DNA of 64,000 bases from Bradyrhizobium sp. WD16 (GTDB lineage Bacteria > Pseudomonadota > Alphaproteobacteria > Rhizobiales > Xanthobacteraceae): positions 3,895,501 through 3,959,500 of the forward strand of contig NZ_CP028908.1 of the NCBI RefSeq assembly GCF_024181725.1, read 5' to 3'. Below the pieces are notes generated by a model. It ran no database searches, was not told where the DNA came from, and worked only from the letters and a program-made list of their open reading frames with translations. Below are positions 1-64,000 of this stretch, piece after piece. The number at the start of each line of letters is the position of its first letter. The first letter of the stretch is position 1. A program made the position numbers and the translations under genes.

Positions 1-87
1 CCGTTAAGTGGCACTGACAATAGGTGTTTGGCCGCTGAACGATTCTGAAGTTTCAATGACTTGGGCGGTTAACGACGCATTCGTGGC

Positions 88-104
88 GAAAATGAGTCAT
101 TTTC
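88..104. promoter_or_regulatory. Dyad symmetry upstream of flgB
   Basis: A perfect 8-bp inverted repeat, GAAAATGA and TCATTTTC around a single G, lies about 85 bases before the flgB start and next to the CtrA-like site. It could be an operator or a chance palindrome; no protein can be named from the sequence. Confidence 0.3.
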
Positions 105-108
105 CGAT

Positions 109-125
109 TTAACGGTTTATTAACC
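109..125 (+). promoter_or_regulatory. CtrA-type binding site (TTAA-N7-TTAACC)
   Basis: TTAA at 109-112 and TTAACC at 120-125 are separated by exactly seven bases. This matches the TTAA-N7-TTAAC consensus of the alphaproteobacterial response regulator CtrA, which commonly controls flagellar genes. It sits 64 bases upstream of the chosen flgB start, so it could act on the whole flgBC-fliE-fliQR-flhB series. The CtrA-activating kinase gene cckA lies downstream in this window. Binding itself is inferred. Confidence 0.6.
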
Positions 126-188
126 ATGCAGGCGGCAAATTCTGCCTACCTGATCCGGCTCCTGCCGGTCGCAGGTCGGAGGCCGACC

Positions 189-587
189 ATGCCCATCACC
201 GACATTCCCGCGCTCACCGCGCTACGTACCCGGATGCAATGGCATCAGGAGCGTCAGAAGGTGCTGGCCGAGAATATTGCCAACTCCGATACCCCGAACT
301 TCCGGCCGCGGGACCTGGTCGAGCCCACTTTTGATCGCAATGGGGCCTCGCCGATGGGCTCGCTGCCCATGATGCGGACCTCGAACACGCACCTGACCGC
401 CTCCGGCGGCGATGGCATCTTCGGTTCCAGCCGCAACGGCGGTTACGAAATCCGACCAGCCGGCAATGCGGTCAGCCTGGAGGATGAGATGCAGCGTTCG
501 GCCACCAATCAGATGGATTTCGCTGCGGCGACTTCACTCTACAGCCGCAGTCTCGCTTTGTTGAAGACTGCGATCGGAAGGCGCTGA
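189..587 (+). CDS. flgB: Flagellar basal-body rod protein FlgB
   Basis: Proximal rod subunit of the flagellar basal body, exported through the flagellar type III apparatus. The 132-residue product has the N-terminal rod signature LAENIANSDTPNFRPRDL at about residues 27-44 and the C-terminal helical region expected of FlgB. The upstream ATG at 126 would add 21 unrelated residues, whereas the ATG at 189 has GGAGG at 178-182, so the start at 189 is preferred. It is the first gene of a flagellar series on the same strand, followed by flgC after 72 bases, and a CtrA-like site lies just upstream. Confidence 0.93.
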   Translation: MPITDIPALTALRTRMQWHQERQKVLAENIANSDTPNFRPRDLVEPTFDRNGASPMGSLPMMRTSNTHLTASGGDGIFGSSRNGGYEIRPAGNAVSLEDEMQRSATNQMDFAAATSLYSRSLALLKTAIGRR

Positions 588-659
588 ACGCGTCCGCTGC
601 CTGTGCAGTCAGCAGGGCCGCCCCTGGCCCTTGAGCCATCATTCGCCGGGAGATAGCCA

Positions 660-1082
660 ATGAGCGACGGAATGGACTTCCTCAAGGCGATCGACATCGC
701 CAGTTCTGGGCTGCGGGCGCAGGCCGGGCGCATCCGGGTGATCTCGGAAAACCTCGCCAATGCCGATTCGACCGCGCAGGCCGCCGGCGGCGAACCTTAC
801 CGGCGCAAGGTGCCGACCTTCACGTCGGAGCTCGATCGCAAGCTCGATGCCCACGTCGTCGGCATCGGGCGCGTCAAGCCCGACAAATCACCGTTCCGCA
901 CGAAGCACGAGCCCGGGAATCCGGCCGCCGACGCCAACGGCGACGTCAAATACCCCAACGTCAACTCGCTCGTCGAGATGACCGACATGCGCGAGGCCCA
1001 GCGATCCTACGAGGCCAACCTCAACGTCATCACCGCGACGCGCCGGATGATCCAGCGCACGCTCGATATCCTCAAGGCCTGA
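660..1082 (+). CDS. flgC: Flagellar basal-body rod protein FlgC
   Basis: Proximal rod component that assembles with FlgB, FlgF and FliE between the MS ring and the distal rod. The 140-residue product starts MSDGMDFLKAIDIASSGL and has the rod-protein box RVISENLANADST near residue 27. The C-terminal half contains the axial-protein motif VEMTDMREAQRSYEANLNV. A GGGAGA ribosome-binding sequence precedes the ATG. It lies between flgB and fliE, the usual alphaproteobacterial order. Confidence 0.95.
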   Translation: MSDGMDFLKAIDIASSGLRAQAGRIRVISENLANADSTAQAAGGEPYRRKVPTFTSELDRKLDAHVVGIGRVKPDKSPFRTKHEPGNPAADANGDVKYPNVNSLVEMTDMREAQRSYEANLNVITATRRMIQRTLDILKA

Positions 1083-1099
1083 GCCCGGAGAACTGACAG

Positions 1100-1426
1100 A
1101 TGGCTTCACCGACCGCTGCCGCAAATGCCTATGCGAGCCTCTCGCGAATGATGGAGACGGCGGCCGGCGCCGGTCGCACCTCGTCTGCTTCGTCGTCCGA
1201 TCCGTCCGGGGCCTCGTTCGGCGCGCTGCTCAAGGACACCTTGAACAGCGTCATGGAGTCCGGCCGCAAGTCGGACGTCCAGACCGTTGCCATGGCCAAG
1301 GGCAAGGCCAACGTCATGGACGTGGTCACCGCTGTGGCAGAGACCGACGTCGCCGTCTCGACGCTGGTGTCGGTCCGCGACAAGGTGATCCAAGCCTACG
1401 AAGATATCATGAAGATGCCGATCTGA
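1100..1426 (+). CDS. fliE: Flagellar hook-basal body complex protein FliE
   Basis: FliE joins the MS ring to the proximal rod and is an early export substrate. The 108-residue protein has an Ala/Ser-rich start, then GASFGALLKDTLNSVMESGRK and the C-terminal helix ending YEDIMKMPI, which is characteristic of FliE. CGGAGAACTGACAG precedes the ATG as ribosome-binding region. The gene begins 17 bases after flgC, so the two are very likely cotranscribed. Confidence 0.93.
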   Translation: MASPTAAANAYASLSRMMETAAGAGRTSSASSSDPSGASFGALLKDTLNSVMESGRKSDVQTVAMAKGKANVMDVVTAVAETDVAVSTLVSVRDKVIQAYEDIMKMPI

Positions 1427-1465
1427 TCGGTCGGTTCGAGGGCAATTGAATCGGGGGGATCTGGA

Positions 1466-1729
1466 ATGACCGGGGCAGAGGTTCTCGACGTCTCGCGCGA
1501 CGCAGTCTGGACCATTGTGGTGGTATCATCGCCGCTGATGATCGTGGGGCTGGTGGTCGGAGTGGTGATCTCGCTGGTGCAGGCGCTGACGCAGATCCAG
1601 GAGCAGACGCTGGTGTTCGTGCCGAAGATCCTTGCGATCTTCCTCACTTTGCTGCTTGCGCTGCCGTTCATGGCCGATGCGCTGCACAGCCATATGCTGC
1701 GGATATCGTCGCGAATCATCTCGGGTTAG
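1466..1729 (+). CDS. fliQ: Flagellar biosynthesis protein FliQ
   Basis: Small inner-membrane subunit of the flagellar type III export gate (FliPQR complex). The 87-residue product has two hydrophobic helices, around residues 13-38 and 52-76, separated by the polar segment QALTQIQEQTLVFVPKI that is conserved in FliQ/SctS proteins. The start follows GGGGGATCTGGA. The gene ends in TAG; the following 213 bases before fliR contain a degenerate pair of palindromes related to the repeat family found elsewhere in the window. Confidence 0.94.
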   Translation: MTGAEVLDVSRDAVWTIVVVSSPLMIVGLVVGVVISLVQALTQIQEQTLVFVPKILAIFLTLLLALPFMADALHSHMLRISSRIISG

Positions 1730-1747
1730 CGCATGATGCCGGCGGTC

Positions 1748-1870
1748 CGATTCCAACGTTCGCATGCCATCGCAGCAGGCGTCTTTGCGCACATCGGAAT
1801 CGAGGGCCAATGGATTTGACATTCGCCTCGCGAGCCGCGTTCCGGTGGGTAGCGAATGTCGGATCCACCC
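1748..1870. repeat. Degenerate D-like and C-like palindromes between fliQ and fliR
   Basis: Two imperfect hairpins occupy the fliQ-fliR gap. The first (1748-1802) has arms beginning CGATTCCAACGTTCGCA and ending TGCGCACATCGGAATCG and resembles hairpin type D. The second (about 1811-1870) has arms GGATTTGACATTCGC (1812-1826) and GCGAATGTCGGATCC (1852-1866), matching at 13 of 15 positions, and resembles type C. They are far more diverged than the other copies and lack intact CTAG feet. I interpret them as old members of the same family. Confidence 0.55.
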
Positions 1871-1942
1871 CACCAGGAGGCGCGTGCGCAGCGACGGCGC
1901 GTCCGATCACGATATGAGCGCGAGGCAGGGCGCGATCCGATC

Positions 1943-2707
1943 ATGCGCGTCGATATTTCGCTTTTGCCGGCGCTCGCCGCGGCCTTCATCCTGGTATTCG
2001 CCCGGATCGGAGCCATGGTGATGCTGCTGCCGGGCTTCGGCGAGAGCAACATCCCGGTCCGTACCAAGCTCGCCATCGCGCTGGCGCTGACGCTGATCGT
2101 CCTGCCACTGCACCGGTCGGCCTATCATGTCGATATGACCTCGCTGACGTCGCTGCTCGTCCTGATGGTGCACGAGATCATCATCGGCATCGTGCTCGGC
2201 GCCACCGCGCGGGTGACGCTGTCGGCGCTCTCGGTGGCCGGATCGCTGATTGCCCAGCAGCTCGGGCTCGGATTCGTCACCACGGTGGATCCGACCCAGG
2301 GCCAGCAGGGGGCGCTGATCGGCAATTTCCTCACCATGCTCGGCCTCACGCTGCTGTTTGCGACCGACATGCATCATCTGGTGATCGCTGCGCTCGCCGA
2401 CAGCTACAAGGTGTTTGGCCCGGGCGAGGTGCTGCCGAGCGGCGACATCGCGGCGCTCGCGACCCGGGCCTTCGCCGCCGCATTCAAGATCGGCGTGCAG
2501 CTCTCGGCGCCGTTCATCGTGTTCGGGCTCGTCTTCAATGTCGGTCTTGGACTGCTGGCGCGGATGATGCCGCAGATGCAGGTCTATTTCGTCGGCGTTC
2601 CGCTCTCGATCCTCGGCGGCTTCCTGATTCTCGCGGTCGTTCTGACAACGATGATGGGCACCTTCCTGGACTATTTCGGCGAGATCATGCGTCAGCTCAC
2701 GCCGTGA
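1943..2707 (+). CDS. fliR: Flagellar biosynthesis protein FliR
   Basis: Inner-membrane export-gate subunit that works with FliP, FliQ and FlhB. The 254-residue product starts MRVDISLLPALAAAFILVF and has about six membrane segments. It carries the family signature GFGESNIPVRTKLAIALALT near residues 31-50 and the conserved loop VDPTQGQQGALIGNF. An open frame extends upstream to 1856, but that part is Arg-rich, non-conserved and overlaps the degenerate palindromes, so the ATG at 1943 is chosen. A block of repeats separates it from flhB, which is usually adjacent. Confidence 0.92.
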   Translation: MRVDISLLPALAAAFILVFARIGAMVMLLPGFGESNIPVRTKLAIALALTLIVLPLHRSAYHVDMTSLTSLLVLMVHEIIIGIVLGATARVTLSALSVAGSLIAQQLGLGFVTTVDPTQGQQGALIGNFLTMLGLTLLFATDMHHLVIAALADSYKVFGPGEVLPSGDIAALATRAFAAAFKIGVQLSAPFIVFGLVFNVGLGLLARMMPQMQVYFVGVPLSILGGFLILAVVLTTMMGTFLDYFGEIMRQLTP

Positions 2708-2718
2708 CCGCATCGTCT

Positions 2719-3089
2719 GGCGAGCGTGCGGCAAATGGGGCGGTCATTCGGAGACAGGACACCTAGTGCGGCGTCTCGCAATTGCCTTTCCCCTCTGCGG
2801 CAGGCCTCGTAGGCAATTGCGAGACATAAGCCGCACTAGTGTGGTGGATCTGACGCTCGTTTCAGTATTGCAGCGAGTTCTTCGAACGCGCGTCAGATCA
2901 AAAACCACACTAGAATCATAATGATGCTAGTGTCCGCTTGTTTCCAACGTTCGTATGAGCGCCTGCTGCAATGGGATACGAACGTTGGAAACAGGACACT
3001 AGTATTTTGATTTTGCAAGTGTCCTCACGTCTCCGAATGACCGTCGGAGCGTACGGCAAATGGGCGGTCATTCGGAGACAGGACACTTG
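2719..3089. repeat. Palindromic repeat cluster (half A, B, C, D, A) between fliR and flhB
   Basis: Elements in order: right half of an A hairpin (2719-2762), B (2763-2839), C (2836-2913), a 13-bp linker AATCATAATGATG, D (2927-3002), a 13-bp linker, and A (3016-3089). Neighbouring hairpins share or nearly share CTAG boundaries; the last A has mutated feet (CAAG and CTTG). B arms are GTCTCGCAATTGCCT, C arms GATCTGACGC, D arms TTTCCAACGTTCGTAT and A arms GTCTCCGAATGACCG, each followed by its complement after a loop. The cluster ends four bases before the flhB ATG and splits the flagellar gene series. Confidence 0.9.
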
Positions 3090-3093
3090 AGCC

Positions 3094-4161
3094 ATGGCCG
3101 ACGAAGACGATTCCGAAAAGACACAGGACCCAACGCAAAAACGTCTCGATGACGCCCATCAACGCGGTGATGTCGTCAAGAGTCAGGAGGTCAATACCTG
3201 GTTCGTCATCGCCGGTGCAGCGCTGGTGATTTCGACTTTCTCCGGCAGCATCGGCAGCGGCATCGAGATGCCACTGCGCAACCTGCTGGCCAATGCCCAT
3301 CTGATCAGGACCGACGGCCTTGGGCTGCTGTCGCTGGCGAAGAACATCGAATATGTGCTGTTCGCGGCACTCGGGGTGCCCTTCCTGCTGCTGATGCTCG
3401 CCGCGCTCGTCGGCAACCTCGTCCAGCACCGGCTGGTCTGGTCGGCCGAGCCGTTGGTGCCGAAATTCAGCAAGCTGTCGCCGATGAGCGGCGCCAAGCG
3501 CTTGTTCGGCAAGCAGGCCATGGCCAATTTCGTCAAGGGCATCGTCAAGATCGTCGCCCTTGGCGCCGTCATGATCGCGGTGTTGTGGCCCGAGCGCCAT
3601 CGCATCGACGCCATGGTGCGGCTCGATCCCGCGGTGCTGCTGCCCGCGGCGAAATCTCTCTCGATGCAATTGATCGGCGCCGTCGTCGCCATGCTCGCGG
3701 CCGTGGCCGCCGCTGATTATCTCTTCCAGTACCGCCAGTGGTTCGAGCGACAGAAGATGTCGTTGCAGGAGGTCAAGGAGGAGTACAAGCAGATGGAAGG
3801 CGACCCCCATATCAAAGGGCGCATCCGTCAGCTCCGCCAGGCCCGCATGAGGAAGCGGATGATGGCCGCCGTGCCGAGCGCGTCGGTCGTCATCACCAAC
3901 CCGACCCACTTCGCCGTGGCGCTGAAATATGAACGCGGTATGGGCGCGCCGGTCTGCGTCGCCAAGGGCGCCGATGCGATCGCACTGCGCATCCGCGAGA
4001 TCGCCAAGGAGAATGACGTCCCGATTGTCGAAAATCCGCCCCTGGCGCGCGCACTCCACGCCTCCGTGGAGATCGACGACGAGATTCCGGTGGAGCACTA
4101 TCAGGCCGTTGCCGAGGTCATCGGCTTTGTCATGCGGCTGAAACAAGGTCTGCGACCGTGA
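3094..4161 (+). CDS. flhB: Flagellar export switch protein FlhB
   Basis: FlhB is the autocleaving cytoplasmic-gate protein that switches export specificity from rod/hook to filament. The 355-residue product opens with the conserved EKTQDPTQKRLDDAHQRGDV. It has four membrane segments in the first 210 residues and a cytoplasmic domain containing the self-cleavage motif NPTHFAVAL; cleavage would fall between Asn269 and Pro270. The start ATG lies four bases after a palindromic repeat, so its leader, including any GGAGACAGGA ribosome-binding sequence, is repeat DNA. Expression from the fliR side would have to read through the hairpins. Confidence 0.95.
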   Translation: MADEDDSEKTQDPTQKRLDDAHQRGDVVKSQEVNTWFVIAGAALVISTFSGSIGSGIEMPLRNLLANAHLIRTDGLGLLSLAKNIEYVLFAALGVPFLLLMLAALVGNLVQHRLVWSAEPLVPKFSKLSPMSGAKRLFGKQAMANFVKGIVKIVALGAVMIAVLWPERHRIDAMVRLDPAVLLPAAKSLSMQLIGAVVAMLAAVAAADYLFQYRQWFERQKMSLQEVKEEYKQMEGDPHIKGRIRQLRQARMRKRMMAAVPSASVVITNPTHFAVALKYERGMGAPVCVAKGADAIALRIREIAKENDVPIVENPPLARALHASVEIDDEIPVEHYQAVAEVIGFVMRLKQGLRP

Positions 4162-4391
4162 TCGGGATCGGCCGGCGACCCGAATTGCGTCGCGGCTCCG
4201 GCCGACGACCCATGAATCGCTTGCGCTGGGCCGGCCGATTCAGGCACTTGGGAACGCGCTTGGGATGATCTTGCGCTCGCACTTGGGATTCGAGGCTGGC
4301 AGGGCTACACCGGTTCGGAAGGCTCGGGTTCCGCCTGGCGATTCGGACGGCTGAGAAACACCGGATTGGACGCAGGACAGACTGAGCGACG

Positions 4392-6983
4392 ATGAAGGGC
4401 CGGCGCGGCGATTCGATGGTAGTTGACGTGAACAACGATCCGCATCGTCCGGAGCACGAGACGGTGGATGCGCCGCGCCGCAGCGGCAGCATCGTGCTCG
4501 TGCTCGCCGTCGCCGCAGCCATTGTCGCCGCTGCCGTGGCGGTGATGGTGTTCGGCCGAGGCCCGGCGCAGCCCTACATTCTCGGCCTGCTGGCGCTGTT
4601 GGCGATGGCCGGCCTGTTCGCGCTGTTCGCCCTCGCTGCCGGCCTGATCCGCTTCGCCGATCGCACCACTGACGATCCGGTGACGCGCCCGCTCGTCGAC
4701 CATTCCGTCGACGGCCTCGCCGTCACCGATGGCCAGGGTCACATCGTCTACGCCAATGCCTCTTATCTCGCGCTGACCGGTGCCGCCGGCGCCGACGACG
4801 TGCGGCCCGTCGAGCGGGTCTTCATCGGCAATCCCGACGTCTCCGAAGCGGTTTTCCGCCTGCTCAAGGCCGCGCGCGAGGGCCGCCGCCAACAGGAGGA
4901 AGTGCGGGTCGCCGGCCAGGCCGGCGGCAAGGGGCGCTGGCTGCGGCTGCGGGTGCGCCCCCTCGGCGACAGCAAGCGGGAGTCGAAATTCACGGTGTGG
5001 TCGATCGCCGACATCACCCGCGATCGCGAGCGCCAGGAAGACGTCTTCCAGGAGCTGCAGCACGCCATCGAATATCTCGACCATGCGCCTTGCGGCTTTT
5101 TTTCCGTCAGCCCTACCGGTGAGATCGTCTATATCAACGCAACCCTGGCGGGGTGGCTGGAATACGATCTGGCCGAGGTCGGCTCCGGCGGACTGAAGCT
5201 CGCCGACATTATCTCCGGCGAGGGCGCGGCGCTCCTCGGCTCGATCGCCGCCGAGCCCGGCGACGTCAAGACCGAGACCTTCGATGTCGATCTGCGCATG
5301 CGCAGCGGCAAGCCGGTGCCGGCCCGGCTCTATCACAAGCTGGCCTTCGGCGCCGACGGTCGGCCGGGCGCCTCCCGCACCCTGGTCATCAGCCGGGCCC
5401 GGGAGGAGGGCGTCGATCCGCAGCGCACCGCCGAAGTGCGCTTCATGCGCTTCTTTGACCGCACTCCGATGGCGATCGCCACCGTCGATCGCGCCGGCTC
5501 CGTGGCGCGCTTCAACGCCCGTTTCGCCAAGCTCACCCAGAGCCTGCCGGCGGGCGGCGGCGCCAGCAAGTCGATCCTGTCGGTCGTCAATGAGCGCGAC
5601 CGTGCGGCGCTCGCCGCCGCGATCGCGCGTGCCGCCGAAGGGCAGGGCGACATCGCGCCGGTCGACGCCATGCTGGACGGCCCCGGCGACCGCTGGGGAC
5701 AGTTCTTCGTCACCGCGGTGGAGAAGGACAAGGGCGACGGCGAGGTCGCCATCGTCTACGTGCTGGAGACCACCGAAAAGCGCTCGCTGGAGAACCGGGT
5801 CACCCAGCAGCAGAAGATGGAGATGGTCGGCCAGCTCGCCGGCGGCATCGCCCATGACTTCAATAACGTGCTATCGGCCATCATGATGGCCAATGATTTC
5901 CTGCTGAATGCCCACAAGCCGACCGATCCGTCGTTCCAGGACATCATGCAGATCAAGCAGAACGCCACCCGCGCGGCGACGCTGGTCCGCCAGCTCTTGG
6001 CGTTTTCACGTCGGCAGACCCTGCGGCCTCAGGTTCTCGATCTTGGCGATGCACTCTCCGATCTGACCATGCTGCTGCGCCGCCTCATCGGCGAGAAGGT
6101 CAAGCTCGACCTCGTCCACGGTCGTGACCTGTGGCCGGTCAAGGTCGACGTCTCTCAGTTCGAGCAGGTGATCGTCAATCTCGCGGTCAATGCCCGTGAC
6201 GCCATGCCCGATGGTGGCAGACTGACGGTCAAGACCGCCAATGTCAGCGCCGAGGAAGCGAGCAGGCGGCCCTACAAGGGAATGCCCGCGGCCGATTATG
6301 TCTGCATCGAGGTCACCGATACCGGCACCGGTATTCCCGCCGAGATCGTCGACAAGATCTTCGAGCCGTTCTTCTCCACCAAGGAGGTCGGCAAGGGGAC
6401 TGGCCTCGGCCTGTCCACGGTCTATGGCATCGTCAAGCAGACCGGCGGCTTCGTCTATGTGGACTCCGCAGCCGGCCAGGGCACCACATTCCGCATTTTC
6501 CTGCCGCGGCATCGGGTCGAAATCGAAACGCCCGCGGCCGAGGCGGCCGTGCCTGCCGGCACTGCCGCCGACACGCCGTCCGCATCCGCCAAGCCGCGCA
6601 CCGATCTCACCGGCCAGGGCACCATCCTGCTGGTCGAGGACGAGGACGGACTGCGTTCGCTCAATGCTCGTGGCCTGCGCTCGCGCGGCTATACGGTGCT
6701 CGAGGCCTCAAACGGCATCGAGGCGTTGGACGTGCTGGCCGAGCGCGACGGCGCGATTGATCTCGTGGTGTCTGACGTCGTAATGCCGGAGATGGATGGC
6801 CCGACGCTGCTGCGGACCATGCGCGAGCGCAATCCCGATCTCAGGATCATCTTCGTCTCCGGCTACGCCGAAGACGCCTTCGCCCGCAGCCTGCCGGAGA
6901 ACCAGCAGTTCTCCTTCCTGCCCAAGCCCTTTACCCTGAGCCAGCTCGTCGCCCAGGTGAAGGAAACGATGAGCGGGGCGTGA
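4392..6983 (+). CDS. cckA: Hybrid sensor histidine kinase CckA
   Basis: CckA is the membrane histidine kinase that phosphorylates ChpT, which in turn feeds CtrA and CpdR, linking cell cycle and motility. The 863-residue product has two membrane helices (about 34-56 and 63-85) and several PAS regions. The dimerisation/phosphoacceptor box is GGIAHDFNN with His488. The ATPase domain shows [17 protein letters not shown] and [17 protein letters not shown]-terminal receiver domain has [10 protein letters not shown] with Asp795. An alternative ATG at 4416 would remove eight residues; neither start has a strong ribosome-binding site. It follows flhB by 230 bases on the same strand. Confidence 0.9.
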
Positions 6984-7209
6984 GAGGTCGGTTCCGGCCG
7001 TGATCGCGATGAGAGGCGATTCCCGGCTCTGACCGCGCCAAGGCGGCGGCTTTTCGCCGCAAGGCCGGGCAAATCCTCGGAAAGATTGACAAAATTTACC
7101 CCCTTGCGACTGCGCGCCGCAGGGTTCAGGGCTCCGGGGTGCTTTCTTTTTCGGCAGGCTTCCCCATCTTCAGAAAGCTTCCCCCTGCCGGGGATCCGAG
7201 GGAAAGACG

Positions 7210-8169
7210 ATGACCTTTTCGCAGCGTATGCGCATCCTGACCAAGAGCCTCGCCGTGGCCATGGCCGTCGCCGTGCCGCTGGCGTTGTCCGTGCCCCAGG
7301 CCGACGCCCGTGTCGGCGGTGGCATGAGTTCGGGATCGCGCGGGGCGCGGACCTTTTCGGCGCCTCCGTCAACCTCGACGGCGCCTAATGCAGCGCGGCC
7401 GTTCGACCGCACCATGACCTCGCCGAGCCCGGGTGTCGGCACGCCTGGCAACCTCGGCAATCGCGGTGGCTTCTTCAATCGTCCGGGACTGCTCGGTGGT
7501 CTTGCTGCCGGTTTCCTCGGCGCCGGCCTGTTCGGCATGCTGTTCGGTAACGGGTTGTTCGGCGGCCTGGGCGGCTTGTCCTCGGTGCTCGGCCTGATCC
7601 TGCAGATCGGCCTGATCGTGATCCTGGCGCGGCTCGCGATGTCATGGTGGCAGCGTCGGAACGCCGCCGCCTACGCCGGTGGGCCATCGCGCTTCGACGC
7701 AGCTCCGCAGCCCCAGCAGCCGGATGCGGCGCGTGGCCTCGGTTTCGGCTTCGGCGCGAACCGTGCCACGCTGCAGATCGGGCCCGACGATTACGAGGCC
7801 TTCGAGCGTTTGCTCGGTGACATTCAAGCTGCCTGGTCCAACGAGGACCTCAACGCGCTGCAGCGCCTCGCCACGCCGGAAATGGCTTCCTATTTCGGTC
7901 GCGACCTGCAGGCCAATGCCGCGCGGGGCGTCGTCAACAAAGTCAGCGGAATCAAGCTGCTCCAGGGCGATCTCGCCGAGGCATGGCGCGAAGGTGAGAC
8001 CGACTATGCCAGCGTCGCCTTGCGCTTCGCCCTCGTCGACAAGACCGTGGATCGAGCCAGCGGCCGGGTAGTGGAGGGCAGCGACCAGCCCACCGAGGCT
8101 ACCGAGGTCTGGACCTTCTTGCGCCAGCGCAGCGGCAACTGGGAGGTTTCAGCCATCCAGCAGGTCTGA
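7210..8169 (+). CDS. Tim44-like domain membrane protein
   Basis: The 319-residue protein begins with an N-terminal signal or anchor (residues 1-34), followed by a Ser/Pro/Gly-rich linker. A very Gly/Leu/Phe-rich hydrophobic stretch follows at about 95-150, ending WWQRRNAAAYAGG. The C-terminal domain (about 190-319) is of the Tim44/TimA type, beginning DDYEAFERLLGDIQAAW and ending SGNWEVSAIQQV. Bacterial homologues are inner-membrane proteins of uncertain role; some interact with translocation or solute-uptake systems. The start follows GAGGGAAAG. A strong hairpin lies just downstream, so it is probably monocistronic. Confidence 0.85.
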   Translation: MTFSQRMRILTKSLAVAMAVAVPLALSVPQADARVGGGMSSGSRGARTFSAPPSTSTAPNAARPFDRTMTSPSPGVGTPGNLGNRGGFFNRPGLLGGLAAGFLGAGLFGMLFGNGLFGGLGGLSSVLGLILQIGLIVILARLAMSWWQRRNAAAYAGGPSRFDAAPQPQQPDAARGLGFGFGANRATLQIGPDDYEAFERLLGDIQAAWSNEDLNALQRLATPEMASYFGRDLQANAARGVVNKVSGIKLLQGDLAEAWREGETDYASVALRFALVDKTVDRASGRVVEGSDQPTEATEVWTFLRQRSGNWEVSAIQQV

Positions 8170-8195
8170 CCCGACCGCCGTTTCGAACTGAGACC

Positions 8196-8227
8196 GATCA
8201 AGGCGCCGCCCACGCGGCGCCTTGATC
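8196..8227 (+). terminator. Perfect 14-bp hairpin after the Tim44-like gene
   Basis: GATCAAGGCGCCGC and its exact complement flank the loop CCAC, 27 bases after the Tim44-like stop codon. There is no T-run, so this is either a weak intrinsic terminator or a 3-prime-end stabiliser. Confidence 0.5.
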
Positions 8228-8349
8228 ATGTCGGGATCATGCGGGGGCGTCCTCGGCGGAATAAACCGCCGCGCGCGGGGTGCTCACGCAAAGAGATTGG
8301 TTCGTCAGCCCGGCCGATCGTGCAAGGGCGTCATCACGGGAGGATCAGC

Positions 8350-9042
8350 ATGAGTGTTGCTTTTGGAACGACAACTGCGCGGTTCGGGGGACTTTGCGTC
8401 GGCATTGCCGCTGCGCTCGTGGTCGGCGTAGTTCCAGTCGCGGCCCAGCAGGCGGCGATGACCTTCTTCGTCACCAGCGCCGGACCGGGCAAGGGCGGTG
8501 ACCTCGGCGGCCTCGCGGGCGCGGACAGGCATTGTCAGAGCATTGCCGAAGCTGCCGGCGCCGGCGGCAAGACCTGGCACGCCTATCTGTCGACCCAGGC
8601 TGCGGGCGGCAAGAGCGCAGTGAATGCGCGCGACCGCATCGGCAAGGGCCCGTGGCAGAACGCCAAGGGGGTGGTGATCGCCAAGGATATCGCCGAACTG
8701 CACGGCACCAACAATCTGACCAAGCAGACCGCGCTGAGCGAGAAAGGCGAGGTCATCAATGGCCGCGGCGACACCCCGAACCGGCACGACATCCTCACCG
8801 GCTCGCAGCCTGACGGCACCGCCTTCACCGGTTCCGAGGATCGCACCTGCAGCAACTGGACGAGCAGCACGAAAGGCGCCGCCATGCTCGGCCATGCGGA
8901 CCGCACCGGCCTCGATGATTCCGCGCCGGCAAAATCCTGGAACAGCTCGCATCCCTCGCGCGGTCCGGACGGCGGTTGTTCCCAGGCCGATCTCAAGACC
9001 ACTGGCGGCGACGGACTGCTCTACTGCTTCGCGGTGAACTGA
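8350..9042 (+). CDS. Secreted lectin-like protein
   Basis: The 230-residue product has a signal peptide (about residues 1-32, cleavage near PVAAQQA). It is followed by a domain with GADRHCQSIAEAAGAGGKTW, NARDRIGKGPWQNAKG and C-terminal GLLYCFAVN. These features match small exported proteins annotated in alphaproteobacteria as lectin-like (C-type-lectin/endostatin-like fold). Four cysteines in the mature part could form disulfides. The ATG at 8350 follows GGGAGGATCAGC and is preferred to an upstream in-frame ATG at 8239 that would bury the signal peptide. Ligand is unknown. Confidence 0.7.
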   Translation: MSVAFGTTTARFGGLCVGIAAALVVGVVPVAAQQAAMTFFVTSAGPGKGGDLGGLAGADRHCQSIAEAAGAGGKTWHAYLSTQAAGGKSAVNARDRIGKGPWQNAKGVVIAKDIAELHGTNNLTKQTALSEKGEVINGRGDTPNRHDILTGSQPDGTAFTGSEDRTCSNWTSSTKGAAMLGHADRTGLDDSAPAKSWNSSHPSRGPDGGCSQADLKTTGGDGLLYCFAVN

Positions 9043-9091
9043 CCGGCGGACCAGGCGCCAGGACAGGCCCAGCCTCCAGCGATTTCATTCG

Positions 9092-9258
9092 CTAGTGTCC
9101 TGTCTCCGAATTACCGCTCCATTTGCCTCATGCTCGCACGGTCATTCGGAGACATAAGGACACTAGCAAAATCAAAGTGCTAGTGTGGCTTATGTCTCGC
9201 AATTGCCTGCGAGCGGCTTGCCGCAAAGGCGGTAGGCAATTGCGAGACGCTACACTAG
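9092..9258. repeat. Palindromic repeat module A-13-B, inverted orientation
   Basis: Hairpin A (9092-9166) has arms TGTCTCCGAATTACCG and CGGTCATTCGGAGACA. The 13-bp linker CAAAATCAAAGTG (9167-9179) leads to hairpin B (9180-9258) with arms GTCTCGCAATTGCCT and AGGCAATTGCGAGAC. All four CTAG feet are intact. The rightmost CTAG supplies the TAG stop codon of the GFA-family gene on the minus strand. Confidence 0.92.
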
Positions 9259-9614
9259 CGGTTGCGGCCGTCGATCGGCAACATCGTCAATGACGACAGA
9301 TCGATGTGATCGATCGTCGCCACGTTGACCGCAATCACCTTGGTGCCATCCGGCTTTTCGCCGAGCGCAAACACATCCACCCCGCATTCGCTGCAGAGCT
9401 GGTGGTGGATCACCCGCTTGTTGAAGAGATACTCCTTGAGGCTTTCGGCACCGGCGCGAAGCTGGAACTGCGGCTCCGGCACGAAGGTGAAATGCAGGCC
9501 CTTCTTGGTGCAGATCGAGCAGTTGCAGGCGGTGACCATGTCAAGGTCGGTGGTGCATTCGTAACGCACCTGGCCGCAGTGACAGCCGCCGGTGAAGGTC
9601 CTGGCCTCGCCCAT
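9255..9614 (-). CDS. GFA family (CENP-V/glutathione-dependent formaldehyde-activating-like) protein
   Basis: The 119-residue zinc protein has the family cysteines: GGCHCGQVRYEC near the N-terminus, ACNCSICTKKG in the middle and QLCSECGVDVFALG near the C-terminus. Relatives are called glutathione-dependent formaldehyde-activating enzymes, but for most the reaction is unproven. The ATG at 9614 follows ACGGAGCGG; an open frame extending upstream is not conserved-looking. The stop codon TAG at 9255-9257 is the CTAG foot of repeat B, so the gene ends exactly where the repeat begins. Confidence 0.85.
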   Translation of the reverse strand: MGEARTFTGGCHCGQVRYECTTDLDMVTACNCSICTKKGLHFTFVPEPQFQLRAGAESLKEYLFNKRVIHHQLCSECGVDVFALGEKPDGTKVIAVNVATIDHIDLSSLTMLPIDGRNR

Positions 9615-9857
9615 CGTCCGCTCCGTTTCGAATTCTTTGCATCGTGATCTGAAACAGCCTTCAAGGCAATCCTGCGGCGGCATCTTGCTGCGCATGGAAC
9701 AGGCCGGCTTCCGTTTCCCCGGCAACCGTTTCGTCTACGACGCGATGGGACCGGGGCTGGGGCAAAGGCGATGGAACAGATCGACCAGCTCTCCGCCGAA
9801 CCGCCCGCGGCAGAGTGACCGCGTCCGGGCTTGTTGCGCCGGCGATGGCGGAATGGA

Positions 9858-10082
9858 TCAGCAGCCGCGGCAGATGCTCTTGATTCTGCTGTTGAGGGTC
9901 CTGTCGAGGTCGTCAGAGGCGCCCTTCAGCGGCTTCTCGTTGATCGCCGTGCGCTCGGCGGTGCTGCGGCGATCGTGGGTCGCATGATGACTGCGGCGGC
10001 TGCGCGCGTCGGCCGGATGGACGGTCGCGGTGATGGCGAGTGTGGTCAGGACGGCTAAAACTAGCAGTGCAAAACGGATCAT
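9858..10082 (-). CDS. Small exported protein of unknown function
   Basis: A 74-residue product with a clear signal peptide (residues 1-27, MIRFALLVLAVLTTLAITA). The basic mature part is rich in Arg, His and Ser and contains two cysteines at the extreme C-terminus (SICRGC). I do not recognise the family. It lies between the GFA-family gene and a repeat cluster, and faces the same way as the GFA gene without obvious coupling. The preceding 243 bases after the GFA start show no other feature. Confidence 0.5.
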   Translation of the reverse strand: MIRFALLVLAVLTTLAITATVHPADARSRRSHHATHDRRSTAERTAINEKPLKGASDDLDRTLNSRIKSICRGC

Positions 10083-10376
10083 GTTGGCTCACAAATCATT
10101 TCTGCCGAATTGAACCGGCGCTCGGCGTCCCGCGCATCTAGTGCGTGGATCTGACGCTCGTATCAGCATTGCAGCGAATTCGTCGTACGAGCGTCAGATC
10201 CAAAACCGCACTAGAATCATAATTATGCTAGTGTCCCTTTGGTTCTAACGTTCGTATGAGTGCTCGCTGCAAAGGGATACGAACGTTAGAACCGGGACAC
10301 TAGTGTGGCGTCTCGCAATTGCCTATGCCCTTCGCGGCAAGCCCCTGTAGGCAATTGCGAGACATAAGCCGCACTA

Positions 10377-11428
10377 GAGCAGACTCCGATCAAGGTGGAT
10401 CATATCCGCATGCGGCGAAGTAGTTTGCGCATTGGGCGGGCTTGAAGATGTCGGCGCAGGTTTCGAGGGCGCGCATCAGGGCGGCGACAGTTCGCTCGGC
10501 GATTTTGCGCAAATGCGCTTTCAGCTTGGAAAACGCCTTCTCGATCGGGTTCATGTCGGGGCTATAGGGCGGGAGGTAGAGCAGCTCGGCGCCCGCGGCC
10601 TCGATCAACTCCTTGACCCGCGGCCCCTTGTGGGCGGACAGATTGTCCATGACGACAACGTCGCCTTTCGTGAGGGTAGGAACGAGGCAGTGTTCCACCC
10701 AGTCCTCGAACAGGGCGGCGGTGATCGGACGATCATAGGTCTTCGCCGCCACGAGCCCGCGAAGGCGGATGCCGGCGACGAGCGTGACCGTCTTGTAATG
10801 GCCGTGCGGCACGCCGACGCGCAGCCGCCGCCCACGCCGGCAACGCCCGCCTTTGCGCGCCAAATTGGTCGAGGCGCCCGTTTCGTCGATGAAGACGAGC
10901 TTCTCGGGATCGAGATCGAGCTGTCGCTCGAACCATTCGAGGCGTTGCTTCAGGACGTCCGGCCGCTGCTGCTCCGAGGCGTGTGCGGTCTTTTTTTAAA
11001 CGTGACGCCATGACGGTCGAAGAAGCGCCACAGCACGGAACTCGAAAAATGCTCGCCGCAATTCCTGATCAGACGTTCCTGGATCTCCAGCAGGGTGACG
11101 TCCGGCGTGCGCCGGATCAGACCCATCAGATAGCCGTGATGGGCTTCGATGCGGCCGGAGCGGCGATCGCCTCCAGTCGGCTTCGGCGACATTTCTCCCG
11201 TCGTCTCGAATTGCTTGACCCAGCGCACGGCGCTCGCAATGCTGACTTCGAAACGCTTCGCCGCCGCATTGCGCGACAGCCCGCCCGAGACGACAGCCTC
11301 CACCACTCGTTTGCGAAGATCGTCGGAAAGCGCCATTCCAGCCGCCTCCATTCTGCGGCAGGAATCATGAATCAGATGTCAGCCGATTCGGGAATCCTGA
11401 TTCGATTCACATCGCTCGGAGCCTGCTC
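10377..11428 (-). mobile_element. IS630-family insertion sequence, 1052 bp
   Basis: The element is flanked by TA on both sides (10375-10376 and 11429-11430), the target duplication typical of the IS630/Tc1 group. Its terminal inverted repeats begin GAGCAGACTCCGATCAAGG and, read inwards from the right end, GAGCAGGCTCCGAGCGATG; 20 of the first 25 positions agree. It encodes one transposase split by a frameshift. The insertion point is a CTAG at the end of a B repeat. Removing the element and one TA restores the B-linker-A junction seen at 52811-52831. Confidence 0.93.
10390..11351 (-). CDS. IS630-family DDE transposase, two frames joined by a probable -1 frameshift
   Basis: The first frame (11351 to 10950) encodes a helix-turn-helix region (LRKRVVEAVVSGGLSRNAAA). 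The second (from about 10990 to 10390) encodes the catalytic domain. They meet at a run of seven A residues read TTT-AAA-AAA-AGA in the first frame. Slipping back one base continues as KKKTAHASEQQRPDV, the expected IS630 sequence. The catalytic triad is visible as FIDETGAST, VVMDNLSAHKG and YSPDMNPIEKAFSKLK. All key residues are present, so the element may still be active if frameshifting occurs. Confidence 0.88.
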
Positions 11429-11628
11429 TAGCTTTTTGATTTTGCTAGTGTCCTGATGTCTCCGAATGACCGTGCGAGGGTGAGGCAAATGAAGCGGTAA
11501 TTCGGAGACAGGACATAGCGCAATGATTAGGGCTGAAATGGTGCAAACCTGTGGCGCTGCACGGCCTGCGATTACCGCTTCATCACCATCGCCGTCTTTG
11601 CGGCATCGGGCCTGGAGAAACCGCAGTC

Positions 11629-12141
11629 TCAGAATCTGTAGATCGCGACGCCAATGGCGAAGGCGACGAGCGAGCCTGCCGAGACCACCATCGGCAGGAT
11701 GACGAGGATCGTGGCCGCGATGAGACGCTCCGCGCGCAAGGCGAGCGCGATGGCACAGGCGGCGATCAGCGGATAACCGACGATCTGCAGCTCCATGACC
11801 AGCGTCAGGCTGAGGCTGCCGGCGGTGTCGAAGCCGTGCAGCACCACCGGGACCATGTCGCTGAACCAGTTCAGCACGATGATGGCGGCAAGCGCGCAGA
11901 TCGCCCCAGAGAGCCTGCCCTGCAGGGTGAGAATGAAAGCCGCGATGGCGCAGAGCGGATCGAGAGCCAGCGCCAGCACGGTCAGCGCCGCCATGCCGTC
12001 GATACCGCCGAACAGCCCCGCAGCGTCGCCGAGTGTGCTGATGGCCTTGATCATTGTTACCGCCAGCAGCACGATGCGCAGGTGCTCGTGCTGCAGCAGT
12101 GCCGGCGGCCCGGGGAGCGTCGCAGGTAGCTGGGCACGCAT
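11629..12141 (-). CDS. Integral membrane protein of unknown function
   Basis: A 170-residue, strongly hydrophobic protein with about four membrane segments (around 23-45, 55-95, 110-130 and 140-165) and no catalytic motif that I recognise. AAGGAGGACGGTGTC before the ATG is a strong ribosome-binding site, which supports this as a real gene. It is divergent from the glutathione transferase gene, so the roughly 105 bases between them probably hold both promoters. Confidence 0.6.
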   Translation of the reverse strand: MRAQLPATLPGPPALLQHEHLRIVLLAVTMIKAISTLGDAAGLFGGIDGMAALTVLALALDPLCAIAAFILTLQGRLSGAICALAAIIVLNWFSDMVPVVLHGFDTAGSLSLTLVMELQIVGYPLIAACAIALALRAERLIAATILVILPMVVSAGSLVAFAIGVAIYRF

Positions 12142-12246
12142 GACACCGTCCTCCTTGGGACTTTGTCATTTGTCGGTTGCCGCCGGCATTGGTTCGCGAT
12201 GTCGGCGTTGAAACCCGCGTGAAGCGGAGGGCTGGGGGAGACGACG

Positions 12247-12954
12247 ATGCGTTATGAACTGCATTATTGGCCGGGCATTCAGGGACGTGGCGAATTCGTC
12301 CGTCTCGCGCTGGAGGAGGCCGCCGCCGATTACGAAGATGTCGCTCGTGGCCGAGGTGGTGTCGGAGCGATGCAGCGGCTGATGGCCGGCAAGGAGATCG
12401 CGACGCCGCCGTTCGCGCCGCCCTTCCTGGTCGCCGGTCGCCGCGTCATTGGCCAGACCGCCAACATCCTGTTCTTTCTCGGCTCACGTCACGGACTGGC
12501 GCCGGCAGCGGAGGCCGGGCGGCTGTGGGTGCATCAGCTCCAGCTCACGGTCACGGATTTCGTCGCCGAGATCCACGATAGCCACCATCCGCTCGGCCCA
12601 TCGTTCTATTACGAGGATCAGATTCCGGAAGCGAAGCGCCGCACCGCCGATTTTCGCAAGGAGCGGGCGCCGAAATTCCTTGGCTATTTCGAGCGCATTC
12701 TCGATGCTAACGGTCCTTGGCTGACCGGAAGACGGTTCAGTTACGCCGATCTCTCCATGTTCCAGCTCGTCGCCGGGCTGCGCTACGCCTTTCCGAAGGC
12801 GATGAAGAAGCTCGAGCGCGAATGCCCGAGGCTCATCGATCTCCACGACCGCGTCGCCGCGCGGCCGCGCATCGCCGCCTATCTCGACAGCCCGCGCCGC
12901 ATCCCCTTCAACGAGGATGGCATCTTCCGTCACTATCCCGCGCTCGACGGGTGA
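12247..12954 (+). CDS. Glutathione S-transferase family protein
   Basis: The 235-residue product has an N-terminal thioredoxin-like domain starting MRYELHYWPGIQGRGEFVRLA, with the cis-proline region FAPPFLVAG and the substrate-site segment IGQTANILFFLG. It is followed by an all-helical C-terminal domain with WLTGRRFSYADLSMFQLV. This is the GST fold; the catalytic residue and substrate class cannot be fixed, though Tyr7 or Arg14 could contact glutathione. The gene is probably monocistronic and convergent with the amidase gene. Confidence 0.85.
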   Translation: MRYELHYWPGIQGRGEFVRLALEEAAADYEDVARGRGGVGAMQRLMAGKEIATPPFAPPFLVAGRRVIGQTANILFFLGSRHGLAPAAEAGRLWVHQLQLTVTDFVAEIHDSHHPLGPSFYYEDQIPEAKRRTADFRKERAPKFLGYFERILDANGPWLTGRRFSYADLSMFQLVAGLRYAFPKAMKKLERECPRLIDLHDRVAARPRIAAYLDSPRRIPFNEDGIFRHYPALDG

Positions 12955-13092
12955 CTGTGTCATTGAATGTCGTCACTTCTCCTCAGTTGCGGCTCTCGTA
13001 TTCACACATCTGAACCGCAGCCGGCGGTCGGAAGCGGACGATGACGGGAGAAAGCGCCACTCTTTCAGCCTTTCACGTCATGCCCAGCCATG

Positions 13093-13115
13093 GCAGTCTG
13101 CCTCGCGCAGACTGC
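13093..13115. terminator. Hairpin between convergent GST and amidase genes
   Basis: GCAGTCTGC and GCAGACTGC form a perfect 9-bp stem around CTCGC. It lies between two convergent genes and is preceded by CGTCATGCCCAGCCATG, which resembles the ends of common extragenic palindromes of this bacterial group. It is either a bidirectional terminator or a remnant of such an element; no T-run follows. Confidence 0.4.
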
Positions 13116-13191
13116 GTGAGCTTGTCTGCGATGCCGGGCTCCCACATTTTGGCGGCTGCGAACCGCCGCGTGAGGGGGCCCTATCGGCGCC

Positions 13192-14595
13192 TCATACCGT
13201 GACCGGATCGATCGGCGAAGGCGGGGTGCCGCCGGCCTCGATGGCTTCGCCGGCCGCGAGACACAGATCCTCGCGATAGCGGCCTGATACGATCTGCACT
13301 CCGACCGGCGCCGATCCGACGAGGCCGGTCGCCACCGTGAGCCCGGGCAGGCCGAGGAAGGGCAAGGCGATCTGCGGCATCTGCGCCCGCCACACCCGGG
13401 CGAAGGCGGCTTCTCCCTGCATGTCGAGATGATTGGCGAACGGCAGTTCGGCGGACACCGGCATCACCATCACCGCGTAGGATTCGAAGAACATCATCCA
13501 TTCGCGCAGCAGCGTCGCGCGCCGCACCAGCAGTTTGGAAAAGCCCTCGAGGTCGACCGCGTCGGCCGTGGCGCGGTGGCCGGCGAGGACGTTGATCGCG
13601 GCAGGGTCGCCCTCGCGCTCGGCGCTGGCGACCATGGCGGCATAGCCGTCGGCCAGCCAGAGCTTGGTCTGGGCATCGGAGGCTTCCGCCAGCGGTGGCG
13701 AGGCGAGGATTTCCTCCACGGTCCAGCCGGCGCTCTCCAGCCGTGCCCCGGCGTCACGCACCGCCACTGCCACCTCCGGCGAGGTCTCGAGGCCGTCGGG
13801 GGCGACGCAGATCGCGGCGCGCTTCGTCACCGGCGGGCCCTCGAGGGGCGCCGGCACCCACCACGGATCGCGCACGTCGCGCGCCGCCATGGCGGTCAGC
13901 GCCAGGCGGATATCGGCGATGCTGCGGGCGAGCGGCCCGGACACCGCGCCGATCTGGCCGCCGATCGTACGCTCCGGCACCGAGGCGTTGTAGGCGGGGA
14001 TGCGCCCGAGCGTCGGCCGCAGGCCGTGAATACCGCAGGCGTAGGCGGGATAGCGGATCGAGCCGGCGATGTCGGTGCCATGGCCGATATGGCCGATGCC
14101 GCTGGTGACGGCGGCGGCCGCCCCGCCGGAGGAGCCGCCGGGGGTCAGGCGCCTGTCGCGCGGATTGAAGGTCTCGCCATGGATCTGGTTCGAGGTGAAC
14201 CAGCGGTAGGAAAAGGCGGGAGTATTGGTCCGGCCGACGATCACCGCACCCGCCTTCAGGAGGTTATCGACCACCGGGTTGTTGGTGCTGGCGATGTGGT
14301 CGCGCTGCAATGTCACGCCATTGGTGGTGGCAAAACCGGCCTGGTCGACATTGACCTTGACAGTGATCGGCACGCCGGCGAGCACGCCTTGCCGGTCGCC
14401 GCGCAGCCGGCCGGTGTCGATGGCATCGGCCCGGGCCAGCACCTCGTCGGGACGGTGATCGACCACCGCATTGATGGCGCCATTGACCGCATCGAGGCGA
14501 TCGAGCGCCGCCTGGGCCGCCTCCCGGGCCGAGACCTTGCCGTCGCGGATCAGCGCCGCGATGTCGGTTGCCGATAATTGCCACAGCTGGGCCAT
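13192..14595 (-). CDS. Amidase (amidase-signature family)
   Basis: Hydrolase of the Ser-cisSer-Lys family. The 467-residue protein shows the catalytic Lys in GVPITVKVNVD (about residue 80), the signature GGSSGGAAAAVTSGIGHIG (about 153-171) and the nucleophile region HGTDIAGSIRYPAYACGIHG. The length suits a free-standing amidase; it lacks the extra C-terminal domain of allophanate hydrolase. Substrate cannot be predicted, and it should not be assumed to serve the urea/guanidine operon 45 kb away. A divergent chemoreceptor gene starts 284 bases from its start codon. Confidence 0.85.
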   Translation of the reverse strand: MAQLWQLSATDIAALIRDGKVSAREAAQAALDRLDAVNGAINAVVDHRPDEVLARADAIDTGRLRGDRQGVLAGVPITVKVNVDQAGFATTNGVTLQRDHIASTNNPVVDNLLKAGAVIVGRTNTPAFSYRWFTSNQIHGETFNPRDRRLTPGGSSGGAAAAVTSGIGHIGHGTDIAGSIRYPAYACGIHGLRPTLGRIPAYNASVPERTIGGQIGAVSGPLARSIADIRLALTAMAARDVRDPWWVPAPLEGPPVTKRAAICVAPDGLETSPEVAVAVRDAGARLESAGWTVEEILASPPLAEASDAQTKLWLADGYAAMVASAEREGDPAAINVLAGHRATADAVDLEGFSKLLVRRATLLREWMMFFESYAVMVMPVSAELPFANHLDMQGEAAFARVWRAQMPQIALPFLGLPGLTVATGLVGSAPVGVQIVSGRYREDLCLAAGEAIEAGGTPPSPIDPVTV

Positions 14596-14879
14596 GCCCC
14601 GTCCGTCCTTTGCGAATGAAGATCAACTGGTGTCGCGAATTATCGCCGTGCCGGGCCATCGCAGCAAGCGGCGGCAGCTATCTTCCGAGGCTCGGGGCGA
14701 TGGTGCACTGCCACGTGCTGGCACGGCGCAGACCGCGATGGGACCGGAGGCCGACCCGACGCACTTGTTTTCAGGAACGCCCCGGGCGGTCGCTCAAACG
14801 GAGCTGCAGTTTCATCAATTCTTGACCAATGTCTGCGCTTACTTGGCCGCGCACGCGTGGATTTTCCTCAGGCCGGTCA

Positions 14880-16223
14880 ATGTTTTCCGATAGCAATCTG
14901 ACGATCCGCTTCCTCGTCGCTGCCGTGGTCGCGGCGCTCTTGATGCTGCTGGGGATCGGCGGCGGCACCGGTTTCATCGCGGTGCTCTATCTCAACAACC
15001 AGATCACCGGCCTGTCAGCGGATTTCGCCGCGCTGACCGGGGCAAGCCATGACCACGCCCTGCAGATCTATGGCAACGCTCACACCGCCTTCGTGGTTTT
15101 CCTCGGCGCCTGCGCGGTGATCGCCATCATCGCTTTCACGGTCTGCGCGGTCGCATTCTTTGCGGTGCGCAACGGCATTCTCGGGCCACTCGCCGCCATG
15201 GTCGAGGCGATGCGCCGCGTCGCCGACGCCAAGCACGATACGGAAATTCCGGGGCTCGGCCGCACCAACGAGATCGGCCAGCTTGCCAGCGCCCTCGAGG
15301 TGTTCAAGACCAACAGCATCGAGCGCCAGCGCCTGACCGCCCAGACCGTGAGCGAGGCCGAGCGCCAGGTCGAGCGCTCACGCGAGCTCGACCGCAAGAT
15401 CGCCGGCTTCAACGACACGATCGCCGCCGTGGTCGGCAGCGTCGCCGCCGCAGCGGTGCGGCTCAGGGGCAATGCCGAAACGCTGTCGCAGGTCGCCAAC
15501 GACACCAGCGTCAAGGCCAATGCGGTGGCGAGGGCGGCCGAACAGGCCAGCACCAGCGTCCAGACCGTGGCGGGTTCGGCCGGGGAGATGACCACCTCGA
15601 TCGCCGCCATCAGCCAGCGCGTGTCCGACGCCACCCAGCGCGCCGAAGGTGCCGCCGGCCATGCCCGCTCGACCCGCGACACGATCCATTCATTGTCGGA
15701 GCGTGCCGAGAAAATCGGCGAGGTGGTGGCGCTGGTTCAGGCGATCGCCTCCCAGACCAACCTGCTCGCGCTCAACGCCACCATCGAGGCGGCCCGCGCC
15801 GGTGAGGCGGGCAGGGGCTTCGCCGTGGTCGCCTCCGAGGTCAAGAGCCTCGCCGACCAGACCCGCAAGGCCACCGAGGAGATCTCGGCCCAGGTCGGTA
15901 GCATCCAGGCGACCACCGCCGAGACTCGCGCCGCCATGGACGACATCTCAAGCGTCATCGCCGAGATCAGCGGCATCATGACCGGGATCGAGGTCGACAC
16001 CGCGCAGCAGCGCACCGCGACCCAGGACATCTCCCAGAGCGTCCAGGTGGCGGCGCGCGGCACCCTCGACGTGTCCAATCACATCGTCCGCATCACCTCG
16101 TCCTCCGCGGAGACCGGCCGTCTCGCCGACGAGGCGAGAGGCGCCGCGGTCGACCTGTCGCAGCAGGCCGAAACCCTCAAGCGCGAGGTCGACGGCTTCA
16201 TCTACAGCGTCAAGGCGATGTGA
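14880..16223 (+). CDS. Methyl-accepting chemotaxis protein
   Basis: The 447-residue chemoreceptor has two membrane helices (about 9-35 and 70-98) separated by only about 35 periplasmic residues. It therefore has no sizeable ligand-binding domain and probably senses a membrane or cytoplasmic signal. A HAMP linker is followed by the signalling domain, with the hairpin tip [20 protein letters not shown] and [18 protein letters not shown]. The ATG at 14880 is chosen because the membrane helix follows directly; an in-frame ATG at 14829 adds a non-conserved stretch. No other chemotaxis genes are adjacent. Confidence 0.9.
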
Positions 16224-16229
16224 GGGGCT

Positions 16230-17141
16230 TTAGCCCTTCGCGATCCTTCGGCAATGCGCTAGCGCCGCCTCGACCAGATTGTCGCTCGCTTCCGGCGTGC
16301 GGAAGGCGGAATGCGCCGACAGCGTCACGTTGGAGAGTTTCGCCAGCGGATGATCGGCCGGCAGCGGCTCGACCTCGAACACGTCGAGCGCGGCGTGGCG
16401 CAGCTGCCCTGAACCCAGCGCCTCGATCATCGCGGCCTCATCGACCAGCGCGCCGCGGGCGGTGTTGACCAGCACGGCGTCGCGCCGCATCCGCGCGATG
16501 CGTTCGCGCGACAGAAAGCCCCGCGTCTCGTCGGTGAGCAGAAGATGCAGCGACACCACGTGGCTCTCGCTGAGCAGCTGGTCGAGCCCGACGAAGCTGA
16601 CATTTGGTGCGCTCTTCGGCGTCCTGTTCCAGGCCAGCACCCGCATGCCGGAGCCGCTCGCGATCCGCGCCACCTCCGCGCCGATGCCGCCATAGCCGAT
16701 CAGGCCGAGCGTCTTGCCGGTGAGCTGCATGCCATCCTCGCGCAGCCACTGGCCGGCGCGCATCTTGCGGTCCATCAGCGCGACGTTGCGCGCCGCCGCC
16801 CACATCAGGGCGATCGCCGCCTCCGCCACTGCGATGTCGCCGTAGCCCTTGATGATGTGGACCTCGATGCCGAGCTCGGCGAGCTCCTCCGGATTCATGT
16901 AGCTGCGGGCGCCGGTGCCGAGAAACACCACGTGCTTGAGGCCGGCGCAGCGCCTCGCGACGTCGGTCGGCAGATAGGTGTGGTCGATGATGGCGATGGC
17001 GGCGCCGGACAGCACCTCCGGTAGGGCCTCGGGTGCGACGTCGGCGTCGCGGTGGATCCTCAAGCGCGGATCGTCGTTGCGGTGCAGCCGTTCGAAGACG
17101 GCGGCGAGGGAGTCATTGGCATCGACAAAGACGGACAGCAC
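16230..17141 (-). CDS. D-isomer-specific 2-hydroxyacid dehydrogenase
   Basis: NAD-dependent oxidoreductase of the 2-hydroxyacid dehydrogenase family. The 303-residue product has the nucleotide-binding motif LGLIGYGGIGAEVARIA (near residue 145), the conserved NTARGALVDEAAMIEAL and the C-terminal DVFEVEPLPADHPLAKL. The catalytic His lies in LSAHSAF. The start appears to be GTG at 17141. Substrate is not predictable. It is convergent with the chemoreceptor gene, with only six bases between their stop codons. Confidence 0.85.
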   Translation of the reverse strand: MLSVFVDANDSLAAVFERLHRNDDPRLRIHRDADVAPEALPEVLSGAAIAIIDHTYLPTDVARRCAGLKHVVFLGTGARSYMNPEELAELGIEVHIIKGYGDIAVAEAAIALMWAAARNVALMDRKMRAGQWLREDGMQLTGKTLGLIGYGGIGAEVARIASGSGMRVLAWNRTPKSAPNVSFVGLDQLLSESHVVSLHLLLTDETRGFLSRERIARMRRDAVLVNTARGALVDEAAMIEALGSGQLRHAALDVFEVEPLPADHPLAKLSNVTLSAHSAFRTPEASDNLVEAALAHCRRIAKG

Positions 17142-17198
17142 GGTGGAACTCCAGGACCGGAACGGGCAGGGCGAAGATGATGCGGGGCGGAAGGCGCT

Positions 17199-17684
17199 TT
17201 ACGAGTCCCTTTCGCGCGAAATGCTCACCATGGTCTCACCCTTGGTCCATGAGCAGCGAATGTCGAGCCGCCGGTAGCGCGTTGCGACACTGTAGCCGCG
17301 GATGAGGCCGATGCGCTTGATGCAGCGCGCGGCGCCGTTGCGGGCGTCGTCGAGCGGAATGGTGAAGACCTGGGCGGCGGCGCGGCCGACGAAATCGTAG
17401 AAGGCGGGTGCCGGCTTGCGGACATCGGTGACCGCAAACACCTCGTTGGTGATGTTGCGGCTCGTGCAGCCGAGCGCGGCGCGGGTCACCGCCGGGTGCT
17501 TGAGCTCGATTTGGTTGACCGCCTCCTTGCCGATGGTGAGACCATCGATCTGGGCCTTGAGCTGCTGGGCGAGTTCGTCGCAGCGATCGGCGCGCGCCGC
17601 CGAGGTCGCGGCCAGCAGCGGAAAAATGAGGCAAAGTGTGGCGGCGAGCTGTATGGCGAAGCCGGAGAACGATGATTTGATCAT
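17199..17684 (-). CDS. Exported protein of unknown function
   Basis: The 161-residue product has a signal peptide (about residues 1-32, ending near AARADRC). The mature domain contains four cysteines and the segment [18 protein letters not shown] do not recognise a named family. It is the gene before the 2-hydroxyacid dehydrogenase on the same strand, 57 bases apart, and is divergent from fumarase. Confidence 0.55.
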
Positions 17685-17855
17685 GAAACACCCCTGGGGA
17701 GCGGTATTTGTAGCCGGCCGGCAGCCCGGCGCAAGGGCGGGCGGGACGGTGCTTTCGCTGGGGCCTCCGTCGTTTTGAGCGCTTCAAAAGAGGGACGAAA
17801 CCGCCTAGAAAGGCCGCCGTCTTTCGACCGTTCCCGTCCTGAGGTCTGTTGTCCG

Positions 17856-19499
<1,644 letters not shown>

Positions 19500-19525
19500 G
19501 TCCGTCGGAGCCTTGCTGGATATGA

Positions 19526-19553
19526 AAACGGCCGGGAGCGATCCCGGCCGTTT
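19526..19553 (+). terminator. Intrinsic terminator after fumarase
   Basis: AAACGGCCGGGA and TCCCGGCCGTTT form a perfect 12-bp stem around GCGA, 26 bases after the fumarase stop. The stem ends in TTT, as in a typical rho-independent terminator of a GC-rich genome. Confidence 0.7.
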
Positions 19554-19559
19554 GGCTAC

Positions 19560-19570
19560 GGGGGGGGGGG
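19560..19570. repeat. G11 homopolymer upstream of the DUF429 gene
   Basis: Eleven consecutive G residues lie between the fumarase terminator and the GTG start of the next gene, ending 18 bases before that start. The position suits a slippage-prone promoter or leader element, but it may also be a sequencing or assembly length error. Confidence 0.8.
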
Positions 19571-19588
19571 CGTGATGCGGGGCATGGT

Positions 19589-20263
19589 GTGACGGTCCAT
19601 CTCGGTCTTGACGGCTATCGCCATGGCTGGGTGGTCGTGCGCCTTCTCGGCGGGCGCCGCGAGATCGATTTCATGCCCGGCGCCGCCGCGGCGCTGGCCG
19701 GGCCCTTCGACCGCGCGGCGATCGATATCCCGATCGGATTGCCGGACCATGGCGAGCGCGCCTGCGATGTCGCGGCGCGCGCATTGCTCAGGCCCCATTC
19801 CAGTCGGGTTTTCACCGGCGCGCGCCGTGGGCTGTGGGCGCATGGCACGCAAGCCGAGGCGAATAGCGCGCTCAAGGCGCGCGGCGAGGCCATGGTCTCG
19901 ATCCAGCTGTGGAATATCGGACCCAAGATCTGCGAGGTCGACGCCTTCATCACACCCGACCTGCAGGCCCGCATCATCGAAACCCATCCCGAACTGGTGT
20001 TTCGCCGGCTTCATGGCGGCGCGCCGCTGCCCAGCAAGAAGACGGCCGAGGGCATCGCGTTGCGGCGCGTGCTGCTGCGCGCTGCAGGCTTCGCCGAGCT
20101 CGATGACTGGCTCTCGACCGCGCGGCGCGGCAGCGGCGCGAAGATCGACGATGTGCTCGATGCCTGTGCCGCGGCTCTGGCGGCGCGGGATGCGTGCGAT
20201 GTGCTACCGCAGGGCGACGTGCCGCGCGATGCCCGCGGGCTGGCGATGCAGATCTGGTACTGA
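19589..20263 (+). CDS. DUF429 family protein (predicted RNase H-like nuclease)
   Basis: The 224-residue product begins VTVHLGLDGYRHGWVVVRLLG from a GTG codon and has AAIDIPIGLPDHGERACD, RPHSSRVFTGARRGLW and the C-terminal KIDDVLDACAAALAARD. The spaced acidic residues fit the predicted RNase H-like fold of DUF429; activity is untested in most members. The C-terminal end runs directly into the region of a damaged TetR-type gene. The start lies 18 bases after a G11 tract. Confidence 0.75.
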   Translation: MTVHLGLDGYRHGWVVVRLLGGRREIDFMPGAAAALAGPFDRAAIDIPIGLPDHGERACDVAARALLRPHSSRVFTGARRGLWAHGTQAEANSALKARGEAMVSIQLWNIGPKICEVDAFITPDLQARIIETHPELVFRRLHGGAPLPSKKTAEGIALRRVLLRAAGFAELDDWLSTARRGSGAKIDDVLDACAAALAARDACDVLPQGDVPRDARGLAMQIWY

Positions 20264-20300
20264 GCGCTCGGCGATCACGCCGCGACGATCGGGCCTATTC

Positions 20301-20915
20301 TTGGCGGCGCCGATCAAGAAACAGGCCCAGCCGCGCACCGCACCGTATCGGACGGGTGGCGTCGCAGACGCTCCACGTTGTCGATCGGCTCAAATCCGCG
20401 CCGCGGCGCGCGAGGCCGGAGTCTCTCACGCTGCGCCAACCCACCATTTCGGTGATCTCACCGGGTTGCTCAGCGAGCTCGCCGCGGTGGGCTTCCAGCG
20501 CTTCAGAGCGGCGCTCGCGGCCGAGGCGCCGCCGGAGGCCTCGGTCGTCGCGCGGCTCGATGCGATGGGCCGCGCCTATGTGACGTTCGCCCGCAGCCAT
20601 CCCGGACTGTTCACGTTGGTGTTCCGCAGCGAGCGCCTCGATCCCGCCCGGCCGGCCTTGCACGAGGCGATGGATGCCGCCGGCGCGGCGCTAGTCGCAG
20701 CGGTCAGTGCGCGACGCCAGGAGGTCATCACCCGTGAGGCCCCGACATTGGAGCAGGTCGCGGCGGTGGTCCGGACCTGGTCGAAGGTGCACGGCTTCGC
20801 GGTGCTGCTGCTCGACGGCCGGCTGCGCGAGTTCCTGTCGCGGTTGCCCCATGGCCCGGACGAAATGGCGCTGCTTTCGGCGGTGCTCAAGCCTGATTCC
20901 CCGGCATCGGGCTGA
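20301..20915 (+). pseudogene. TetR-family regulator with a damaged DNA-binding domain
   Basis: The product is related to TetR regulators: AAAREAGVSHAAPTHHFGD is the second half of the helix-turn-helix, followed by a WHG-type ligand domain with SHPGLFTLVFRSERLDP. The usual first helices between PYRTGGVADA and REAG (about 20 residues) are missing and replaced by an unrelated short stretch. No ATG or GTG is present at the expected place; only a TTG at 20301 is in frame. I read this as a deletion-bearing, probably non-functional gene, though use of the TTG start cannot be excluded. Confidence 0.55.
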
Positions 20916-21117
20916 GGCGAAGGAGAGGCGAAACGGCGGCCTGCGCAGGCAGCCTGTGGACGGCGGGGGGCAACGGCGGCGCCGATCGTTGCATTATGCG
21001 GAATCGGCATGGGAATCAGTGCCCGCGGTCGGTATAGAGGACGGACACAGCGCGCTCCGATCCGGAGCCCCGCGCGATCATGTCATTCCAAGCCGCCGGT
21101 TCAGTCAGCCCCGTCCC

Positions 21118-21717
21118 ATGCCTGCCATTTCCAGCCGCAAACCCTATCGCATTGGCCGTTCCCGCACCGGGCTCGGTCTGTTCGCCACAAAGCCGATCAA
21201 GAAGGGCGACACGATCATCGAATATTTCGGGCCGCTGCTCGATTCCCGCAACGAGAAGCACGACGCGATCGAGAACAAATATCTGTTCGCGCTCAACGGG
21301 CGCTGGACCATCGATGGCTCCACTCGGCGCAATGTCGCGCGCTACATCAACCATGCCTGCCGGCCAAACGCTGAATCCGATGTGCAGCCGCGCAATCGCA
21401 AGGTGTTCATCGTCGCCATCAAGAACATCCAGCCGGGCGAGGAGATCAAATACGATTACGGCAAAGAGTACTTCGACGAGTACTTAAAGCCGATCGGCTG
21501 CAAGTGCGACCACTGCGAGAAAAAGCGCAAGCTTGCCCGCGCCGAGGCGCGCGCGGCAAAGGCCGGCACCGGCAATCGGGCGGCAGGGCGCGCCACGACC
21601 AAGGCCACAACCAAGGCCAAGAGCAAAGCCAGGACGAAAGCCAAGTCCGGGACAAAGGCCAGTGCCGCAGCCAGGTCCCGTGGCACGGGCAAGCGCGGCA
21701 GCAAGGCGCCGCGCTGA
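21118..21717 (+). CDS. SET-domain protein-lysine methyltransferase with histone-H1-like tail
   Basis: The 199-residue protein has a complete small SET domain (about residues 8-125). It contains TGLGLFATKPIKKGDTIIEY, NVARYINHACRPNAESD (cofactor-binding NH motif) and GEEIKYDYGKEYFDEYL. A post-SET-like cysteine cluster, IGCKCDHC, follows. The last 70 residues are a low-complexity tail of Lys, Ala, Arg, Thr and Gly, resembling histone H1 or bacterial H1-like proteins. Function is unknown; it could modify its own tail or a nucleoid protein. The start at 21118 immediately precedes the SET domain; longer open frames upstream are not supported. Confidence 0.75.
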   Translation: MPAISSRKPYRIGRSRTGLGLFATKPIKKGDTIIEYFGPLLDSRNEKHDAIENKYLFALNGRWTIDGSTRRNVARYINHACRPNAESDVQPRNRKVFIVAIKNIQPGEEIKYDYGKEYFDEYLKPIGCKCDHCEKKRKLARAEARAAKAGTGNRAAGRATTKATTKAKSKARTKAKSGTKASAAARSRGTGKRGSKAPR

Positions 21718-21819
21718 GGTCCGGCCAGCGGCCCCTGACCGGACCATAGCAGCAGGTTGGTCAACGCCCTACCTCCGAGGTAATGGATGGGCTTCGGGGG
21801 CCGTGGTAGCCATCAGGGC

Positions 21820-22629
21820 ATGTCGATGACCTCGCTCGCCCGCTCATCCGCCGCCTCGCAGTCGATCGGGGCTTACCTGCGCTCCTGGCGTCAGCGCCGG
21901 CGCATGAGCCAGCTCGATCTCGCCCTCGAGGCGGAGATCTCGGCCCGTCACCTCAGCTTCATGGAAACCGGTCGCTCGTCGCCGTCCCGTGACATGGTGC
22001 TGCGCCTTGCCGAGCGGCTCGACGTGCCGCTGCGCGAGCGCAACGTCATGCTGGTCGCGGCGGGCTACGCGCCGGCCTTTCCGCAACGCCCGCTGGACGA
22101 TCCGGCGATGACCGCCGCGCGCCGTGCGGTGGACCGGGTGCTCGCCGCCCACGAACCCAGTCCGGCGCTCGCGATCGACCGGCACTGGAATCTCGTTGCC
22201 GCCAATCGCATGGTGGCGCCGCTGCTCGACGGTGTGCCGCAACGCCTGCTCGGCCAGCCATTCAACGTGCTGCGCCTGAGTTTCCATCCCGAGGGGCTGG
22301 CGCCGCGCACGGTCAATCTTGGCGAATGGTGCGCCCACCTGCTGGAGCGGCTGGCGCGGCAATGCGAAGCTACCGCCGATCCCGATTTGGTCGCACTCTA
22401 CGACGAACTCAAGGCGATGCCGGTCCCGGCGGCGCCGCGCCGGCCCGATGCCGATTTCGTCGCCGTTCCGTTTCAGTTGCGCTACGGCGACGGCATCCTG
22501 AGCTTCCTGTCCACCACCATGGTGTTCGGCACCCCGGTGGACATCACGTTATCGGAGCTCGCGATCGAAACCTTCTTCCCCGCGGATGAAACCACCGCGG
22601 CCCGGCTGCGCGCGCTCGCGGTTTCGTGA
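21820..22629 (+). CDS. XRE-family transcriptional regulator with MmyB-like ligand domain
   Basis: The 269-residue product has an N-terminal helix-turn-helix, LRSWRQRRRMSQLDLALEAE followed by ISARHLSFMETGRSSPS. The C-terminal MmyB-like domain includes ALAIDRHWNLVAANRMVAPLL and LTLSELAIETFFP-like sequence. MmyB-type regulators bind small fatty-acid-like ligands and often control neighbouring oxidoreductases. The DsbA-like gene starts 80 bases downstream on the same strand and may be a target. The ATG at 21820 is preferred; 21787 and 21826 are alternatives. Confidence 0.82.
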   Translation: MSMTSLARSSAASQSIGAYLRSWRQRRRMSQLDLALEAEISARHLSFMETGRSSPSRDMVLRLAERLDVPLRERNVMLVAAGYAPAFPQRPLDDPAMTAARRAVDRVLAAHEPSPALAIDRHWNLVAANRMVAPLLDGVPQRLLGQPFNVLRLSFHPEGLAPRTVNLGEWCAHLLERLARQCEATADPDLVALYDELKAMPVPAAPRRPDADFVAVPFQLRYGDGILSFLSTTMVFGTPVDITLSELAIETFFPADETTAARLRALAVS

Positions 22630-22709
22630 GGCGGTTACTTCCTCGTGCCTTGCGCCGGCCATTGCGCCGTGCCTCACTTGCGGGGGATACGAGCCGCCGA
22701 AGGAGCTGC

Positions 22710-23372
22710 ATGATGACCAAGCCGGTGCCGATCAAGGTTGATGTCGTTTCCGACGTGGTCTGCCCCTGGTGCTATATCGGCAAGCGCCGGCTGGAGCGCG
22801 CGATCGCGCTGGTACCCGAACTCGACGTCTCGGTGCGTTGGCATCCGTTCTTCCTCAATCCCTGGGTGCCGCGCGAGGGCATCAGCCGCGACGACTATCT
22901 CACCTCCAAGTTCGGCTCGGTCGACGCCTATCAGCGGATCGCCCAGCGGGTGGTCGACGAAGCGGCCGGTGAGGGGCTGGTCTACCGGCCCGAAAGCGTG
23001 CGGCGCCAGCCCAACACCATCGACTGCCATCGCCTGATCCTGTGGGCCGACGCCATCGGCCGCGCCGCGGCGTTGAAGCAGCGCCTGATGGATCTCTATT
23101 TCCGCGACGGCGGCGACCTCACCGACCGCGACGTGCTGGTGCGGGCGGCAGCGGAATGCGGTCTCGACGCCGAGGAGACCCGGCGGCGGCTCGGCAGCGA
23201 TGAGGATGTCGCGCTGGTGTCGCAGGCGGCGCAGCAAGCCGCGGACGCCGGCGTCTCCGGGGTGCCGACCTTCGTGCTGGCCGATCGCTATGCCCTGTCC
23301 GGCGCCCAGCCGGCCGAGCAGCTTGCGCGTGCCCTGCGCCAGGTTGCGGCGGAAGCCGCCCAGGCGGGGTGA
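22710..23372 (+). CDS. DsbA-family (FrnE-like) oxidoreductase
   Basis: Thioredoxin-fold dithiol oxidoreductase of the FrnE type, predicted cytoplasmic because there is no signal peptide. The 220-residue protein shows the active site DVVCPWCYIGKRRLERA near residue 14. A helical insertion follows, then the cis-proline region ADAGVSGVPTFVLADRYALSG. AAGGAGCTGC precedes the ATG at 22710. It lies 80 bases after the XRE regulator and could be cotranscribed with it. The natural substrate is not known. Confidence 0.87.
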   Translation: MMTKPVPIKVDVVSDVVCPWCYIGKRRLERAIALVPELDVSVRWHPFFLNPWVPREGISRDDYLTSKFGSVDAYQRIAQRVVDEAAGEGLVYRPESVRRQPNTIDCHRLILWADAIGRAAALKQRLMDLYFRDGGDLTDRDVLVRAAAECGLDAEETRRRLGSDEDVALVSQAAQQAADAGVSGVPTFVLADRYALSGAQPAEQLARALRQVAAEAAQAG

Positions 23373-23490
23373 ATCGTCGAAAGCCCGACAGCTCCACCGT
23401 TGTACGGCGTGAGCCCTGAGTCACGGTGAGCATCGAGGGAAGGGCGGCCGATGCGCCGTCCGTCCGCTCGTCCCTGGATGAGGCTCAGGA

Positions 23491-24672
23491 TCAAGGGCGC
23501 CGCAGCCGCGTCAGCGTGGCGCGCGCCGCCTGGCGGGCGCGATGCCGCAACCGCAGCGCCGCCGAGGTGAACGGCACGGCGAAGCCGCGGCGTTCGAGCG
23601 GCAGCAGCACATCGCCGAGCATGAGCCGGGCCCGCCAGATCGGCTCGATCATGGTATGGCCCGGGGCGGCGGTGGAATCCGCCAGTGCGATCTGCCGATC
23701 GGCGCAGAAGTGGCGGGTGAGATGAAGCGCGAGCTGCACGCCCGGCGATTGCTGGGCGAAGCGCTCATCGATGCCGAGCTTGAACCAGAAGGCGCGATCG
23801 CGGTGCCGCAGGACGATGCCGGCGGCGACCGGGGCTCCACCAGCCGACAGCGTCGCGATCTCGCAACCACGCTGGCTGGCAAGCGCGACAGCGGCCGTCC
23901 GCAGGAAGGCGGCGTCGCCGGCGCGCATGGCGATCGCGGTGCCGCGCCGGCCTTTCCAGCCGCTGGCTTCCAGTTGCAGGAAAGTTTCGAGCGCCACGGC
24001 GACCTCTCGCGGCGTCTGGGCGACGGCGAAGGCGACTTCGCCGTGATCGGCGAGCCTGTTCGCCTGACGGCGGAGCTCCTTGAGCTTGCGCGCTCCGAGC
24101 GCCGCGCGCAGCGCCGCGTCGGCGTCCTGCGTGGCGTCGAGCGCGGCGCGGGCATAGCTTCGCAGGATCGATGGCGCGAGGTGGTCTTCGGCGAGCGCCG
24201 CACGCAGGGCGGCGAGGGCCTTGCCCTCGAGCGGTACGTCGCGCAGCACGAGGCAGCCTGCACGTGCTGCGCGGCCCGCAGCGATCAGCGCTCTGGCTGC
24301 GGCGACCGGGTCCTGAGCGTCGAGCAAAGGCGTGCCGAGCACGCCGTACGGATCGGCACTGACCAGCGCCGGCAGGGGCAGGCCGAAGGCCCGCCGGGCT
24401 GGCACCGCCGGCAGCAGCGCGATCAGGTTCTCTTGAGGGGACCTGCCGGCGAGGGCGAGCGCTTCGCCGCGCCCCTCGGCCTGCGCATTCACCGCGCGCT
24501 CCCAGTCCGGCAGATAGTAGCCGTTGGGCTCGGCCGCAGCTGCGGCGAGCGCGGTCCATTCGCCGAGATCGACGGTTGCGAGCGGCGCGGGCTCCATCGA
24601 TGCCGCCGCGCCGCCTCGATCGGCGCGCCGGGCCGGCGGTTCGGCATATAGATTTGTGGCGGCGTCGGTCAC
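23491..24672 (-). CDS. GNAT/FemAB-like acetyltransferase (CelD/BioF2-like)
   Basis: The 393-residue product resembles large GNAT proteins related to CelD of cellulose and polysaccharide loci. The acyltransferase core contains QLEASGWKGRRGTAIAM, followed by FLRTAAVALASQRGCEIATL and the acceptor-site segment AFWFKLGIDERFAQQSPG. The first 50 residues are Ala-rich and weakly conserved. The GTG at 24672 is preceded by GAGGGATCAGC; TTG at 24765 or ATG at 24597 are alternatives. No polysaccharide genes surround it, so the substrate is unknown. Confidence 0.7.
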   Translation of the reverse strand: MTDAATNLYAEPPARRADRGGAAASMEPAPLATVDLGEWTALAAAAAEPNGYYLPDWERAVNAQAEGRGEALALAGRSPQENLIALLPAVPARRAFGLPLPALVSADPYGVLGTPLLDAQDPVAAARALIAAGRAARAGCLVLRDVPLEGKALAALRAALAEDHLAPSILRSYARAALDATQDADAALRAALGARKLKELRRQANRLADHGEVAFAVAQTPREVAVALETFLQLEASGWKGRRGTAIAMRAGDAAFLRTAAVALASQRGCEIATLSAGGAPVAAGIVLRHRDRAFWFKLGIDERFAQQSPGVQLALHLTRHFCADRQIALADSTAAPGHTMIEPIWRARLMLGDVLLPLERRGFAVPFTSAALRLRHRARQAARATLTRLRRP

Positions 24673-24878
24673 GTCGCTGATCCCTCGCGCGCAGAGCCGG
24701 CCGGGCTCTTTGCTCGGAGGTCGGTCTGCGCTGTCCGGGGGAGAAGCTAGCGCGCCAGCTGCCAATATCGCGTTGGCGCATTGATTTAAATCGCCGGCGT
24801 AACGTTCAGGATCTCTTCACCATAATGGCGACGAGGAACCCGGCGTCCAGCGGCCGCGAGCGGGGACGGCCCGGCGCC

Positions 24879-25112
24879 TCAGCGCATCTTGCCCCAGGGA
24901 TCGTTGTTCTTCTTGGCCGGATCCGGAATGCGCTCGAGCGCGTCGCGATAGGCCTTCTCGTCCTGCTTCGCCTTGCGGGCGGCGGCACGCTCCTCGGCCT
25001 CTGTGGGCGGCTTCGGCCCATCGCCACCTTTGACCATGGCTGCCTGGGCGGTCGCGACCAGTCCCGGCAGCAGCAAGGCGAGGGTCGCGGTCACGGACAG
25101 GAATTTCTTCAT
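24879..25112 (-). CDS. Small exported protein with NDPWG motif
   Basis: A 77-residue product with a signal peptide (residues 1-24, MKKFLSVTATLALLLPGL) and a short charged mature part. The C-terminal motif is ALERIPDPAKKNNDPWGKMR. The same motif, RSIPDKKGSNDPWGSVR, occurs in the divergent neighbour at 25307-25636, so the two are paralogues placed head to head about 195 bases apart. No function can be assigned. Confidence 0.6.
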   Translation of the reverse strand: MKKFLSVTATLALLLPGLVATAQAAMVKGGDGPKPPTEAEERAAARKAKQDEKAYRDALERIPDPAKKNNDPWGKMR

Positions 25113-25306
25113 CGCGAATGTCTCCGGCGGGACGAGGTGGGCTTGGCGCGGACGCTTGCTCCAGCGGCCATTTTAGCCCCCGAGGGCGGCGTCGGCAAAG
25201 CGGCTCGGAGACCGCCGCGACAATTTTGCCGTCCCGGTTTTCACAGCCCCGGGGGATGGGCTAATTTGCCGGCTATTAGGGCGGCGTTAGGATGGGAGAT
25301 CTTGCC

Positions 25307-25636
25307 GTGAAGACAATCAGGATGGCCGCCACAATGGCTGCCTTCGTACTGGCGCTGGCCGTCGGGCGAGTGTCGCCCGCGCTGGCCCAGAGCCTCGGGA
25401 CCAACATCATTCCCGACAAGCCGGCCAAGACGCCCGAGGAAATCGAGCGCGAGCAGACGATCGAGCGGCAATACAAGGAGGGACTGAGGTCGATTCCCGA
25501 CAAGAAGGGCAGCAACGATCCATGGGGCTCGGTGCGCAGCGCGGATCCCGGCCCGGCTACGAAAACGGCCAGACCGGCGAAGCCGGCCAAATCCGCGGCG
25601 GCCAGGACGCCGCCCGGCGCCAAGGCTCAGCAATAG
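25307..25636 (+). CDS. Small exported protein with NDPWG motif, paralogue of the divergent neighbour
   Basis: The 109-residue product starts at GTG 25307, which is preceded by GGGAG and gives a good signal peptide (VKTIRMAATMAAFVLALAVG). An in-frame ATG at 25292 is a weaker alternative. The mature part has TPEEIEREQTIERQYKEGL and then IPDKKGSNDPWGSVR, the motif shared with the gene at 24879-25112. It ends in a Lys/Ala/Pro-rich tail. Function is unknown; the tail and charge suggest a periplasmic protein contacting an acidic partner or surface. Confidence 0.6.
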   Translation: MKTIRMAATMAAFVLALAVGRVSPALAQSLGTNIIPDKPAKTPEEIEREQTIERQYKEGLRSIPDKKGSNDPWGSVRSADPGPATKTARPAKPAKSAAARTPPGAKAQQ

Positions 25637-25708
25637 GCGGCTCAGCAATAGGCGGCGCGCCATCATCGGCGGCTCGGCTCGGCCGATCCGCATGGTGAAG
25701 GATCGCGA

Positions 25709-25875
25709 CTAGTGTCCTGTCTCCGAATTACCGCTACGTTTGCCTCGCACTCGCACGGTTATTCGGAGACATAGGGACACTAGCAAAATCAAAGTGCTAG
25801 TATGGCTTATGTCTCGCAATTGCCTACGAGAGGGTTGCCGCGAAGGCGGTAGGCAATTGCGAGACGCCACACTAG
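25709..25875. repeat. Palindromic repeat module A-13-B, inverted orientation
   Basis: Hairpin A (25709-25783), 13-bp linker CAAAATCAAAGTG (25784-25796) and hairpin B (25797-25875), in the same arrangement and orientation as 9092-9258. All CTAG feet are intact. The last CTAG (25872-25875) provides the TAG stop codon of a 47-residue membrane-protein frame on the minus strand. Confidence 0.92.
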
Positions 25876-26015
25876 TCGCGCCGGCGCGAGGGCACCCGCT
25901 TGCGCTGGAGCTGCGGCGTCATTTGCGCCAGCAGTCCGATCAGCGCCGAGCCGAGGCCGAGCACCAGGGCGATCAGGACGAAGGTCAGGTCGGGGGCGGT
26001 GAGGTTCGTCAGCAT
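25872..26015 (-). CDS. Small single-pass membrane protein, 47 residues
   Basis: The frame reads MLTNLTAPDLTFVLIALVLG, continues hydrophobic to about residue 30, and finishes with a strongly basic tail (KRVPSRRRD). This is the pattern of a small inner-membrane protein with a positive cytoplasmic end. The stop TAG is the foot of a B repeat, exactly as in four other genes here, which supports the frame being real. A ribosome-binding site is not evident, so expression is uncertain. No family is recognised. Confidence 0.45.
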   Translation of the reverse strand: MLTNLTAPDLTFVLIALVLGLGSALIGLLAQMTPQLQRKRVPSRRRD

Positions 26016-26195
26016 GTGGGTAAACTAGGCAAGCAATGTGCCAATAATGGGTCTCGGCGCTGCGCCCGTCGCGTTGCCCCGACGGATTCGCGAAACAACC
26101 GCGCGATGCTGCCGCCGTTCCGCCTTCAGACCCGATTTCGCGACGTTTGAGCGGTTTCGAGCGAAGTCCTCTCTCCTCATCGGAGCGGAAAAAAC

Positions 26196-26372
26196 CTAGT
26201 CCGCGAGCAGATCGGCGTGCTCGCCGGACACGCGGGCGGCCACATTGGCCATGAGGTGCCATTGAATGGCGAGCTCCTCCCATTCCTTGCGCAAGGCAGG
26301 GTCCATGGCCGAGCGGGCATTCTGCTCGCAGGCCAGGGCACGGGCGCGGCACATGCGGACGACATCAAACAT
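26196..26372 (-). CDS. Small conserved hypothetical protein
   Basis: The 58-residue product is helical and charged, with RARALACEQNARSAMDPALR followed by EWEELAIQWHLMAN. This resembles short proteins common in Bradyrhizobium relatives in which ARA-C-A-DP-R-EW-LA-W spacing recurs. The open frame continues upstream to 26690 but that part looks like non-coding sequence, so the ATG at 26372 is the tentative start. No function can be given. Confidence 0.45.
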   Translation of the reverse strand: MFDVVRMCRARALACEQNARSAMDPALRKEWEELAIQWHLMANVAARVSGEHADLLAD

Positions 26373-26661
26373 CGTATCAGTTTGTACCCGCTGGATCGGG
26401 AAGAGTTGATCGGCGTCAAAGTCGCCGCGGCGCGCCACGGGGGAGCCCATGCCGATGTCCGGTTGCTGGCGGGCATATGAAGCGAGGACCATACGGCGCC
26501 TCAGGGCGGAATATTTTCGCCCGTCGGCGCCGCGGTCGTCGCTGAGAATTGCAATGCCCCAGCAACAGGTTCCGTCCGGCAAAGGGCGGTGAAGGTTCAG
26601 GCCGGGTTCTGCCGTCGCCATCACGAAGTCGTGAGTTCTGCCATTCGGATGGACCGGATGT

Positions 26662-26688
26662 GAAAGGCCGCCTCGAAGGCGGCCTTTC
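26662..26688 (-). terminator. Hairpin after the GASGYAPG repeat protein
   Basis: GAAAGGCCGCCT and AGGCGGCCTTTC form a perfect 12-bp stem around CGA, about 17 bases beyond the stop codon of the minus-strand gene at 26705-26962. There is no downstream T-run on that strand, so termination strength is uncertain. Confidence 0.55.
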
Positions 26689-26704
26689 ATTCAAACTGCA
26701 GGAC

Positions 26705-26962
26705 TTACCTGAATTTGCGCCCGGGGGCGTAACCCGAGGCGCCGGGGTGGCCGTAGACGGGGCCATAAAGCTTCTTCATCCGGCCCGGCGCATAGCCGGA
26801 GGCGCCGCGATATCCCGCGACCGGACCGTTGGCGCGGAAAGACTGTCCCGGCGCGAATCCCGACGCGCCAAATCCGCCGCCGACACCGCCACGTGCATAA
26901 ACTGGCGAAGAAGCTGCGACCAGGAGGGCCGCCGCCATGGCAACCGACAAAAGCTTCGTCAT
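26705..26962 (-). CDS. Small exported protein with three GASGYAPG repeats
   Basis: The 85-residue product has a signal peptide (about residues 1-23, MTKLLSVAMAAALLVAASSP) and a Gly-rich mature region. That region is built of about 2.5 units of roughly 21 residues: GASGFAPGQSFRANGPVAGYR, GASGYAPGRMKKLYGPVYGHP (last residue shared) and GASGYAPGRKFR. GGAAGGTTACAGAG precedes the ATG. Such Gly/Tyr repeats suggest a surface or periplasmic structural role, but no family is recognised. It is divergent from recA; the LexA site lies between them but much closer to recA. Confidence 0.6.
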   Translation of the reverse strand: MTKLLSVAMAAALLVAASSPVYARGGVGGGFGASGFAPGQSFRANGPVAGYRGASGYAPGRMKKLYGPVYGHPGASGYAPGRKFR

Positions 26963-27149
26963 CTCTGTAACCTTCCAGGTTTTCCCGATTGGTCTGGCCG
27001 AGACTAACAAAAGGCCGGCCGATTTGTTCGGATTGGGACGGCGGGAAGGCGCGATTGAGGAGGCCGGGGGAGGCGGATTGGTAGTCGCCAATGCGCCGGC
27101 CAGCAACACTCGCCGGGTACAGGACGAGGCCAGTATTGGCGAGTGAAAG

Positions 27150-27164
27150 GAACATATTGCGAAC
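27150..27164 (+). promoter_or_regulatory. LexA-binding SOS box upstream of recA
   Basis: GAAC at 27150-27153 and GAAC at 27161-27164 are separated by exactly seven bases. On the other strand this is GTTC-N7-GTTC, the direct-repeat LexA site of alphaproteobacteria. A third GAAC follows three bases later (27168-27171). The site is about 147 bases before the recA start, leaving room for a leader. Repression by LexA and induction after DNA damage are inferred from the family. Confidence 0.8.
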
Positions 27165-27310
27165 AGAGAACAAAGCTGGTACAAAGGTCTTCGTCAGCAG
27201 CCGAACGCGATTCGGGCCCAGGAAGCAGGGGCACCGGAAAGGGGCGTCCAAGGACGTCATTTTCCCCTCGCCGAATCCCGGTCATCCCGGTCATAAGGAG
27301 CACCTAGCCG

Positions 27311-28399
<1,089 letters not shown>

Positions 28400-28752
28400 T
28401 CAGAGGAAGACTGATCAGCGGCATGCTGAACATCGGCATGTGACGGCGCCATCGTGTGTGTGTTGGGACGCCGTCACGCCCCATCGTTGATCAATCAGAC
28501 CGAGAATACGAAATCGGGAATACGGAGCTCGCGTTGCTGACGACGCGGGCTTCATGAGAGCGGGTGCCGACGGCATTGAGTTGCCGATGTCGTCGGCGCC
28601 CGTCATCGCGTGGATGCATCGCAGCATGGATGCATCGATCTGCGGCCTCGCCGAAAATATCCGCAGGCACGCGGCTCGGAAAATCGGTGTCCACTTTTCC
28701 GGATCATGCGCCGGCGGCGCCGACATGCGCCGCCAGGGGGCACCGAGCCCTC
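28400..28752. other. recA-gcvP intergenic region
   Basis: This 353-base gap between convergent recA and gcvP contains short near-repeats around recA's end (GGAAGACTGATCAGC) and a remnant of a widespread extragenic palindrome at 28678-28711. I see no convincing gene or RNA in the rest. Confidence 0.5.
28678..28711. repeat. Remnant of a GGAAAA...TTTTCCGGATCATGC extragenic palindrome
   Basis: GGAAAATCGGTGTCCACTTT followed by TCCGGATCATGCGCC forms an imperfect hairpin around TGT. It resembles the ATGATCCGGAAAAGTGG palindromes that are abundant between genes in many Hyphomicrobiales. Only part of the usual element is present. It is unrelated to the CTAG-bounded repeats. Confidence 0.45.
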
Positions 28753-31632
28753 TTACTCAGCCGCCTCCGCATAATCTTCCACCGGCGGGCACGAGCAGAC
28801 GAGATTGCGGTCGCCATAGACATTGTCGACCCGGCCGACCGGCGACCAGTATTTGTCCTGGCGCTGCGAGCCCGCCGGGAAGCAGCCTTCGCTGCGCGAA
28901 TAGGGCCGGTTCCAGGCATCCTCGGCGATGTCGTGAACCGTGTGCGGCGCGTGGCGCAGCGGCGAATTCTCGATCTTGAAGCGTCCGGCCTCGACCTCGG
29001 CGATCTCGCGTCGGATCGCGATCATGGCCTCGCAGAAGCGATCGAGCTCGGCCTTGGATTCCGATTCGGTCGGCTCGATCATCAGCGTCCCCGGCACCGG
29101 GAAGCTCATGGTCGGAGCATGGAAGCCGTAGTCGATCAGCCGCTTGGCGATGTCGTCCACGGTGACGCCGCAACTCGTCTTCAAGGGCCGCGGATCGACG
29201 ATGCATTCGTGGGCGACCCGGCCGCGGTGGTTGCGGTAGAGCACCGGGAAATAGGGATCGAGCCGCCTGGCGATGTAGTTGGCGTTGAGGATCGCCATCG
29301 CCGTCGCCCGCGCCAGGCCTTCGCCGCCCATCATCAGGATGTAGGCGTAGGAGATCACCAGGATCGAGGCGGAGCCGAACGGCGCCGCCGCCACCGGCCC
29401 CACCGGCGAGGTGCCGTCGTCGAGCACCGGATGGCCGGGCAGGAACGGCGCGAGATGGGCCTTGACGCCGATCGGGCCCACACCCGGGCCGCCGCCGCCA
29501 TGGGGAATGGCGAAGGTCTTGTGCAGGTTGAGGTGGCTGACATCGGCGCCGTATTCGCCGGGCCGCGCCAGCCCGACCTGGGCATTGAGGTTGGCGCCGT
29601 CGAGATAGACCTGGCCGCCATGGCCGTGGACGATGTCGCAGATCTCGCGGATATGCTCCTCGAACACGCCGTGGGTCGAGGGATAGGTGATCATGACTGC
29701 CGCGAGTCGCGCGGCGTGGCCGGCCGCCTTGACGCGCAGGTCGTCGACATCGACGTTGCCGCCAGCATCGCACCCCACCACCACGACCTCCATGCCCGCC
29801 ATGCTCGCCGACGCCGGATTGGTGCCATGGGCGGAGGCGGGGATGAGGCAGATCTTGCGCTGGGGCTCGCCGCGCGAGGCATGATAGGCGCGGATCGCCA
29901 GCAGCCCGGCATATTCGCCCTGGGCGCCCGAGTTGGGCTGCAGCGAGACCGCATCATAGCCGGTCGCCTGCGCCAGCCATCGCTCCAGCGTCGTCATCAT
30001 GGTGCGATAGCCGCCCGCCTGCTCGGCCGGGGCGAACGGGTGCAGGGCGGCGAAGCCGGGCCAGGTCACCGGGATCATCTCGGTGGTGGCGTTGAGCTTC
30101 ATGGTGCAGGAGCCGAGCGGGATCATGGCCCGGTCGAGGGCAAGGTCGCGGTCGGCGAGCTTGCGCATGTAGCGCAGCAGTTCGGTTTCCGAACGGTGGG
30201 CATGGAACACCGGGTGGCTGAGATAGGCCGAACCGCGCGTCAGATCGAGCGGCAGTCCGGTGCGGGCATGCGCCGCGACGCCGTCATAGGCGAGGGCGCC
30301 GCCGAAAATGCGCCAGACCTTCTCGACGATCTGGGGCGTCGTGATCTCGTCGAGCGCGATCGAAACGGTTTCGGCCTCGATGCGCAGATTGATGCGCTCG
30401 GCCTCCGCGCGGGCGCGGAAGGCGTCGTCGGCCCGCAGCTTGATCGTGACGGTGTCGAAGAAGGTCTCGCCCTCCGGCGTGAAGCCGAGCTGCCGCAGTC
30501 CGGCGGCGAGCACGCCGGTGTGGCGATGGATGCGACGGGCGATCGCCGCCAGGCCCTCGGGGCCGTGATAGACCGCATACATCGAGGCGATCACCGCCAG
30601 CAGCACCTGGGCGGTGCAGATGTTCGAGGTCGCCTTCTCGCGGCGGATATGCTGCTCCCGGGTCTGCAGCGCCAGGCGATAGGCCGGCGCGCCGCGCGAA
30701 TCGATCGAGAGGCCGACGAGGCGGCCGGGCATCGCCCGCTTGAGGGCATCGCGCACCGCCATGTAGGCGGCATGCGGTCCGCCATAGCCCATCGGCACGC
30801 CGAAGCGCTGGGTCGAGCCCACGGCGATGTCGGCGCCGAGTTCGCCGGGCGGCGTGATCAGCGTCAGCGCCAGCGGGTCGGCGCAGAGGATCGCGAGCGC
30901 GCCCTTGGCCTTGGCGGCAGCAATCGCCGGCCGCAGGTCACGCACGGCGCCGTGGCTCGCCGGATACTGCATCAGAGCGCCGAAGACCTCGTTGCCGTCG
31001 AGATCGCTCAGCGGATCGCCACAGACGATCTCCCAGCCGAGCGGCGCGGCGCGCTGCTTGAGCACGGCCAGCGTCTGTGGATGCACTTCCGAGTCGACGA
31101 AGAAGCGGTTGCTCCTGGCGGACGCCGCGCGATGCGCCAGCGCCATTGCCTCGGCCGCGGCGGTCGCCTCGTCGAGCAGCGAGGCATTGGCAACGTCGAG
31201 CGCGGTCAAGTCGCAGATCATGGTCTGGAAGTTGAACAGCGCTTCAAGACGGCCCTGGCTGATCTCCGGCTGATACGGCGTATAGGCGGTGTACCAGGCC
31301 GGATTCTCCAGGATGTTGCGCTGGATCACCGTCGGCATCAGCGTGCCGGAATAGCCTTGGCCGATCAGCGAGGTGAAGATCTCGTTCTGCGCCGCGAGCG
31401 AGGCGAGATGCTCCAGCGTCTCCTCTTCCGTCATCGGCCGCTCGTCCTTGAGCGGCGCACCGAGCTTGAGCGGCGCCTTCTGGCGGATCGACGTCGGCAG
31501 GGTCTCGGCGATCAGCGCCTCGAGGCTCTTGGCACCGACGGTCTCCAGCATCTTGGCAGTGTCGGCGGCGGACGGGCCGATATGGCGGCGGGCGAAATCC
31601 GCGGCGAGGTCGGTCGGCTGATGCGCGGTCAT
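28753..31632 (-). CDS. gcvP: Glycine dehydrogenase (decarboxylating), P-protein
   Basis: PLP enzyme that decarboxylates glycine and passes the aminomethyl group to lipoyl-GcvH. The 959-residue protein is the long single-chain form. The N-terminal half starts with [17 protein letters not shown]. The C-terminal half carries [14 protein letters not shown] and [12 protein letters not shown]. The PLP lysine lies in [31 protein letters not shown] precedes the ATG. It is the third gene of gcvT-gcvH-gcvP, separated from gcvH by an extragenic palindrome, and should share the glycine riboswitch control if transcription reads through. Confidence 0.96.
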
Positions 31633-31667
31633 GACGGGCTCCTCGAAATCGGAATAAATGTCTCTGT

Positions 31668-31830
31668 GTCGTCATGGCCGGGCTTGTCCCGGCCATCCAC
31701 GTCTTGCTCTTGGCGGCTCGGCCAAGTCGTGGATGTCCGGCACCGGTCTTCGCCTTCGGCTTCGACCCGGCCCAATGGCTGGGCGCGCCGAAGCTTCTTA
31801 GCGAAGGCGGGCAAGGCCGGGCATGACGAC
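31668..31830. repeat. Extragenic palindrome (GTCATGGCCGGGC type) between gcvH and gcvP
   Basis: The region opens GTCGTCATGGCCGGGCTTGT and closes GGCAAGGCCGGGCATGACGA, forming outer arms. Internal arms CCACGTCTTGCTCTTGGC and GCCAAGTCGTGG add a second stem, and a third short stem CTTCGCC/GGCGAAG is present. Elements with GTCATGGCCGGGCTTGTCCC ends are common between genes in Bradyrhizobium and relatives. It sits inside the gcv operon, where it could modulate gcvP expression. Confidence 0.75.
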
Positions 31831-31858
31831 TGCAACTGGTGCCGCGCCGCGGTCACCC

Positions 31859-32224
31859 TCATTCCGTGTGGGCCTTGTAGGCGGCCTCGTCCATCAGGCC
31901 GTCGAGTTCGCTCCTGTCGGCGATCTTCATCTTGAAGAACCAGGCGCGGCCGGCCGGATCGGAATTGACCAGCGAGGGATCGTCGGTGAGTGCGGCGTTG
32001 GTCTCGACCACTTCGCCGGACAGCGGCGCATAGACGTCGGAGGCGGCCTTGACCGATTCGACCACGGCGGCGGCCTCGGCCTTCTTGAGCTGGCGGCCGA
32101 TCTTGGGCAGCTCGACAAAGACGACGTCGCCCAGCTGGTTCTGGGCGTAGTCGGTGATGCCGACGGTGGCGACGTCGCCGTCGATGGTCAGCCATTCGTG
32201 GTCGGCGGTGAACCTGGTGGTCAT
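31859..32224 (-). CDS. gcvH: Glycine cleavage system H protein
   Basis: Lipoyl carrier that shuttles the aminomethyl group between P-, T- and L-proteins. The 121-residue product starts [20 protein letters not shown]. It has the lipoylation site [19 protein letters not shown] with Lys59 and the conserved C-terminal WFFKMKI. It begins 11 bases after gcvT, so the two are certainly cotranscribed. Confidence 0.96.
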
Positions 32225-32235
32225 GGGTGGGATCC

Positions 32236-33390
32236 TCAGCGCTTGTAGGTGTTCTGGATGAAGGGCATCGGCGCGACCGTCATGGCGAGCCGCTGGCCGC
32301 GGACTTCGGCGAAGATCAGCGTGCCGTCGCTCGCGTGGGTCGATGGCAGGTAGCCCATGGCGACGGGCCGCTGCAGGCTGGGCGAGAAGCCGCCCGAGGT
32401 GACGCGGCCAATCGCCTCGGCGGCGTCGGCTGAGGCATAGAGCGGAGCGCCTTCGCGCACCGGCGCGCGGCCCTCAGCCAGCAGACCGACGCGGCGACGC
32501 GCGGCTCCGCTCTCGAGCTGTCTGACGATGACATCGGCGCCCGGGAAACCACCGGCGCGCGCCCCGCCGCTGCGCCGCGCCTTCTGGATCGACCAGGCGA
32601 GCGCGGCTTCGACAGGCGTCGTGGTGAGGTCGATGTCGTGGCCATACAGGCACAGGCCGGCCTCGAGCCGCAGGCTGTCGCGGGCGCCGAGTCCGATCGG
32701 CAGCACATCGGCATTGGCCAGCAGCTTTTCCGCCACGCCCGCCGCCTGTGGCGCCGGCACCGAGATCTCAAAGCCGTCCTCGCCGGTATAGCCCGAGCGC
32801 GAGACGATGCAGGCCACACCATCGAGATCGAGCATGGCGACTTCCATGAAGCGCATCGCGGCGGCCGCAGGCGCAAGGCCCGAGAGAGCGCCGGCGGATT
32901 TCGGTCCCTGCAACGCCAGAAGCGCGCGGTCCTCCAGCCGTTCGATGATGCAGGCCGCGCCGAGCTCAGATTCGAGATGCGCGGCGTCGGCGGCCTTGCA
33001 GGCGGCATTGACGACGAGGAAGAGGTGGTCGCCGCGGTTCGTCACCATCAGGTCGTCGCGGATGCCGCCGTCGTCGCTGGTGAACTGGGCATAGCGCTGG
33101 CGGCCTTCGCCGAGGCCGACGATATCCTGGGGAACGAGGCGCTCCAGCGCGGCCGCCGCATCCGCGAGCCGGCCCGATTTCGCCCGCAGCCGGATCTGGC
33201 CCATGTGCGACACATCGAACAGGCCGGCGGCGGCGCGGGTGTGGAGATGCTCCTTGAGCACGCCCGTGGGGTATTGCACCGGCAGTTCGTAGCCGGCGAA
33301 GGGCACCATCCTGCCGCCGCGGGCGAGATGCAGCGCATAGAGCGGCGTGCGGAGAGGGGCGGGGGTGTCGAGAGCCGGGGTGGACAGCAT
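32236..33390 (-). CDS. gcvT: Glycine cleavage system aminomethyltransferase, T protein
   Basis: Transfers the methylene group from aminomethyl-lipoyl-GcvH to tetrahydrofolate and releases ammonia. The 384-residue product shows [18 protein letters not shown] and [13 protein letters not shown]. It also contains the folate-site segment [16 protein letters not shown] and [20 protein letters not shown]. The ATG at 33390 follows AGGAGCGACCCG; an in-frame start at 33447 would overlap the riboswitch. A tandem glycine riboswitch lies directly upstream and presumably turns on the operon when glycine is abundant. Confidence 0.95.
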
Positions 33391-33441
33391 CGGGTCGCTC
33401 CTGACGGCGTGCGGGGCCCATTCCCCACTCGTCCGTCGAAG

Positions 33442-33612
33442 CCCCATCTGTCGCTGTGCCTGAGAGTATTATCCCGTCGGCGGCTGCGGCCCTCGTTCGA
33501 GGTCCGCAAGCTCTTTCCAGATGTCGTCCAGGTCACGAGGGTCCGTTTGCCTGAGAGTTTCCGGGGCGGTTGCTCCTTCGGCGCCGGCGGCTGGCCGGTC
33601 TCTCCCGACGTG
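33442..33612 (-). promoter_or_regulatory. Tandem glycine riboswitch controlling gcvT
   Basis: Reading the minus strand, the first aptamer has CGGGAGAG, GCCGAAGGAGCAA and AAACTCTCAGGCAAA with GGAC. After a short linker (TCTGGAAAGAGC) the second aptamer has GCCGACGGGATAATA and ACTCTCAGGCACAGCGACAG followed by GGGG. These are the hallmarks of the two-aptamer glycine riboswitch found before gcv operons. The second aptamer deviates from the usual GAAGGRGCAA core. It ends about 50 bases before the gcvT start, close enough to influence the ribosome-binding site or a terminator. Confidence 0.9.
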
Positions 33613-34066
33613 ACCTAACTCACTACAAAGCGAACAAAAACTCCCTTGCAAAAACTCCCACAGGAGCGTCGCGGCCGCTTCAAGGCCGCGCGGCCGAGAG
33701 AAAACACGCCGCTTGGCGGCCTGTCAACGCACCCAATGTGGTTCTCAACCGCCACGCGCGCAATGGCGGGGGCCTCGGCCAAGGCCGCGGCTCGGCGTAA
33801 ACCTCGCGTTTCTGGACACATTTGGCGGCCCCAAGTAAAAGGACCGCAGGATCCGTCCTCGCAAGGGGGCGGCCAAGTCATAGCAATTTCGAGACAACCC
33901 CGGCCATAGGCGCCATAATCGCCGACGGTATCGGGAGAGCGGATTTCGGTCCGCCGGCAGCGCCCGGGGCGCCCGGCCGCTCTCGATTCTGCAAACATGC
34001 GCGGCATGAGCGCGTTAACATGTCCGGCCGGGATTGCCCGGAGCGGACGGTGCGAATTGGACGATT
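33613..34066. other. Intergenic region between riboswitch and alaS
   Basis: A 454-base gap between divergent gcvT and alaS transcription. It should contain both promoters. I find no convincing gene, RNA, or copy of the CTAG repeats in it; open frames here look like chance frames. Confidence 0.5.
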
Positions 34067-36721
34067 ATGAGCGGCGTCAACGAAATCAGATCTGCGTTCC
34101 TGAATTACTTCGCGAAGAACGGCCACGAGATCGTGCCGTCGTCGCCGCTTGTTCCGCGCAACGATCCCACGCTGATGTTCACCAATGCCGGGATGGTGCA
34201 GTTCAAGAACGTCTTCACCGGGCTCGAGAAGCGTGCGTATCAGCGCGCCACCACCTCGCAGAAGTGCGTCCGCGCCGGCGGCAAGCACAACGACCTGGAT
34301 AATGTCGGCTACACCGCGCGGCATCACACCTTCTTCGAGATGCTCGGCAACTTCTCCTTCGGCGATTACTTCAAGGACCGCGCCATCGAACTCGCCTGGA
34401 ACCTGATCACCAAGGACTACGGACTGCCCAAGGACCGGCTGATGGTTACGGTCTATTCCGAGGACGATGAGGCCTTCGGATTGTGGAAGAAGATCGCCGG
34501 GCTGCCCGACTCCAGGATCGTCCGCATTCCGACCTCGGACAATTTCTGGCAGATGGGCGACACCGGTCCCTGCGGCCCGTGCTCGGAAATCTTCTACGAC
34601 CACGGCGAGCACATCCCGGGCGGCCCCCCCGGCTCGGCCGATGCCGATGGCGACCGTTTCATCGAGATCTGGAATCTGGTGTTCATGCAGTACGAGCAGG
34701 TCGCCGGTGGCGTGCGCAATGCGCTGCCGCGGCCGTCGATCGACACCGGCATGGGGCTCGAGCGCATCGCCGCGGTGCTGCAGGGCAAGCACGACAACTA
34801 CGACATCGACCTGTTCTCGTCCCTGATCCGCACCATCGCCGACCTCACCTCCGTCGATGCCGACGGTCCGCACAAGGCCTCGCACCGGGTGATCGCCGAT
34901 CACCTGCGCGCCTCGTCGTTCCTGATCGCCGACGGCGTGCTGCCTTCCAACGAAGGCCGCGGCTATGTGCTGCGCCGGATCATGCGTCGCGCGATGCGCC
35001 ATGCCCAGTTGCTCGGCGCCCGCGAGCCCTTGATGCACCGCCTGGTCTGGGCGCTGGTCCGCGAGATGGGGCAGGCCTATCCGGAACTGGTCCGCGCCGA
35101 GGCGCTGATCGAGGAGACCTTGAGGCTCGAGGAGACGCGGTTCCGCAAGACGCTCGAGCGCGGCTTGTCGATCCTCGACGAGGAGACGAAGTCGCTCGGC
35201 AAGGGCGCCCGCCTCAAGGGCGAGACCGCCTTCACCCTCTATGACACCTACGGCTTTCCCCTCGATCTCACCCAGGACGCACTGCGGCCGCGGGGCATCG
35301 ACGTCGATCTCGACGGCTTCAACGCCGCCATGGAACGCCAGCGCGCCAAGGCGCGCGCCTCCTGGGCGGGCTCCGGCGAGGCCGCCGCCGAGGCGATCTG
35401 GTTCCCGCTGCGCGAGCGGCTCGGGGCCACCGAATTCCTCGGCTATGAGACCGAGAGTGCCGAAGGCGTCGTCAGCGCGCTGGTCAAGGACGGCAACGAT
35501 GTCGACAGCCTCGCCACCGGCGAACGCGGCGTGGTGATCCTCAACCAGACGCCGTTCTACGGCGAATCCGGCGGTCAGGTCGGCGACACCGGCGTGCTCA
35601 GCGCCGAGGGCGTGCGGTTCCGCGTCACCGACACCCAGAAGAAGGCCGGCGATCTTTTCGTCCATATCGGCGAGGTCGAGCGCGGCACGCTCACCCTCGG
35701 CATCCCGCTCAGCCTCGAGGTCGACCATGCGCGCCGCACCTCGATCCGCGCCAACCATTCGGCGACGCATCTGTTGCATGAGGCGCTGCGCCAGGTGCTC
35801 GGCGATCACATCGCCCAGCGCGGCTCGCTGGTCGCGCCCGACCGCCTGCGCTTCGATTTCGCCCACACCAAGCCGATCACGGCCGACGAACTGCGCACGA
35901 TCGAGGACATCGCCAACGACGTTGTGTTGGAAAACGAACCGGTGACGACCCGTTCCATGGCCGTGGACGACGCCCGCGCCTCCGGCGCCCGCGCGCTGTT
36001 CGGCGAGAAATATGGCGACGAAGTTCGCGTCGTTTCGATGGGCAAGGGTTCCGGCAATACGCTCGGCTGGTCGATCGAACTGTGTGGCGGCACCCATGTG
36101 CGGCGTACCGGCGACATCGGCCTGATCTCGATTCTCGCCGAGAGCGCGGTGTCCTCCGGCGTGCGGCGTATCGAGGCCCTGACGGCGCGTGCCGCACGCC
36201 AGCACGCCAATGCCACCATCCAGACCGCGCGGGCCTCGGCCGCCGAACTGCGCACCACGCTCGACGACATGCCGACCCGCATTGCGGCGCTGATGGAGGA
36301 TCGCAAGAAGCTCGAGCGCGAACTGTCCGAGGCCAAGAAGAAGCTCGCCATGGGCGGCGGCGCGGCCAGTGGCGGCACCGACGGTGTCAGCAAGGTCGGC
36401 GACGTCCAGCTCCTCGCGCGCAAGGTCGAAGGCATCGAGATGAAGGATCTCAAGAGCCTCGCTGACGACGGCAAGAAGAAGCTCGGCTCCGGCGTCATTG
36501 CCATCGTCAACGTCGGCGAGGACGGCAAGGCCGGTGTTGTGGTCGGGGTCACGCCCGATCTCACCGCGCGCTACAGCGCTGTCGATCTTGTCCGCGTCGC
36601 CTCCGAGGCGCTGGGCGGCAAGGGCGGCGGCGGACGGCCGGACATGGCCCAGGCCGGCGGTCCCGACGGCTCCAAGGCGGACGCGGCGCTCGAGGCCATC
36701 GCCGCCGCGATCGGAGCCTGA
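34067..36721 (+). CDS. alaS: Alanyl-tRNA synthetase
   Basis: Class II synthetase that charges tRNA-Ala and edits mischarged Ser and Gly. The 884-residue protein has the catalytic core with motif 1 [14 protein letters not shown] and [18 protein letters not shown]. The editing domain shows [15 protein letters not shown] and the zinc-binding [13 protein letters not shown], and a C-terminal C-Ala domain ends the protein. The ATG at 34067 ([15 protein letters not shown]) matches family starts; the frame open to 34034 adds no conserved sequence. A GNAT gene starts five bases after the stop and is probably cotranscribed. Confidence 0.97.
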
Positions 36722-36725
36722 CGCG

Positions 36726-37523
36726 GTGACCCATCCGCGGTCCTGGCACGCGGAATGGGGCTGTCTCAATGCCTGGCCGGCGCTCACCAGCGCCGTCCAT
36801 GACGGCTGGGTGCTGCGCTTCGCCAATGGGCTGACGCGCCGCGCCAACTCCGCCAATCCGCTTGACGGTGCCGCAAGGCTTAGCGGCGACACGCTGCAAT
36901 ATTTCGAGAACCTGTTCCGTGCGGTCGACCTGCCGCTGATCATCCGGGTGCCGACGCTGCTCGACCCCGGCGTCGATGCCGGGCTGGAGCGCTTCGGCTT
37001 CGCCGCCGAAGGCGAAAGTCTCGTGCTCTACGGCGAATTCGCCGATCTGCAGGCCCATTGGGATGCCGCGGTCGAGGTTCTGAGTGCCCCCGACGCTGCC
37101 TGGCGTGATGCGATCACGCAACTTCAGGGCCGCACCGAGGCCCAGCGGGCGACCTACGAGGACGTCATCTATTCCATCGTGCTGCCTGCGGGCTTTGCCA
37201 GCCTCAAGATCGAGGACGAGGTGGTGGCGCTCGCTTACGGCGCCATCGACGGCGACTTGTTGTGCTGCGAATCGGTCGTCACCGCCGAACGCCATCGCGG
37301 CCGAGGCTATGGCCGGCGGCTGGTCGCCGGCCTGTTCGGCTGGGCGCAGCGTCACCACGCGACCGCAGTCTGCCTGCAGGTGGAGACGAACAATACTGCC
37401 GGGATCGCGCTTTATCGCAGTCTCGGCCTCGTCACCGAGCTGCACCGCTATCACTATCGACGCCAGCGTGCCGTTGCAGCCGCGGGGTTCCAGACTGGAA
37501 CCAATCTACCCGGGCGACGTTGA
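36726..37523 (+). CDS. GNAT family N-acetyltransferase
   Basis: The 265-residue product starts at GTG 36726, preceded by GGAG within the end of alaS. It has an N-terminal region with HDGWVLRFANGLTRRANSAN and a C-terminal acetyl-CoA-binding core, VTAERHRGRGYGRRLVAGLF, followed by VETNNTAGIALYRSLGL. This fits GNAT enzymes with two tandem domains; the acceptor is unknown. Its position directly after alaS suggests translational coupling. Confidence 0.85.
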   Translation: MTHPRSWHAEWGCLNAWPALTSAVHDGWVLRFANGLTRRANSANPLDGAARLSGDTLQYFENLFRAVDLPLIIRVPTLLDPGVDAGLERFGFAAEGESLVLYGEFADLQAHWDAAVEVLSAPDAAWRDAITQLQGRTEAQRATYEDVIYSIVLPAGFASLKIEDEVVALAYGAIDGDLLCCESVVTAERHRGRGYGRRLVAGLFGWAQRHHATAVCLQVETNNTAGIALYRSLGLVTELHRYHYRRQRAVAAAGFQTGTNLPGRR

Positions 37524-37559
37524 CCCTCGTAGCTCCCCGCATGGTTTCCCGAGGGCGCC

Positions 37560-39263
37560 ATGTCATCGTTTGCACAGACCGCCGTCCGAACAGCCGCCGT
37601 GATCATCGCGGTGCTGTCGCTGACGGCGGCGCGCGCCGATCCGGGCGATGCCGAGCTGCCGGGTGCCGCTGCAGAGCAGCTGGATTCCCAGCAGCAGGGG
37701 ATGCAGCAACACAGTTCGCAGCAACAAGCCTTGCAGCAGCAGCAGCCGACGCCGCCGCAGCCCGCCCAATCGCAATCTGCGCTGCAGATGCCTCCGCGCG
37801 ATCCGCTGTCGCCCAATCCTCGCACGGCGCGGATGCGGCGAAGCGCCACGGCCGTGCGGCAGGGGCTGGCCTCGCCGGACGTCGCCGCTGCGGCGAATGC
37901 GCCAGGGGTGTTGCGCGATGCCAGGATGCGCGCCCGGATCTCGGCACGCCTCGCCACCGCCATCCTGCCGCGCAAGATGGCGGGCCGCTGGCGCCATCGC
38001 GACGGCGGCTACGGCTGGGTCGGGCCGGTGTTCTGGCCGTTCGCCGCAGACGACATCATCGGCTATGCGCTGTCCGGAGCGGCCGATCAGGCTGTGGTGT
38101 GGAATTACGGTCTCCCGGACATCGATGCGGGGCTGTTTCCGCCTTCCAGCGCCGACGATCTGACCGGATATCTGCGGCTGCTGACCCGCGACGACGGCGG
38201 CGGGGTGAAGGCCGGCGCCGCACCGTCTGCAGCGCGGCTGGGCGCGGACAAGACCGCCGATCAGGCCATCGCGGTGCGGTTGTGCGGCGACGCGAGCCGC
38301 ACCATCGCGGGCCTGCCGGTCGACACCATCCGTGGGGCGATCGGCGCCGATGATCGCCAGAGCGCGGTGCTCGAGGACCTCGCCATCGCCGCCGCGCAGA
38401 CCGGGCGCATGTTGGCGGCGGCCTGTCCCGACAATATGCCGCTGACGGCGCCGGCGAGGTTCGAGGTGATGCGCCGGCGTCTCGACGCCATGCTCGCCGG
38501 CATCGATGCGCTGCAGCCACCGCTGCAGGATCTCGATGCGGTGCTGAGCGAGGACCAGAAGGCCAAGCTCGCGGTGCTAGTGATCTCGCCATCCGCAGGC
38601 GAGGGGAGGCAGGCTTCGGTGCCGGAGGCGCGCGCCCTGAAGCCGCCGAGCTGCGCCGATAGCGGAGCACGCGCCGCCGACTGGCCGCAGGATGTCATCG
38701 ACCGGCTGGTGACGTCGGACGATGCGCAGAAGCCGAGCTTCGAAGAGATCAAGGCCGCACGCACCAAGGCCGCGGATGGGCTCAAGACCGCTTGCCAGCC
38801 GGCCGTTGTCGCGACCGCATCGGCGCGGCTCGCGGCGATGGGCAAGAGACTGGAGGCCATCCAGCAGGCCGTGGCAACCGTCGCGACGGCGCTGGACGAT
38901 GTCTATCAGCGGCTCGATCCCGTGCAGGCCGCGAATTTCGACGCGGTTGGCCCGGCGACTGCGCCGGCCATTGCGTCGGCCGCGGCTGTGTCGACTTCAA
39001 CTGTGTCGGCGGCGACTGCCTCGGCGGTGTCGATTGCTGCGGCAACGCAGGTCGCGGCGCAGCCGCAGCAGCCGACCGCGCAGGCCGTAACCCAAGACGC
39101 CGCGCAGCAGGCGATGCCTGCTGAGGCGACTTCAGAGCGAGCCAGCCGTGCCAGACCTGCGCGCGTTGCCCGCGTCGGCCATCGCCATCGCGTCCGCTCC
39201 GCCCGGGGCCTGCCGGGACCGGTGCACATGCTCGGCCGGATGTTGTTCTCGTTCTTGCGCTAA
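37560..39263 (+). CDS. Exported LTxxQ-motif (Spy/CpxP-like) protein
   Basis: The 567-residue product has a signal peptide (about 1-26, ending AARADPG), a Gln-rich stretch (residues 40-65), then a segment containing GGYGWVGPVFWPFAADDI near residue 148. Two helical modules resemble LTxxQ repeats, for example RFEVMRRRLDAMLAGIDAL followed by LSEDQKAKL. The C-terminal 130 residues are Ala/Thr/Gln-rich, ending in Arg-rich sequence. By analogy with Spy and CpxP it may be a periplasmic chaperone or envelope-stress protein; this is inference. Confidence 0.65.
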   Translation: MSSFAQTAVRTAAVIIAVLSLTAARADPGDAELPGAAAEQLDSQQQGMQQHSSQQQALQQQQPTPPQPAQSQSALQMPPRDPLSPNPRTARMRRSATAVRQGLASPDVAAAANAPGVLRDARMRARISARLATAILPRKMAGRWRHRDGGYGWVGPVFWPFAADDIIGYALSGAADQAVVWNYGLPDIDAGLFPPSSADDLTGYLRLLTRDDGGGVKAGAAPSAARLGADKTADQAIAVRLCGDASRTIAGLPVDTIRGAIGADDRQSAVLEDLAIAAAQTGRMLAAACPDNMPLTAPARFEVMRRRLDAMLAGIDALQPPLQDLDAVLSEDQKAKLAVLVISPSAGEGRQASVPEARALKPPSCADSGARAADWPQDVIDRLVTSDDAQKPSFEEIKAARTKAADGLKTACQPAVVATASARLAAMGKRLEAIQQAVATVATALDDVYQRLDPVQAANFDAVGPATAPAIASAAAVSTSTVSAATASAVSIAAATQVAAQPQQPTAQAVTQDAAQQAMPAEATSERASRARPARVARVGHRHRVRSARGLPGPVHMLGRMLFSFLR

Positions 39264-39301
39264 AAAAACTTCCGCCGCGAGGCGATGCTCCCAAAGCACA
39301 A

Positions 39302-39336
39302 CGGGCGCGCCGAAGGCGCGCCCGCGTGACTTTTTT
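39302..39336. terminator. Bidirectional terminator between convergent genes
   Basis: CGGGCGCGCC and GGCGCGCCCG form a perfect 10-bp stem around GAA, followed on the plus strand by CGTGAC and six T residues. It lies between the exported LTxxQ protein gene and icd, which converge here. Confidence 0.7.
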
Positions 39337-39358
39337 CGCGGTTTGCGCGAAGCTGTCG

Positions 39359-40576
39359 TTACGACGTCGCCAGCGCCCTGGTGAGGTTCTCGGCGACCTT
39401 GTCGAGGAAACCGGTGGTGGAGAGCCAGCGCTGCTCGGCGCCGACCAGCAAGGCGAGGTCCTTGGTCATGAAGCCGGCTTCGACGGTGTCGACGCAGACC
39501 TTCTCCAGCGTCTTGGCGAACTTCGCCAGCGCCTCGTTGTTGTCGAGCTTGGCGCGGTGCGACAGACCCTGTGTCCAGGCGAAGATCGAGGCGATCGAAT
39601 TGGTCGACGTCTCCTTGCCCTTCTGATGCTCGCGATAGTGACGGGTGACGGTGCCGTGGGCGGCCTCTGCCTCCACAGTCTGGCCGTCCGGCGTCATCAG
39701 TACCGAGGTCATCAGGCCGAGCGAGCCGTAGCCCTGGGCCACGGTATCGGACTGGACGTCGCCGTCGTAGTTCTTGCAGGCCCAGACATAGCCGCCGGAC
39801 CACTTCAGCGCCGAGGCCACCATGTCGTCGATCAGGCGATGTTCGTAGGTGAGGCCGGCCTTTTCGAACCGCGCCTTGAACTCGCTGTCGTAGATCTCCT
39901 GGAAGATGTCCTTGAAGCGGCCGTCATAGACTTTCAGGATGGTGTTCTTGGTCGACAGATACACCGGGTAATTGCGCATCAGCCCGTAGTTCAGCGAAGC
40001 GCGGGCGAAATCCTTGATGGATTCGTCGAGGTTGTACATGCTCATGGCGACGCCGGCACCCGGGGCCTTGAACACCTCGCGTTCGATCACGCTGCCGTCC
40101 TCGCCGACGAACTTCAGCGTCAGCACGCCCTTGCCGGGGAACTTGAAGTCGGTGGCGCGGTACTGGTCACCATAGGCGTGGCGGCCGATGATGATCGGCT
40201 TGGTCCAGCCGGGCACGAGGCGGGGCACGTTCCGGCAGATGATCGGCTCACGGAAGATGACGCCGCCGAGGATGTTGCGGATGGTGCCGTTCGGCGACTT
40301 CCACATCTCCTTCAGATTGAACTCCTTCACCCGGGCCTCGTCGGGGGTGATGGTGGCGCATTTGACGCCGACGCCGACCTTCTTGATGGCGTTGGCGGCA
40401 TCGATGGTGATCTGGTCGTTGGTGGCGTCGCGGTGCTCCATGCCCAGATCGAAGTACATCAAGTTCACATCCAGGAACGGCAGGACCAGCTTGTCCTTGA
40501 TGTACTTCCAGATGATCCGGGTCATCTCGTCGCCGTCGAGTTCGACGACGGGGTTGGTCACCTTGATTTTCGCCAT
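39359..40576 (-). CDS. icd: Isocitrate dehydrogenase, NADP-dependent
   Basis: Oxidatively decarboxylates isocitrate to 2-oxoglutarate in the TCA cycle. The 405-residue protein is the eukaryote-like dimeric type, with [20 protein letters not shown] at the start, [19 protein letters not shown] (substrate site), [19 protein letters not shown] and [20 protein letters not shown] (NADP site). It ends in a strongly hydrophilic helix. The gene is probably monocistronic; a terminator lies beyond its stop. Confidence 0.97.
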
Positions 40577-40697
40577 GTGAAATCAGGCCTTCTTCGCTTG
40601 CTGCGTGGGCGGGAATGGTTCGATGGGCGCGCCTATAGCACCCGGAACGGCGGTCCGGAAGGGACCCAAAAGCCTAAGCGGGATGCCGTTTGGCAGC

Positions 40698-41211
40698 CTA
40701 GCAGCGCCGCTCCAAGCGGCTGCGTGCCTGTCCGGCAGGCATATTACGGATGATCGAGCCGCAGGCGCCCGGACTGTATTGCTCGAGAATCTCGGCGACA
40801 TGGCGGTAGAGGCGCGCGGCCCGCCGGGATCGCACAGCTCGCAAATGCGACGCCAGACCGGCTTGGCCAGCTCGGGGTCGGCGGTATGGCAGGCCGACCA
40901 CAGGATCTCCAGCGCATAGGCCTGCGAGTTGGGCAGTTCGATCGCCGCTGCACGTTCGAGGCAGCGCTTGCGCTCGGCGTAGCGGCGATTGGCCAGGCCA
41001 CGACCGCCGCCGTGCCATAGGCGTCGTGGCAGTTTTCCGCCGTGCGCGATGCTTCCTCGAGCACCGGCGCAAGGTGCCGCGCGTCGATGTGGTCGACCAC
41101 GAAGGCGAGGGACTGGATCCGGTACCAGGCATCGTGAATGTCGCGGGCGATCCGCAGGGCCGCAACGGGATCGCGAGGTGCAAGCTCGGCGGCGCGGCTG
41201 CGCCCGAGCAC
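40698..41211 (-). pseudogene. Hypothetical protein gene broken by two frameshifts
   Basis: Three overlapping frames each carry part of one coherent protein. The first has APRDPVAALRIARDIHDAW and ends near 41000. The second continues RRYAERKRCLERAAAIELPN and WSACHTADPELAKPVWRRI. The third carries LYRHVAEILEQYSPGACGSI and ends SRLERRC at 40698. The shifts fall near GTGGCCTGGCC and near CCCGGCGGGCC, the second in a short G/C run. A possible GTG start is at 41211. Either the gene is decayed or the sequence has two indel errors. No function is recognised; it lies upstream of icd on the same strand. Confidence 0.6.
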
Positions 41212-41488
41212 GGAGGTCGCGGCGGGGGAGGGTGTGACGGCATGCGGCTTGGTCGGCGCGGGTCCGCTGAAATCCCGTTCGTTGACTGTACCGAGTCTTG
41301 GTGGCATGCCACCGCCTTGCCACGCAGGGCAGCGGCCCGGATCGGCGCCCACGTGCAAAGCCGACGGCGGCGCCAGAGTCTCGCGCTTGGAGATTGATTC
41401 AAGTCCTGATGATCTCGAATCAGGTTCTCGCCCTAATTCTCTCAACCCGAATCGGAATTTGGAAGTCATGGCCGGACCGGAGGACAAC

Positions 41489-42652
41489 ATGGCGGATTTG
41501 CCCGGCCCGGTGGTGATCCTGGTCGAGCCTCAGCTCGGCGAGAATATCGGCATGGCGGCGCGGGCCATGGGCAATTTCGGACTGACCGAGCTGCGGCTGG
41601 TCAGTCCGCGGGATGGCTGGCCGAGCCTGCCCGCCACGCGCGCCGCGGCCGGTGCCGACCACATCATCGACCATGTGAAACTGTTCGATACGCTGGATGC
41701 GGCGATCGCCGATCTCGACCTCGTCTTCGCCACCAGCGCCCGACCCCATGACCAGGCCAAGCCGGTGGTGGGGCCGGCGGCGGCGGCCTGGGAGATGGCC
41801 GGGCATCTCGGCGGCGGCGGCAAAGCCGGCATCCTGTTCGGCCGCGAGCGCTATGGCCTCAAGGCCGAAGAGGTCGCCCGCGCCGACCGCATCGTCACCT
41901 TCCCGGTCAATCCCGAATTCGCCTCGCTCAATCTCGCCCAGGCGGTGCTGCTGATCGGCTACGAGTGGTTCAAGCTCGCGACCGCGGGGGCGCTGCCCCA
42001 TGCCACGCCCGAGCGCAGCCCGCGCGCCGGCAAGGAGCAGATCAACGCCTTTTTCGACAACCTCGTCCGTGAACTCGACAAGGTCGAATTCCTGCGGCCG
42101 CCGGAGAAGCGCGAGATCATGCTGGTCAATCTGCGCAATATCTTCAGCCGGATGGAGCCGACCAAGCAGGACATGCATACGCTGCACGGCATCGTCATGG
42201 CCATTGCCGAAGGCCGCAAGGGCCCGGCCAAGGGCGGCGTGCTCGATGGCGCCGGCGCGACGCGGCTGCGGGCGCTGCTCGCCGAGGAGGGAACGCCGCG
42301 CGGTCCGGAGGCGGGCGGCAGCGTGCGCGGGCTCGCGCGGCTGTTGCGGCGTAATCCGACGGATGCGGAACGCGCGCTTTGGGCGGCGCTGCGCGCCGAC
42401 CGGCGCTTCGCCGGCGAGTTCAAGCGCCAGACGCCGGTCGGCCGCCACATTCCGGATTTTGTCTCCTTCACCCGGCGTACTGCCGTCGAACTCGTCAATG
42501 CCGGCGAGAATGCCGCCATCGCGGCCGATCGCGGCGCGCGCAGGAGTTGGCTCGAGGCGCGTGGCTATCGCGTGGTGGTGCTCGAGGCGGCGGACATCGA
42601 ACGGGACCTGCCGCAGGCGCTCGACCAGATCGCAGCGGTCCAGTCGCTCTGA
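41489..42652 (+). CDS. trmJ: tRNA methyltransferase TrmJ fused to a DUF559 domain
   Basis: The first 240 residues are a SPOUT RNA methyltransferase of the TrmJ type (2-O-methylation of tRNA position 32): VEPQLGENIGMAARAMGNFG, GILFGRERYGLKAEEV and VNPEFASLNLAQAV (SAM knot). The C-terminal 100 residues are a DUF559 (Vsr-like nuclease fold) domain, RRNPTDAERALWAALRADRR and VGRHIPDFVSFTRRTAVELV. The usual ELDG-G-H signature of DUF559 reads ELVNAGEN here, so nuclease activity is doubtful. The ATG at 41489 has GGAGG six bases upstream; 41468 is an alternative. Confidence 0.85.
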   Translation: MADLPGPVVILVEPQLGENIGMAARAMGNFGLTELRLVSPRDGWPSLPATRAAAGADHIIDHVKLFDTLDAAIADLDLVFATSARPHDQAKPVVGPAAAAWEMAGHLGGGGKAGILFGRERYGLKAEEVARADRIVTFPVNPEFASLNLAQAVLLIGYEWFKLATAGALPHATPERSPRAGKEQINAFFDNLVRELDKVEFLRPPEKREIMLVNLRNIFSRMEPTKQDMHTLHGIVMAIAEGRKGPAKGGVLDGAGATRLRALLAEEGTPRGPEAGGSVRGLARLLRRNPTDAERALWAALRADRRFAGEFKRQTPVGRHIPDFVSFTRRTAVELVNAGENAAIAADRGARRSWLEARGYRVVVLEAADIERDLPQALDQIAAVQSL

Positions 42653-42665
42653 GCAAATGAAGCTT

Positions 42666-42686
42666 GCGTCAGATCCACCGCGCTAA
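42666..42686. repeat. Remnant of a C hairpin at the VOC gene stop codon
   Basis: GCGTCAGATCCACCGCGCTA is the outer part of a type C palindrome (compare GCGTCAGATCCAAAACCGCA followed by CTAG). Only one arm remains. The TAG stop of the minus-strand VOC gene (42683-42685) occupies the foot position, the same junction seen at four intact repeat copies. Confidence 0.6.
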
Positions 42687-43054
42687 CGCCGCAGGAACAC
42701 GCGGAGGCGATGTCCGTCCGGGTCGAGGCCGACGAAGGTCCGGCCGAAATCCATCTCGGTGATCGGCTGCGCGATCCTGACGCCCTGGGCGACCCATGTC
42801 TCGAACGTGGCTTGCAGCGCCGCGGCGTCGGCGACGACGAATGCGATCTCGCTGCCGCCGGGGCGGGCGGCAGGGTCGACCGCGGGCTCCACCGTTGGCC
42901 GCAGCCACAGGCCGAGCAGCACGTTTGCGCCGAGCTCCAGCATTGCGAAGGTGGCGGATTCCTCCTTCAGAGAGCGGTCGAACAGACGGCTGTAAAACCG
43001 GCCACTGGCAAGCGGATCAGCGACATAGAACAGGACGAATTGAAACGTCGGCAT
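42683..43054 (-). CDS. VOC (glyoxalase/bleomycin-resistance-like) family protein
   Basis: The 123-residue single-domain protein starts MPTFQFVLFYVADPLASGRF and has a second beta-alpha-beta unit SEIAFVVADAAALQATFETW and the closing motif GRTFVGLDPDGHRLRVFL. These are typical of the vicinal-oxygen-chelate fold, which would dimerise. Metal ligands and substrate cannot be fixed; PhnB/glyoxalase-like enzymes are possible. It precedes no partner on its own strand. Its stop codon coincides with a decayed repeat foot. Confidence 0.8.
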   Translation of the reverse strand: MPTFQFVLFYVADPLASGRFYSRLFDRSLKEESATFAMLELGANVLLGLWLRPTVEPAVDPAARPGGSEIAFVVADAAALQATFETWVAQGVRIAQPITEMDFGRTFVGLDPDGHRLRVFLRR

Positions 43055-43154
43055 GGGGCTTTCCTCGGTTCATGGAGGCGGGACCCTTACACGCTGTGCG
43101 CGACAGTTTCTGTCAGGAGCAGGATCGGGACAGCCGATCGTCTGCCGGCTTTCG

Positions 43155-43844
43155 TCAATGGTGGACGATGCCCTCGGCCTGCCGCCATTCGGCGAGCAGG
43201 CGGCGCCGGCGGCGCGGCAGGGCCTCCGAGGTCGCCGTGATCCCGATGATGCGATCGAGCCGGAAGTGTCGGAACGCCTGGCGCATTTCGCACCAAGCGG
43301 CGAGCACTTCGGCGTCCTTGAAGAAGCCGATCACCAGCGGCCAGATCTGGCGCTTCGAGCGTTGCCCGGAACTATCGATATAGACGATCGCGAGCTTGCG
43401 CTCGGCTCTCATCGCCTCGCGCAGCAGCGTCAGGCCGGCAGCCCGTGCCCGCTCGGTCTCCCGCGCCGCCGCCAGCAGCGGTGCATCGTCGATCCGGGCG
43501 CGGAGGTCGGGTGGCAGCACATCAGTGATCTTGGCGAGCGCGTCGGCGGCGTCGAGTCCGAGGCGGTCGTCACCAAGCTTGGTGACCCAGCGTAGCCCCA
43601 GCACCACCGCCTCGATCTCGCCATCGGTGAACATCAGCGGCGGCACCGTAAAGCCGCTGCCCAACACATAGCCGAGCCCGGCTTCGCCCCGGATGTCGGC
43701 GCCCTGGGCATTGAGGGTGAGAATGTCGCGATAGATCGTGCGCTCGGAAACGCCGAGGCTGTGGGCGAGGCCGGCCGCGGTGACGGGATGGCGGCTTCGC
43801 CGGAAGATCTGGATCAGGTCGAGCAGACGGGCCGCGCGCGACAC
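43155..43844 (-). CDS. YafY-type transcriptional regulator (HTH and WYL domains)
   Basis: The 229-residue product starts at GTG 43844 (VSRAARLLDLIQIFRRSRHP), with GGAG upstream. It has a winged helix-turn-helix, AGLAHSLGVSERTIYRDILT, and then a WYL-type ligand domain with EAVVLGLRWVTKLGDD and RQIWPLVIGFFKDAEVLAAW. Such proteins are one-component regulators of stress or metabolic genes; the partner VOC gene, 100 bases downstream on the same strand, is the obvious candidate target. Confidence 0.85.
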   Translation of the reverse strand: MSRAARLLDLIQIFRRSRHPVTAAGLAHSLGVSERTIYRDILTLNAQGADIRGEAGLGYVLGSGFTVPPLMFTDGEIEAVVLGLRWVTKLGDDRLGLDAADALAKITDVLPPDLRARIDDAPLLAAARETERARAAGLTLLREAMRAERKLAIVYIDSSGQRSKRQIWPLVIGFFKDAEVLAAWCEMRQAFRHFRLDRIIGITATSEALPRRRRRLLAEWRQAEGIVHH

Positions 43845-43899
43845 CGGATCGGCTCCAAATAGGGCGCGCGCCGCCCCATTGCGGCGCGCGAACCGGCGC

Positions 43900-44217
43900 T
43901 CAGCCGGCGCTCTTGATCTGTTCGACCGCGGTGGCCAGCAGTTCGGCCATCTTGGCCCGGACCTCGGCCTCACCGATGCCCTTGGCGGCGAGATCGCCTG
44001 CGACCTTGCGCAGTACGTCAGCATCGCCCGCTTCCTGGAAGTCGGCCTCGATCACGCTCTTGGCATAGGCCGCCGCCTCGTCGCCGCTCTTGCCGAGCTT
44101 GTCGGCTGCCCATTGTCCGAGCATGCGGTTGCGGCGCGCTTCCGCCTTGAACTTGAGATCCTCGTCGTGAACGAACTTCTTCTCGAAGCCGTCCTTGCGT
44201 TCGTCGAAAGTCGTCAT
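43900..44217 (-). CDS. ATPase inhibitor zeta subunit (DUF1476)
   Basis: The 105-residue helical protein, MTTFDERKDGFEKKFVHDED followed by LKFKAEARRNRMLGQWAADK, matches the alphaproteobacterial F1-ATPase zeta subunit. In Paracoccus that protein blocks ATP hydrolysis by inserting its N-terminal helix into F1. The ATG at 44217 fits the family N-terminus; the frame open upstream runs into repeat DNA. As in related genomes it neighbours purC, here divergently with a 485-base gap that contains repeats. Confidence 0.88.
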   Translation of the reverse strand: MTTFDERKDGFEKKFVHDEDLKFKAEARRNRMLGQWAADKLGKSGDEAAAYAKSVIEADFQEAGDADVLRKVAGDLAAKGIGEAEVRAKMAELLATAVEQIKSAG

Positions 44218-44255
44218 GATATCGGTCCTGTGCACACTACGTGGGCGGCAGATGG

Positions 44256-44404
44256 CTCGTGCGGTGGGTCTGACGCTCGTATCAGCATTGCAGCGAATTC
44301 GTCGGACGAGCGTCAGATCCAAAACCGCACTAGAATCATAGCTATACTAGTCTAGTGTTCCTTTGGTTCTAACGTTCGTATGAGTGCTCGCTGCAAAGGG
44401 ATAC
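44256..44404. repeat. Truncated palindromic repeat module C-13-D
   Basis: C (44256-44333) has a mutated left foot (CTCG) and arms TCTGACGCTCGTATC and GACGAGCGTCAGATCC. It is followed by the linker AATCATAGCTATA (44334-44346), then CTAG-T-CTAG and a D hairpin that stops after ATAC at 44404, losing its right arm. The module lies in the 485-base gap between the zeta-subunit gene and purC. The rest of that gap (44405-44702) shows no further repeat or gene and presumably holds the purC promoter. Confidence 0.85.
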
Positions 44405-44702
44405 CCTCGAAGGGGCCGGCGAAAGGTCTTAGCGGGGCGATGGCGTCCCGGACAATGGTCCTCCGTAAGGGCATTCAGTCGCAGCATTCATTCGGCCGTA
44501 GCAATCAGGGCTAAACTGCGGCGGTAAAACTCCTGCGAATCGGGCCCGTTCGATTGTATCGCAGGAGCCGATCGGGTAGGTTGCGGGCAGGTCCAGTTCT
44601 CGTTCTGTTTCCCGAGGCCGGGGTCTCGCGGCAGCTCCGCCGTGGGTCGTGTATCAATCGGAGCTTATCCCAATTATGGACAACAACACACGGTACATCC
44701 CC

Positions 44703-45470
44703 ATGAGCCGTCGGCGTCGCATTTATGAAGGCAAGGCAAAGGTGCTCTATGAGGGCCCCGAGCCAGGAACGCTGATTCAGCATTTCAAGGACGACGCGAC
44801 TGCGTTCAATGCCAAGAAACACCAGGTGATCGAGGGCAAGGGCGTCCTCAACAACCGGATTTCGGAATACGTCTTCCAGCATCTGAACGACATCGGGGTC
44901 CCGACCCATTTTATCCGGCGGCTCAACATGCGCGAGCAGTTGATTCGCGAGGTCGAGATCGTTCCGCTCGAGGTCGTGGTGCGTAACGTCGCCGCCGGCT
45001 CGCTGTCGCAGCGACTCGGCATCGAGGAGGGCACCCAGCTCCCCCGTTCCATCATCGAGTTCTATTACAAGAACGACCAGCTCAACGACCCGATGGTGTC
45101 GGAAGAGCACATCACCGCTTTCGGCTGGGCGACTCCCCAGGAGATCGACGACATCATGGCGCTTGCCATCCGCGTCAACGACTTCCTCACCGGGCTATTT
45201 CTCGGCATCGGCATCCGCCTCGTCGACTTCAAGATGGAATGCGGCCGGCTGTTCGAGAACGAGATGATGCGGATCATCGTCGCCGACGAGATCTCGCCCG
45301 ACTCATGCCGGCTGTGGGACATCAAGTCGAACGAGAAGCTCGACAAGGACCGCTTCCGCCGCGATCTCGGCGGTCTGTTGGAGGCCTATACCGAGGTCGC
45401 CAAGCGGCTCGGCATCATGGGCGAGAACGAACGCCCGGCGGGTTCGGGTCCGGTGCTGGTGAAGAGCTGA
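44703..45470 (+). CDS. purC: Phosphoribosylaminoimidazole-succinocarboxamide synthase
   Basis: SAICAR synthetase of de novo purine synthesis, joining CAIR and aspartate. The 255-residue protein starts [20 protein letters not shown] and has [37 protein letters not shown] and the aspartate-site segment [13 protein letters not shown]. The internal ATG at 44703 is favoured because relatives begin [10 protein letters not shown]; 44676 or 44649 would give unusual extensions. purS begins five bases after its stop. Confidence 0.95.
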
Positions 45471-45475
45471 CGATC

Positions 45476-45718
45476 ATGAAGGCACGGGTTACCGTCACGC
45501 TGAAGAGCGGCGTCCTCGATCCCCAGGGTAAGGCGATCGAGGGGGCGCTCAAGTCGCTCGGCATCGAGGGTGTCACCAGCGTCCGCCAGGGCAAGGTCTT
45601 CGACATCGAGGTCGCGGCAACCGATCGCGTCGGCGTGGAGGCAGCGCTCAAAGCCGCCGCCGACCGGCTGCTCGCCAACACGGTGGTCGAGAACTACCGG
45701 GTGGAAGTGCTCGGCTGA
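45476..45718 (+). CDS. purS: FGAM synthase subunit PurS
   Basis: Small subunit of the three-part phosphoribosylformylglycinamidine synthase, which helps channel ammonia between PurQ and PurL. The 80-residue product, MKARVTVTLKSGVLDPQGKA followed by IEGALKSLGIEGVTSVRQGK, is a full-length PurS. It starts five bases after purC and precedes purQ, so it belongs to the same operon. Confidence 0.94.
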   Translation: MKARVTVTLKSGVLDPQGKAIEGALKSLGIEGVTSVRQGKVFDIEVAATDRVGVEAALKAAADRLLANTVVENYRVEVLG

Positions 45719-45814
45719 AGACGCGCTGAAGCGTCTTTGGCCTGCCGAAGTCTTGAGTTTCCTGAGTCTTGAGTTTTCTGAGTCTTAAAGCTCCCTGAGA
45801 AGCATGATCTGCGC

Positions 45815-46516
45815 ATGAAGACCGCCGTCCTCGTCTTTCCGGGCATCAACCGCGAACGCGACATGGCGCGGGCGATCAAGCTCGTGTCCGGCCACGAACC
45901 GACCATGGTCTGGCATGCGGAGACCGCGCTGCCCGCCGGCACCGATCTCGTGGTGCTGCCTGGCGGCTTCTCCTACGGCGATTATCTGCGCTGCGGCGCC
46001 ATTGCCGCCCGTGCACCGGTCATGGACGCGGTACGGGCCTATGCCGCCGGCGGCGGCCTGGTGCTCGGCGTCTGCAACGGCTTCCAGATCCTGTGCGAAT
46101 CCGGCCTGTTGCCAGGCGTCTTGATGCGCAATGCGCGGCTCAGATTCATCTGCCGCGACGTCCATCTGCGGGTGGAGCGCTCGGACACGCCCTTTACCCG
46201 CGGCTACAATGCCGGCCAGGTGATCCGCGTGCCGGTGGCCCATGGCGAGGGCAATTACACCGCCGATGCCGAGACCCTGACACGGCTGGAAGGCGAGGGA
46301 CGGGTCCTCTATCGCTACTGCGCGGCCGATGGCTCGGTCGGCGACGTCTCCAACCTCAATGGCGCGGCGGCGTCCATCGCCGGCATCATCAATGACAAGG
46401 GCAACGTCCTCGGCATGATGCCCCACCCGGAAAACCACGTCGAAACGATCATGGGCTGCACCGACGGCCGCGGCCTGTTCGCCGGCCTGTTCGCTCATTT
46501 CGATCGCGCCGCCTGA
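45815..46516 (+). CDS. purQ: FGAM synthase glutaminase subunit PurQ
   Basis: Class I glutamine amidotransferase that supplies ammonia to PurL. The 233-residue protein shows [19 protein letters not shown], the nucleophile elbow [10 protein letters not shown] with Cys87 and the His-Glu pair in [10 protein letters not shown]. It follows purS by 96 bases; that gap contains a short direct repeat of TCTTGAGTTT-like sequence but no gene. A B-13-A repeat module begins 14 bases after its stop codon. Confidence 0.95.
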
Positions 46517-46529
46517 TCGAGACGCCGCG

Positions 46530-46697
46530 CTAGTGTGGAGTCTCGCAATTGCCTACCGCCTTTGCGGCCAGTCTCTCGTAGGCAATCGCGACACATAAGC
46601 CACGCTAGCACTTTGATTTTGTTAGTGTCCTTTATGTCTCCGAATGACCGTGCGAGCGTGAAGCAAATGGGGCGGTAATTCGGAGACAGGACACTAG
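46530..46697. repeat. Palindromic repeat module B-13-A
   Basis: B (46530-46608), linker CACTTTGATTTTG (46609-46621) and A (46622-46697, left foot mutated to TTAG). The linker is the exact reverse complement of that at 9167-9179 and 25784-25796, so this module lies in the opposite orientation to those. It fills the gap between purQ and the convergent thioesterase gene, and its last CTAG supplies that gene's TAG stop. Confidence 0.92.
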
Positions 46698-47149
46698 CCC
46701 CGTCTCCTGACGCGCTTGATGGTGCCGGAGAAGTTCAGCAGCGGCCGGCCGTCGCAGGTCATCATCCCACGCAGGAAGATCAATGAGCCGCCGGCCCGGG
46801 TGACCTCTCCGGTAGCCTCGATCCGCTCGCCTTCCTTTGCCGCGTCGAGGAATTCGGCATTGAACGCCACCGTCACGGCGGGTCCCTGCAATTCGCTTCG
46901 GGCGAAGGCGAACAGGCAGTAGTCGGCGAAGGTCATGAAGCAGCCGCCATGGACGTGGCCAAGGCCGTTGAGGTGCTTACGGGTGACGCGAAACGCGCAG
47001 CGCGCCCGGCCGTTTTCTTCGGTCTGCCAGAACGGGCCGTTATTCGATTCGAAGGTGTCGCGGGTCCAGGTGGTCCAGCCGGCGAACTCGCCGTCGGTGG
47101 CGATGACGGTCCCCGGGCGTTCGAATGGGGCGGGTGGAACGGCGGTCAC
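46694..47149 (-). CDS. PaaI-like hotdog-fold thioesterase
   Basis: The 151-residue product starts at GTG 47149, preceded by AAGGAGAG. It has the hotdog core HLNGLGHVHGGCFMTFADYC, FARSELQGPAVTVAFNAEFL and EATGEVTRAGGSLIFLRGMM. HVHGG is the conserved turn of PaaI/YbgC-type acyl-CoA thioesterases. Substrate is unknown. It ends in TAG contributed by an A repeat. The gene sits between purQ and purL on the opposite strand, so the purine genes are not one uninterrupted operon. Confidence 0.85.
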   Translation of the reverse strand: MTAVPPAPFERPGTVIATDGEFAGWTTWTRDTFESNNGPFWQTEENGRARCAFRVTRKHLNGLGHVHGGCFMTFADYCLFAFARSELQGPAVTVAFNAEFLDAAKEGERIEATGEVTRAGGSLIFLRGMMTCDGRPLLNFSGTIKRVRRRG

Positions 47150-47390
47150 GAGGCTCTCCTTGGAACTATGTCGGGCGCCTCTTACCGGCAGGGGTGACGC
47201 GGCGCAAACGCCATCCGGTCGGGCCGTCCCCAGATTTGCCGCCCCCCGGCAAAACGGGGCACACAAAGCCCTTTTCCGGCCCCTTTGATCTCCTTAAAGA
47301 GGGATGGCGCTTTTTGATTTTGACGCGTTTTCCCCAAGGGGGCGCCCTTCCTCGCCTCTTTGCGACAACGCCCGCGGACAACCGATTCCG

Positions 47391-49604
47391 ATGATTTCCA
47401 ACGAACCGAAGATCACCCCCGACCTGGTCGCCGCCCATGGCCTCACGCCGGACGAATACCAGCGCATCCTCGACCTGATCGGGCGCGAACCGACTTTCAC
47501 CGAGCTCGGCATCTTCTCGGCGATGTGGAACGAGCACTGCTCCTACAAGTCGTCGCGTAAGCACCTGCGCGGCCTGCCGACCAAGGCGCCCTGGGTGATC
47601 CAGGGACCGGGCGAGAATGCCGGCGTGATCGACATCGGCGACGGCCAGGCGGTCGTCTTCAAGATGGAGAGCCACAACCACCCGAGCTACATCGAGCCCT
47701 ATCAGGGCGCGACCACCGGGGTGGGCGGCATCCTGCGCGACGTCTTCACCATGGGGGCGCGGCCGATCGCCTGCCTCAATGCGTTGTCCTTCGGCGATCC
47801 CGGGCACCCCAAGACGCGGCACCTCGTCTCCGGCGTAGTGGCGGGCGTCGGCGGCTACGGCAATTCCTTTGGCGTGCCGACGGTCGGCGGCCAGACTCGA
47901 TTCCATACCCGCTACGACGGCAATATCCTCGTCAACGCCATGGCGGTCGGCCTCGCGCAGGCTGACAAGATCTTCTATGCCGCCGCTTCCGGCGTGAATA
48001 TGCCGATCGTCTATCTCGGCTCGAAGACCGGCCGTGACGGCATCCACGGCGCCACCATGGCGTCAGCCGAGTTCGACGATGCCTCCGAGGAGAAGCGGCC
48101 TACCGTCCAGGTCGGCGATCCGTTCGCGGAGAAGCTGCTGCTGGAGGCCTGCCTCGAGATCATGGCCAAGGGCTGCGTCGTCGCCATCCAGGACATGGGC
48201 GCGGCTGGCCTGACCTGCTCGGCGGTGGAGATGGGCGCCAAGGGCGATCTCGGCGTCGACCTCGATCTCAACGCGGTCCCGACCCGGGAAGTGGGCATGA
48301 GCGCCTACGAGATGATGCTCTCCGAGAGCCAGGAGCGCATGCTGATGGTGCTCAAGCCGGAAAAGGAAGCCGAGGCCGAGGCGATCTTCCGCAAATGGGG
48401 CCTCGACTTTGCTGTGGTCGGCCACACCACGTCGAGCTGTCGTTTCGTGGTCAAGCACGGCGGCGACGTCATGGCCGATCTGCCGATCAAGGAACTCGGC
48501 GACGAGGCGCCGCTGTATGACCGGCCATGGGTCGAAAGCCCCAAGCTGCCGGTCCTGCATGCCCGAGGCATCAAACCGCCGCTCTCGACGCTCGAAGCTC
48601 TGCACAAACTGATCGGCTCGCCTGATCTGTGCTCCAAGCGCTGGGTCTGGGAGCAATACGATCACGTCATCCTCGGCAATACCGTGCAGCGCCCCGGTGG
48701 CGATGCCGCCGTGGTGCGGGTCGAGGACGGTCCCAAGGGCCTCGCGCTCACCGTCGACGTGACGCCGCGCTATTGCGAAGCCGATCCCTTCGAGGGTGGC
48801 AAGCAGGCCGTAGCGGAGGCCTGGCGCAACATCACCGCGGTGGGCGGGCGGCCGCTCGCCATCACCGACAATCTCAATTTCGGCAATCCCGAGCGGCCGG
48901 AGATCATGGGCCAGTTCGTCGGCTGCCTGCGCGGCATTTCCGAGGCCTGCACCGCGCTCGACTTCCCGGTCGTGTCCGGCAACGTCTCGCTCTACAACGA
49001 GACCAACGGCCGCGGCATTCTGCCGACGCCCTCCATCGGAGGCGTCGGCGTGTTGCCCGACTTCACCAAGTCGGCAACGCTCGCCTTCAAGGCCGCGGGC
49101 GAGGTCATCCTCCTGATCGGCGATAGCCATGGCTGGCTCGGGCAGTCGATGTATCTGCGCGACGTCTGCGGTCGCGAGGAGGGTGCGCCGCCGCCGGTCG
49201 ATCTGGACTCCGAGAAGCGCAACGGCGACGTGGTGCGCGGCATGATCCATTCGGGGACAGCGAGTGCGGTCCACGACATTTCCGACGGCGGCCTGCTCGT
49301 GGCTCTTGCCGAGATGGCGATGGCCAGCCACATCGGCGCGGTGCTCGATCGCGCTCCCGAAGGATTCGTGCCTCATGGCTGGTGGTTCGGTGAGGACCAG
49401 GCCCGCTACATCGTCACCGTGCCGGGGAGCGAACTGCTCGGCGTGCTGACCAAGCTCAAGGCGGTCGAGGTGCCGTTCACGCAGATCGGCGTGACTGGCG
49501 GCGGCGAGCTGGTGATCGACGGAGAAGGTTGCATTGCGCTCGAGCGGCTCGAGCATGCCTTCGAGAGCTGGCTGCCCGACTACATGGCCGGCAAGGCGAG
49601 CTGA
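47391..49604 (+). CDS. purL: FGAM synthase subunit PurL (small form)
   Basis: ATP-dependent synthase subunit that converts FGAR to FGAM with ammonia from PurQ. The 737-residue length matches the small PurL that needs PurS and PurQ. It shows [59 protein letters not shown] and [19 protein letters not shown]. The ATG at 47391 ([18 protein letters not shown]) fits relatives; a longer frame from 47304 is less likely. Confidence 0.95.
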
Positions 49605-49650
49605 ACCCTCTCGTCGGCTTCTCAGGGGTATGCTCGCGCTTGTCGCAGGT

Positions 49651-49712
49651 ATCCGTGTCTTGACGTCCCGATGGCGTACGTCCCCATGCGGGACAGGCCC
49701 GGCCATGACGAA
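49651..49712. repeat. Partial extragenic palindrome (GTCATGGCCGGGC type)
   Basis: Near 49690-49711 the sequence GGGACAGGCCCGGCCATGAC is the reverse complement of the GTCATGGCCGGGC-GTCCC end seen at 31671. The left part (ATCCGTGTCTTGACGTCCC) is only weakly paired with it. It is a decayed copy of that element, located between convergent purL and the transporter gene. Confidence 0.5.
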
Positions 49713-49729
49713 TGAACGAGAGGCCGGGC

Positions 49730-51064
49730 TCAGGCCGCGAGCTCGTATTCGCGGCTGATGTCCTTGCCCGTATAGTCCGTCATCAGCGCGGTGGCGATGA
49801 TGCTGATCACCGCGCAGCAGGCGATGTAGATCGCGATGGCGTAGGGCGTGTGATAGGTGCCGAACAGCCAGGTTGCGATCAGCGGCGCCGGGCCGCCGGC
49901 GATCACCGAGGCGAGCTGGTAGCCGAGCGACGAGCCGCTGTAGCGCAGCCGTCCGGTGAAGCTCTCCGCGATCAGCGCGGCCTGCGGCCCATACATCATG
50001 TCATGGGGCACCAGCGACAGCACGATCGCGAAGAAGATGATCCAGGTCACGCCGGTGTTGACCATTCCGAAATAAATGAAGCCGAACACGCCGGTGACCA
50101 CCGCGCCGATCAGATACATGGTCTTGCGGCCGATGCGGTCGGACAGGTGCCCGAACAGCGGGATCGAGACGAACGACAGTACCGAGGCCACGAGGACCGC
50201 GGTGAGCAGGAAGTCCCGCGACACGTGCAATGTGCCGGTGCCGTAGGAAAAGATGAAAGCCGTGAAGATGTAGAACGGGGCCTGCTCGGCCATGCGCGCG
50301 AACGCCGACAGCACGATCGCCTTTGGCTGTTTCTTGATCACCTCGAGGATCGGGGTGCGCTCGATGCGGCGTTCGGCGACAAGACGGGTGAAGATCGGAG
50401 TCTCAAGGATGCCGAGCCGGATGTAGAGGCCGACAGCGACGAGAAGCAGGCTCAGCAAGAACGGCACGCGCCAGCCCCACGCAAGGAAGTCCTCCCCCGA
50501 CATCTGGCTGAAGGCGAGGACAGCGAGGTTGGCGAGGAACAGTCCGCAAGGTACGCCGAACTGCGGCCAGGATGCGATGAAGCCGCGGGAATGGTTGGAC
50601 CGCGCCCATTCCATCGAGAGCAGCACCGAGCCACCCCATTCGCCGCCGACGCCGACGCCCTGGATGAAGCGCAGGATCGTGAGAATGACGGCGCCCCAGA
50701 CGCCAACACTGGCATAGGTCGGCACCAGTGCGACCGCGAACGTCGCTAGCCCCATCACCAGCAGCGTTGCGATCAGCGTCGACTTGCGTCCGATGCGATC
50801 GCCGTAATGACCGAAGATCGCCGCGCCCACCGGCCGCGCGACGAAGCCGACCGCATAGATGGCGAACGCTTCGAGGGTGCCGACAAGGGGATCAGAGCGC
50901 GGGAAGAACAACTTGGCGAACACCAACCCGGTGACGGTGCTGTAGAGGAAGAAATCGTACCATTCGATCGCCGTGCCGATGGTGGCGGCGAGTACCGCGC
51001 GGCGGAGCTGGATCTGGTGTTCGGATTCGGAGAGCAGGACGATGTCGGTCTCGCTGGAGGCCAT
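49730..51064 (-). CDS. MFS transporter, metabolite:H+ symporter type
   Basis: The 444-residue protein has twelve predicted membrane helices and the MHS-type signatures GTAIEWYDFFLYSTVTGLVF (TM1), GHYGDRIGRKSTLIATLL (loop 2-3), GGEWGGSVLLSMEWA (TM5) and LFGHLSDRIGRKTMYLIGA (loop 8-9). This subfamily includes ShiA, ProP and KgtP-like carriers of organic acids or osmolytes; the substrate is not predictable. It is transcribed towards purL and ends about 125 bases from the purL stop. Confidence 0.9.
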   Translation of the reverse strand: MASSETDIVLLSESEHQIQLRRAVLAATIGTAIEWYDFFLYSTVTGLVFAKLFFPRSDPLVGTLEAFAIYAVGFVARPVGAAIFGHYGDRIGRKSTLIATLLVMGLATFAVALVPTYASVGVWGAVILTILRFIQGVGVGGEWGGSVLLSMEWARSNHSRGFIASWPQFGVPCGLFLANLAVLAFSQMSGEDFLAWGWRVPFLLSLLLVAVGLYIRLGILETPIFTRLVAERRIERTPILEVIKKQPKAIVLSAFARMAEQAPFYIFTAFIFSYGTGTLHVSRDFLLTAVLVASVLSFVSIPLFGHLSDRIGRKTMYLIGAVVTGVFGFIYFGMVNTGVTWIIFFAIVLSLVPHDMMYGPQAALIAESFTGRLRYSGSSLGYQLASVIAGGPAPLIATWLFGTYHTPYAIAIYIACCAVISIIATALMTDYTGKDISREYELAA

Positions 51065-51250
51065 GGCGTTTCTCCAGTTGACTGCGCTCTTCTGGCGCGT
51101 GTTGCGCAGCTAAATGTTTTGTGAAGGAACTCCGAAGCGAAGACCTGGTTCCATGCGACCGGAGGTACAACGATGGCTCCGGCATCGACGATTTGGTGAG
51201 GTCCCCGCCGAGGTCGCCTGTACCGCCGCACCACGCGGCGGCGGACGGGC

Positions 51251-52423
51251 TCACAGCACGCGTCTGACCGCTGGTAGGCTGCGCAGCGCCGCCGTCATGC
51301 CCCAGCTCAGGGCGAGTGTTCCGCTGAAGACGATCAGCACCTTGACGGCAGCGCTGATGGCGAATCCGAGCAGCGCATATTGCAGCCACAGACAGAAGAG
51401 GTAATGCACGACATAGATGCCGTAGGCGTCGGCCTGCAAGGCATCCAGCCAGCTTTCCCCGTCGGATGAGAAGCGCAGGAACAGGGCGAGGATGGCGAGG
51501 CTGATGGCGACGCAGGTCGCGGCATAGATCACGCCGTAGCTCGACTGCCACCACAGCGGCGGGGCGCCGACGAGGTTGCTCAGGCGCATGCGGCGGAAGT
51601 TGATCAGATAAGAGAGCAGCCCGAAAGCGATCGCGGCGACCATCGTCGCGGCGAACCAGCGGCACGCCAATTGGCCGTCGCGCGCCAGCAGGCCCTTGGC
51701 GAGATCCGCGGCGCCGATACCGACACCGGCGAAGAAGAACACCGCATAGAGCAGCAATCGGCTGGCCTGGACCTCGAACGGGCCGAGATTGAACCAGCGC
51801 ACGGCGCCGAATTTGAACAGCATCGGCATGTAGGCGAGCGTCGCGACGATGAACAGTGCGAGGCCGAAGACGACGGCGCGGTCGCGCGCCAGGGTCGACA
51901 GGCGGCCGATCGCGATGATCGTGGACGGAGCGATCAGAAACAGAAGAGCGGCAATGCCGTCGAGCAGCAGAAGCAGCCAGATGAACCAGGCCGGGCCGTT
52001 GAACCAGACGCCATTCCTGAAATTGTCGAGCCAGAAGGGGAGAAAGCCGGTCGCTTTGCCGGTGAGGCTGAAGGACGCGTAATAGGCGATCGGCATCAGG
52101 AAAATGACCGCGACGACATAAGGTATTCCCAGGCGCAGCGCCCGGTCGCGCAGGAATTGGGCGATGCCCTTGCGCATCAGGCTCGGCCAGACGAACAGCC
52201 CCGACAGCAGATACATCAGCGCCATGAAGAAGGCGTCGTTGAACAACGTGAAGAGGTTGAAGCCGATCCACTTCTGGACATCGACGATCGGCGCGGTCGA
52301 CCATAGATAATGATTGGGATAGAAACGGCCGAACGCGGTGTAGGCGACCACGGTGTGATTGGCGAGCACCAGCAAGGTGACGAAGGTGCGCGCCCGGTCG
52401 AGCGCTGCATAACGGTCGGACAT
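51251..52423 (-). CDS. Acyltransferase 3 family membrane protein
   Basis: The 390-residue product has ten or so membrane helices and the family N-terminus DRYAALDRARTFVTLLVLAN with the conserved His in NHTVVAY. FLRDRALRLGIPYVVAV and PAWFIWLLLLLDGIAALLF follow. These enzymes O-acylate sugars of exported polysaccharides, glucans or antibiotics, for example OpgC and OafA. The acceptor cannot be assigned and no polysaccharide genes are adjacent. A repeat cluster lies just upstream of its start. Confidence 0.85.
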   Translation of the reverse strand: MSDRYAALDRARTFVTLLVLANHTVVAYTAFGRFYPNHYLWSTAPIVDVQKWIGFNLFTLFNDAFFMALMYLLSGLFVWPSLMRKGIAQFLRDRALRLGIPYVVAVIFLMPIAYYASFSLTGKATGFLPFWLDNFRNGVWFNGPAWFIWLLLLLDGIAALLFLIAPSTIIAIGRLSTLARDRAVVFGLALFIVATLAYMPMLFKFGAVRWFNLGPFEVQASRLLLYAVFFFAGVGIGAADLAKGLLARDGQLACRWFAATMVAAIAFGLLSYLINFRRMRLSNLVGAPPLWWQSSYGVIYAATCVAISLAILALFLRFSSDGESWLDALQADAYGIYVVHYLFCLWLQYALLGFAISAAVKVLIVFSGTLALSWGMTAALRSLPAVRRVL

Positions 52424-52503
52424 GGTGATCGATCAGGCCCTCAAAGTCGCGCAATCCTAGCGCGAGAAGCCAGGGTCGTCATCGTGCAACCAGGTCTCTA
52501 CAA

Positions 52504-52902
52504 CTGGTGCGGTGTCTCGCAATTGCCTACAGGGGGCTGCCGCAGAGGGGGTAGACAATTGCGAGACATAAGCTGCACCAGTGCGGTGGATCTGACGCTC
52601 GTATTAGCATTGCAGCGAATTCGTCGTATCCGCGTCAGATCAAAAACCGCAATAGAATCATAACTATACTGTGTCCCTTTGGTTCCAACGTTCGTATGAG
52701 TGCTCGCTGCAAAGGGACACGAACGTACCGGGACACTAGTGTGGCGTTTCGCAATTGCCTACTGCCTTTGCGGCAAGCCTCTCGTAGGCAATTGCGAGAC
52801 ATAAGCCGCACTAGCTTTTTGATTTTGCTAGTGTCCTGATGTCTCCGAATTACAGTGCGAGGGTGAGGCAAATGAAGCGGTAATTCGGAGACAGGACACT
52901 AG
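52504..52902. repeat. Longest palindromic repeat cluster: B, C-13-D, B-13-A
   Basis: Order: B (52504-52581, feet mutated to CTGG and CCAG), C (52578-52655), linker AATCATAACTATA (52656-52668), D (52669-52739, left foot reduced and right arm shortened), B (52736-52814), linker CTTTTTGATTTTG (52815-52827) and A (52828-52902). The part from C to A is the same two-module array as at 10138-11518 but without the IS630. The junction at 52811-52831 therefore shows the empty insertion site. The last CTAG gives the TAG stop of the DUF427 gene. Together with the acyltransferase upstream region it fills the 475-base gap. Confidence 0.93.
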
Positions 52903-53261
52903 TCCGCCGTTTCCTCGATCTTGACCCGGTCGGGATAAAAGGCGAGGTGACCGGCAATGGCGGCGACGGCGGGGTAGGGGCGCTCGTAGCTCCAGATCGC
53001 GTCGGCGATCGCGTGGCTGCCGGCCTTGACGCTGAAATAGCTGGCATCGCCCTTGTAAGGGCAGTGCGTCACATGGGCGCCGGGCTCGAACTGAGTCATC
53101 GCCGCATCCTCGCGCGGAATGTAGTGCACCGGCGGGTAATTTGCCTCTCGGAGGGTCAAGGTCCGTCGGCTATCGGCGAGGCTGAGGCCGCCAAGGCTGA
53201 CGCGAATCCGGCGCGGATTGGCTTCAATGGTGATCGGGTGGTCGGGTCCTGGTGTTTTCAT
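52899..53261 (-). CDS. DUF427 family protein
   Basis: The 120-residue product contains the DUF427 features RIRVSLGGLSLADSRRTLTL, YPPVHYIPREDAAM, THCPYKGDASYFSVKAG and AIWSYERPYPAVAAIAGHLAFYP-type sequence. The family folds as a small beta barrel of unknown biochemical role. The ATG at 53261 matches relatives; the longer frame to 53621 overlaps bolA. Its TAG stop at 52899-52901 is the foot of an A repeat. It is divergent from bolA. Confidence 0.85.
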   Translation of the reverse strand: MKTPGPDHPITIEANPRRIRVSLGGLSLADSRRTLTLREANYPPVHYIPREDAAMTQFEPGAHVTHCPYKGDASYFSVKAGSHAIADAIWSYERPYPAVAAIAGHLAFYPDRVKIEETAD

Positions 53262-53420
53262 CGAAGGTGCCCCGTGCGGAAGTCCGGTCGAATTCCCAGC
53301 ACACCGTCGAAGCATGGCTGACGGCGGCCGGGAAGAGATGACGAGATGGGGCCAAAGGGCTAGAACTTCAACCAAGGTGGCAACCGCCGCGAATCGAGAT
53401 GCAAACCGGAGACCGTTCAG

Positions 53421-53657
53421 ATGCCGATGGATGCGCGGGAGATCGAGGCCATGATCAAGGCCGCCATTCCCGATGCCGAAGTCACCATTCGCGATCTCGC
53501 CGGCGACGGCGATCATTATGCCGCGACCGTGATCTCTGAGTCGTTCCGCGGCAAATCGCGTGTGCAGCAGCACCAGATCGTTTATCAGGCGCTCAAGGGC
53601 CAGATGGGCGGGGTGCTGCACGCCCTCGCGCTACAGACGGGCGCGCCGGCGGCCTGA
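53421..53657 (+). CDS. bolA: BolA family protein
   Basis: The 78-residue BolA/IbaG-type protein starts MPMDAREIEAMIKAAIPDAE and has the class signature SFRGKSRVQQHQIVYQALKG, with His in the position used for Fe-S ligation with monothiol glutaredoxin. BolA and GrxD work together in iron-sulfur cluster handling and iron sensing. In relatives purL, bolA and grxD are close together. Here egtD and egtB lie between bolA and grxD on the other strand. Confidence 0.93.
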   Translation: MPMDAREIEAMIKAAIPDAEVTIRDLAGDGDHYAATVISESFRGKSRVQQHQIVYQALKGQMGGVLHALALQTGAPAA

Positions 53658-53696
53658 GGCCGCCCGCCGGGAACACCACCGATCGAGCGCGGCGGC

Positions 53697-54674
53697 TCAG
53701 CCTGTCAGCGCGTGGACGGAAAACAGCCCGGCGTCGTCGTACCAGCTGCGCGCCAGTTTCCACCCCGCGGCCTCCGCCAGCGCGCGGAAACGCGGCACGC
53801 TATATTTATAGCTGTTCTCGGTGTGGATGCTTTCGCCGGCTCGGAAGACGATGTCGCGGCCGAGCAGGCGAATGGCCTGGTCCGTCCGGCTGACGAGGTG
53901 CATCTCGATGCGGTGACGCACGCCGTTGTAGAAGGCGCGGTGGTCAAATGCCGACAGATCGAAATCGGCGCCGAGTTCGCGGTTGATCCGCTCGAGCAGA
54001 TTGAGGTTGAACCGGGCGGTGACGCCAGAGGCGTCGTCATAGGCCGGCTCGAGCACCGCGGGACCCTTTTCCAGATCGATGCCGATGATCATCGTCGCGC
54101 CGCCCCCCAGCAGGCGTCGCGCGCTTCGCAGGAAGGCGCCGGCGGCTTCCGGCTCGAAATTGCCGAGGGTCGAACCGGGAAAGAAACCGGCGCGTGGCAA
54201 TTTGGCGACGCTGGGCGGCAGATCGAACGAGCCGGTGAAATCCGCCGCGACGGGGTCCACGGAGAGGCGCGGAAAGTCGCGGCGCAAACCCGCGGCCTGA
54301 GCATTGAGGAAATCTTCGGAGATATCGACAGGAACATAGGCGCCCAGGCGATCTGCCAGGCCGCCACCCTCAAGCAGCAGCCGCACTTTCGTCGTCGCTC
54401 CGGCTCCGAATTCGACGAGAGCTGCGCGATCCGGGATGGCCGAAGCGAAGTCGCGGCCGTGCCGGCGCAGGATCTCGATCTCGCTGCGCGTCGGGTAGTA
54501 TTCCGGCAGACGCGTGATCTCCTCGAACAGCGCCGACCCGGCGGCATCATAGAAATACTTCGGTGGCAGGCGTTTGGGCGTGTCGGTGAGGCCGGCCATC
54601 ACGTCGCCGGCGAAGGCGGTGGCGGCTGGTGCGGAGCTGCGAGTGGCCGCGCGCGCGGAGGCGTGGATATTCAT
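53697..54674 (-). CDS. egtD: L-histidine N-alpha-methyltransferase EgtD
   Basis: SAM-dependent enzyme that trimethylates histidine to hercynine, the first step of ergothioneine synthesis. The 325-residue protein has PPKYFYDAAGSALFEEITRL, LVEFGAGATTKVRLLLEGGG (SAM site) and FFPGSTLGNFEPEAAGAFLR. It also contains YNGVRHRIEMHLVSR and the C-terminal FRAGESIHTENSYKYSVPRF. The ATG at 54674 is chosen; an open frame upstream overlaps egtB and is not conserved. It is the gene after egtB, 71 bases apart. Confidence 0.94.
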   Translation of the reverse strand: MNIHASARAATRSSAPAATAFAGDVMAGLTDTPKRLPPKYFYDAAGSALFEEITRLPEYYPTRSEIEILRRHGRDFASAIPDRAALVEFGAGATTKVRLLLEGGGLADRLGAYVPVDISEDFLNAQAAGLRRDFPRLSVDPVAADFTGSFDLPPSVAKLPRAGFFPGSTLGNFEPEAAGAFLRSARRLLGGGATMIIGIDLEKGPAVLEPAYDDASGVTARFNLNLLERINRELGADFDLSAFDHRAFYNGVRHRIEMHLVSRTDQAIRLLGRDIVFRAGESIHTENSYKYSVPRFRALAEAAGWKLARSWYDDAGLFSVHALTG

Positions 54675-54745
54675 CGGCGTTCTCCCTGGCGCCGTGGCGC
54701 CTCGAAATTGCTTGATTGTCGCGAGGACAGCTCGTCTCCGCAGCC

Positions 54746-56005
54746 TTAATCGGGGTAATCGGCAAGGCGCAGGCCAGTGAACTGCCAGCGATGATGTGGA
54801 TAGAAGAAGTTGCGATAGGTGAGGCGGCTGTGGCCTTCGGGGGTGGCCAGCGACGAGCCGCGCAGCACGAACTGGTTGACCATGAATTTGCCGTTGTATT
54901 CGCCGAGCGCATCCTCGGCGGCGCGATATCCCGGATAGGGCGCATAGGCGCTGCGCGTCCATTGCCAGACGGTGCCGAAGGCATCATTGAACGCGCCGGC
55001 ACGGGCCGCCACCTCCCATTCGAATTCGGTCGGCAGATGCCTGCCGCGCCAGCGGGCGAAGGCGTCAGCTTCGTAATAGCTGACATGGCAGACCGGCGCG
55101 GCGGGGTCGATAGGCTGCGAGCCGCCGAGCGTCATCACATACCAGCGGCCGTCCACCTCATGCCAATGGCCTGGCGCGCGCCAGCCCTCGGTGCTCGCCA
55201 CCGTGAAGCCCTCCATCAGCCATAGCGTCGCGCGCGCGTAGCCGTCGTCGGCCATGAAGGCGAGCCACTCGCCGTTGGTGACGAGATCTCGGGCGATGCG
55301 CACCGGGCCGACCAGGGCGCGGTGGGCAGGCTGCTCGTTATCGAAATGGAAACCGTTCTGCTGGTGCCCGATAGCATGGATGCCTTCCGGGAGCACCACC
55401 TCGCCATCTCTCCTGTCCGCCCGCCGCTGAGGCGTGGGCCAGCGCCAGTCCGGGTCGTAGGCCGGACGGATCGGGTTGCAGGAGAAGGCGTGCAGGATGT
55501 CGGTGAGCATCAGCTCCTGGTGTTGCTGCTCGTGATTGAATCCGACCACTATCAGCGGGGCCACCTTCTCAAGGATGGCGGCATCCGCTTCTTCGAGAAA
55601 TCGGGTGACCGCCGCATCGACATGGGCCCGGTAGGCGCCGATCTCGGCAGCGCCCGGGCGGGTCAGCAGCCCGCGGGCATGGCGGGCATGGCGCGGGCCG
55701 ACGGTGACATAATACGAATTGAACAGGAAAGCATAATCGGGATCGAACGGACGGTAGTCCGGCAGGTGCTCGCCGAGCACGAATTGCTCGAAGAACCAGG
55801 TGGTGTGGGCGCGGTGCCATTTGGCCGGACTGGCATCCGGCATCGACTGCACGCACTGGTCCTCGGCGGAGAGGGGGCCGGCGCGGCGCTCGGTCTCGGT
55901 CCGGACGGAACGGAAAGCGGCAATCAGGGCCGCGTTGCGGGATGAGCTGAGGTCGGAGGTCGGGGCCCAGGGGATTTCGGGGGCGGTCGTGGCTGGTTGC
56001 GTCAC
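54746..56005 (-). CDS. egtB: Hercynine oxygenase EgtB
   Basis: Non-haem iron enzyme that joins hercynine to a thiol donor (gamma-glutamylcysteine or cysteine) with oxygen. The 419-residue protein has a DinB-like domain with the iron ligands His64 (KWHRAHTTWFFEQFVLG), His158 and His162 (VGFNHEQQHQELMLTDI). An FGE-sulfatase-like domain contains CHVSYYEADAFARWRGRHLP and ends HHRWQFTGLRLADYPD. It starts the egtB-egtD pair on the minus strand. Genes for EgtC and EgtE are not visible here. Confidence 0.94.
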   Translation of the reverse strand: MTQPATTAPEIPWAPTSDLSSSRNAALIAAFRSVRTETERRAGPLSAEDQCVQSMPDASPAKWHRAHTTWFFEQFVLGEHLPDYRPFDPDYAFLFNSYYVTVGPRHARHARGLLTRPGAAEIGAYRAHVDAAVTRFLEEADAAILEKVAPLIVVGFNHEQQHQELMLTDILHAFSCNPIRPAYDPDWRWPTPQRRADRRDGEVVLPEGIHAIGHQQNGFHFDNEQPAHRALVGPVRIARDLVTNGEWLAFMADDGYARATLWLMEGFTVASTEGWRAPGHWHEVDGRWYVMTLGGSQPIDPAAPVCHVSYYEADAFARWRGRHLPTEFEWEVAARAGAFNDAFGTVWQWTRSAYAPYPGYRAAEDALGEYNGKFMVNQFVLRGSSLATPEGHSRLTYRNFFYPHHRWQFTGLRLADYPD

Positions 56006-56244
56006 GCAGAACTCCGATTTCAGGCCATAACGTTTTGCGCGGGGGCAGGTTCCCGAGCGATTCCTGCTCCAGATAGGCTGTCCGGTGGCCGATTACAGGG
56101 GTGGAGGCGGCATCCGTCGATTACCGCGGCCCGTTCAGGAATGGGGATCGACCGAAATTCGGGTGGGATGGCAGAGCCGTTCGGGCTACATATATTCCTT
56201 ATGATGACCCTGGGGCCGAGCCCCCGGCGCACAAGGACGGGACC

Positions 56245-56574
56245 ATGAATATCGAGCAATTCATCGACAACGAAGTGAAGTCGAACGACGTCGTGCTGTT
56301 CATGAAGGGCACGCCACAGTTCCCCCAATGCGGGTTCTCCGGCCAAGTGGTCCAGATCCTCGACCACGTCGGGATCCCCTACAAGGGACTGAACGTCCTC
56401 GACTCCATGGAATTGCGCGAGGGCATCAAGGTCTATTCCAACTGGCCGACCATTCCGCAGCTCTATGTCAAGGGCGAGTTCGTCGGCGGTTGCGACATCA
56501 TCCGCGAGATGTTCCAGGCGGGCGAGTTGCAGCAGCTCTTCGCAGACAAGGGCGTCGCCGCGCCGGCGGGCTAA
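56245..56574 (+). CDS. grxD: Monothiol glutaredoxin GrxD
   Basis: CGFS-type glutaredoxin that binds a [2Fe-2S] cluster with glutathione and partners with BolA. The 109-residue product shows [40 protein letters not shown] and [19 protein letters not shown] (cis-proline and GSH-binding GGCD). The ATG at 56245 fits the family start [15 protein letters not shown]; the frame open upstream is unconserved. Confidence 0.95.
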
Positions 56575-56649
56575 GTCCAGACCAACGCGCCGATGCCATG
56601 AGCGCGCCGGCGCGTCTTCAAGCCCGCTGCTGGGCAGGGATATAAAGGG

Positions 56650-58011
56650 ATGAGTGCTGACGGTTCGCGCGTTGTCGGAAGGCTCAAGGGATCGCCCCTT
56701 GTGCGTCCTGTCCTACGTCCCGTGAGGCGGCATTTTGCGACGGGCGTGCGCGCAGCGCTGATCGCCGCTGTGCTCGCCATCCCCGCGACGCTTGGACCGG
56801 AGCGCGTCGACCCCGCGGCCGCTGCCATCGACCCTCAATTGTCGATCGACAAGCTTGGCCGCATCGACAACTTCTTCAACAGTGAAATCGGCGGCGGAAA
56901 GATTCCGGGCGCGGTCGTGCTGGTGCAGCGCCACGGCCGGCCGGCCTATTTCCGGTGTTTCGGTGTCCGCGACGTCGACAGCGGTCTGCCGATGTCGTCG
57001 GACACGATCTTTCGTATCTTCTCGATGTCCAAGCCGATCACCGCAGTGACGGCGATGATGCTGATCGACCAGGGCAAGCTCGGCTTGCACGATCCGCTGT
57101 CGAAATACATTCCTGCCTTCGCCCAGGTGAAAGTCGGGGTCGAGACCCGCGGCCCCGACGGCGTAACGCGGCTTGCCACCGAGCCGCTGCGCCGCGAGAT
57201 CACCATCGAGGACTTGCTGCGGCAGTCCTCGGGCATCACCTATGGCTTCTATGGCGACAGCCAGGTGCGCAAGGCCTATGCCGCGGCCGACCTGTTTCGC
57301 GAACCGCTCGACAATGCCATTTTCGCCGAGCGTCTTGCCAAGCTGCCCCTCGCCGAGCAGCCGGGCACGGTGTGGGATTATGGCCATTCCATGGACATTG
57401 TCGGCCGGGTGATCGAGGTCGTCACCGGGAAGTCGCTCTATCAGGCCGAGAAGGAGATGCTGCTCGATCCGCTCGGCATGACCGACACCGCGTTCTATGT
57501 CGCCGATCCGGAAAAGTATTCGCGCCTGGCGCGGCCGATGCCCAGCGACAGCACCTTCGTCGCCACCATGGAGCGCGACGTGCGCAAGCCCATCGCCTGG
57601 GAGCCGGGTGGCAGCGGCATGGTGTCGACGCCGCATGATTATGCGCGCTTCGCCCAGATGCTGCTCAACGGCGGCATGCTCGATGGCCGGCAGTATCTCA
57701 GCCCGGAAGCGTTCCGGACCATGACCACCAATCAAATCGAGCCGGCGACTGGTGTGAAGCGCGGCGCATTCTATTTCCCCGGTGACGGTTTCGGTTACGG
57801 CCTCGGCTTTGGTGTCCGCATCAATCGCGGCGACCGCAACCCGCCGGGCGCGGTCGGCGAGATCAAGTGGGACGGCGCTGGCGGCACCTATTTCTTCGCC
57901 GATCCCAAGAACGACATGTTCGCCATGCTGATGATCCAGTCACCGTCGCAGCGCGGACGTATCATTCCCGAGCTCAAGAAGCTGGTCTACGACGCGCTCG
58001 CGACCAAATAG
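56650..58011 (+). CDS. Serine hydrolase of the class C beta-lactamase family
   Basis: The 453-residue protein has a membrane or signal segment at about 33-52 and then the beta-lactamase/esterase core. The nucleophile motif SxxK is in FRIFSMSKPITAVTAMML, and the second motif is WDYGHSMDIVGRVIEVVTG (YxH instead of YxN). The third region is near WDGAGGTYFFADP. Esterase-type relatives (EstB-like) have YxN-like variation, so this is probably a periplasmic esterase or D-amino-acid peptidase rather than a resistance enzyme. Relation to grxD upstream is unclear. Confidence 0.8.
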   Translation: MSADGSRVVGRLKGSPLVRPVLRPVRRHFATGVRAALIAAVLAIPATLGPERVDPAAAAIDPQLSIDKLGRIDNFFNSEIGGGKIPGAVVLVQRHGRPAYFRCFGVRDVDSGLPMSSDTIFRIFSMSKPITAVTAMMLIDQGKLGLHDPLSKYIPAFAQVKVGVETRGPDGVTRLATEPLRREITIEDLLRQSSGITYGFYGDSQVRKAYAAADLFREPLDNAIFAERLAKLPLAEQPGTVWDYGHSMDIVGRVIEVVTGKSLYQAEKEMLLDPLGMTDTAFYVADPEKYSRLARPMPSDSTFVATMERDVRKPIAWEPGGSGMVSTPHDYARFAQMLLNGGMLDGRQYLSPEAFRTMTTNQIEPATGVKRGAFYFPGDGFGYGLGFGVRINRGDRNPPGAVGEIKWDGAGGTYFFADPKNDMFAMLMIQSPSQRGRIIPELKKLVYDALATK

Positions 58012-58090
58012 AGGTTGTCGAGCAGCGTGAGCGCCGGCTCGTGTGAACGGGGCGCGCGAAGAATCCGCTCCATTCATTAGGCCGAGCCCC

Positions 58091-58417
58091 TCAGCTGCCG
58101 GGCGCGGCGAATTTCATCAGGACGAGACCGGCGAGGATGAGTGCGGCGGCGGTGAGGCGCAGCGGGGTCATCGCCTCGCCGAGCAGCAAGATGCCGGTGG
58201 CGAAGGCGCCGAGCGCGCCGATCCCGGTCCAGACCATGTAGGACGTGCCCATCGGCAACGATTTCATCGCCAGCGCCAGCAGGCCGACGCTGGCGATCAT
58301 GGCGGTGATGCTCAGTACGGCGGGCGTCGGGCGGCTGAAGCCGTCCGACTGCTTGAGAGCATAGGCCCAGACGATTTCGAGCAGACCGGCGACGGTCAAG
58401 AGCATCCAGGACATCAC
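58091..58417 (-). CDS. sugE: Small multidrug resistance family guanidinium exporter (SugE/Gdx)
   Basis: The 108-residue protein has four membrane helices and the essential Glu14 in LLTVAGLLEIVWAYALKQSD, as well as LPMGTSYMVWTGIGALGAFA and the final GLVLMKFAAPGS. These match Gdx/SugE proteins, which export guanidinium in exchange for protons. It follows the carboxylase gene on the same strand by about 150 bases. This supports the view that the upstream operon handles guanidine rather than only urea. Confidence 0.88.
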   Translation of the reverse strand: MMSWMLLTVAGLLEIVWAYALKQSDGFSRPTPAVLSITAMIASVGLLALAMKSLPMGTSYMVWTGIGALGAFATGILLLGEAMTPLRLTAAALILAGLVLMKFAAPGS

Positions 58418-58568
58418 GCGGCTCCTTCAGGCGAAGAGCCGGGCCGTCCCGGGCGTCGAATCTACCCGCAGCTCGATTGCGGCGGGACGAGGACGTGGCC
58501 TCATGCTTCACTCAGGCATCTGACGCGACGGTTAATGTCGAATCCATTCCACCAGATCAAGAGCAGGC

Positions 58569-61500
58569 TCAGGTCTCTTCGATCACGATCACGACCACGA
58601 CGTCGCCGGCCCGCAGCGTCTGGCCGGGCCTGACCCGGATCTGGGCAATGCGGCCCGCGGCCGGGGCGGTCACCGCAATCTCCATCTTCATCGATTCGAT
58701 GATAGCGAGCCCGTCGCCGGCGCGGACCTCGGTGCCTTCCGCCACAAGGACCTTCCACACATTGCCTGGAACCTCGGAGAACGCCCCAGCGCAGCCTGGC
58801 GGGAGGGTGTCGAAGCCGCTGAGGGCGGCAGACGTAGGCTCCTCGACCGGACCATTGAGGCTGAGTTCTGCCCAGCGCTGGCGTTCGGCCTCGAAAGCGG
58901 CTTGCTGGCGCTGCTTGAACGTCGCGATGGAGGGCCGAGTGGCGTCGAGTTCGGCCCGATAGCTGGCATAGGAGAAAGAGCCGTCCTCGATGCGGACCGG
59001 ATAGGCGCCGTGGGGAAAGGCAGCACGGGCATCCAGCAGCTCCTCGGCGCTGACCGGAAAGAAGCGGATGCGGTCGAAGAAGCGCAGCAGCCAGGGATGA
59101 CCGGGCTTGAATTCCGGCGTCGTCCGCCACGTGTTCCACATCTGGATGGTGCGGCCGAACAGCTGGTAGCCGCCGGGCCCCTCCATCCCGTAGATGCACA
59201 TGTAGGCGCCGCCGATACCGACCGCGTTTTCCGGCGTCCAGGTGCGGGCGGGATTGTATTTGGTGGTCACCAGACGATGGCGCGGATCCATCGGGGTGGC
59301 CACCGGCGCGCCGAGATAGACGTCGCCCAGTCCGAGCACTAGGTAGTTGGCGTCGAAGACGATGCGCCTGACCTCGTCCTCGTCGACGAGCCCGTTGATG
59401 CGGCGGATGAACTCGATGTTGGAGGGGCACCAGGGCGCGTCGGGGCGCACCAGCTCCTGATACTTCTGCATGGCCAGCACCGCCTGGGGATCGTTCCAGG
59501 AGAGCGGCAGATGGATCACCCGGCTCGGCACCGCCATGGTCTCGGCGCGCGGCAGGTCGCGCTCAAGCGCCCGCAGGACATCGAGCAGGCGATGACGCGA
59601 CAGCACGGCGCTATCGTAATGGATCTGCAGCGAGCGGATACCGGGCGTCAGGTCGATGATGCCCGGTAGCTTCGCCTCGGCGACGGCCTGCGCCAGCACA
59701 TGGATGCGAAGGCGCAGGGCGATATCGAGCTCCATGGGGCCGTATTCAACCAGCAGATTGTCGTCACCCGCCCGGCGATAGACCACAGGCACAGGGCCGG
59801 CGTCGCTGCGGCCGATCACCGCCGCGCCGAGATCTGGGCCGGCGCCCAGCACCAACGGGCCGGCGACCGGATCGTCGCGACGGATAGGCGCGAAGCGGAC
59901 GCTGTCGCCGGGCTTGAGCTGGCCGATCTTCCAGAGTTCGTCGCGGGCCACCACCGCCGGGCAGACGAAGCCGCCAAGGCTTGGTCCGTCCGGGCCGAGA
60001 ATGATCGGCATGTCGCCGGTGAAATCGATGGCGCCGATGGCATAGGCATTGTCGTGGATATTCGAGGGGTGCAGGCCGGCTTCACCGCCGTCCCGGCGGG
60101 CCCATCGCGGTTTCGGCCCAATCAGCCGCACGCCGGTGCGGGCACTGTTGAAGTGCACCTCGTAGTCGGCCGAGAACAGGGTCTCGATGTCGCTGTCCCG
60201 AAAGAAGTCCGGCGCGCCGTGCGGACCGTAGATGACGCCGATCGTCCAGCTTCGGGCAAGCGGCACGCGCTCGGCGGCTGCGAGCGGGCGCGCCGCATGG
60301 GACGGCACGATCCGCCCGAGATGAAGCACGTCGCCGGCGCGCAGCGCACCGGTGGCGTGGCCGCCAAAGGCGCCGAGGGTGAATACCGCGCGCGATCCGA
60401 GGACGACCGGGGCGTCGAAGCCACTGGCGACGGCGAGATAGGTCCGCTGGCCGGCTCCTTCGATGGCGCCGACGGCGAGCACCTGTCCCGCACGCACGGC
60501 GATCGGAACGTCGTTGGCAACCTCCTGGCCATCAAGCTTCGCGGCCATCCTGGCGCCGCACAGGCCGATCACCGTGTCGGTATTGAAGCGTAGGGTCGGG
60601 CCGTTGACCGTCAGCTCCAGCGCCGCTGTTTCCGGCGGATTGCCGACGATGGTGTTGGCGAGACGAAACGATCGCTCGTCCATAGGACCGCTCGGGGGGA
60701 CGCCGACGTGCCACAGATGCAGGCGTCCCGGCAGTTCCTGCAGGCCGGTTTGCGCGCCGGGGGCGATGACGTCGATCGTGCGCCGCGCAAAACTGAATTG
60801 CGACAGGACATTCGTCGCCACCTGCCCGGTACGGAAGGGCGCAGAGGCCGCGACCGCGCGCAGATAGTCGAGATTGGTTTCAATGCCGGCGATGGTGGTC
60901 GAGGCGAGCGCGCGCTGCAGGGCGGCAATTGCTGCGGGCCGATTCTCGGCGGCCACGATTACCTTCGCCAGCATTGGGTCGTAGAAGGATGTCACCTCCG
61001 TGCCGGTGTCGATCCAGCTGTCGATGCGCGCCTCCGTGGAAAATTCCACGCAGGTGAGACGGCCGGCGCTCGGGCGAAAGCCGGCGCTGGGATTTTCAGC
61101 ATAGATTCGTGCCTCGATTGCAGCTCCTTTCGCGGCAAGCGGGCAGGCCTCTGCCAGCACGTCCTCACCGGCAGCCTGTCGGATCATCCACTCGACGAGG
61201 TCGACGCCGAACACCGCCTCCGTGACCGGGTGCTCGACCTGAAGGCGGGTGTTGACCTCGAGAAAATAGAACTCGCCCCGTGCCACATCGTAGATGAATT
61301 CGACGGTGCCGGCGGATTCATAGGAAACGCCGCGGCCGAGCGCGACCGCGGCGGCATGCAGGCGCGCGCGCAGCGCCCGCGTCAGTCCCGGAGCCGGCGT
61401 CTCCTCGATGACCTTCTGATTGCGGCGCTGCAGCGAGCAGTCGCGCTCGCCGAGCGCGACCACATTGCCTTGCCCGTCGCCGAAGATCTGGACTTCGATA

Positions 61501-62120
61501 TGGCGCGCCTCGGCGACGAAACGCTCGAGATAGACCCGCGCATCGCCGAAACTTGCGCGCGCGGTCCGCTGCACCGTGGCGAACCGCTCGGCAAGCGCAG
61601 CCGGATCGCTGCAGAGCTGCATGCCGATGCCGCCACCGCCGGCCGTGCTCTTGAGCATCAGCGGGTAGCCGATGCGCTCGGCACCAGCCAGCGCCTGCTC
61701 GACGCTGTCGACGAGGCCGGACGCCGGCAACAACGGCAGGCCGCTGCGTTCGGCGATCTCGCGGGCCCGATGCTTGAGACCGAAGATGTCGAGATGCTCG
61801 GGACGGGGGCCGATGAAGCGGATGCCGTTGCGCGCCAGCGCTTCGGCAAATCCGCGGTTCTCGGAGAGGAAGCCGTAGCCGGGATGGACCGCCTCCGCGC
61901 CGGTCGCGAGACAAGCGTCGATGACGGCCTCGGTCTTGAGATAACTCTCGGCGGCGGGTGCCGGACCGAGGCGGACCGCCTCATCGGCATCGAGCACCGC
62001 GCGGCTGAAGCGATCGGCGTCGGAATAGACCGCGACCGATGCGATGCCCATGCGGCGCAGGGTGCGGCCGATCCGCGACGCGATCTCGCCGCGGTTGGCG
62101 ATCAGGACCTTGCTGAACAC
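58569..62120 (-). CDS. Biotin-dependent urea/guanidine carboxylase
   Basis: The 1183-residue enzyme carboxylates urea or guanidine using ATP and biotin. Domains in order: biotin carboxylase (about 1-450; KVLIANRGEIASRIGRTLRR, PLMLKSTAGGGGIGMQL, FLEVNTRLQVEHPVTE), then an AHS2/KipA-like region (GVPPSGPMDERSFRLANTIV), an AHS1/KipI-like region (ALRLRIHVLAQAVAEAKLPG to RSLQIHYDS) and a C-terminal biotin carrier domain with Lys1145 in IESMKMEI. DUF1989 neighbours and sugE favour guanidine as substrate. Allophanate hydrolase, needed for the last step, is not in the window. The gene starts three bases from the stop codon of the upstream DUF1989 gene. Confidence 0.92.
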   Translation of the reverse strand: MFSKVLIANRGEIASRIGRTLRRMGIASVAVYSDADRFSRAVLDADEAVRLGPAPAAESYLKTEAVIDACLATGAEAVHPGYGFLSENRGFAEALARNGIRFIGPRPEHLDIFGLKHRAREIAERSGLPLLPASGLVDSVEQALAGAERIGYPLMLKSTAGGGGIGMQLCSDPAALAERFATVQRTARASFGDARVYLERFVAEARHIEVQIFGDGQGNVVALGERDCSLQRRNQKVIEETPAPGLTRALRARLHAAAVALGRGVSYESAGTVEFIYDVARGEFYFLEVNTRLQVEHPVTEAVFGVDLVEWMIRQAAGEDVLAEACPLAAKGAAIEARIYAENPSAGFRPSAGRLTCVEFSTEARIDSWIDTGTEVTSFYDPMLAKVIVAAENRPAAIAALQRALASTTIAGIETNLDYLRAVAASAPFRTGQVATNVLSQFSFARRTIDVIAPGAQTGLQELPGRLHLWHVGVPPSGPMDERSFRLANTIVGNPPETAALELTVNGPTLRFNTDTVIGLCGARMAAKLDGQEVANDVPIAVRAGQVLAVGAIEGAGQRTYLAVASGFDAPVVLGSRAVFTLGAFGGHATGALRAGDVLHLGRIVPSHAARPLAAAERVPLARSWTIGVIYGPHGAPDFFRDSDIETLFSADYEVHFNSARTGVRLIGPKPRWARRDGGEAGLHPSNIHDNAYAIGAIDFTGDMPIILGPDGPSLGGFVCPAVVARDELWKIGQLKPGDSVRFAPIRRDDPVAGPLVLGAGPDLGAAVIGRSDAGPVPVVYRRAGDDNLLVEYGPMELDIALRLRIHVLAQAVAEAKLPGIIDLTPGIRSLQIHYDSAVLSRHRLLDVLRALERDLPRAETMAVPSRVIHLPLSWNDPQAVLAMQKYQELVRPDAPWCPSNIEFIRRINGLVDEDEVRRIVFDANYLVLGLGDVYLGAPVATPMDPRHRLVTTKYNPARTWTPENAVGIGGAYMCIYGMEGPGGYQLFGRTIQMWNTWRTTPEFKPGHPWLLRFFDRIRFFPVSAEELLDARAAFPHGAYPVRIEDGSFSYASYRAELDATRPSIATFKQRQQAAFEAERQRWAELSLNGPVEEPTSAALSGFDTLPPGCAGAFSEVPGNVWKVLVAEGTEVRAGDGLAIIESMKMEIAVTAPAAGRIAQIRVRPGQTLRAGDVVVVIVIEET

Positions 62121-62123
62121 CGC

Positions 62124-62765
62124 TCAATCTCCCTGCGTCTCGAAGACCACCACCCGGATCGGCGTCGGGAAGAAGCCGTTGCAGGGATTGTTGATCTGCG
62201 GGCAGTTTGAGATCAGGCAGAGCACGTCCATCTCGGCGATAAGCTCGACATAGTCGCCGGGCTTCGACACGCCGTCGACCACGGTGAAGTTGCCCGCGGG
62301 ATCGATCGGCACATTCATGAAGAAGTTGATGTTGGGCACGATATCGCGCTTGGACAGGCCGTGTTTGGCGGCCTCGATCAGGAAATTCTCGCGGCAGGCG
62401 TGGAGATAGCGGGTGTGGTGGCCGAAGCGGACGGTGTTGCTCTCGCAGGAGCATGCGCCGGCGGAGGTGTCGTGGAGCCCGCAGCTGTCGGCGATGACGC
62501 GCAACATGATCCGCCCCTCGGTCGAGATCAGGCATGTCCCGGTGCTGATATAGGCCGATCCCTGCGTTCGTAGGGTGTCTTGGCCGCTGTATCGTTCCTG
62601 CAGGTCGTCGGCGCGATAGAACAGGGTGTCGACGGCCTGCTGGCCATGGCTGTCGATGATCCGCAGATGCTGGCCCTTGCGGATGACCGCCGACCAGGGG
62701 GTCTCGGCGGCGATCTCGTGATCGAGGATGATGCGGGCGGCGGCGGGAAGCGGATGGCTGTTCAT
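62124..62765 (-). CDS. DUF1989 protein, urea carboxylase-associated (carboxyguanidine deiminase subunit type)
   Basis: The 213-residue protein belongs to the DUF1989 family. It shows HGQQAVDTLFYRADDLQERY, the Cys/His-rich centre DSCGLHDTSAGACSCESN and VPNINFFMNVPIDPAGNFTV. With the next gene it forms the pair formerly called urea-carboxylase-associated proteins, shown in other bacteria to be the two subunits (CgdA/CgdB) of carboxyguanidine deiminase. Which is CgdA and which CgdB cannot be fixed by eye. It nearly abuts its neighbours on both sides (3 bases each). Confidence 0.85.
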   Translation of the reverse strand: MNSHPLPAAARIILDHEIAAETPWSAVIRKGQHLRIIDSHGQQAVDTLFYRADDLQERYSGQDTLRTQGSAYISTGTCLISTEGRIMLRVIADSCGLHDTSAGACSCESNTVRFGHHTRYLHACRENFLIEAAKHGLSKRDIVPNINFFMNVPIDPAGNFTVVDGVSKPGDYVELIAEMDVLCLISNCPQINNPCNGFFPTPIRVVVFETQGD

Positions 62766-62768
62766 GGC

Positions 62769-63605
62769 TCAAGCCTCCGTCCGGCCGTCGAGCAGGCGGG
62801 CGTTATTCTCGAAGGCACGGATCGCCTCGGCGCTGGCGGTGGCGCAGAGATCGTCGGCGGCGGTGAGGGGCGCGCGATAGCGCAGCACTTCGACCGGGCC
62901 GGGGGCATAGCTTGGCGCGGGGTCGAGCGGGTGGGGGCAGTTCGAAAGCGCCACCAGGAGATCCATCTCGGCGCGCAGGTCGACGAAATCGCCTGCTTGG
63001 CGGACGCCGTCCTGCCAGATCAGACGCCCGGTGCCGTCGACGGCAACCGGCGCGAAGAAGCTGATGCAGGGCATCACGTCGCGGCGATCAAGCCCGAGCT
63101 TGCCGGCGGCGAGGATGAAGTTATCCCGGGTATTGCGCAATCGCGCGTCGCCGTAGCGTGCGAGGTTGGTCGCGGCGGTGGACCCGCCGCAGAGGGTGTC
63201 GTGGGCGGCGCTGGTGTCCTCGATGATGCTGAGCAGGGCCCGGCCCATGTCCGAGAGGATGATCCGTCCCTTGCGCAGGCTGGCCGCCCACTGCACCTTG
63301 ATCGTGTCGGCGTGGTTGAGCCGTTCGCTGGGATCATCGTCGCGCCAGGCGAGCAGGCTGACGCAGGATGTGCCGCCCTCGTTGACGATGCGTAGCGCCT
63401 CGCCGCGATCGAGACGCGTCGTCCAGTACCATCCTCCCGGAATGGCTTCGCGATCGAACAGTGTGGTGGCGTCGATCGGCGCGCCGTCGCGGGAGGTCGG
63501 CGGCGCCAAGGCGCGGGGAGTCTCATCCTGGCCCGCGCTCCTGAGTTCCTCATAACGGCGGCGGTGGGCGGCAATCTCGGCCGCCTCTTGCGCGTTCGGG
63601 GTCAT
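62769..63605 (-). CDS. DUF1989 protein, urea carboxylase-associated (second subunit)
   Basis: The 278-residue product starts MTPNAQEAAEIAAHRRRYEE after AAAGGACACGAC. It is a DUF1989 paralogue of the next gene: GEALRIVNEGGTSCVSLLAW, EDTSAAHDTLCGGSTAATNL and PCISFFAPVAVDGTGRLIWQ, with the metal-site HDTLCGG. It is longer than its partner by about 65 residues at the N-terminus. It is presumed to form the carboxyguanidine deiminase heteromer with the 62124-62765 product. Confidence 0.85.
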   Translation of the reverse strand: MTPNAQEAAEIAAHRRRYEELRSAGQDETPRALAPPTSRDGAPIDATTLFDREAIPGGWYWTTRLDRGEALRIVNEGGTSCVSLLAWRDDDPSERLNHADTIKVQWAASLRKGRIILSDMGRALLSIIEDTSAAHDTLCGGSTAATNLARYGDARLRNTRDNFILAAGKLGLDRRDVMPCISFFAPVAVDGTGRLIWQDGVRQAGDFVDLRAEMDLLVALSNCPHPLDPAPSYAPGPVEVLRYRAPLTAADDLCATASAEAIRAFENNARLLDGRTEA

Positions 63606-63618
63606 GTCGTGTCCTTTC

Positions 63619-64000
63619 TCAGACAAGGGCGCCGGGTCGTCCCGGCAGGGGCTCCTTGTTCGCCAGGGTCGTCCGTGGCGGAGCGGAAGGGCGCGGCGCC
63701 ATGGCGACGCGGCGCGGGAAGATTTCGAGGTCGCGGGAAATGGTGGCGCCGTAGCGCTCGCGGTCGGCGGGCCAATCACGCTTGCGTTCGAGGGCGATGA
63801 CGCGGGTGGCAAGGCTAAAAGCTTCGCTGAGGTCATGGGTGACCATCACCACGGTCAGCTTGGTTTCATTCCACAGCCGCCGCATCAGGAGGTGGATGTC
63901 GGCCCTGATGCCGGGGTCGAGCGCGCCGAAGGGTTCGTCGAGCAGCAGGATCTTCGGTCGGCGAAACACTGCCTGGGCGAGGGCGAGGCGCTGCTGCATG
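63619..64000 (-). CDS. ABC transporter ATP-binding protein (N-terminus beyond window)
   Basis: Only the last 127 residues or so are present; the frame runs off the window edge. They include the signature region MQQRLALAQAVFRRPKILLL, DEPFGALDPGIRADIHLLM (Walker B) and VVMVTHDLSEAFSLATRVI (H-loop). This matches nitrate/taurine/SsuB-type importer ATPases. Together with permease and binding-protein genes outside the window it probably imports guanidine, urea or a precursor. It ends 13 bases before the DUF1989 gene, so it is in the same operon. Confidence 0.88.
   Translation of the reverse strand, partial: MQQRLALAQAVFRRPKILLLDEPFGALDPGIRADIHLLMRRLWNETKLTVVMVTHDLSEAFSLATRVIALERKRDWPADRERYGATISRDLEIFPRRVAMAPRPSAPPRTTLANKEPLPGRPGALV

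Follow-up and report, generated by a model that had tools for sequence, protein, structure and literature searches.

Paired CTAG-bounded hairpins of Bradyrhizobium sp. WD16 form modules that are probably non-autonomous IS630-type MITEs

The window, that is, the whole 64-kb stretch of Bradyrhizobium sp. WD16 DNA that was analysed, contains 23 hairpins or hairpin fragments as detected by profile search (nhmmer), and these are listed in Table 1. A sequence-only reading of this DNA had described about 20 copies of four palindromes (A, B, C and D) in seven clusters, and the profile search places the hairpins at the clusters that it had named; the arms, the CTAG feet and the 13-bp linkers are likewise as it had described them. 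Window 2691-3089 is a C-D module nested in a B-A module, and the cluster at 10138-11518 consists of C, D and B followed by an IS630 element of 1058 bp, a linker and A. The nested cluster (2712-3087) is flanked by genes of two flagellar export families, FliR and FlhB. At three places the CTAG of a B-A module supplies the TAG stop of an ORF, namely at 9255 (ORF 9255-9725, GFA domain), at 46694 (thioesterase-like ORF 46694-47266) and at 52899 (DUF427 ORF 52899-53621). An Rfam search of the whole window placed no hairpin above the gathering threshold (best 19 bits against 99, at 52829-52901), and two riboswitches are the only matches over threshold.

Table 1. Hairpins, modules and other features located in the 64-kb window
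Feature	Position	Strand	Remarks
Weak D-like fragment	1747..1806	-	33.6 bits, profile search
Degenerate partial A hairpin	2712..2762	+	nhmmer 37.9 bits
B hairpin	2763..2839	+	first half of the B-A module that a C-D module interrupts
C-D module	2836..3002	+	C 2836-2913, linker 2914-2926, D 2927-3002; occupies the inner CTAG of the surrounding B-A module
A hairpin	3018..3087	+	other half of the interrupted B-A module; B-A type 13-bp linker just upstream
Complete B-A module	9092..9258	-	167 bp
Complete C-D module	10138..10303	+
B hairpin	10300..10377	+	CTAG in common with D; first half of the IS630-split B-A module
IS630-family element I1	10374..11431	-	1058 bp including both CTAGs, at inner CTAG of the B-A module; 15 genome copies
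A hairpin	11445..11515	+	completes the split B-A module; its right foot is degenerate
Complete B-A module	25709..25875	-
Glycine riboswitch RF00504	33529..33617	-	63.4 bits
C-D module with truncated D	44256..44404	+
Complete B-A module	46530..46697	+
Degenerate B-type hairpin	52504..52572	.	near-palindrome, strand ambiguous; 46.6 bits
C-D module, partly degenerate	52578..52739	+	C 52580-52655, D 52671-52739
Complete B-A module	52736..52902	+	B 52736-52814, linker 52815-52827, A 52828-52902; CTAG in common with D
Guanidine-II riboswitch (mini-ykkC)	63632..63680	-	40.6 bits

When the arms are read in register, A is an inverted and diverged B, and D is an inverted and diverged C; the likeness pointed out earlier between A and B, and between C and D, is present in the form of an inverted homology. 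Each module is a quasi-palindrome made of two hairpins, and B-13 bp-A and C-13 bp-D are sister modules of which the four hairpins are the halves. Their common design is a long hairpin, a 13-nt A/T-rich linker and a short hairpin with four CTAGs, 167 bp in total by consensus, and each stem of the module hairpins carries a one-sided bulge. The outer foot reads CTAG followed by T-N4-YG with the arm directly attached, while the inner feet of B-A have 3-4 extra bases between foot and arm which are absent from the outer feet.

Within the assembly of 5,945,179 bp, the A-arm pattern with one mismatch allowed is found 377 times on the forward and 376 times on the reverse strand as compared to 0 and 2 for the reversed control. 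Such counts are far above those of the control and therefore not due to chance, and correspond to about 376 A hairpins in the genome. A sample of 1.664 Mb, consisting of the window and 80 nearly evenly placed 20-kb stretches (27% of the genome, 28% with the window), contains 406 hairpins (A 120, B 116, C 95 and D 75) that fall into 181 clusters; 81 B-A and 40 C-D modules are among them. Extrapolation from the 406 hairpins in 28% indicates more than 1000 in the genome, for which a unit and a likely mover are now proposed. Among the 225 neighbour pairs lying at most 60 bp apart, 140 are exactly 13 bp apart and 65 have one CTAG in common, so that 205 of the 225 show exact junctions and the pieces are not combined at random. 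The 13-bp spacing is exact in 77 of 78 B-A and 29 of 37 C-D cases, in agreement with fixed modules; the claim that the hairpins are always ordered in this manner is too strong, because nesting and hybrids such as C-linker-A occur. Adjacency, nesting or exchange at a CTAG can account for most of the remaining orders, and tandem arrays reach up to four B-A units (L095).

The exact A arm was present in only three of 296 genomes of the family, namely this genome and two others with a single arm each. Since the arms diverge while the form stays, as seen with the covariance model described below, this divergence is the suggested reason for the rarity of the exact arm. A search of plasmids for the B-A module gave no match, and a scan of viral contigs with one protein of the window gave nothing. 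A further CTAG-footed hairpin type, different from A-D and with arms TTTCCGAAGTTCG, was met once at L046:10271-10345.

Eight precise insertions of one module into another at its inner CTAG are observed, in both directions (L096, L079, L077, L040 twice, L076, L045 at 3926 and window 2691). In addition, an empty site could be identified in a related genus: genome G488 carries a single CTAG between the same flanks where L165 of G441 and its orthologue in G467 carry a module. The exact junctions, the nesting and the empty site together indicate that modules move as units into CTAG. At outer ends with no adjoining hairpin, CTAG is present in 46 of 51 and 46 of 52 cases for B-A, and the more decayed C-D has it in 13 of 24 and 20 of 27. 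A TA duplication is seen only for the IS630 element I1 (two copies, with CTAA and TTAA targets, L124 and L125), and the module data are compatible with either TA or CTAG as the duplicated sequence.

CTAG itself is scarce in this genome. The 1.664-Mb sample contains 842 copies, whereas its composition predicts about 5,390, and 569 of the 842 are part of hairpins; CTAG is thus about 6-fold rarer than predicted overall and about 20-fold rarer outside hairpins. A hairpin adjoins the CTAG of 27 of the 34 resident IS630 copies, which is close to the share expected from the supply of CTAG (68%) and does not require any special attraction. The clustering is explained by modules and IS630 elements having one rare target in common.

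At 44 of 231 intact outer module borders, the TAG serves as the stop of an open frame of 200 codons or more, as compared to 13 and 12 in the other frames; no excess of this kind is seen for the CTAGs outside hairpins (54, 72 and 37 of 546). This excess is accounted for by the fact that an insertion at a CTAG overlapping a TAG stop leaves the stop intact, which makes it a safe place. For annotation, it means that module borders often supply the stop codon of a gene.

Among 397 genomes of the order, a covariance model built from 18 B-A modules detected modules in 35, belonging to 22 of 142 genera; as seven candidates were scored per genome, 35 is a lower bound. The 107 hits of this model in other genomes and the two consensus modules of this genome made up a set of 109, of which 100 from 32 genomes could be dissected; nine were dropped since a foot was not placeable, among them the module of G399 that is the partner in an 18 of 19 match described below. 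The 100 dissected modules are 163-170 nt in total length, and their linker is 13 nt long in 87 and 11-14 nt in all. The inner spacer is 3 or 4 nt at 194 of 200 feet, and CTAG is intact at each of the four feet in 83-86 of the 100 modules. The arms vary between subfamilies, with 52 and 55 distinct outer feet, and an arm is 95.5% identical to its own partner and 67% to the arm of the other hairpin. In an alignment of 16 hairpins, 10 of 19 pairs are changed on both sides, and the covariation score is 0.314, whereas shuffles give 0.142 and sliding gives at most 0.103; one of five covariation measures, the count of further pair types, does not rise above the shuffled values (160 of 500 as high). 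As the rows of the alignment are related, this covariation is taken as support and not as proof.

The two outer ends of a module follow an unexpected rule. Foot letters 1-3 are equal at the two ends in 97, 83 and 71 of the 100 modules, while letters 4 and 5 of one end are the complement of those of the other in 93 and 89 and at the same time differ between lineages. The combinations at these two letters are CC/GG (44), TC/AG (39), CC/GA (9), TC/GG (4) and others (4). Both positions are complementary in 53 of 70 distinct foot pairs as compared to 30.0 after permutation (0 of 10,000 as high), a comparison whose support is overstated by the kinship of the modules. The foot that resembles an IS end is the pyrimidine foot. 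In minimum-energy RNA folds, the left outer arm is paired inside its own hairpin in 28 of 29 modules. We read the rule at positions 4-5, from the pattern of letters, as a possible block to cross-pairing of the two hairpins or as a possible end-identity code. The conserved form as a whole, with its 13-nt linker, inner spacer and opposed foot letters, provides a testable rule for the way in which a very short DNA transposon displays its ends.

Three multicopy IS630 families reside in this genome, I1 with 15, I2 with 10 and I3 with nine copies. I3 is 1184 bp long, its nine copies are 99.9-100% identical to the reference copy and its protein is an IS630 transposase (NCBIfam IS630, 254 bits against a cut-off of 100). 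A search for a helper transposase with matching ends, either IS630-like or a REP-associated tyrosine transposase, had been proposed from the sequence, and it leads to I3, the ends of which match the outer feet of B at 14 and 15 of 20 positions and those of A at 12 and 16 of 20; the tyrosine transposase has no association with the modules. The inner feet of B and A match I3 at 6-8 of 20 positions, which is low because 3-4 bases separate foot from arm. The outer feet of C and D are less clear, with 7-12 of 20 for I3 and, in the case of D, 9-10 for I2. Among 544 CTAG flanks outside hairpins, 14 or more of 20 matches to B were reached only by I3 itself and one decayed B. The two other resident families were considered as movers and rejected, since the ends of I1 do not match and those of I2 match weakly (4-7 of 20 for both with the B-A outer feet; 11-12 of 19 for I2 with modules of other genomes).

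The same comparison was extended to IS870-like relatives of I3 and to other IS630 elements. The ends of the plasmid IS870-like elements were chosen by CTAG and best inverted repeat without consulting the modules; 14 of 17 plasmid IS630 loci were scored, whereas ISBmu8 and the R. rhododendri and B. barranii loci were dropped for want of a usable end pair. Out of 22 genomic IS630 loci, seven gave ends that were used (the I3-like G024, G435, G121 and G073, and the others G043, G137 and G672), while 15 gave none or none at CTAG. The right ends of the R. johnstonii and S. meliloti 1132 elements are identical to the outer feet of the G659 and G546 modules, respectively, at 19 of 19 positions, and the right end of the B. 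guangdongense element matches the outer foot of the G399 module at 18 of 19. The G024 and G121 elements, 39-46% alike to I3, match modules of other genomes at 15-17 of 19. An outer YY foot fits better than any inner foot for 32 of 38 IS870-like ends as compared to 1 of 10 other IS630 ends. Protein likeness to I3 agrees with this grouping, being 38-72% over long stretches for those IS870-like elements that were tested (44% for a plasmid relative annotated IS870), 27% for I2, and absent or short for I1, G043, G137 and G672. The exceptions to the outer-foot fit are mostly left ends: those of A. vitis IS870, ISAzs31, R. leguminosarum and M. huakuii have an outer fit no or little better than the inner one. 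For the G435 element, the fit to outer feet is poor (at best 10 and 11 of 19), and the left end of this element does better with an inner foot (13).

The presence of IS630 elements does not track the presence of modules. An IS630 transposase over the NCBIfam cut-off is found in 12 of 34 other carrier genomes as compared to 9 of 18 genomes without a detected module, the latter being the first listed and not a random choice, and possibly including false negatives. A relative of I3 at E 1e-40 is present in 5 of the 34 other carriers; at E 1e-30, only G073 (38%) among eight other genomes has one. G441 carries many module pieces, some of them 98-99% alike, yet no IS630 over the cut-off, and its mover may have been lost, may reside on a plasmid or may belong to another family. 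If the modules were simple deletion derivatives of an IS, their two ends should be alike, whereas they have one IS-like foot and another which differs at positions 4-5.

From these sequence comparisons we consider, with a probability of roughly 0.8, that the hairpins are the halves of non-autonomous IS630-type MITEs in which the whole module is mobile and is moved by an IS870-like transposase, here most likely that of I3. The sequence-only reading had correctly called the hairpins a two-hairpin mobile repeat and had left it as BIME-like or MITE-like; the latter, with an IS630-type helper, is supported by the matching ends, the CTAG target, the empty site and the nesting, whereas the former does not hold beyond the look. 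The IS870-like transposase would act in trans by recognising the two outer feet of the module, excising it and pasting it at the TA of a CTAG, with the TA presumably being duplicated, so that a CTAG is left at both ends. The inner spacer of 3-4 bases would put the inner feet out of register and thereby keep them from acting as ends. As new copies bring new CTAGs with them, modules and IS630 elements would pile into one another while genes are spared. In a reading that we hold to be unlikely, the paired hairpins would be a working part of transposition. They would be orthogonal, each still pairing with itself while the opposed letters at foot positions 4-5 prevent pairing with the other, and, formed as cruciforms or as single-strand folds, they might let an IS870-like transposase tell left from right ends. 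If this were true, only proper left-right pairs would be joined in crowded nested arrays. To our knowledge, no such end-identity code is known for IS630 or Tc1/mariner elements.

MITEs of this kind could have been moved in most lineages by a transposase that is not IS870-like, the likeness of ends reflecting a grammar common to a wider group. We regard this as improbable: although 22 of the 34 other carriers have no IS630 over the cut-off, the ends of I2 are also weakly alike and CTAG/YTAA targets recur in a MITE assigned to 'IS5?' in the available part of its description (PMC3189936), matches of 18-19 of 19 were found to IS870-like ends of three rhizobial or bradyrhizobial plasmids, and none so high was seen for the other IS630 ends tried. 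Very unlikely in our judgement is a REP/BIME-like origin, in which the single hairpins would be REPs and their pairs would be mobilised, in single-stranded form, by a tyrosine transposase of the REP-associated type (HUH, Y1). Two inverted homologous hairpins, a one-sided bulge, fixed tetranucleotide feet, a short linker and tandem arrays would all be in keeping with it, and one Y1 gene is present here (226-codon frame, L119:1186-1863 on the minus strand, at 55.8 kb of the genome) with a decayed A hairpin about 120 bp away. This local Y1 scores 74 bits, however, below the NCBIfam cut-off of 80, and adjoins a different short repeat, two copies of GGTGACAGTGCACTTAATTCC lying between the gene and the decayed hairpin, which is perhaps the Y1 gene's own repeat. 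Y1 genes occur in 7 of 35 module-bearing genomes as compared to 6 of 18 without a detected module, and the carriers G441 and G387 have no Y1 at E 1e-6. Moreover, the modules have CTAG at both feet in contrast to the one-sided foot of a REP, and the match of the outer feet to IS630 ends would be left unexplained.

Least probable of all appears to be a host function, in which the hairpins are kept as mRNA 3' ends, RNA processing sites or DNA-binding sites and their spread is secondary. The self-complementarity kept across lineages and the excess of stop codons at module borders would agree with such a role, but the latter follows from surviving insertions into CTAG at TAG stops. Rfam gives no hairpin match above gathering, and pieces of G441-type modules occur in 7 of 14 genomes of one genus with 4 to at least about 30 in each, the best 31 candidates per genome being scored.

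The MITE reading places the modules beside several known systems. RUP of Streptococcus pneumoniae is, in the part of the source available, a non-coding repeat of 107 bp with 110 copies in the genome studied, which has ends like IS630-Spn1 and is proposed to be mobilised in trans (PMC3049150). On that description RUP resembles the modules as a short non-coding repeat whose ends are like those of a resident IS630-family element, but is one unit, whereas the modules come in two sister types, each made of two hairpins and a 13-nt linker, and show strict CTAG, nesting and a form that is kept across many genera of an order. The IS870-like elements of rhizobia and relatives have CTAG at both ends like the modules and match their outer feet at up to 19 of 19 positions, and in the A. 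vitis IS870 copy the annotated CDS ends at the terminal CTAG. They differ from the modules in being 1.14-1.21 kb long with a transposase and in that, for 14 of 19 elements, positions 4-5 agree between both ends, and no paired hairpins were noted in them. REP/BIME repeats with their RAYT consist of bulged hairpins that stand in inverted pairs, are joined by a short linker and form arrays, and in these respects the modules are like them; REPs have a conserved GTAG/GGAG-type foot on one side. The modules are unlike them in the lack of a Y1 link, in CTAG on both feet and in ends that fit IS630. IS711 is not an IS630 element. It is reported to land preferentially in Bru-RS, palindromic repeats of 103-105 bp in Brucella, with a TA-centred target (PMC2266754, PMC2267715). 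Bru-RS thus also are palindromic repeats of an alphaproteobacterium with a TA-centred IS target, and are set apart from the 167-bp modules by their size and by the family of their IS. MITEPsy1 of Pseudomonas syringae, a bacterial MITE at CTAG or YTAA like the modules, has been shown to transpose and has ends nearly identical to ISPsy2 ('IS5?'), but is a single unit of 100 nt for which the portion of the paper available describes no hairpin pair (PMC3189936). For ISY100, a TA duplication is given, and a CTAG preference of IS630 is named in the reference list, in the part of the paper at hand (PMC2170065).

A search of open-access literature, which leaves most subscription journals uncovered, gave no description of the module form, and the terms RIME, BIME and MITE led to nothing closer. 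Six arm strings searched in open-access text brought up no repeat paper among the matches listed, as judged by title and start of the abstract. A short IS630-related repeat is an already known kind, represented by RUP, whereas the two-hairpin CTAG module form appears to be undescribed in the open-access literature. On a plasmid of Roseibium algicola (L286), a module of the G441 subfamily abuts the TAG stop of a gene for an SDR oxidoreductase, and nine Roseibium/Labrenzia plasmids carry a full module under a gene named SDR oxidoreductase.
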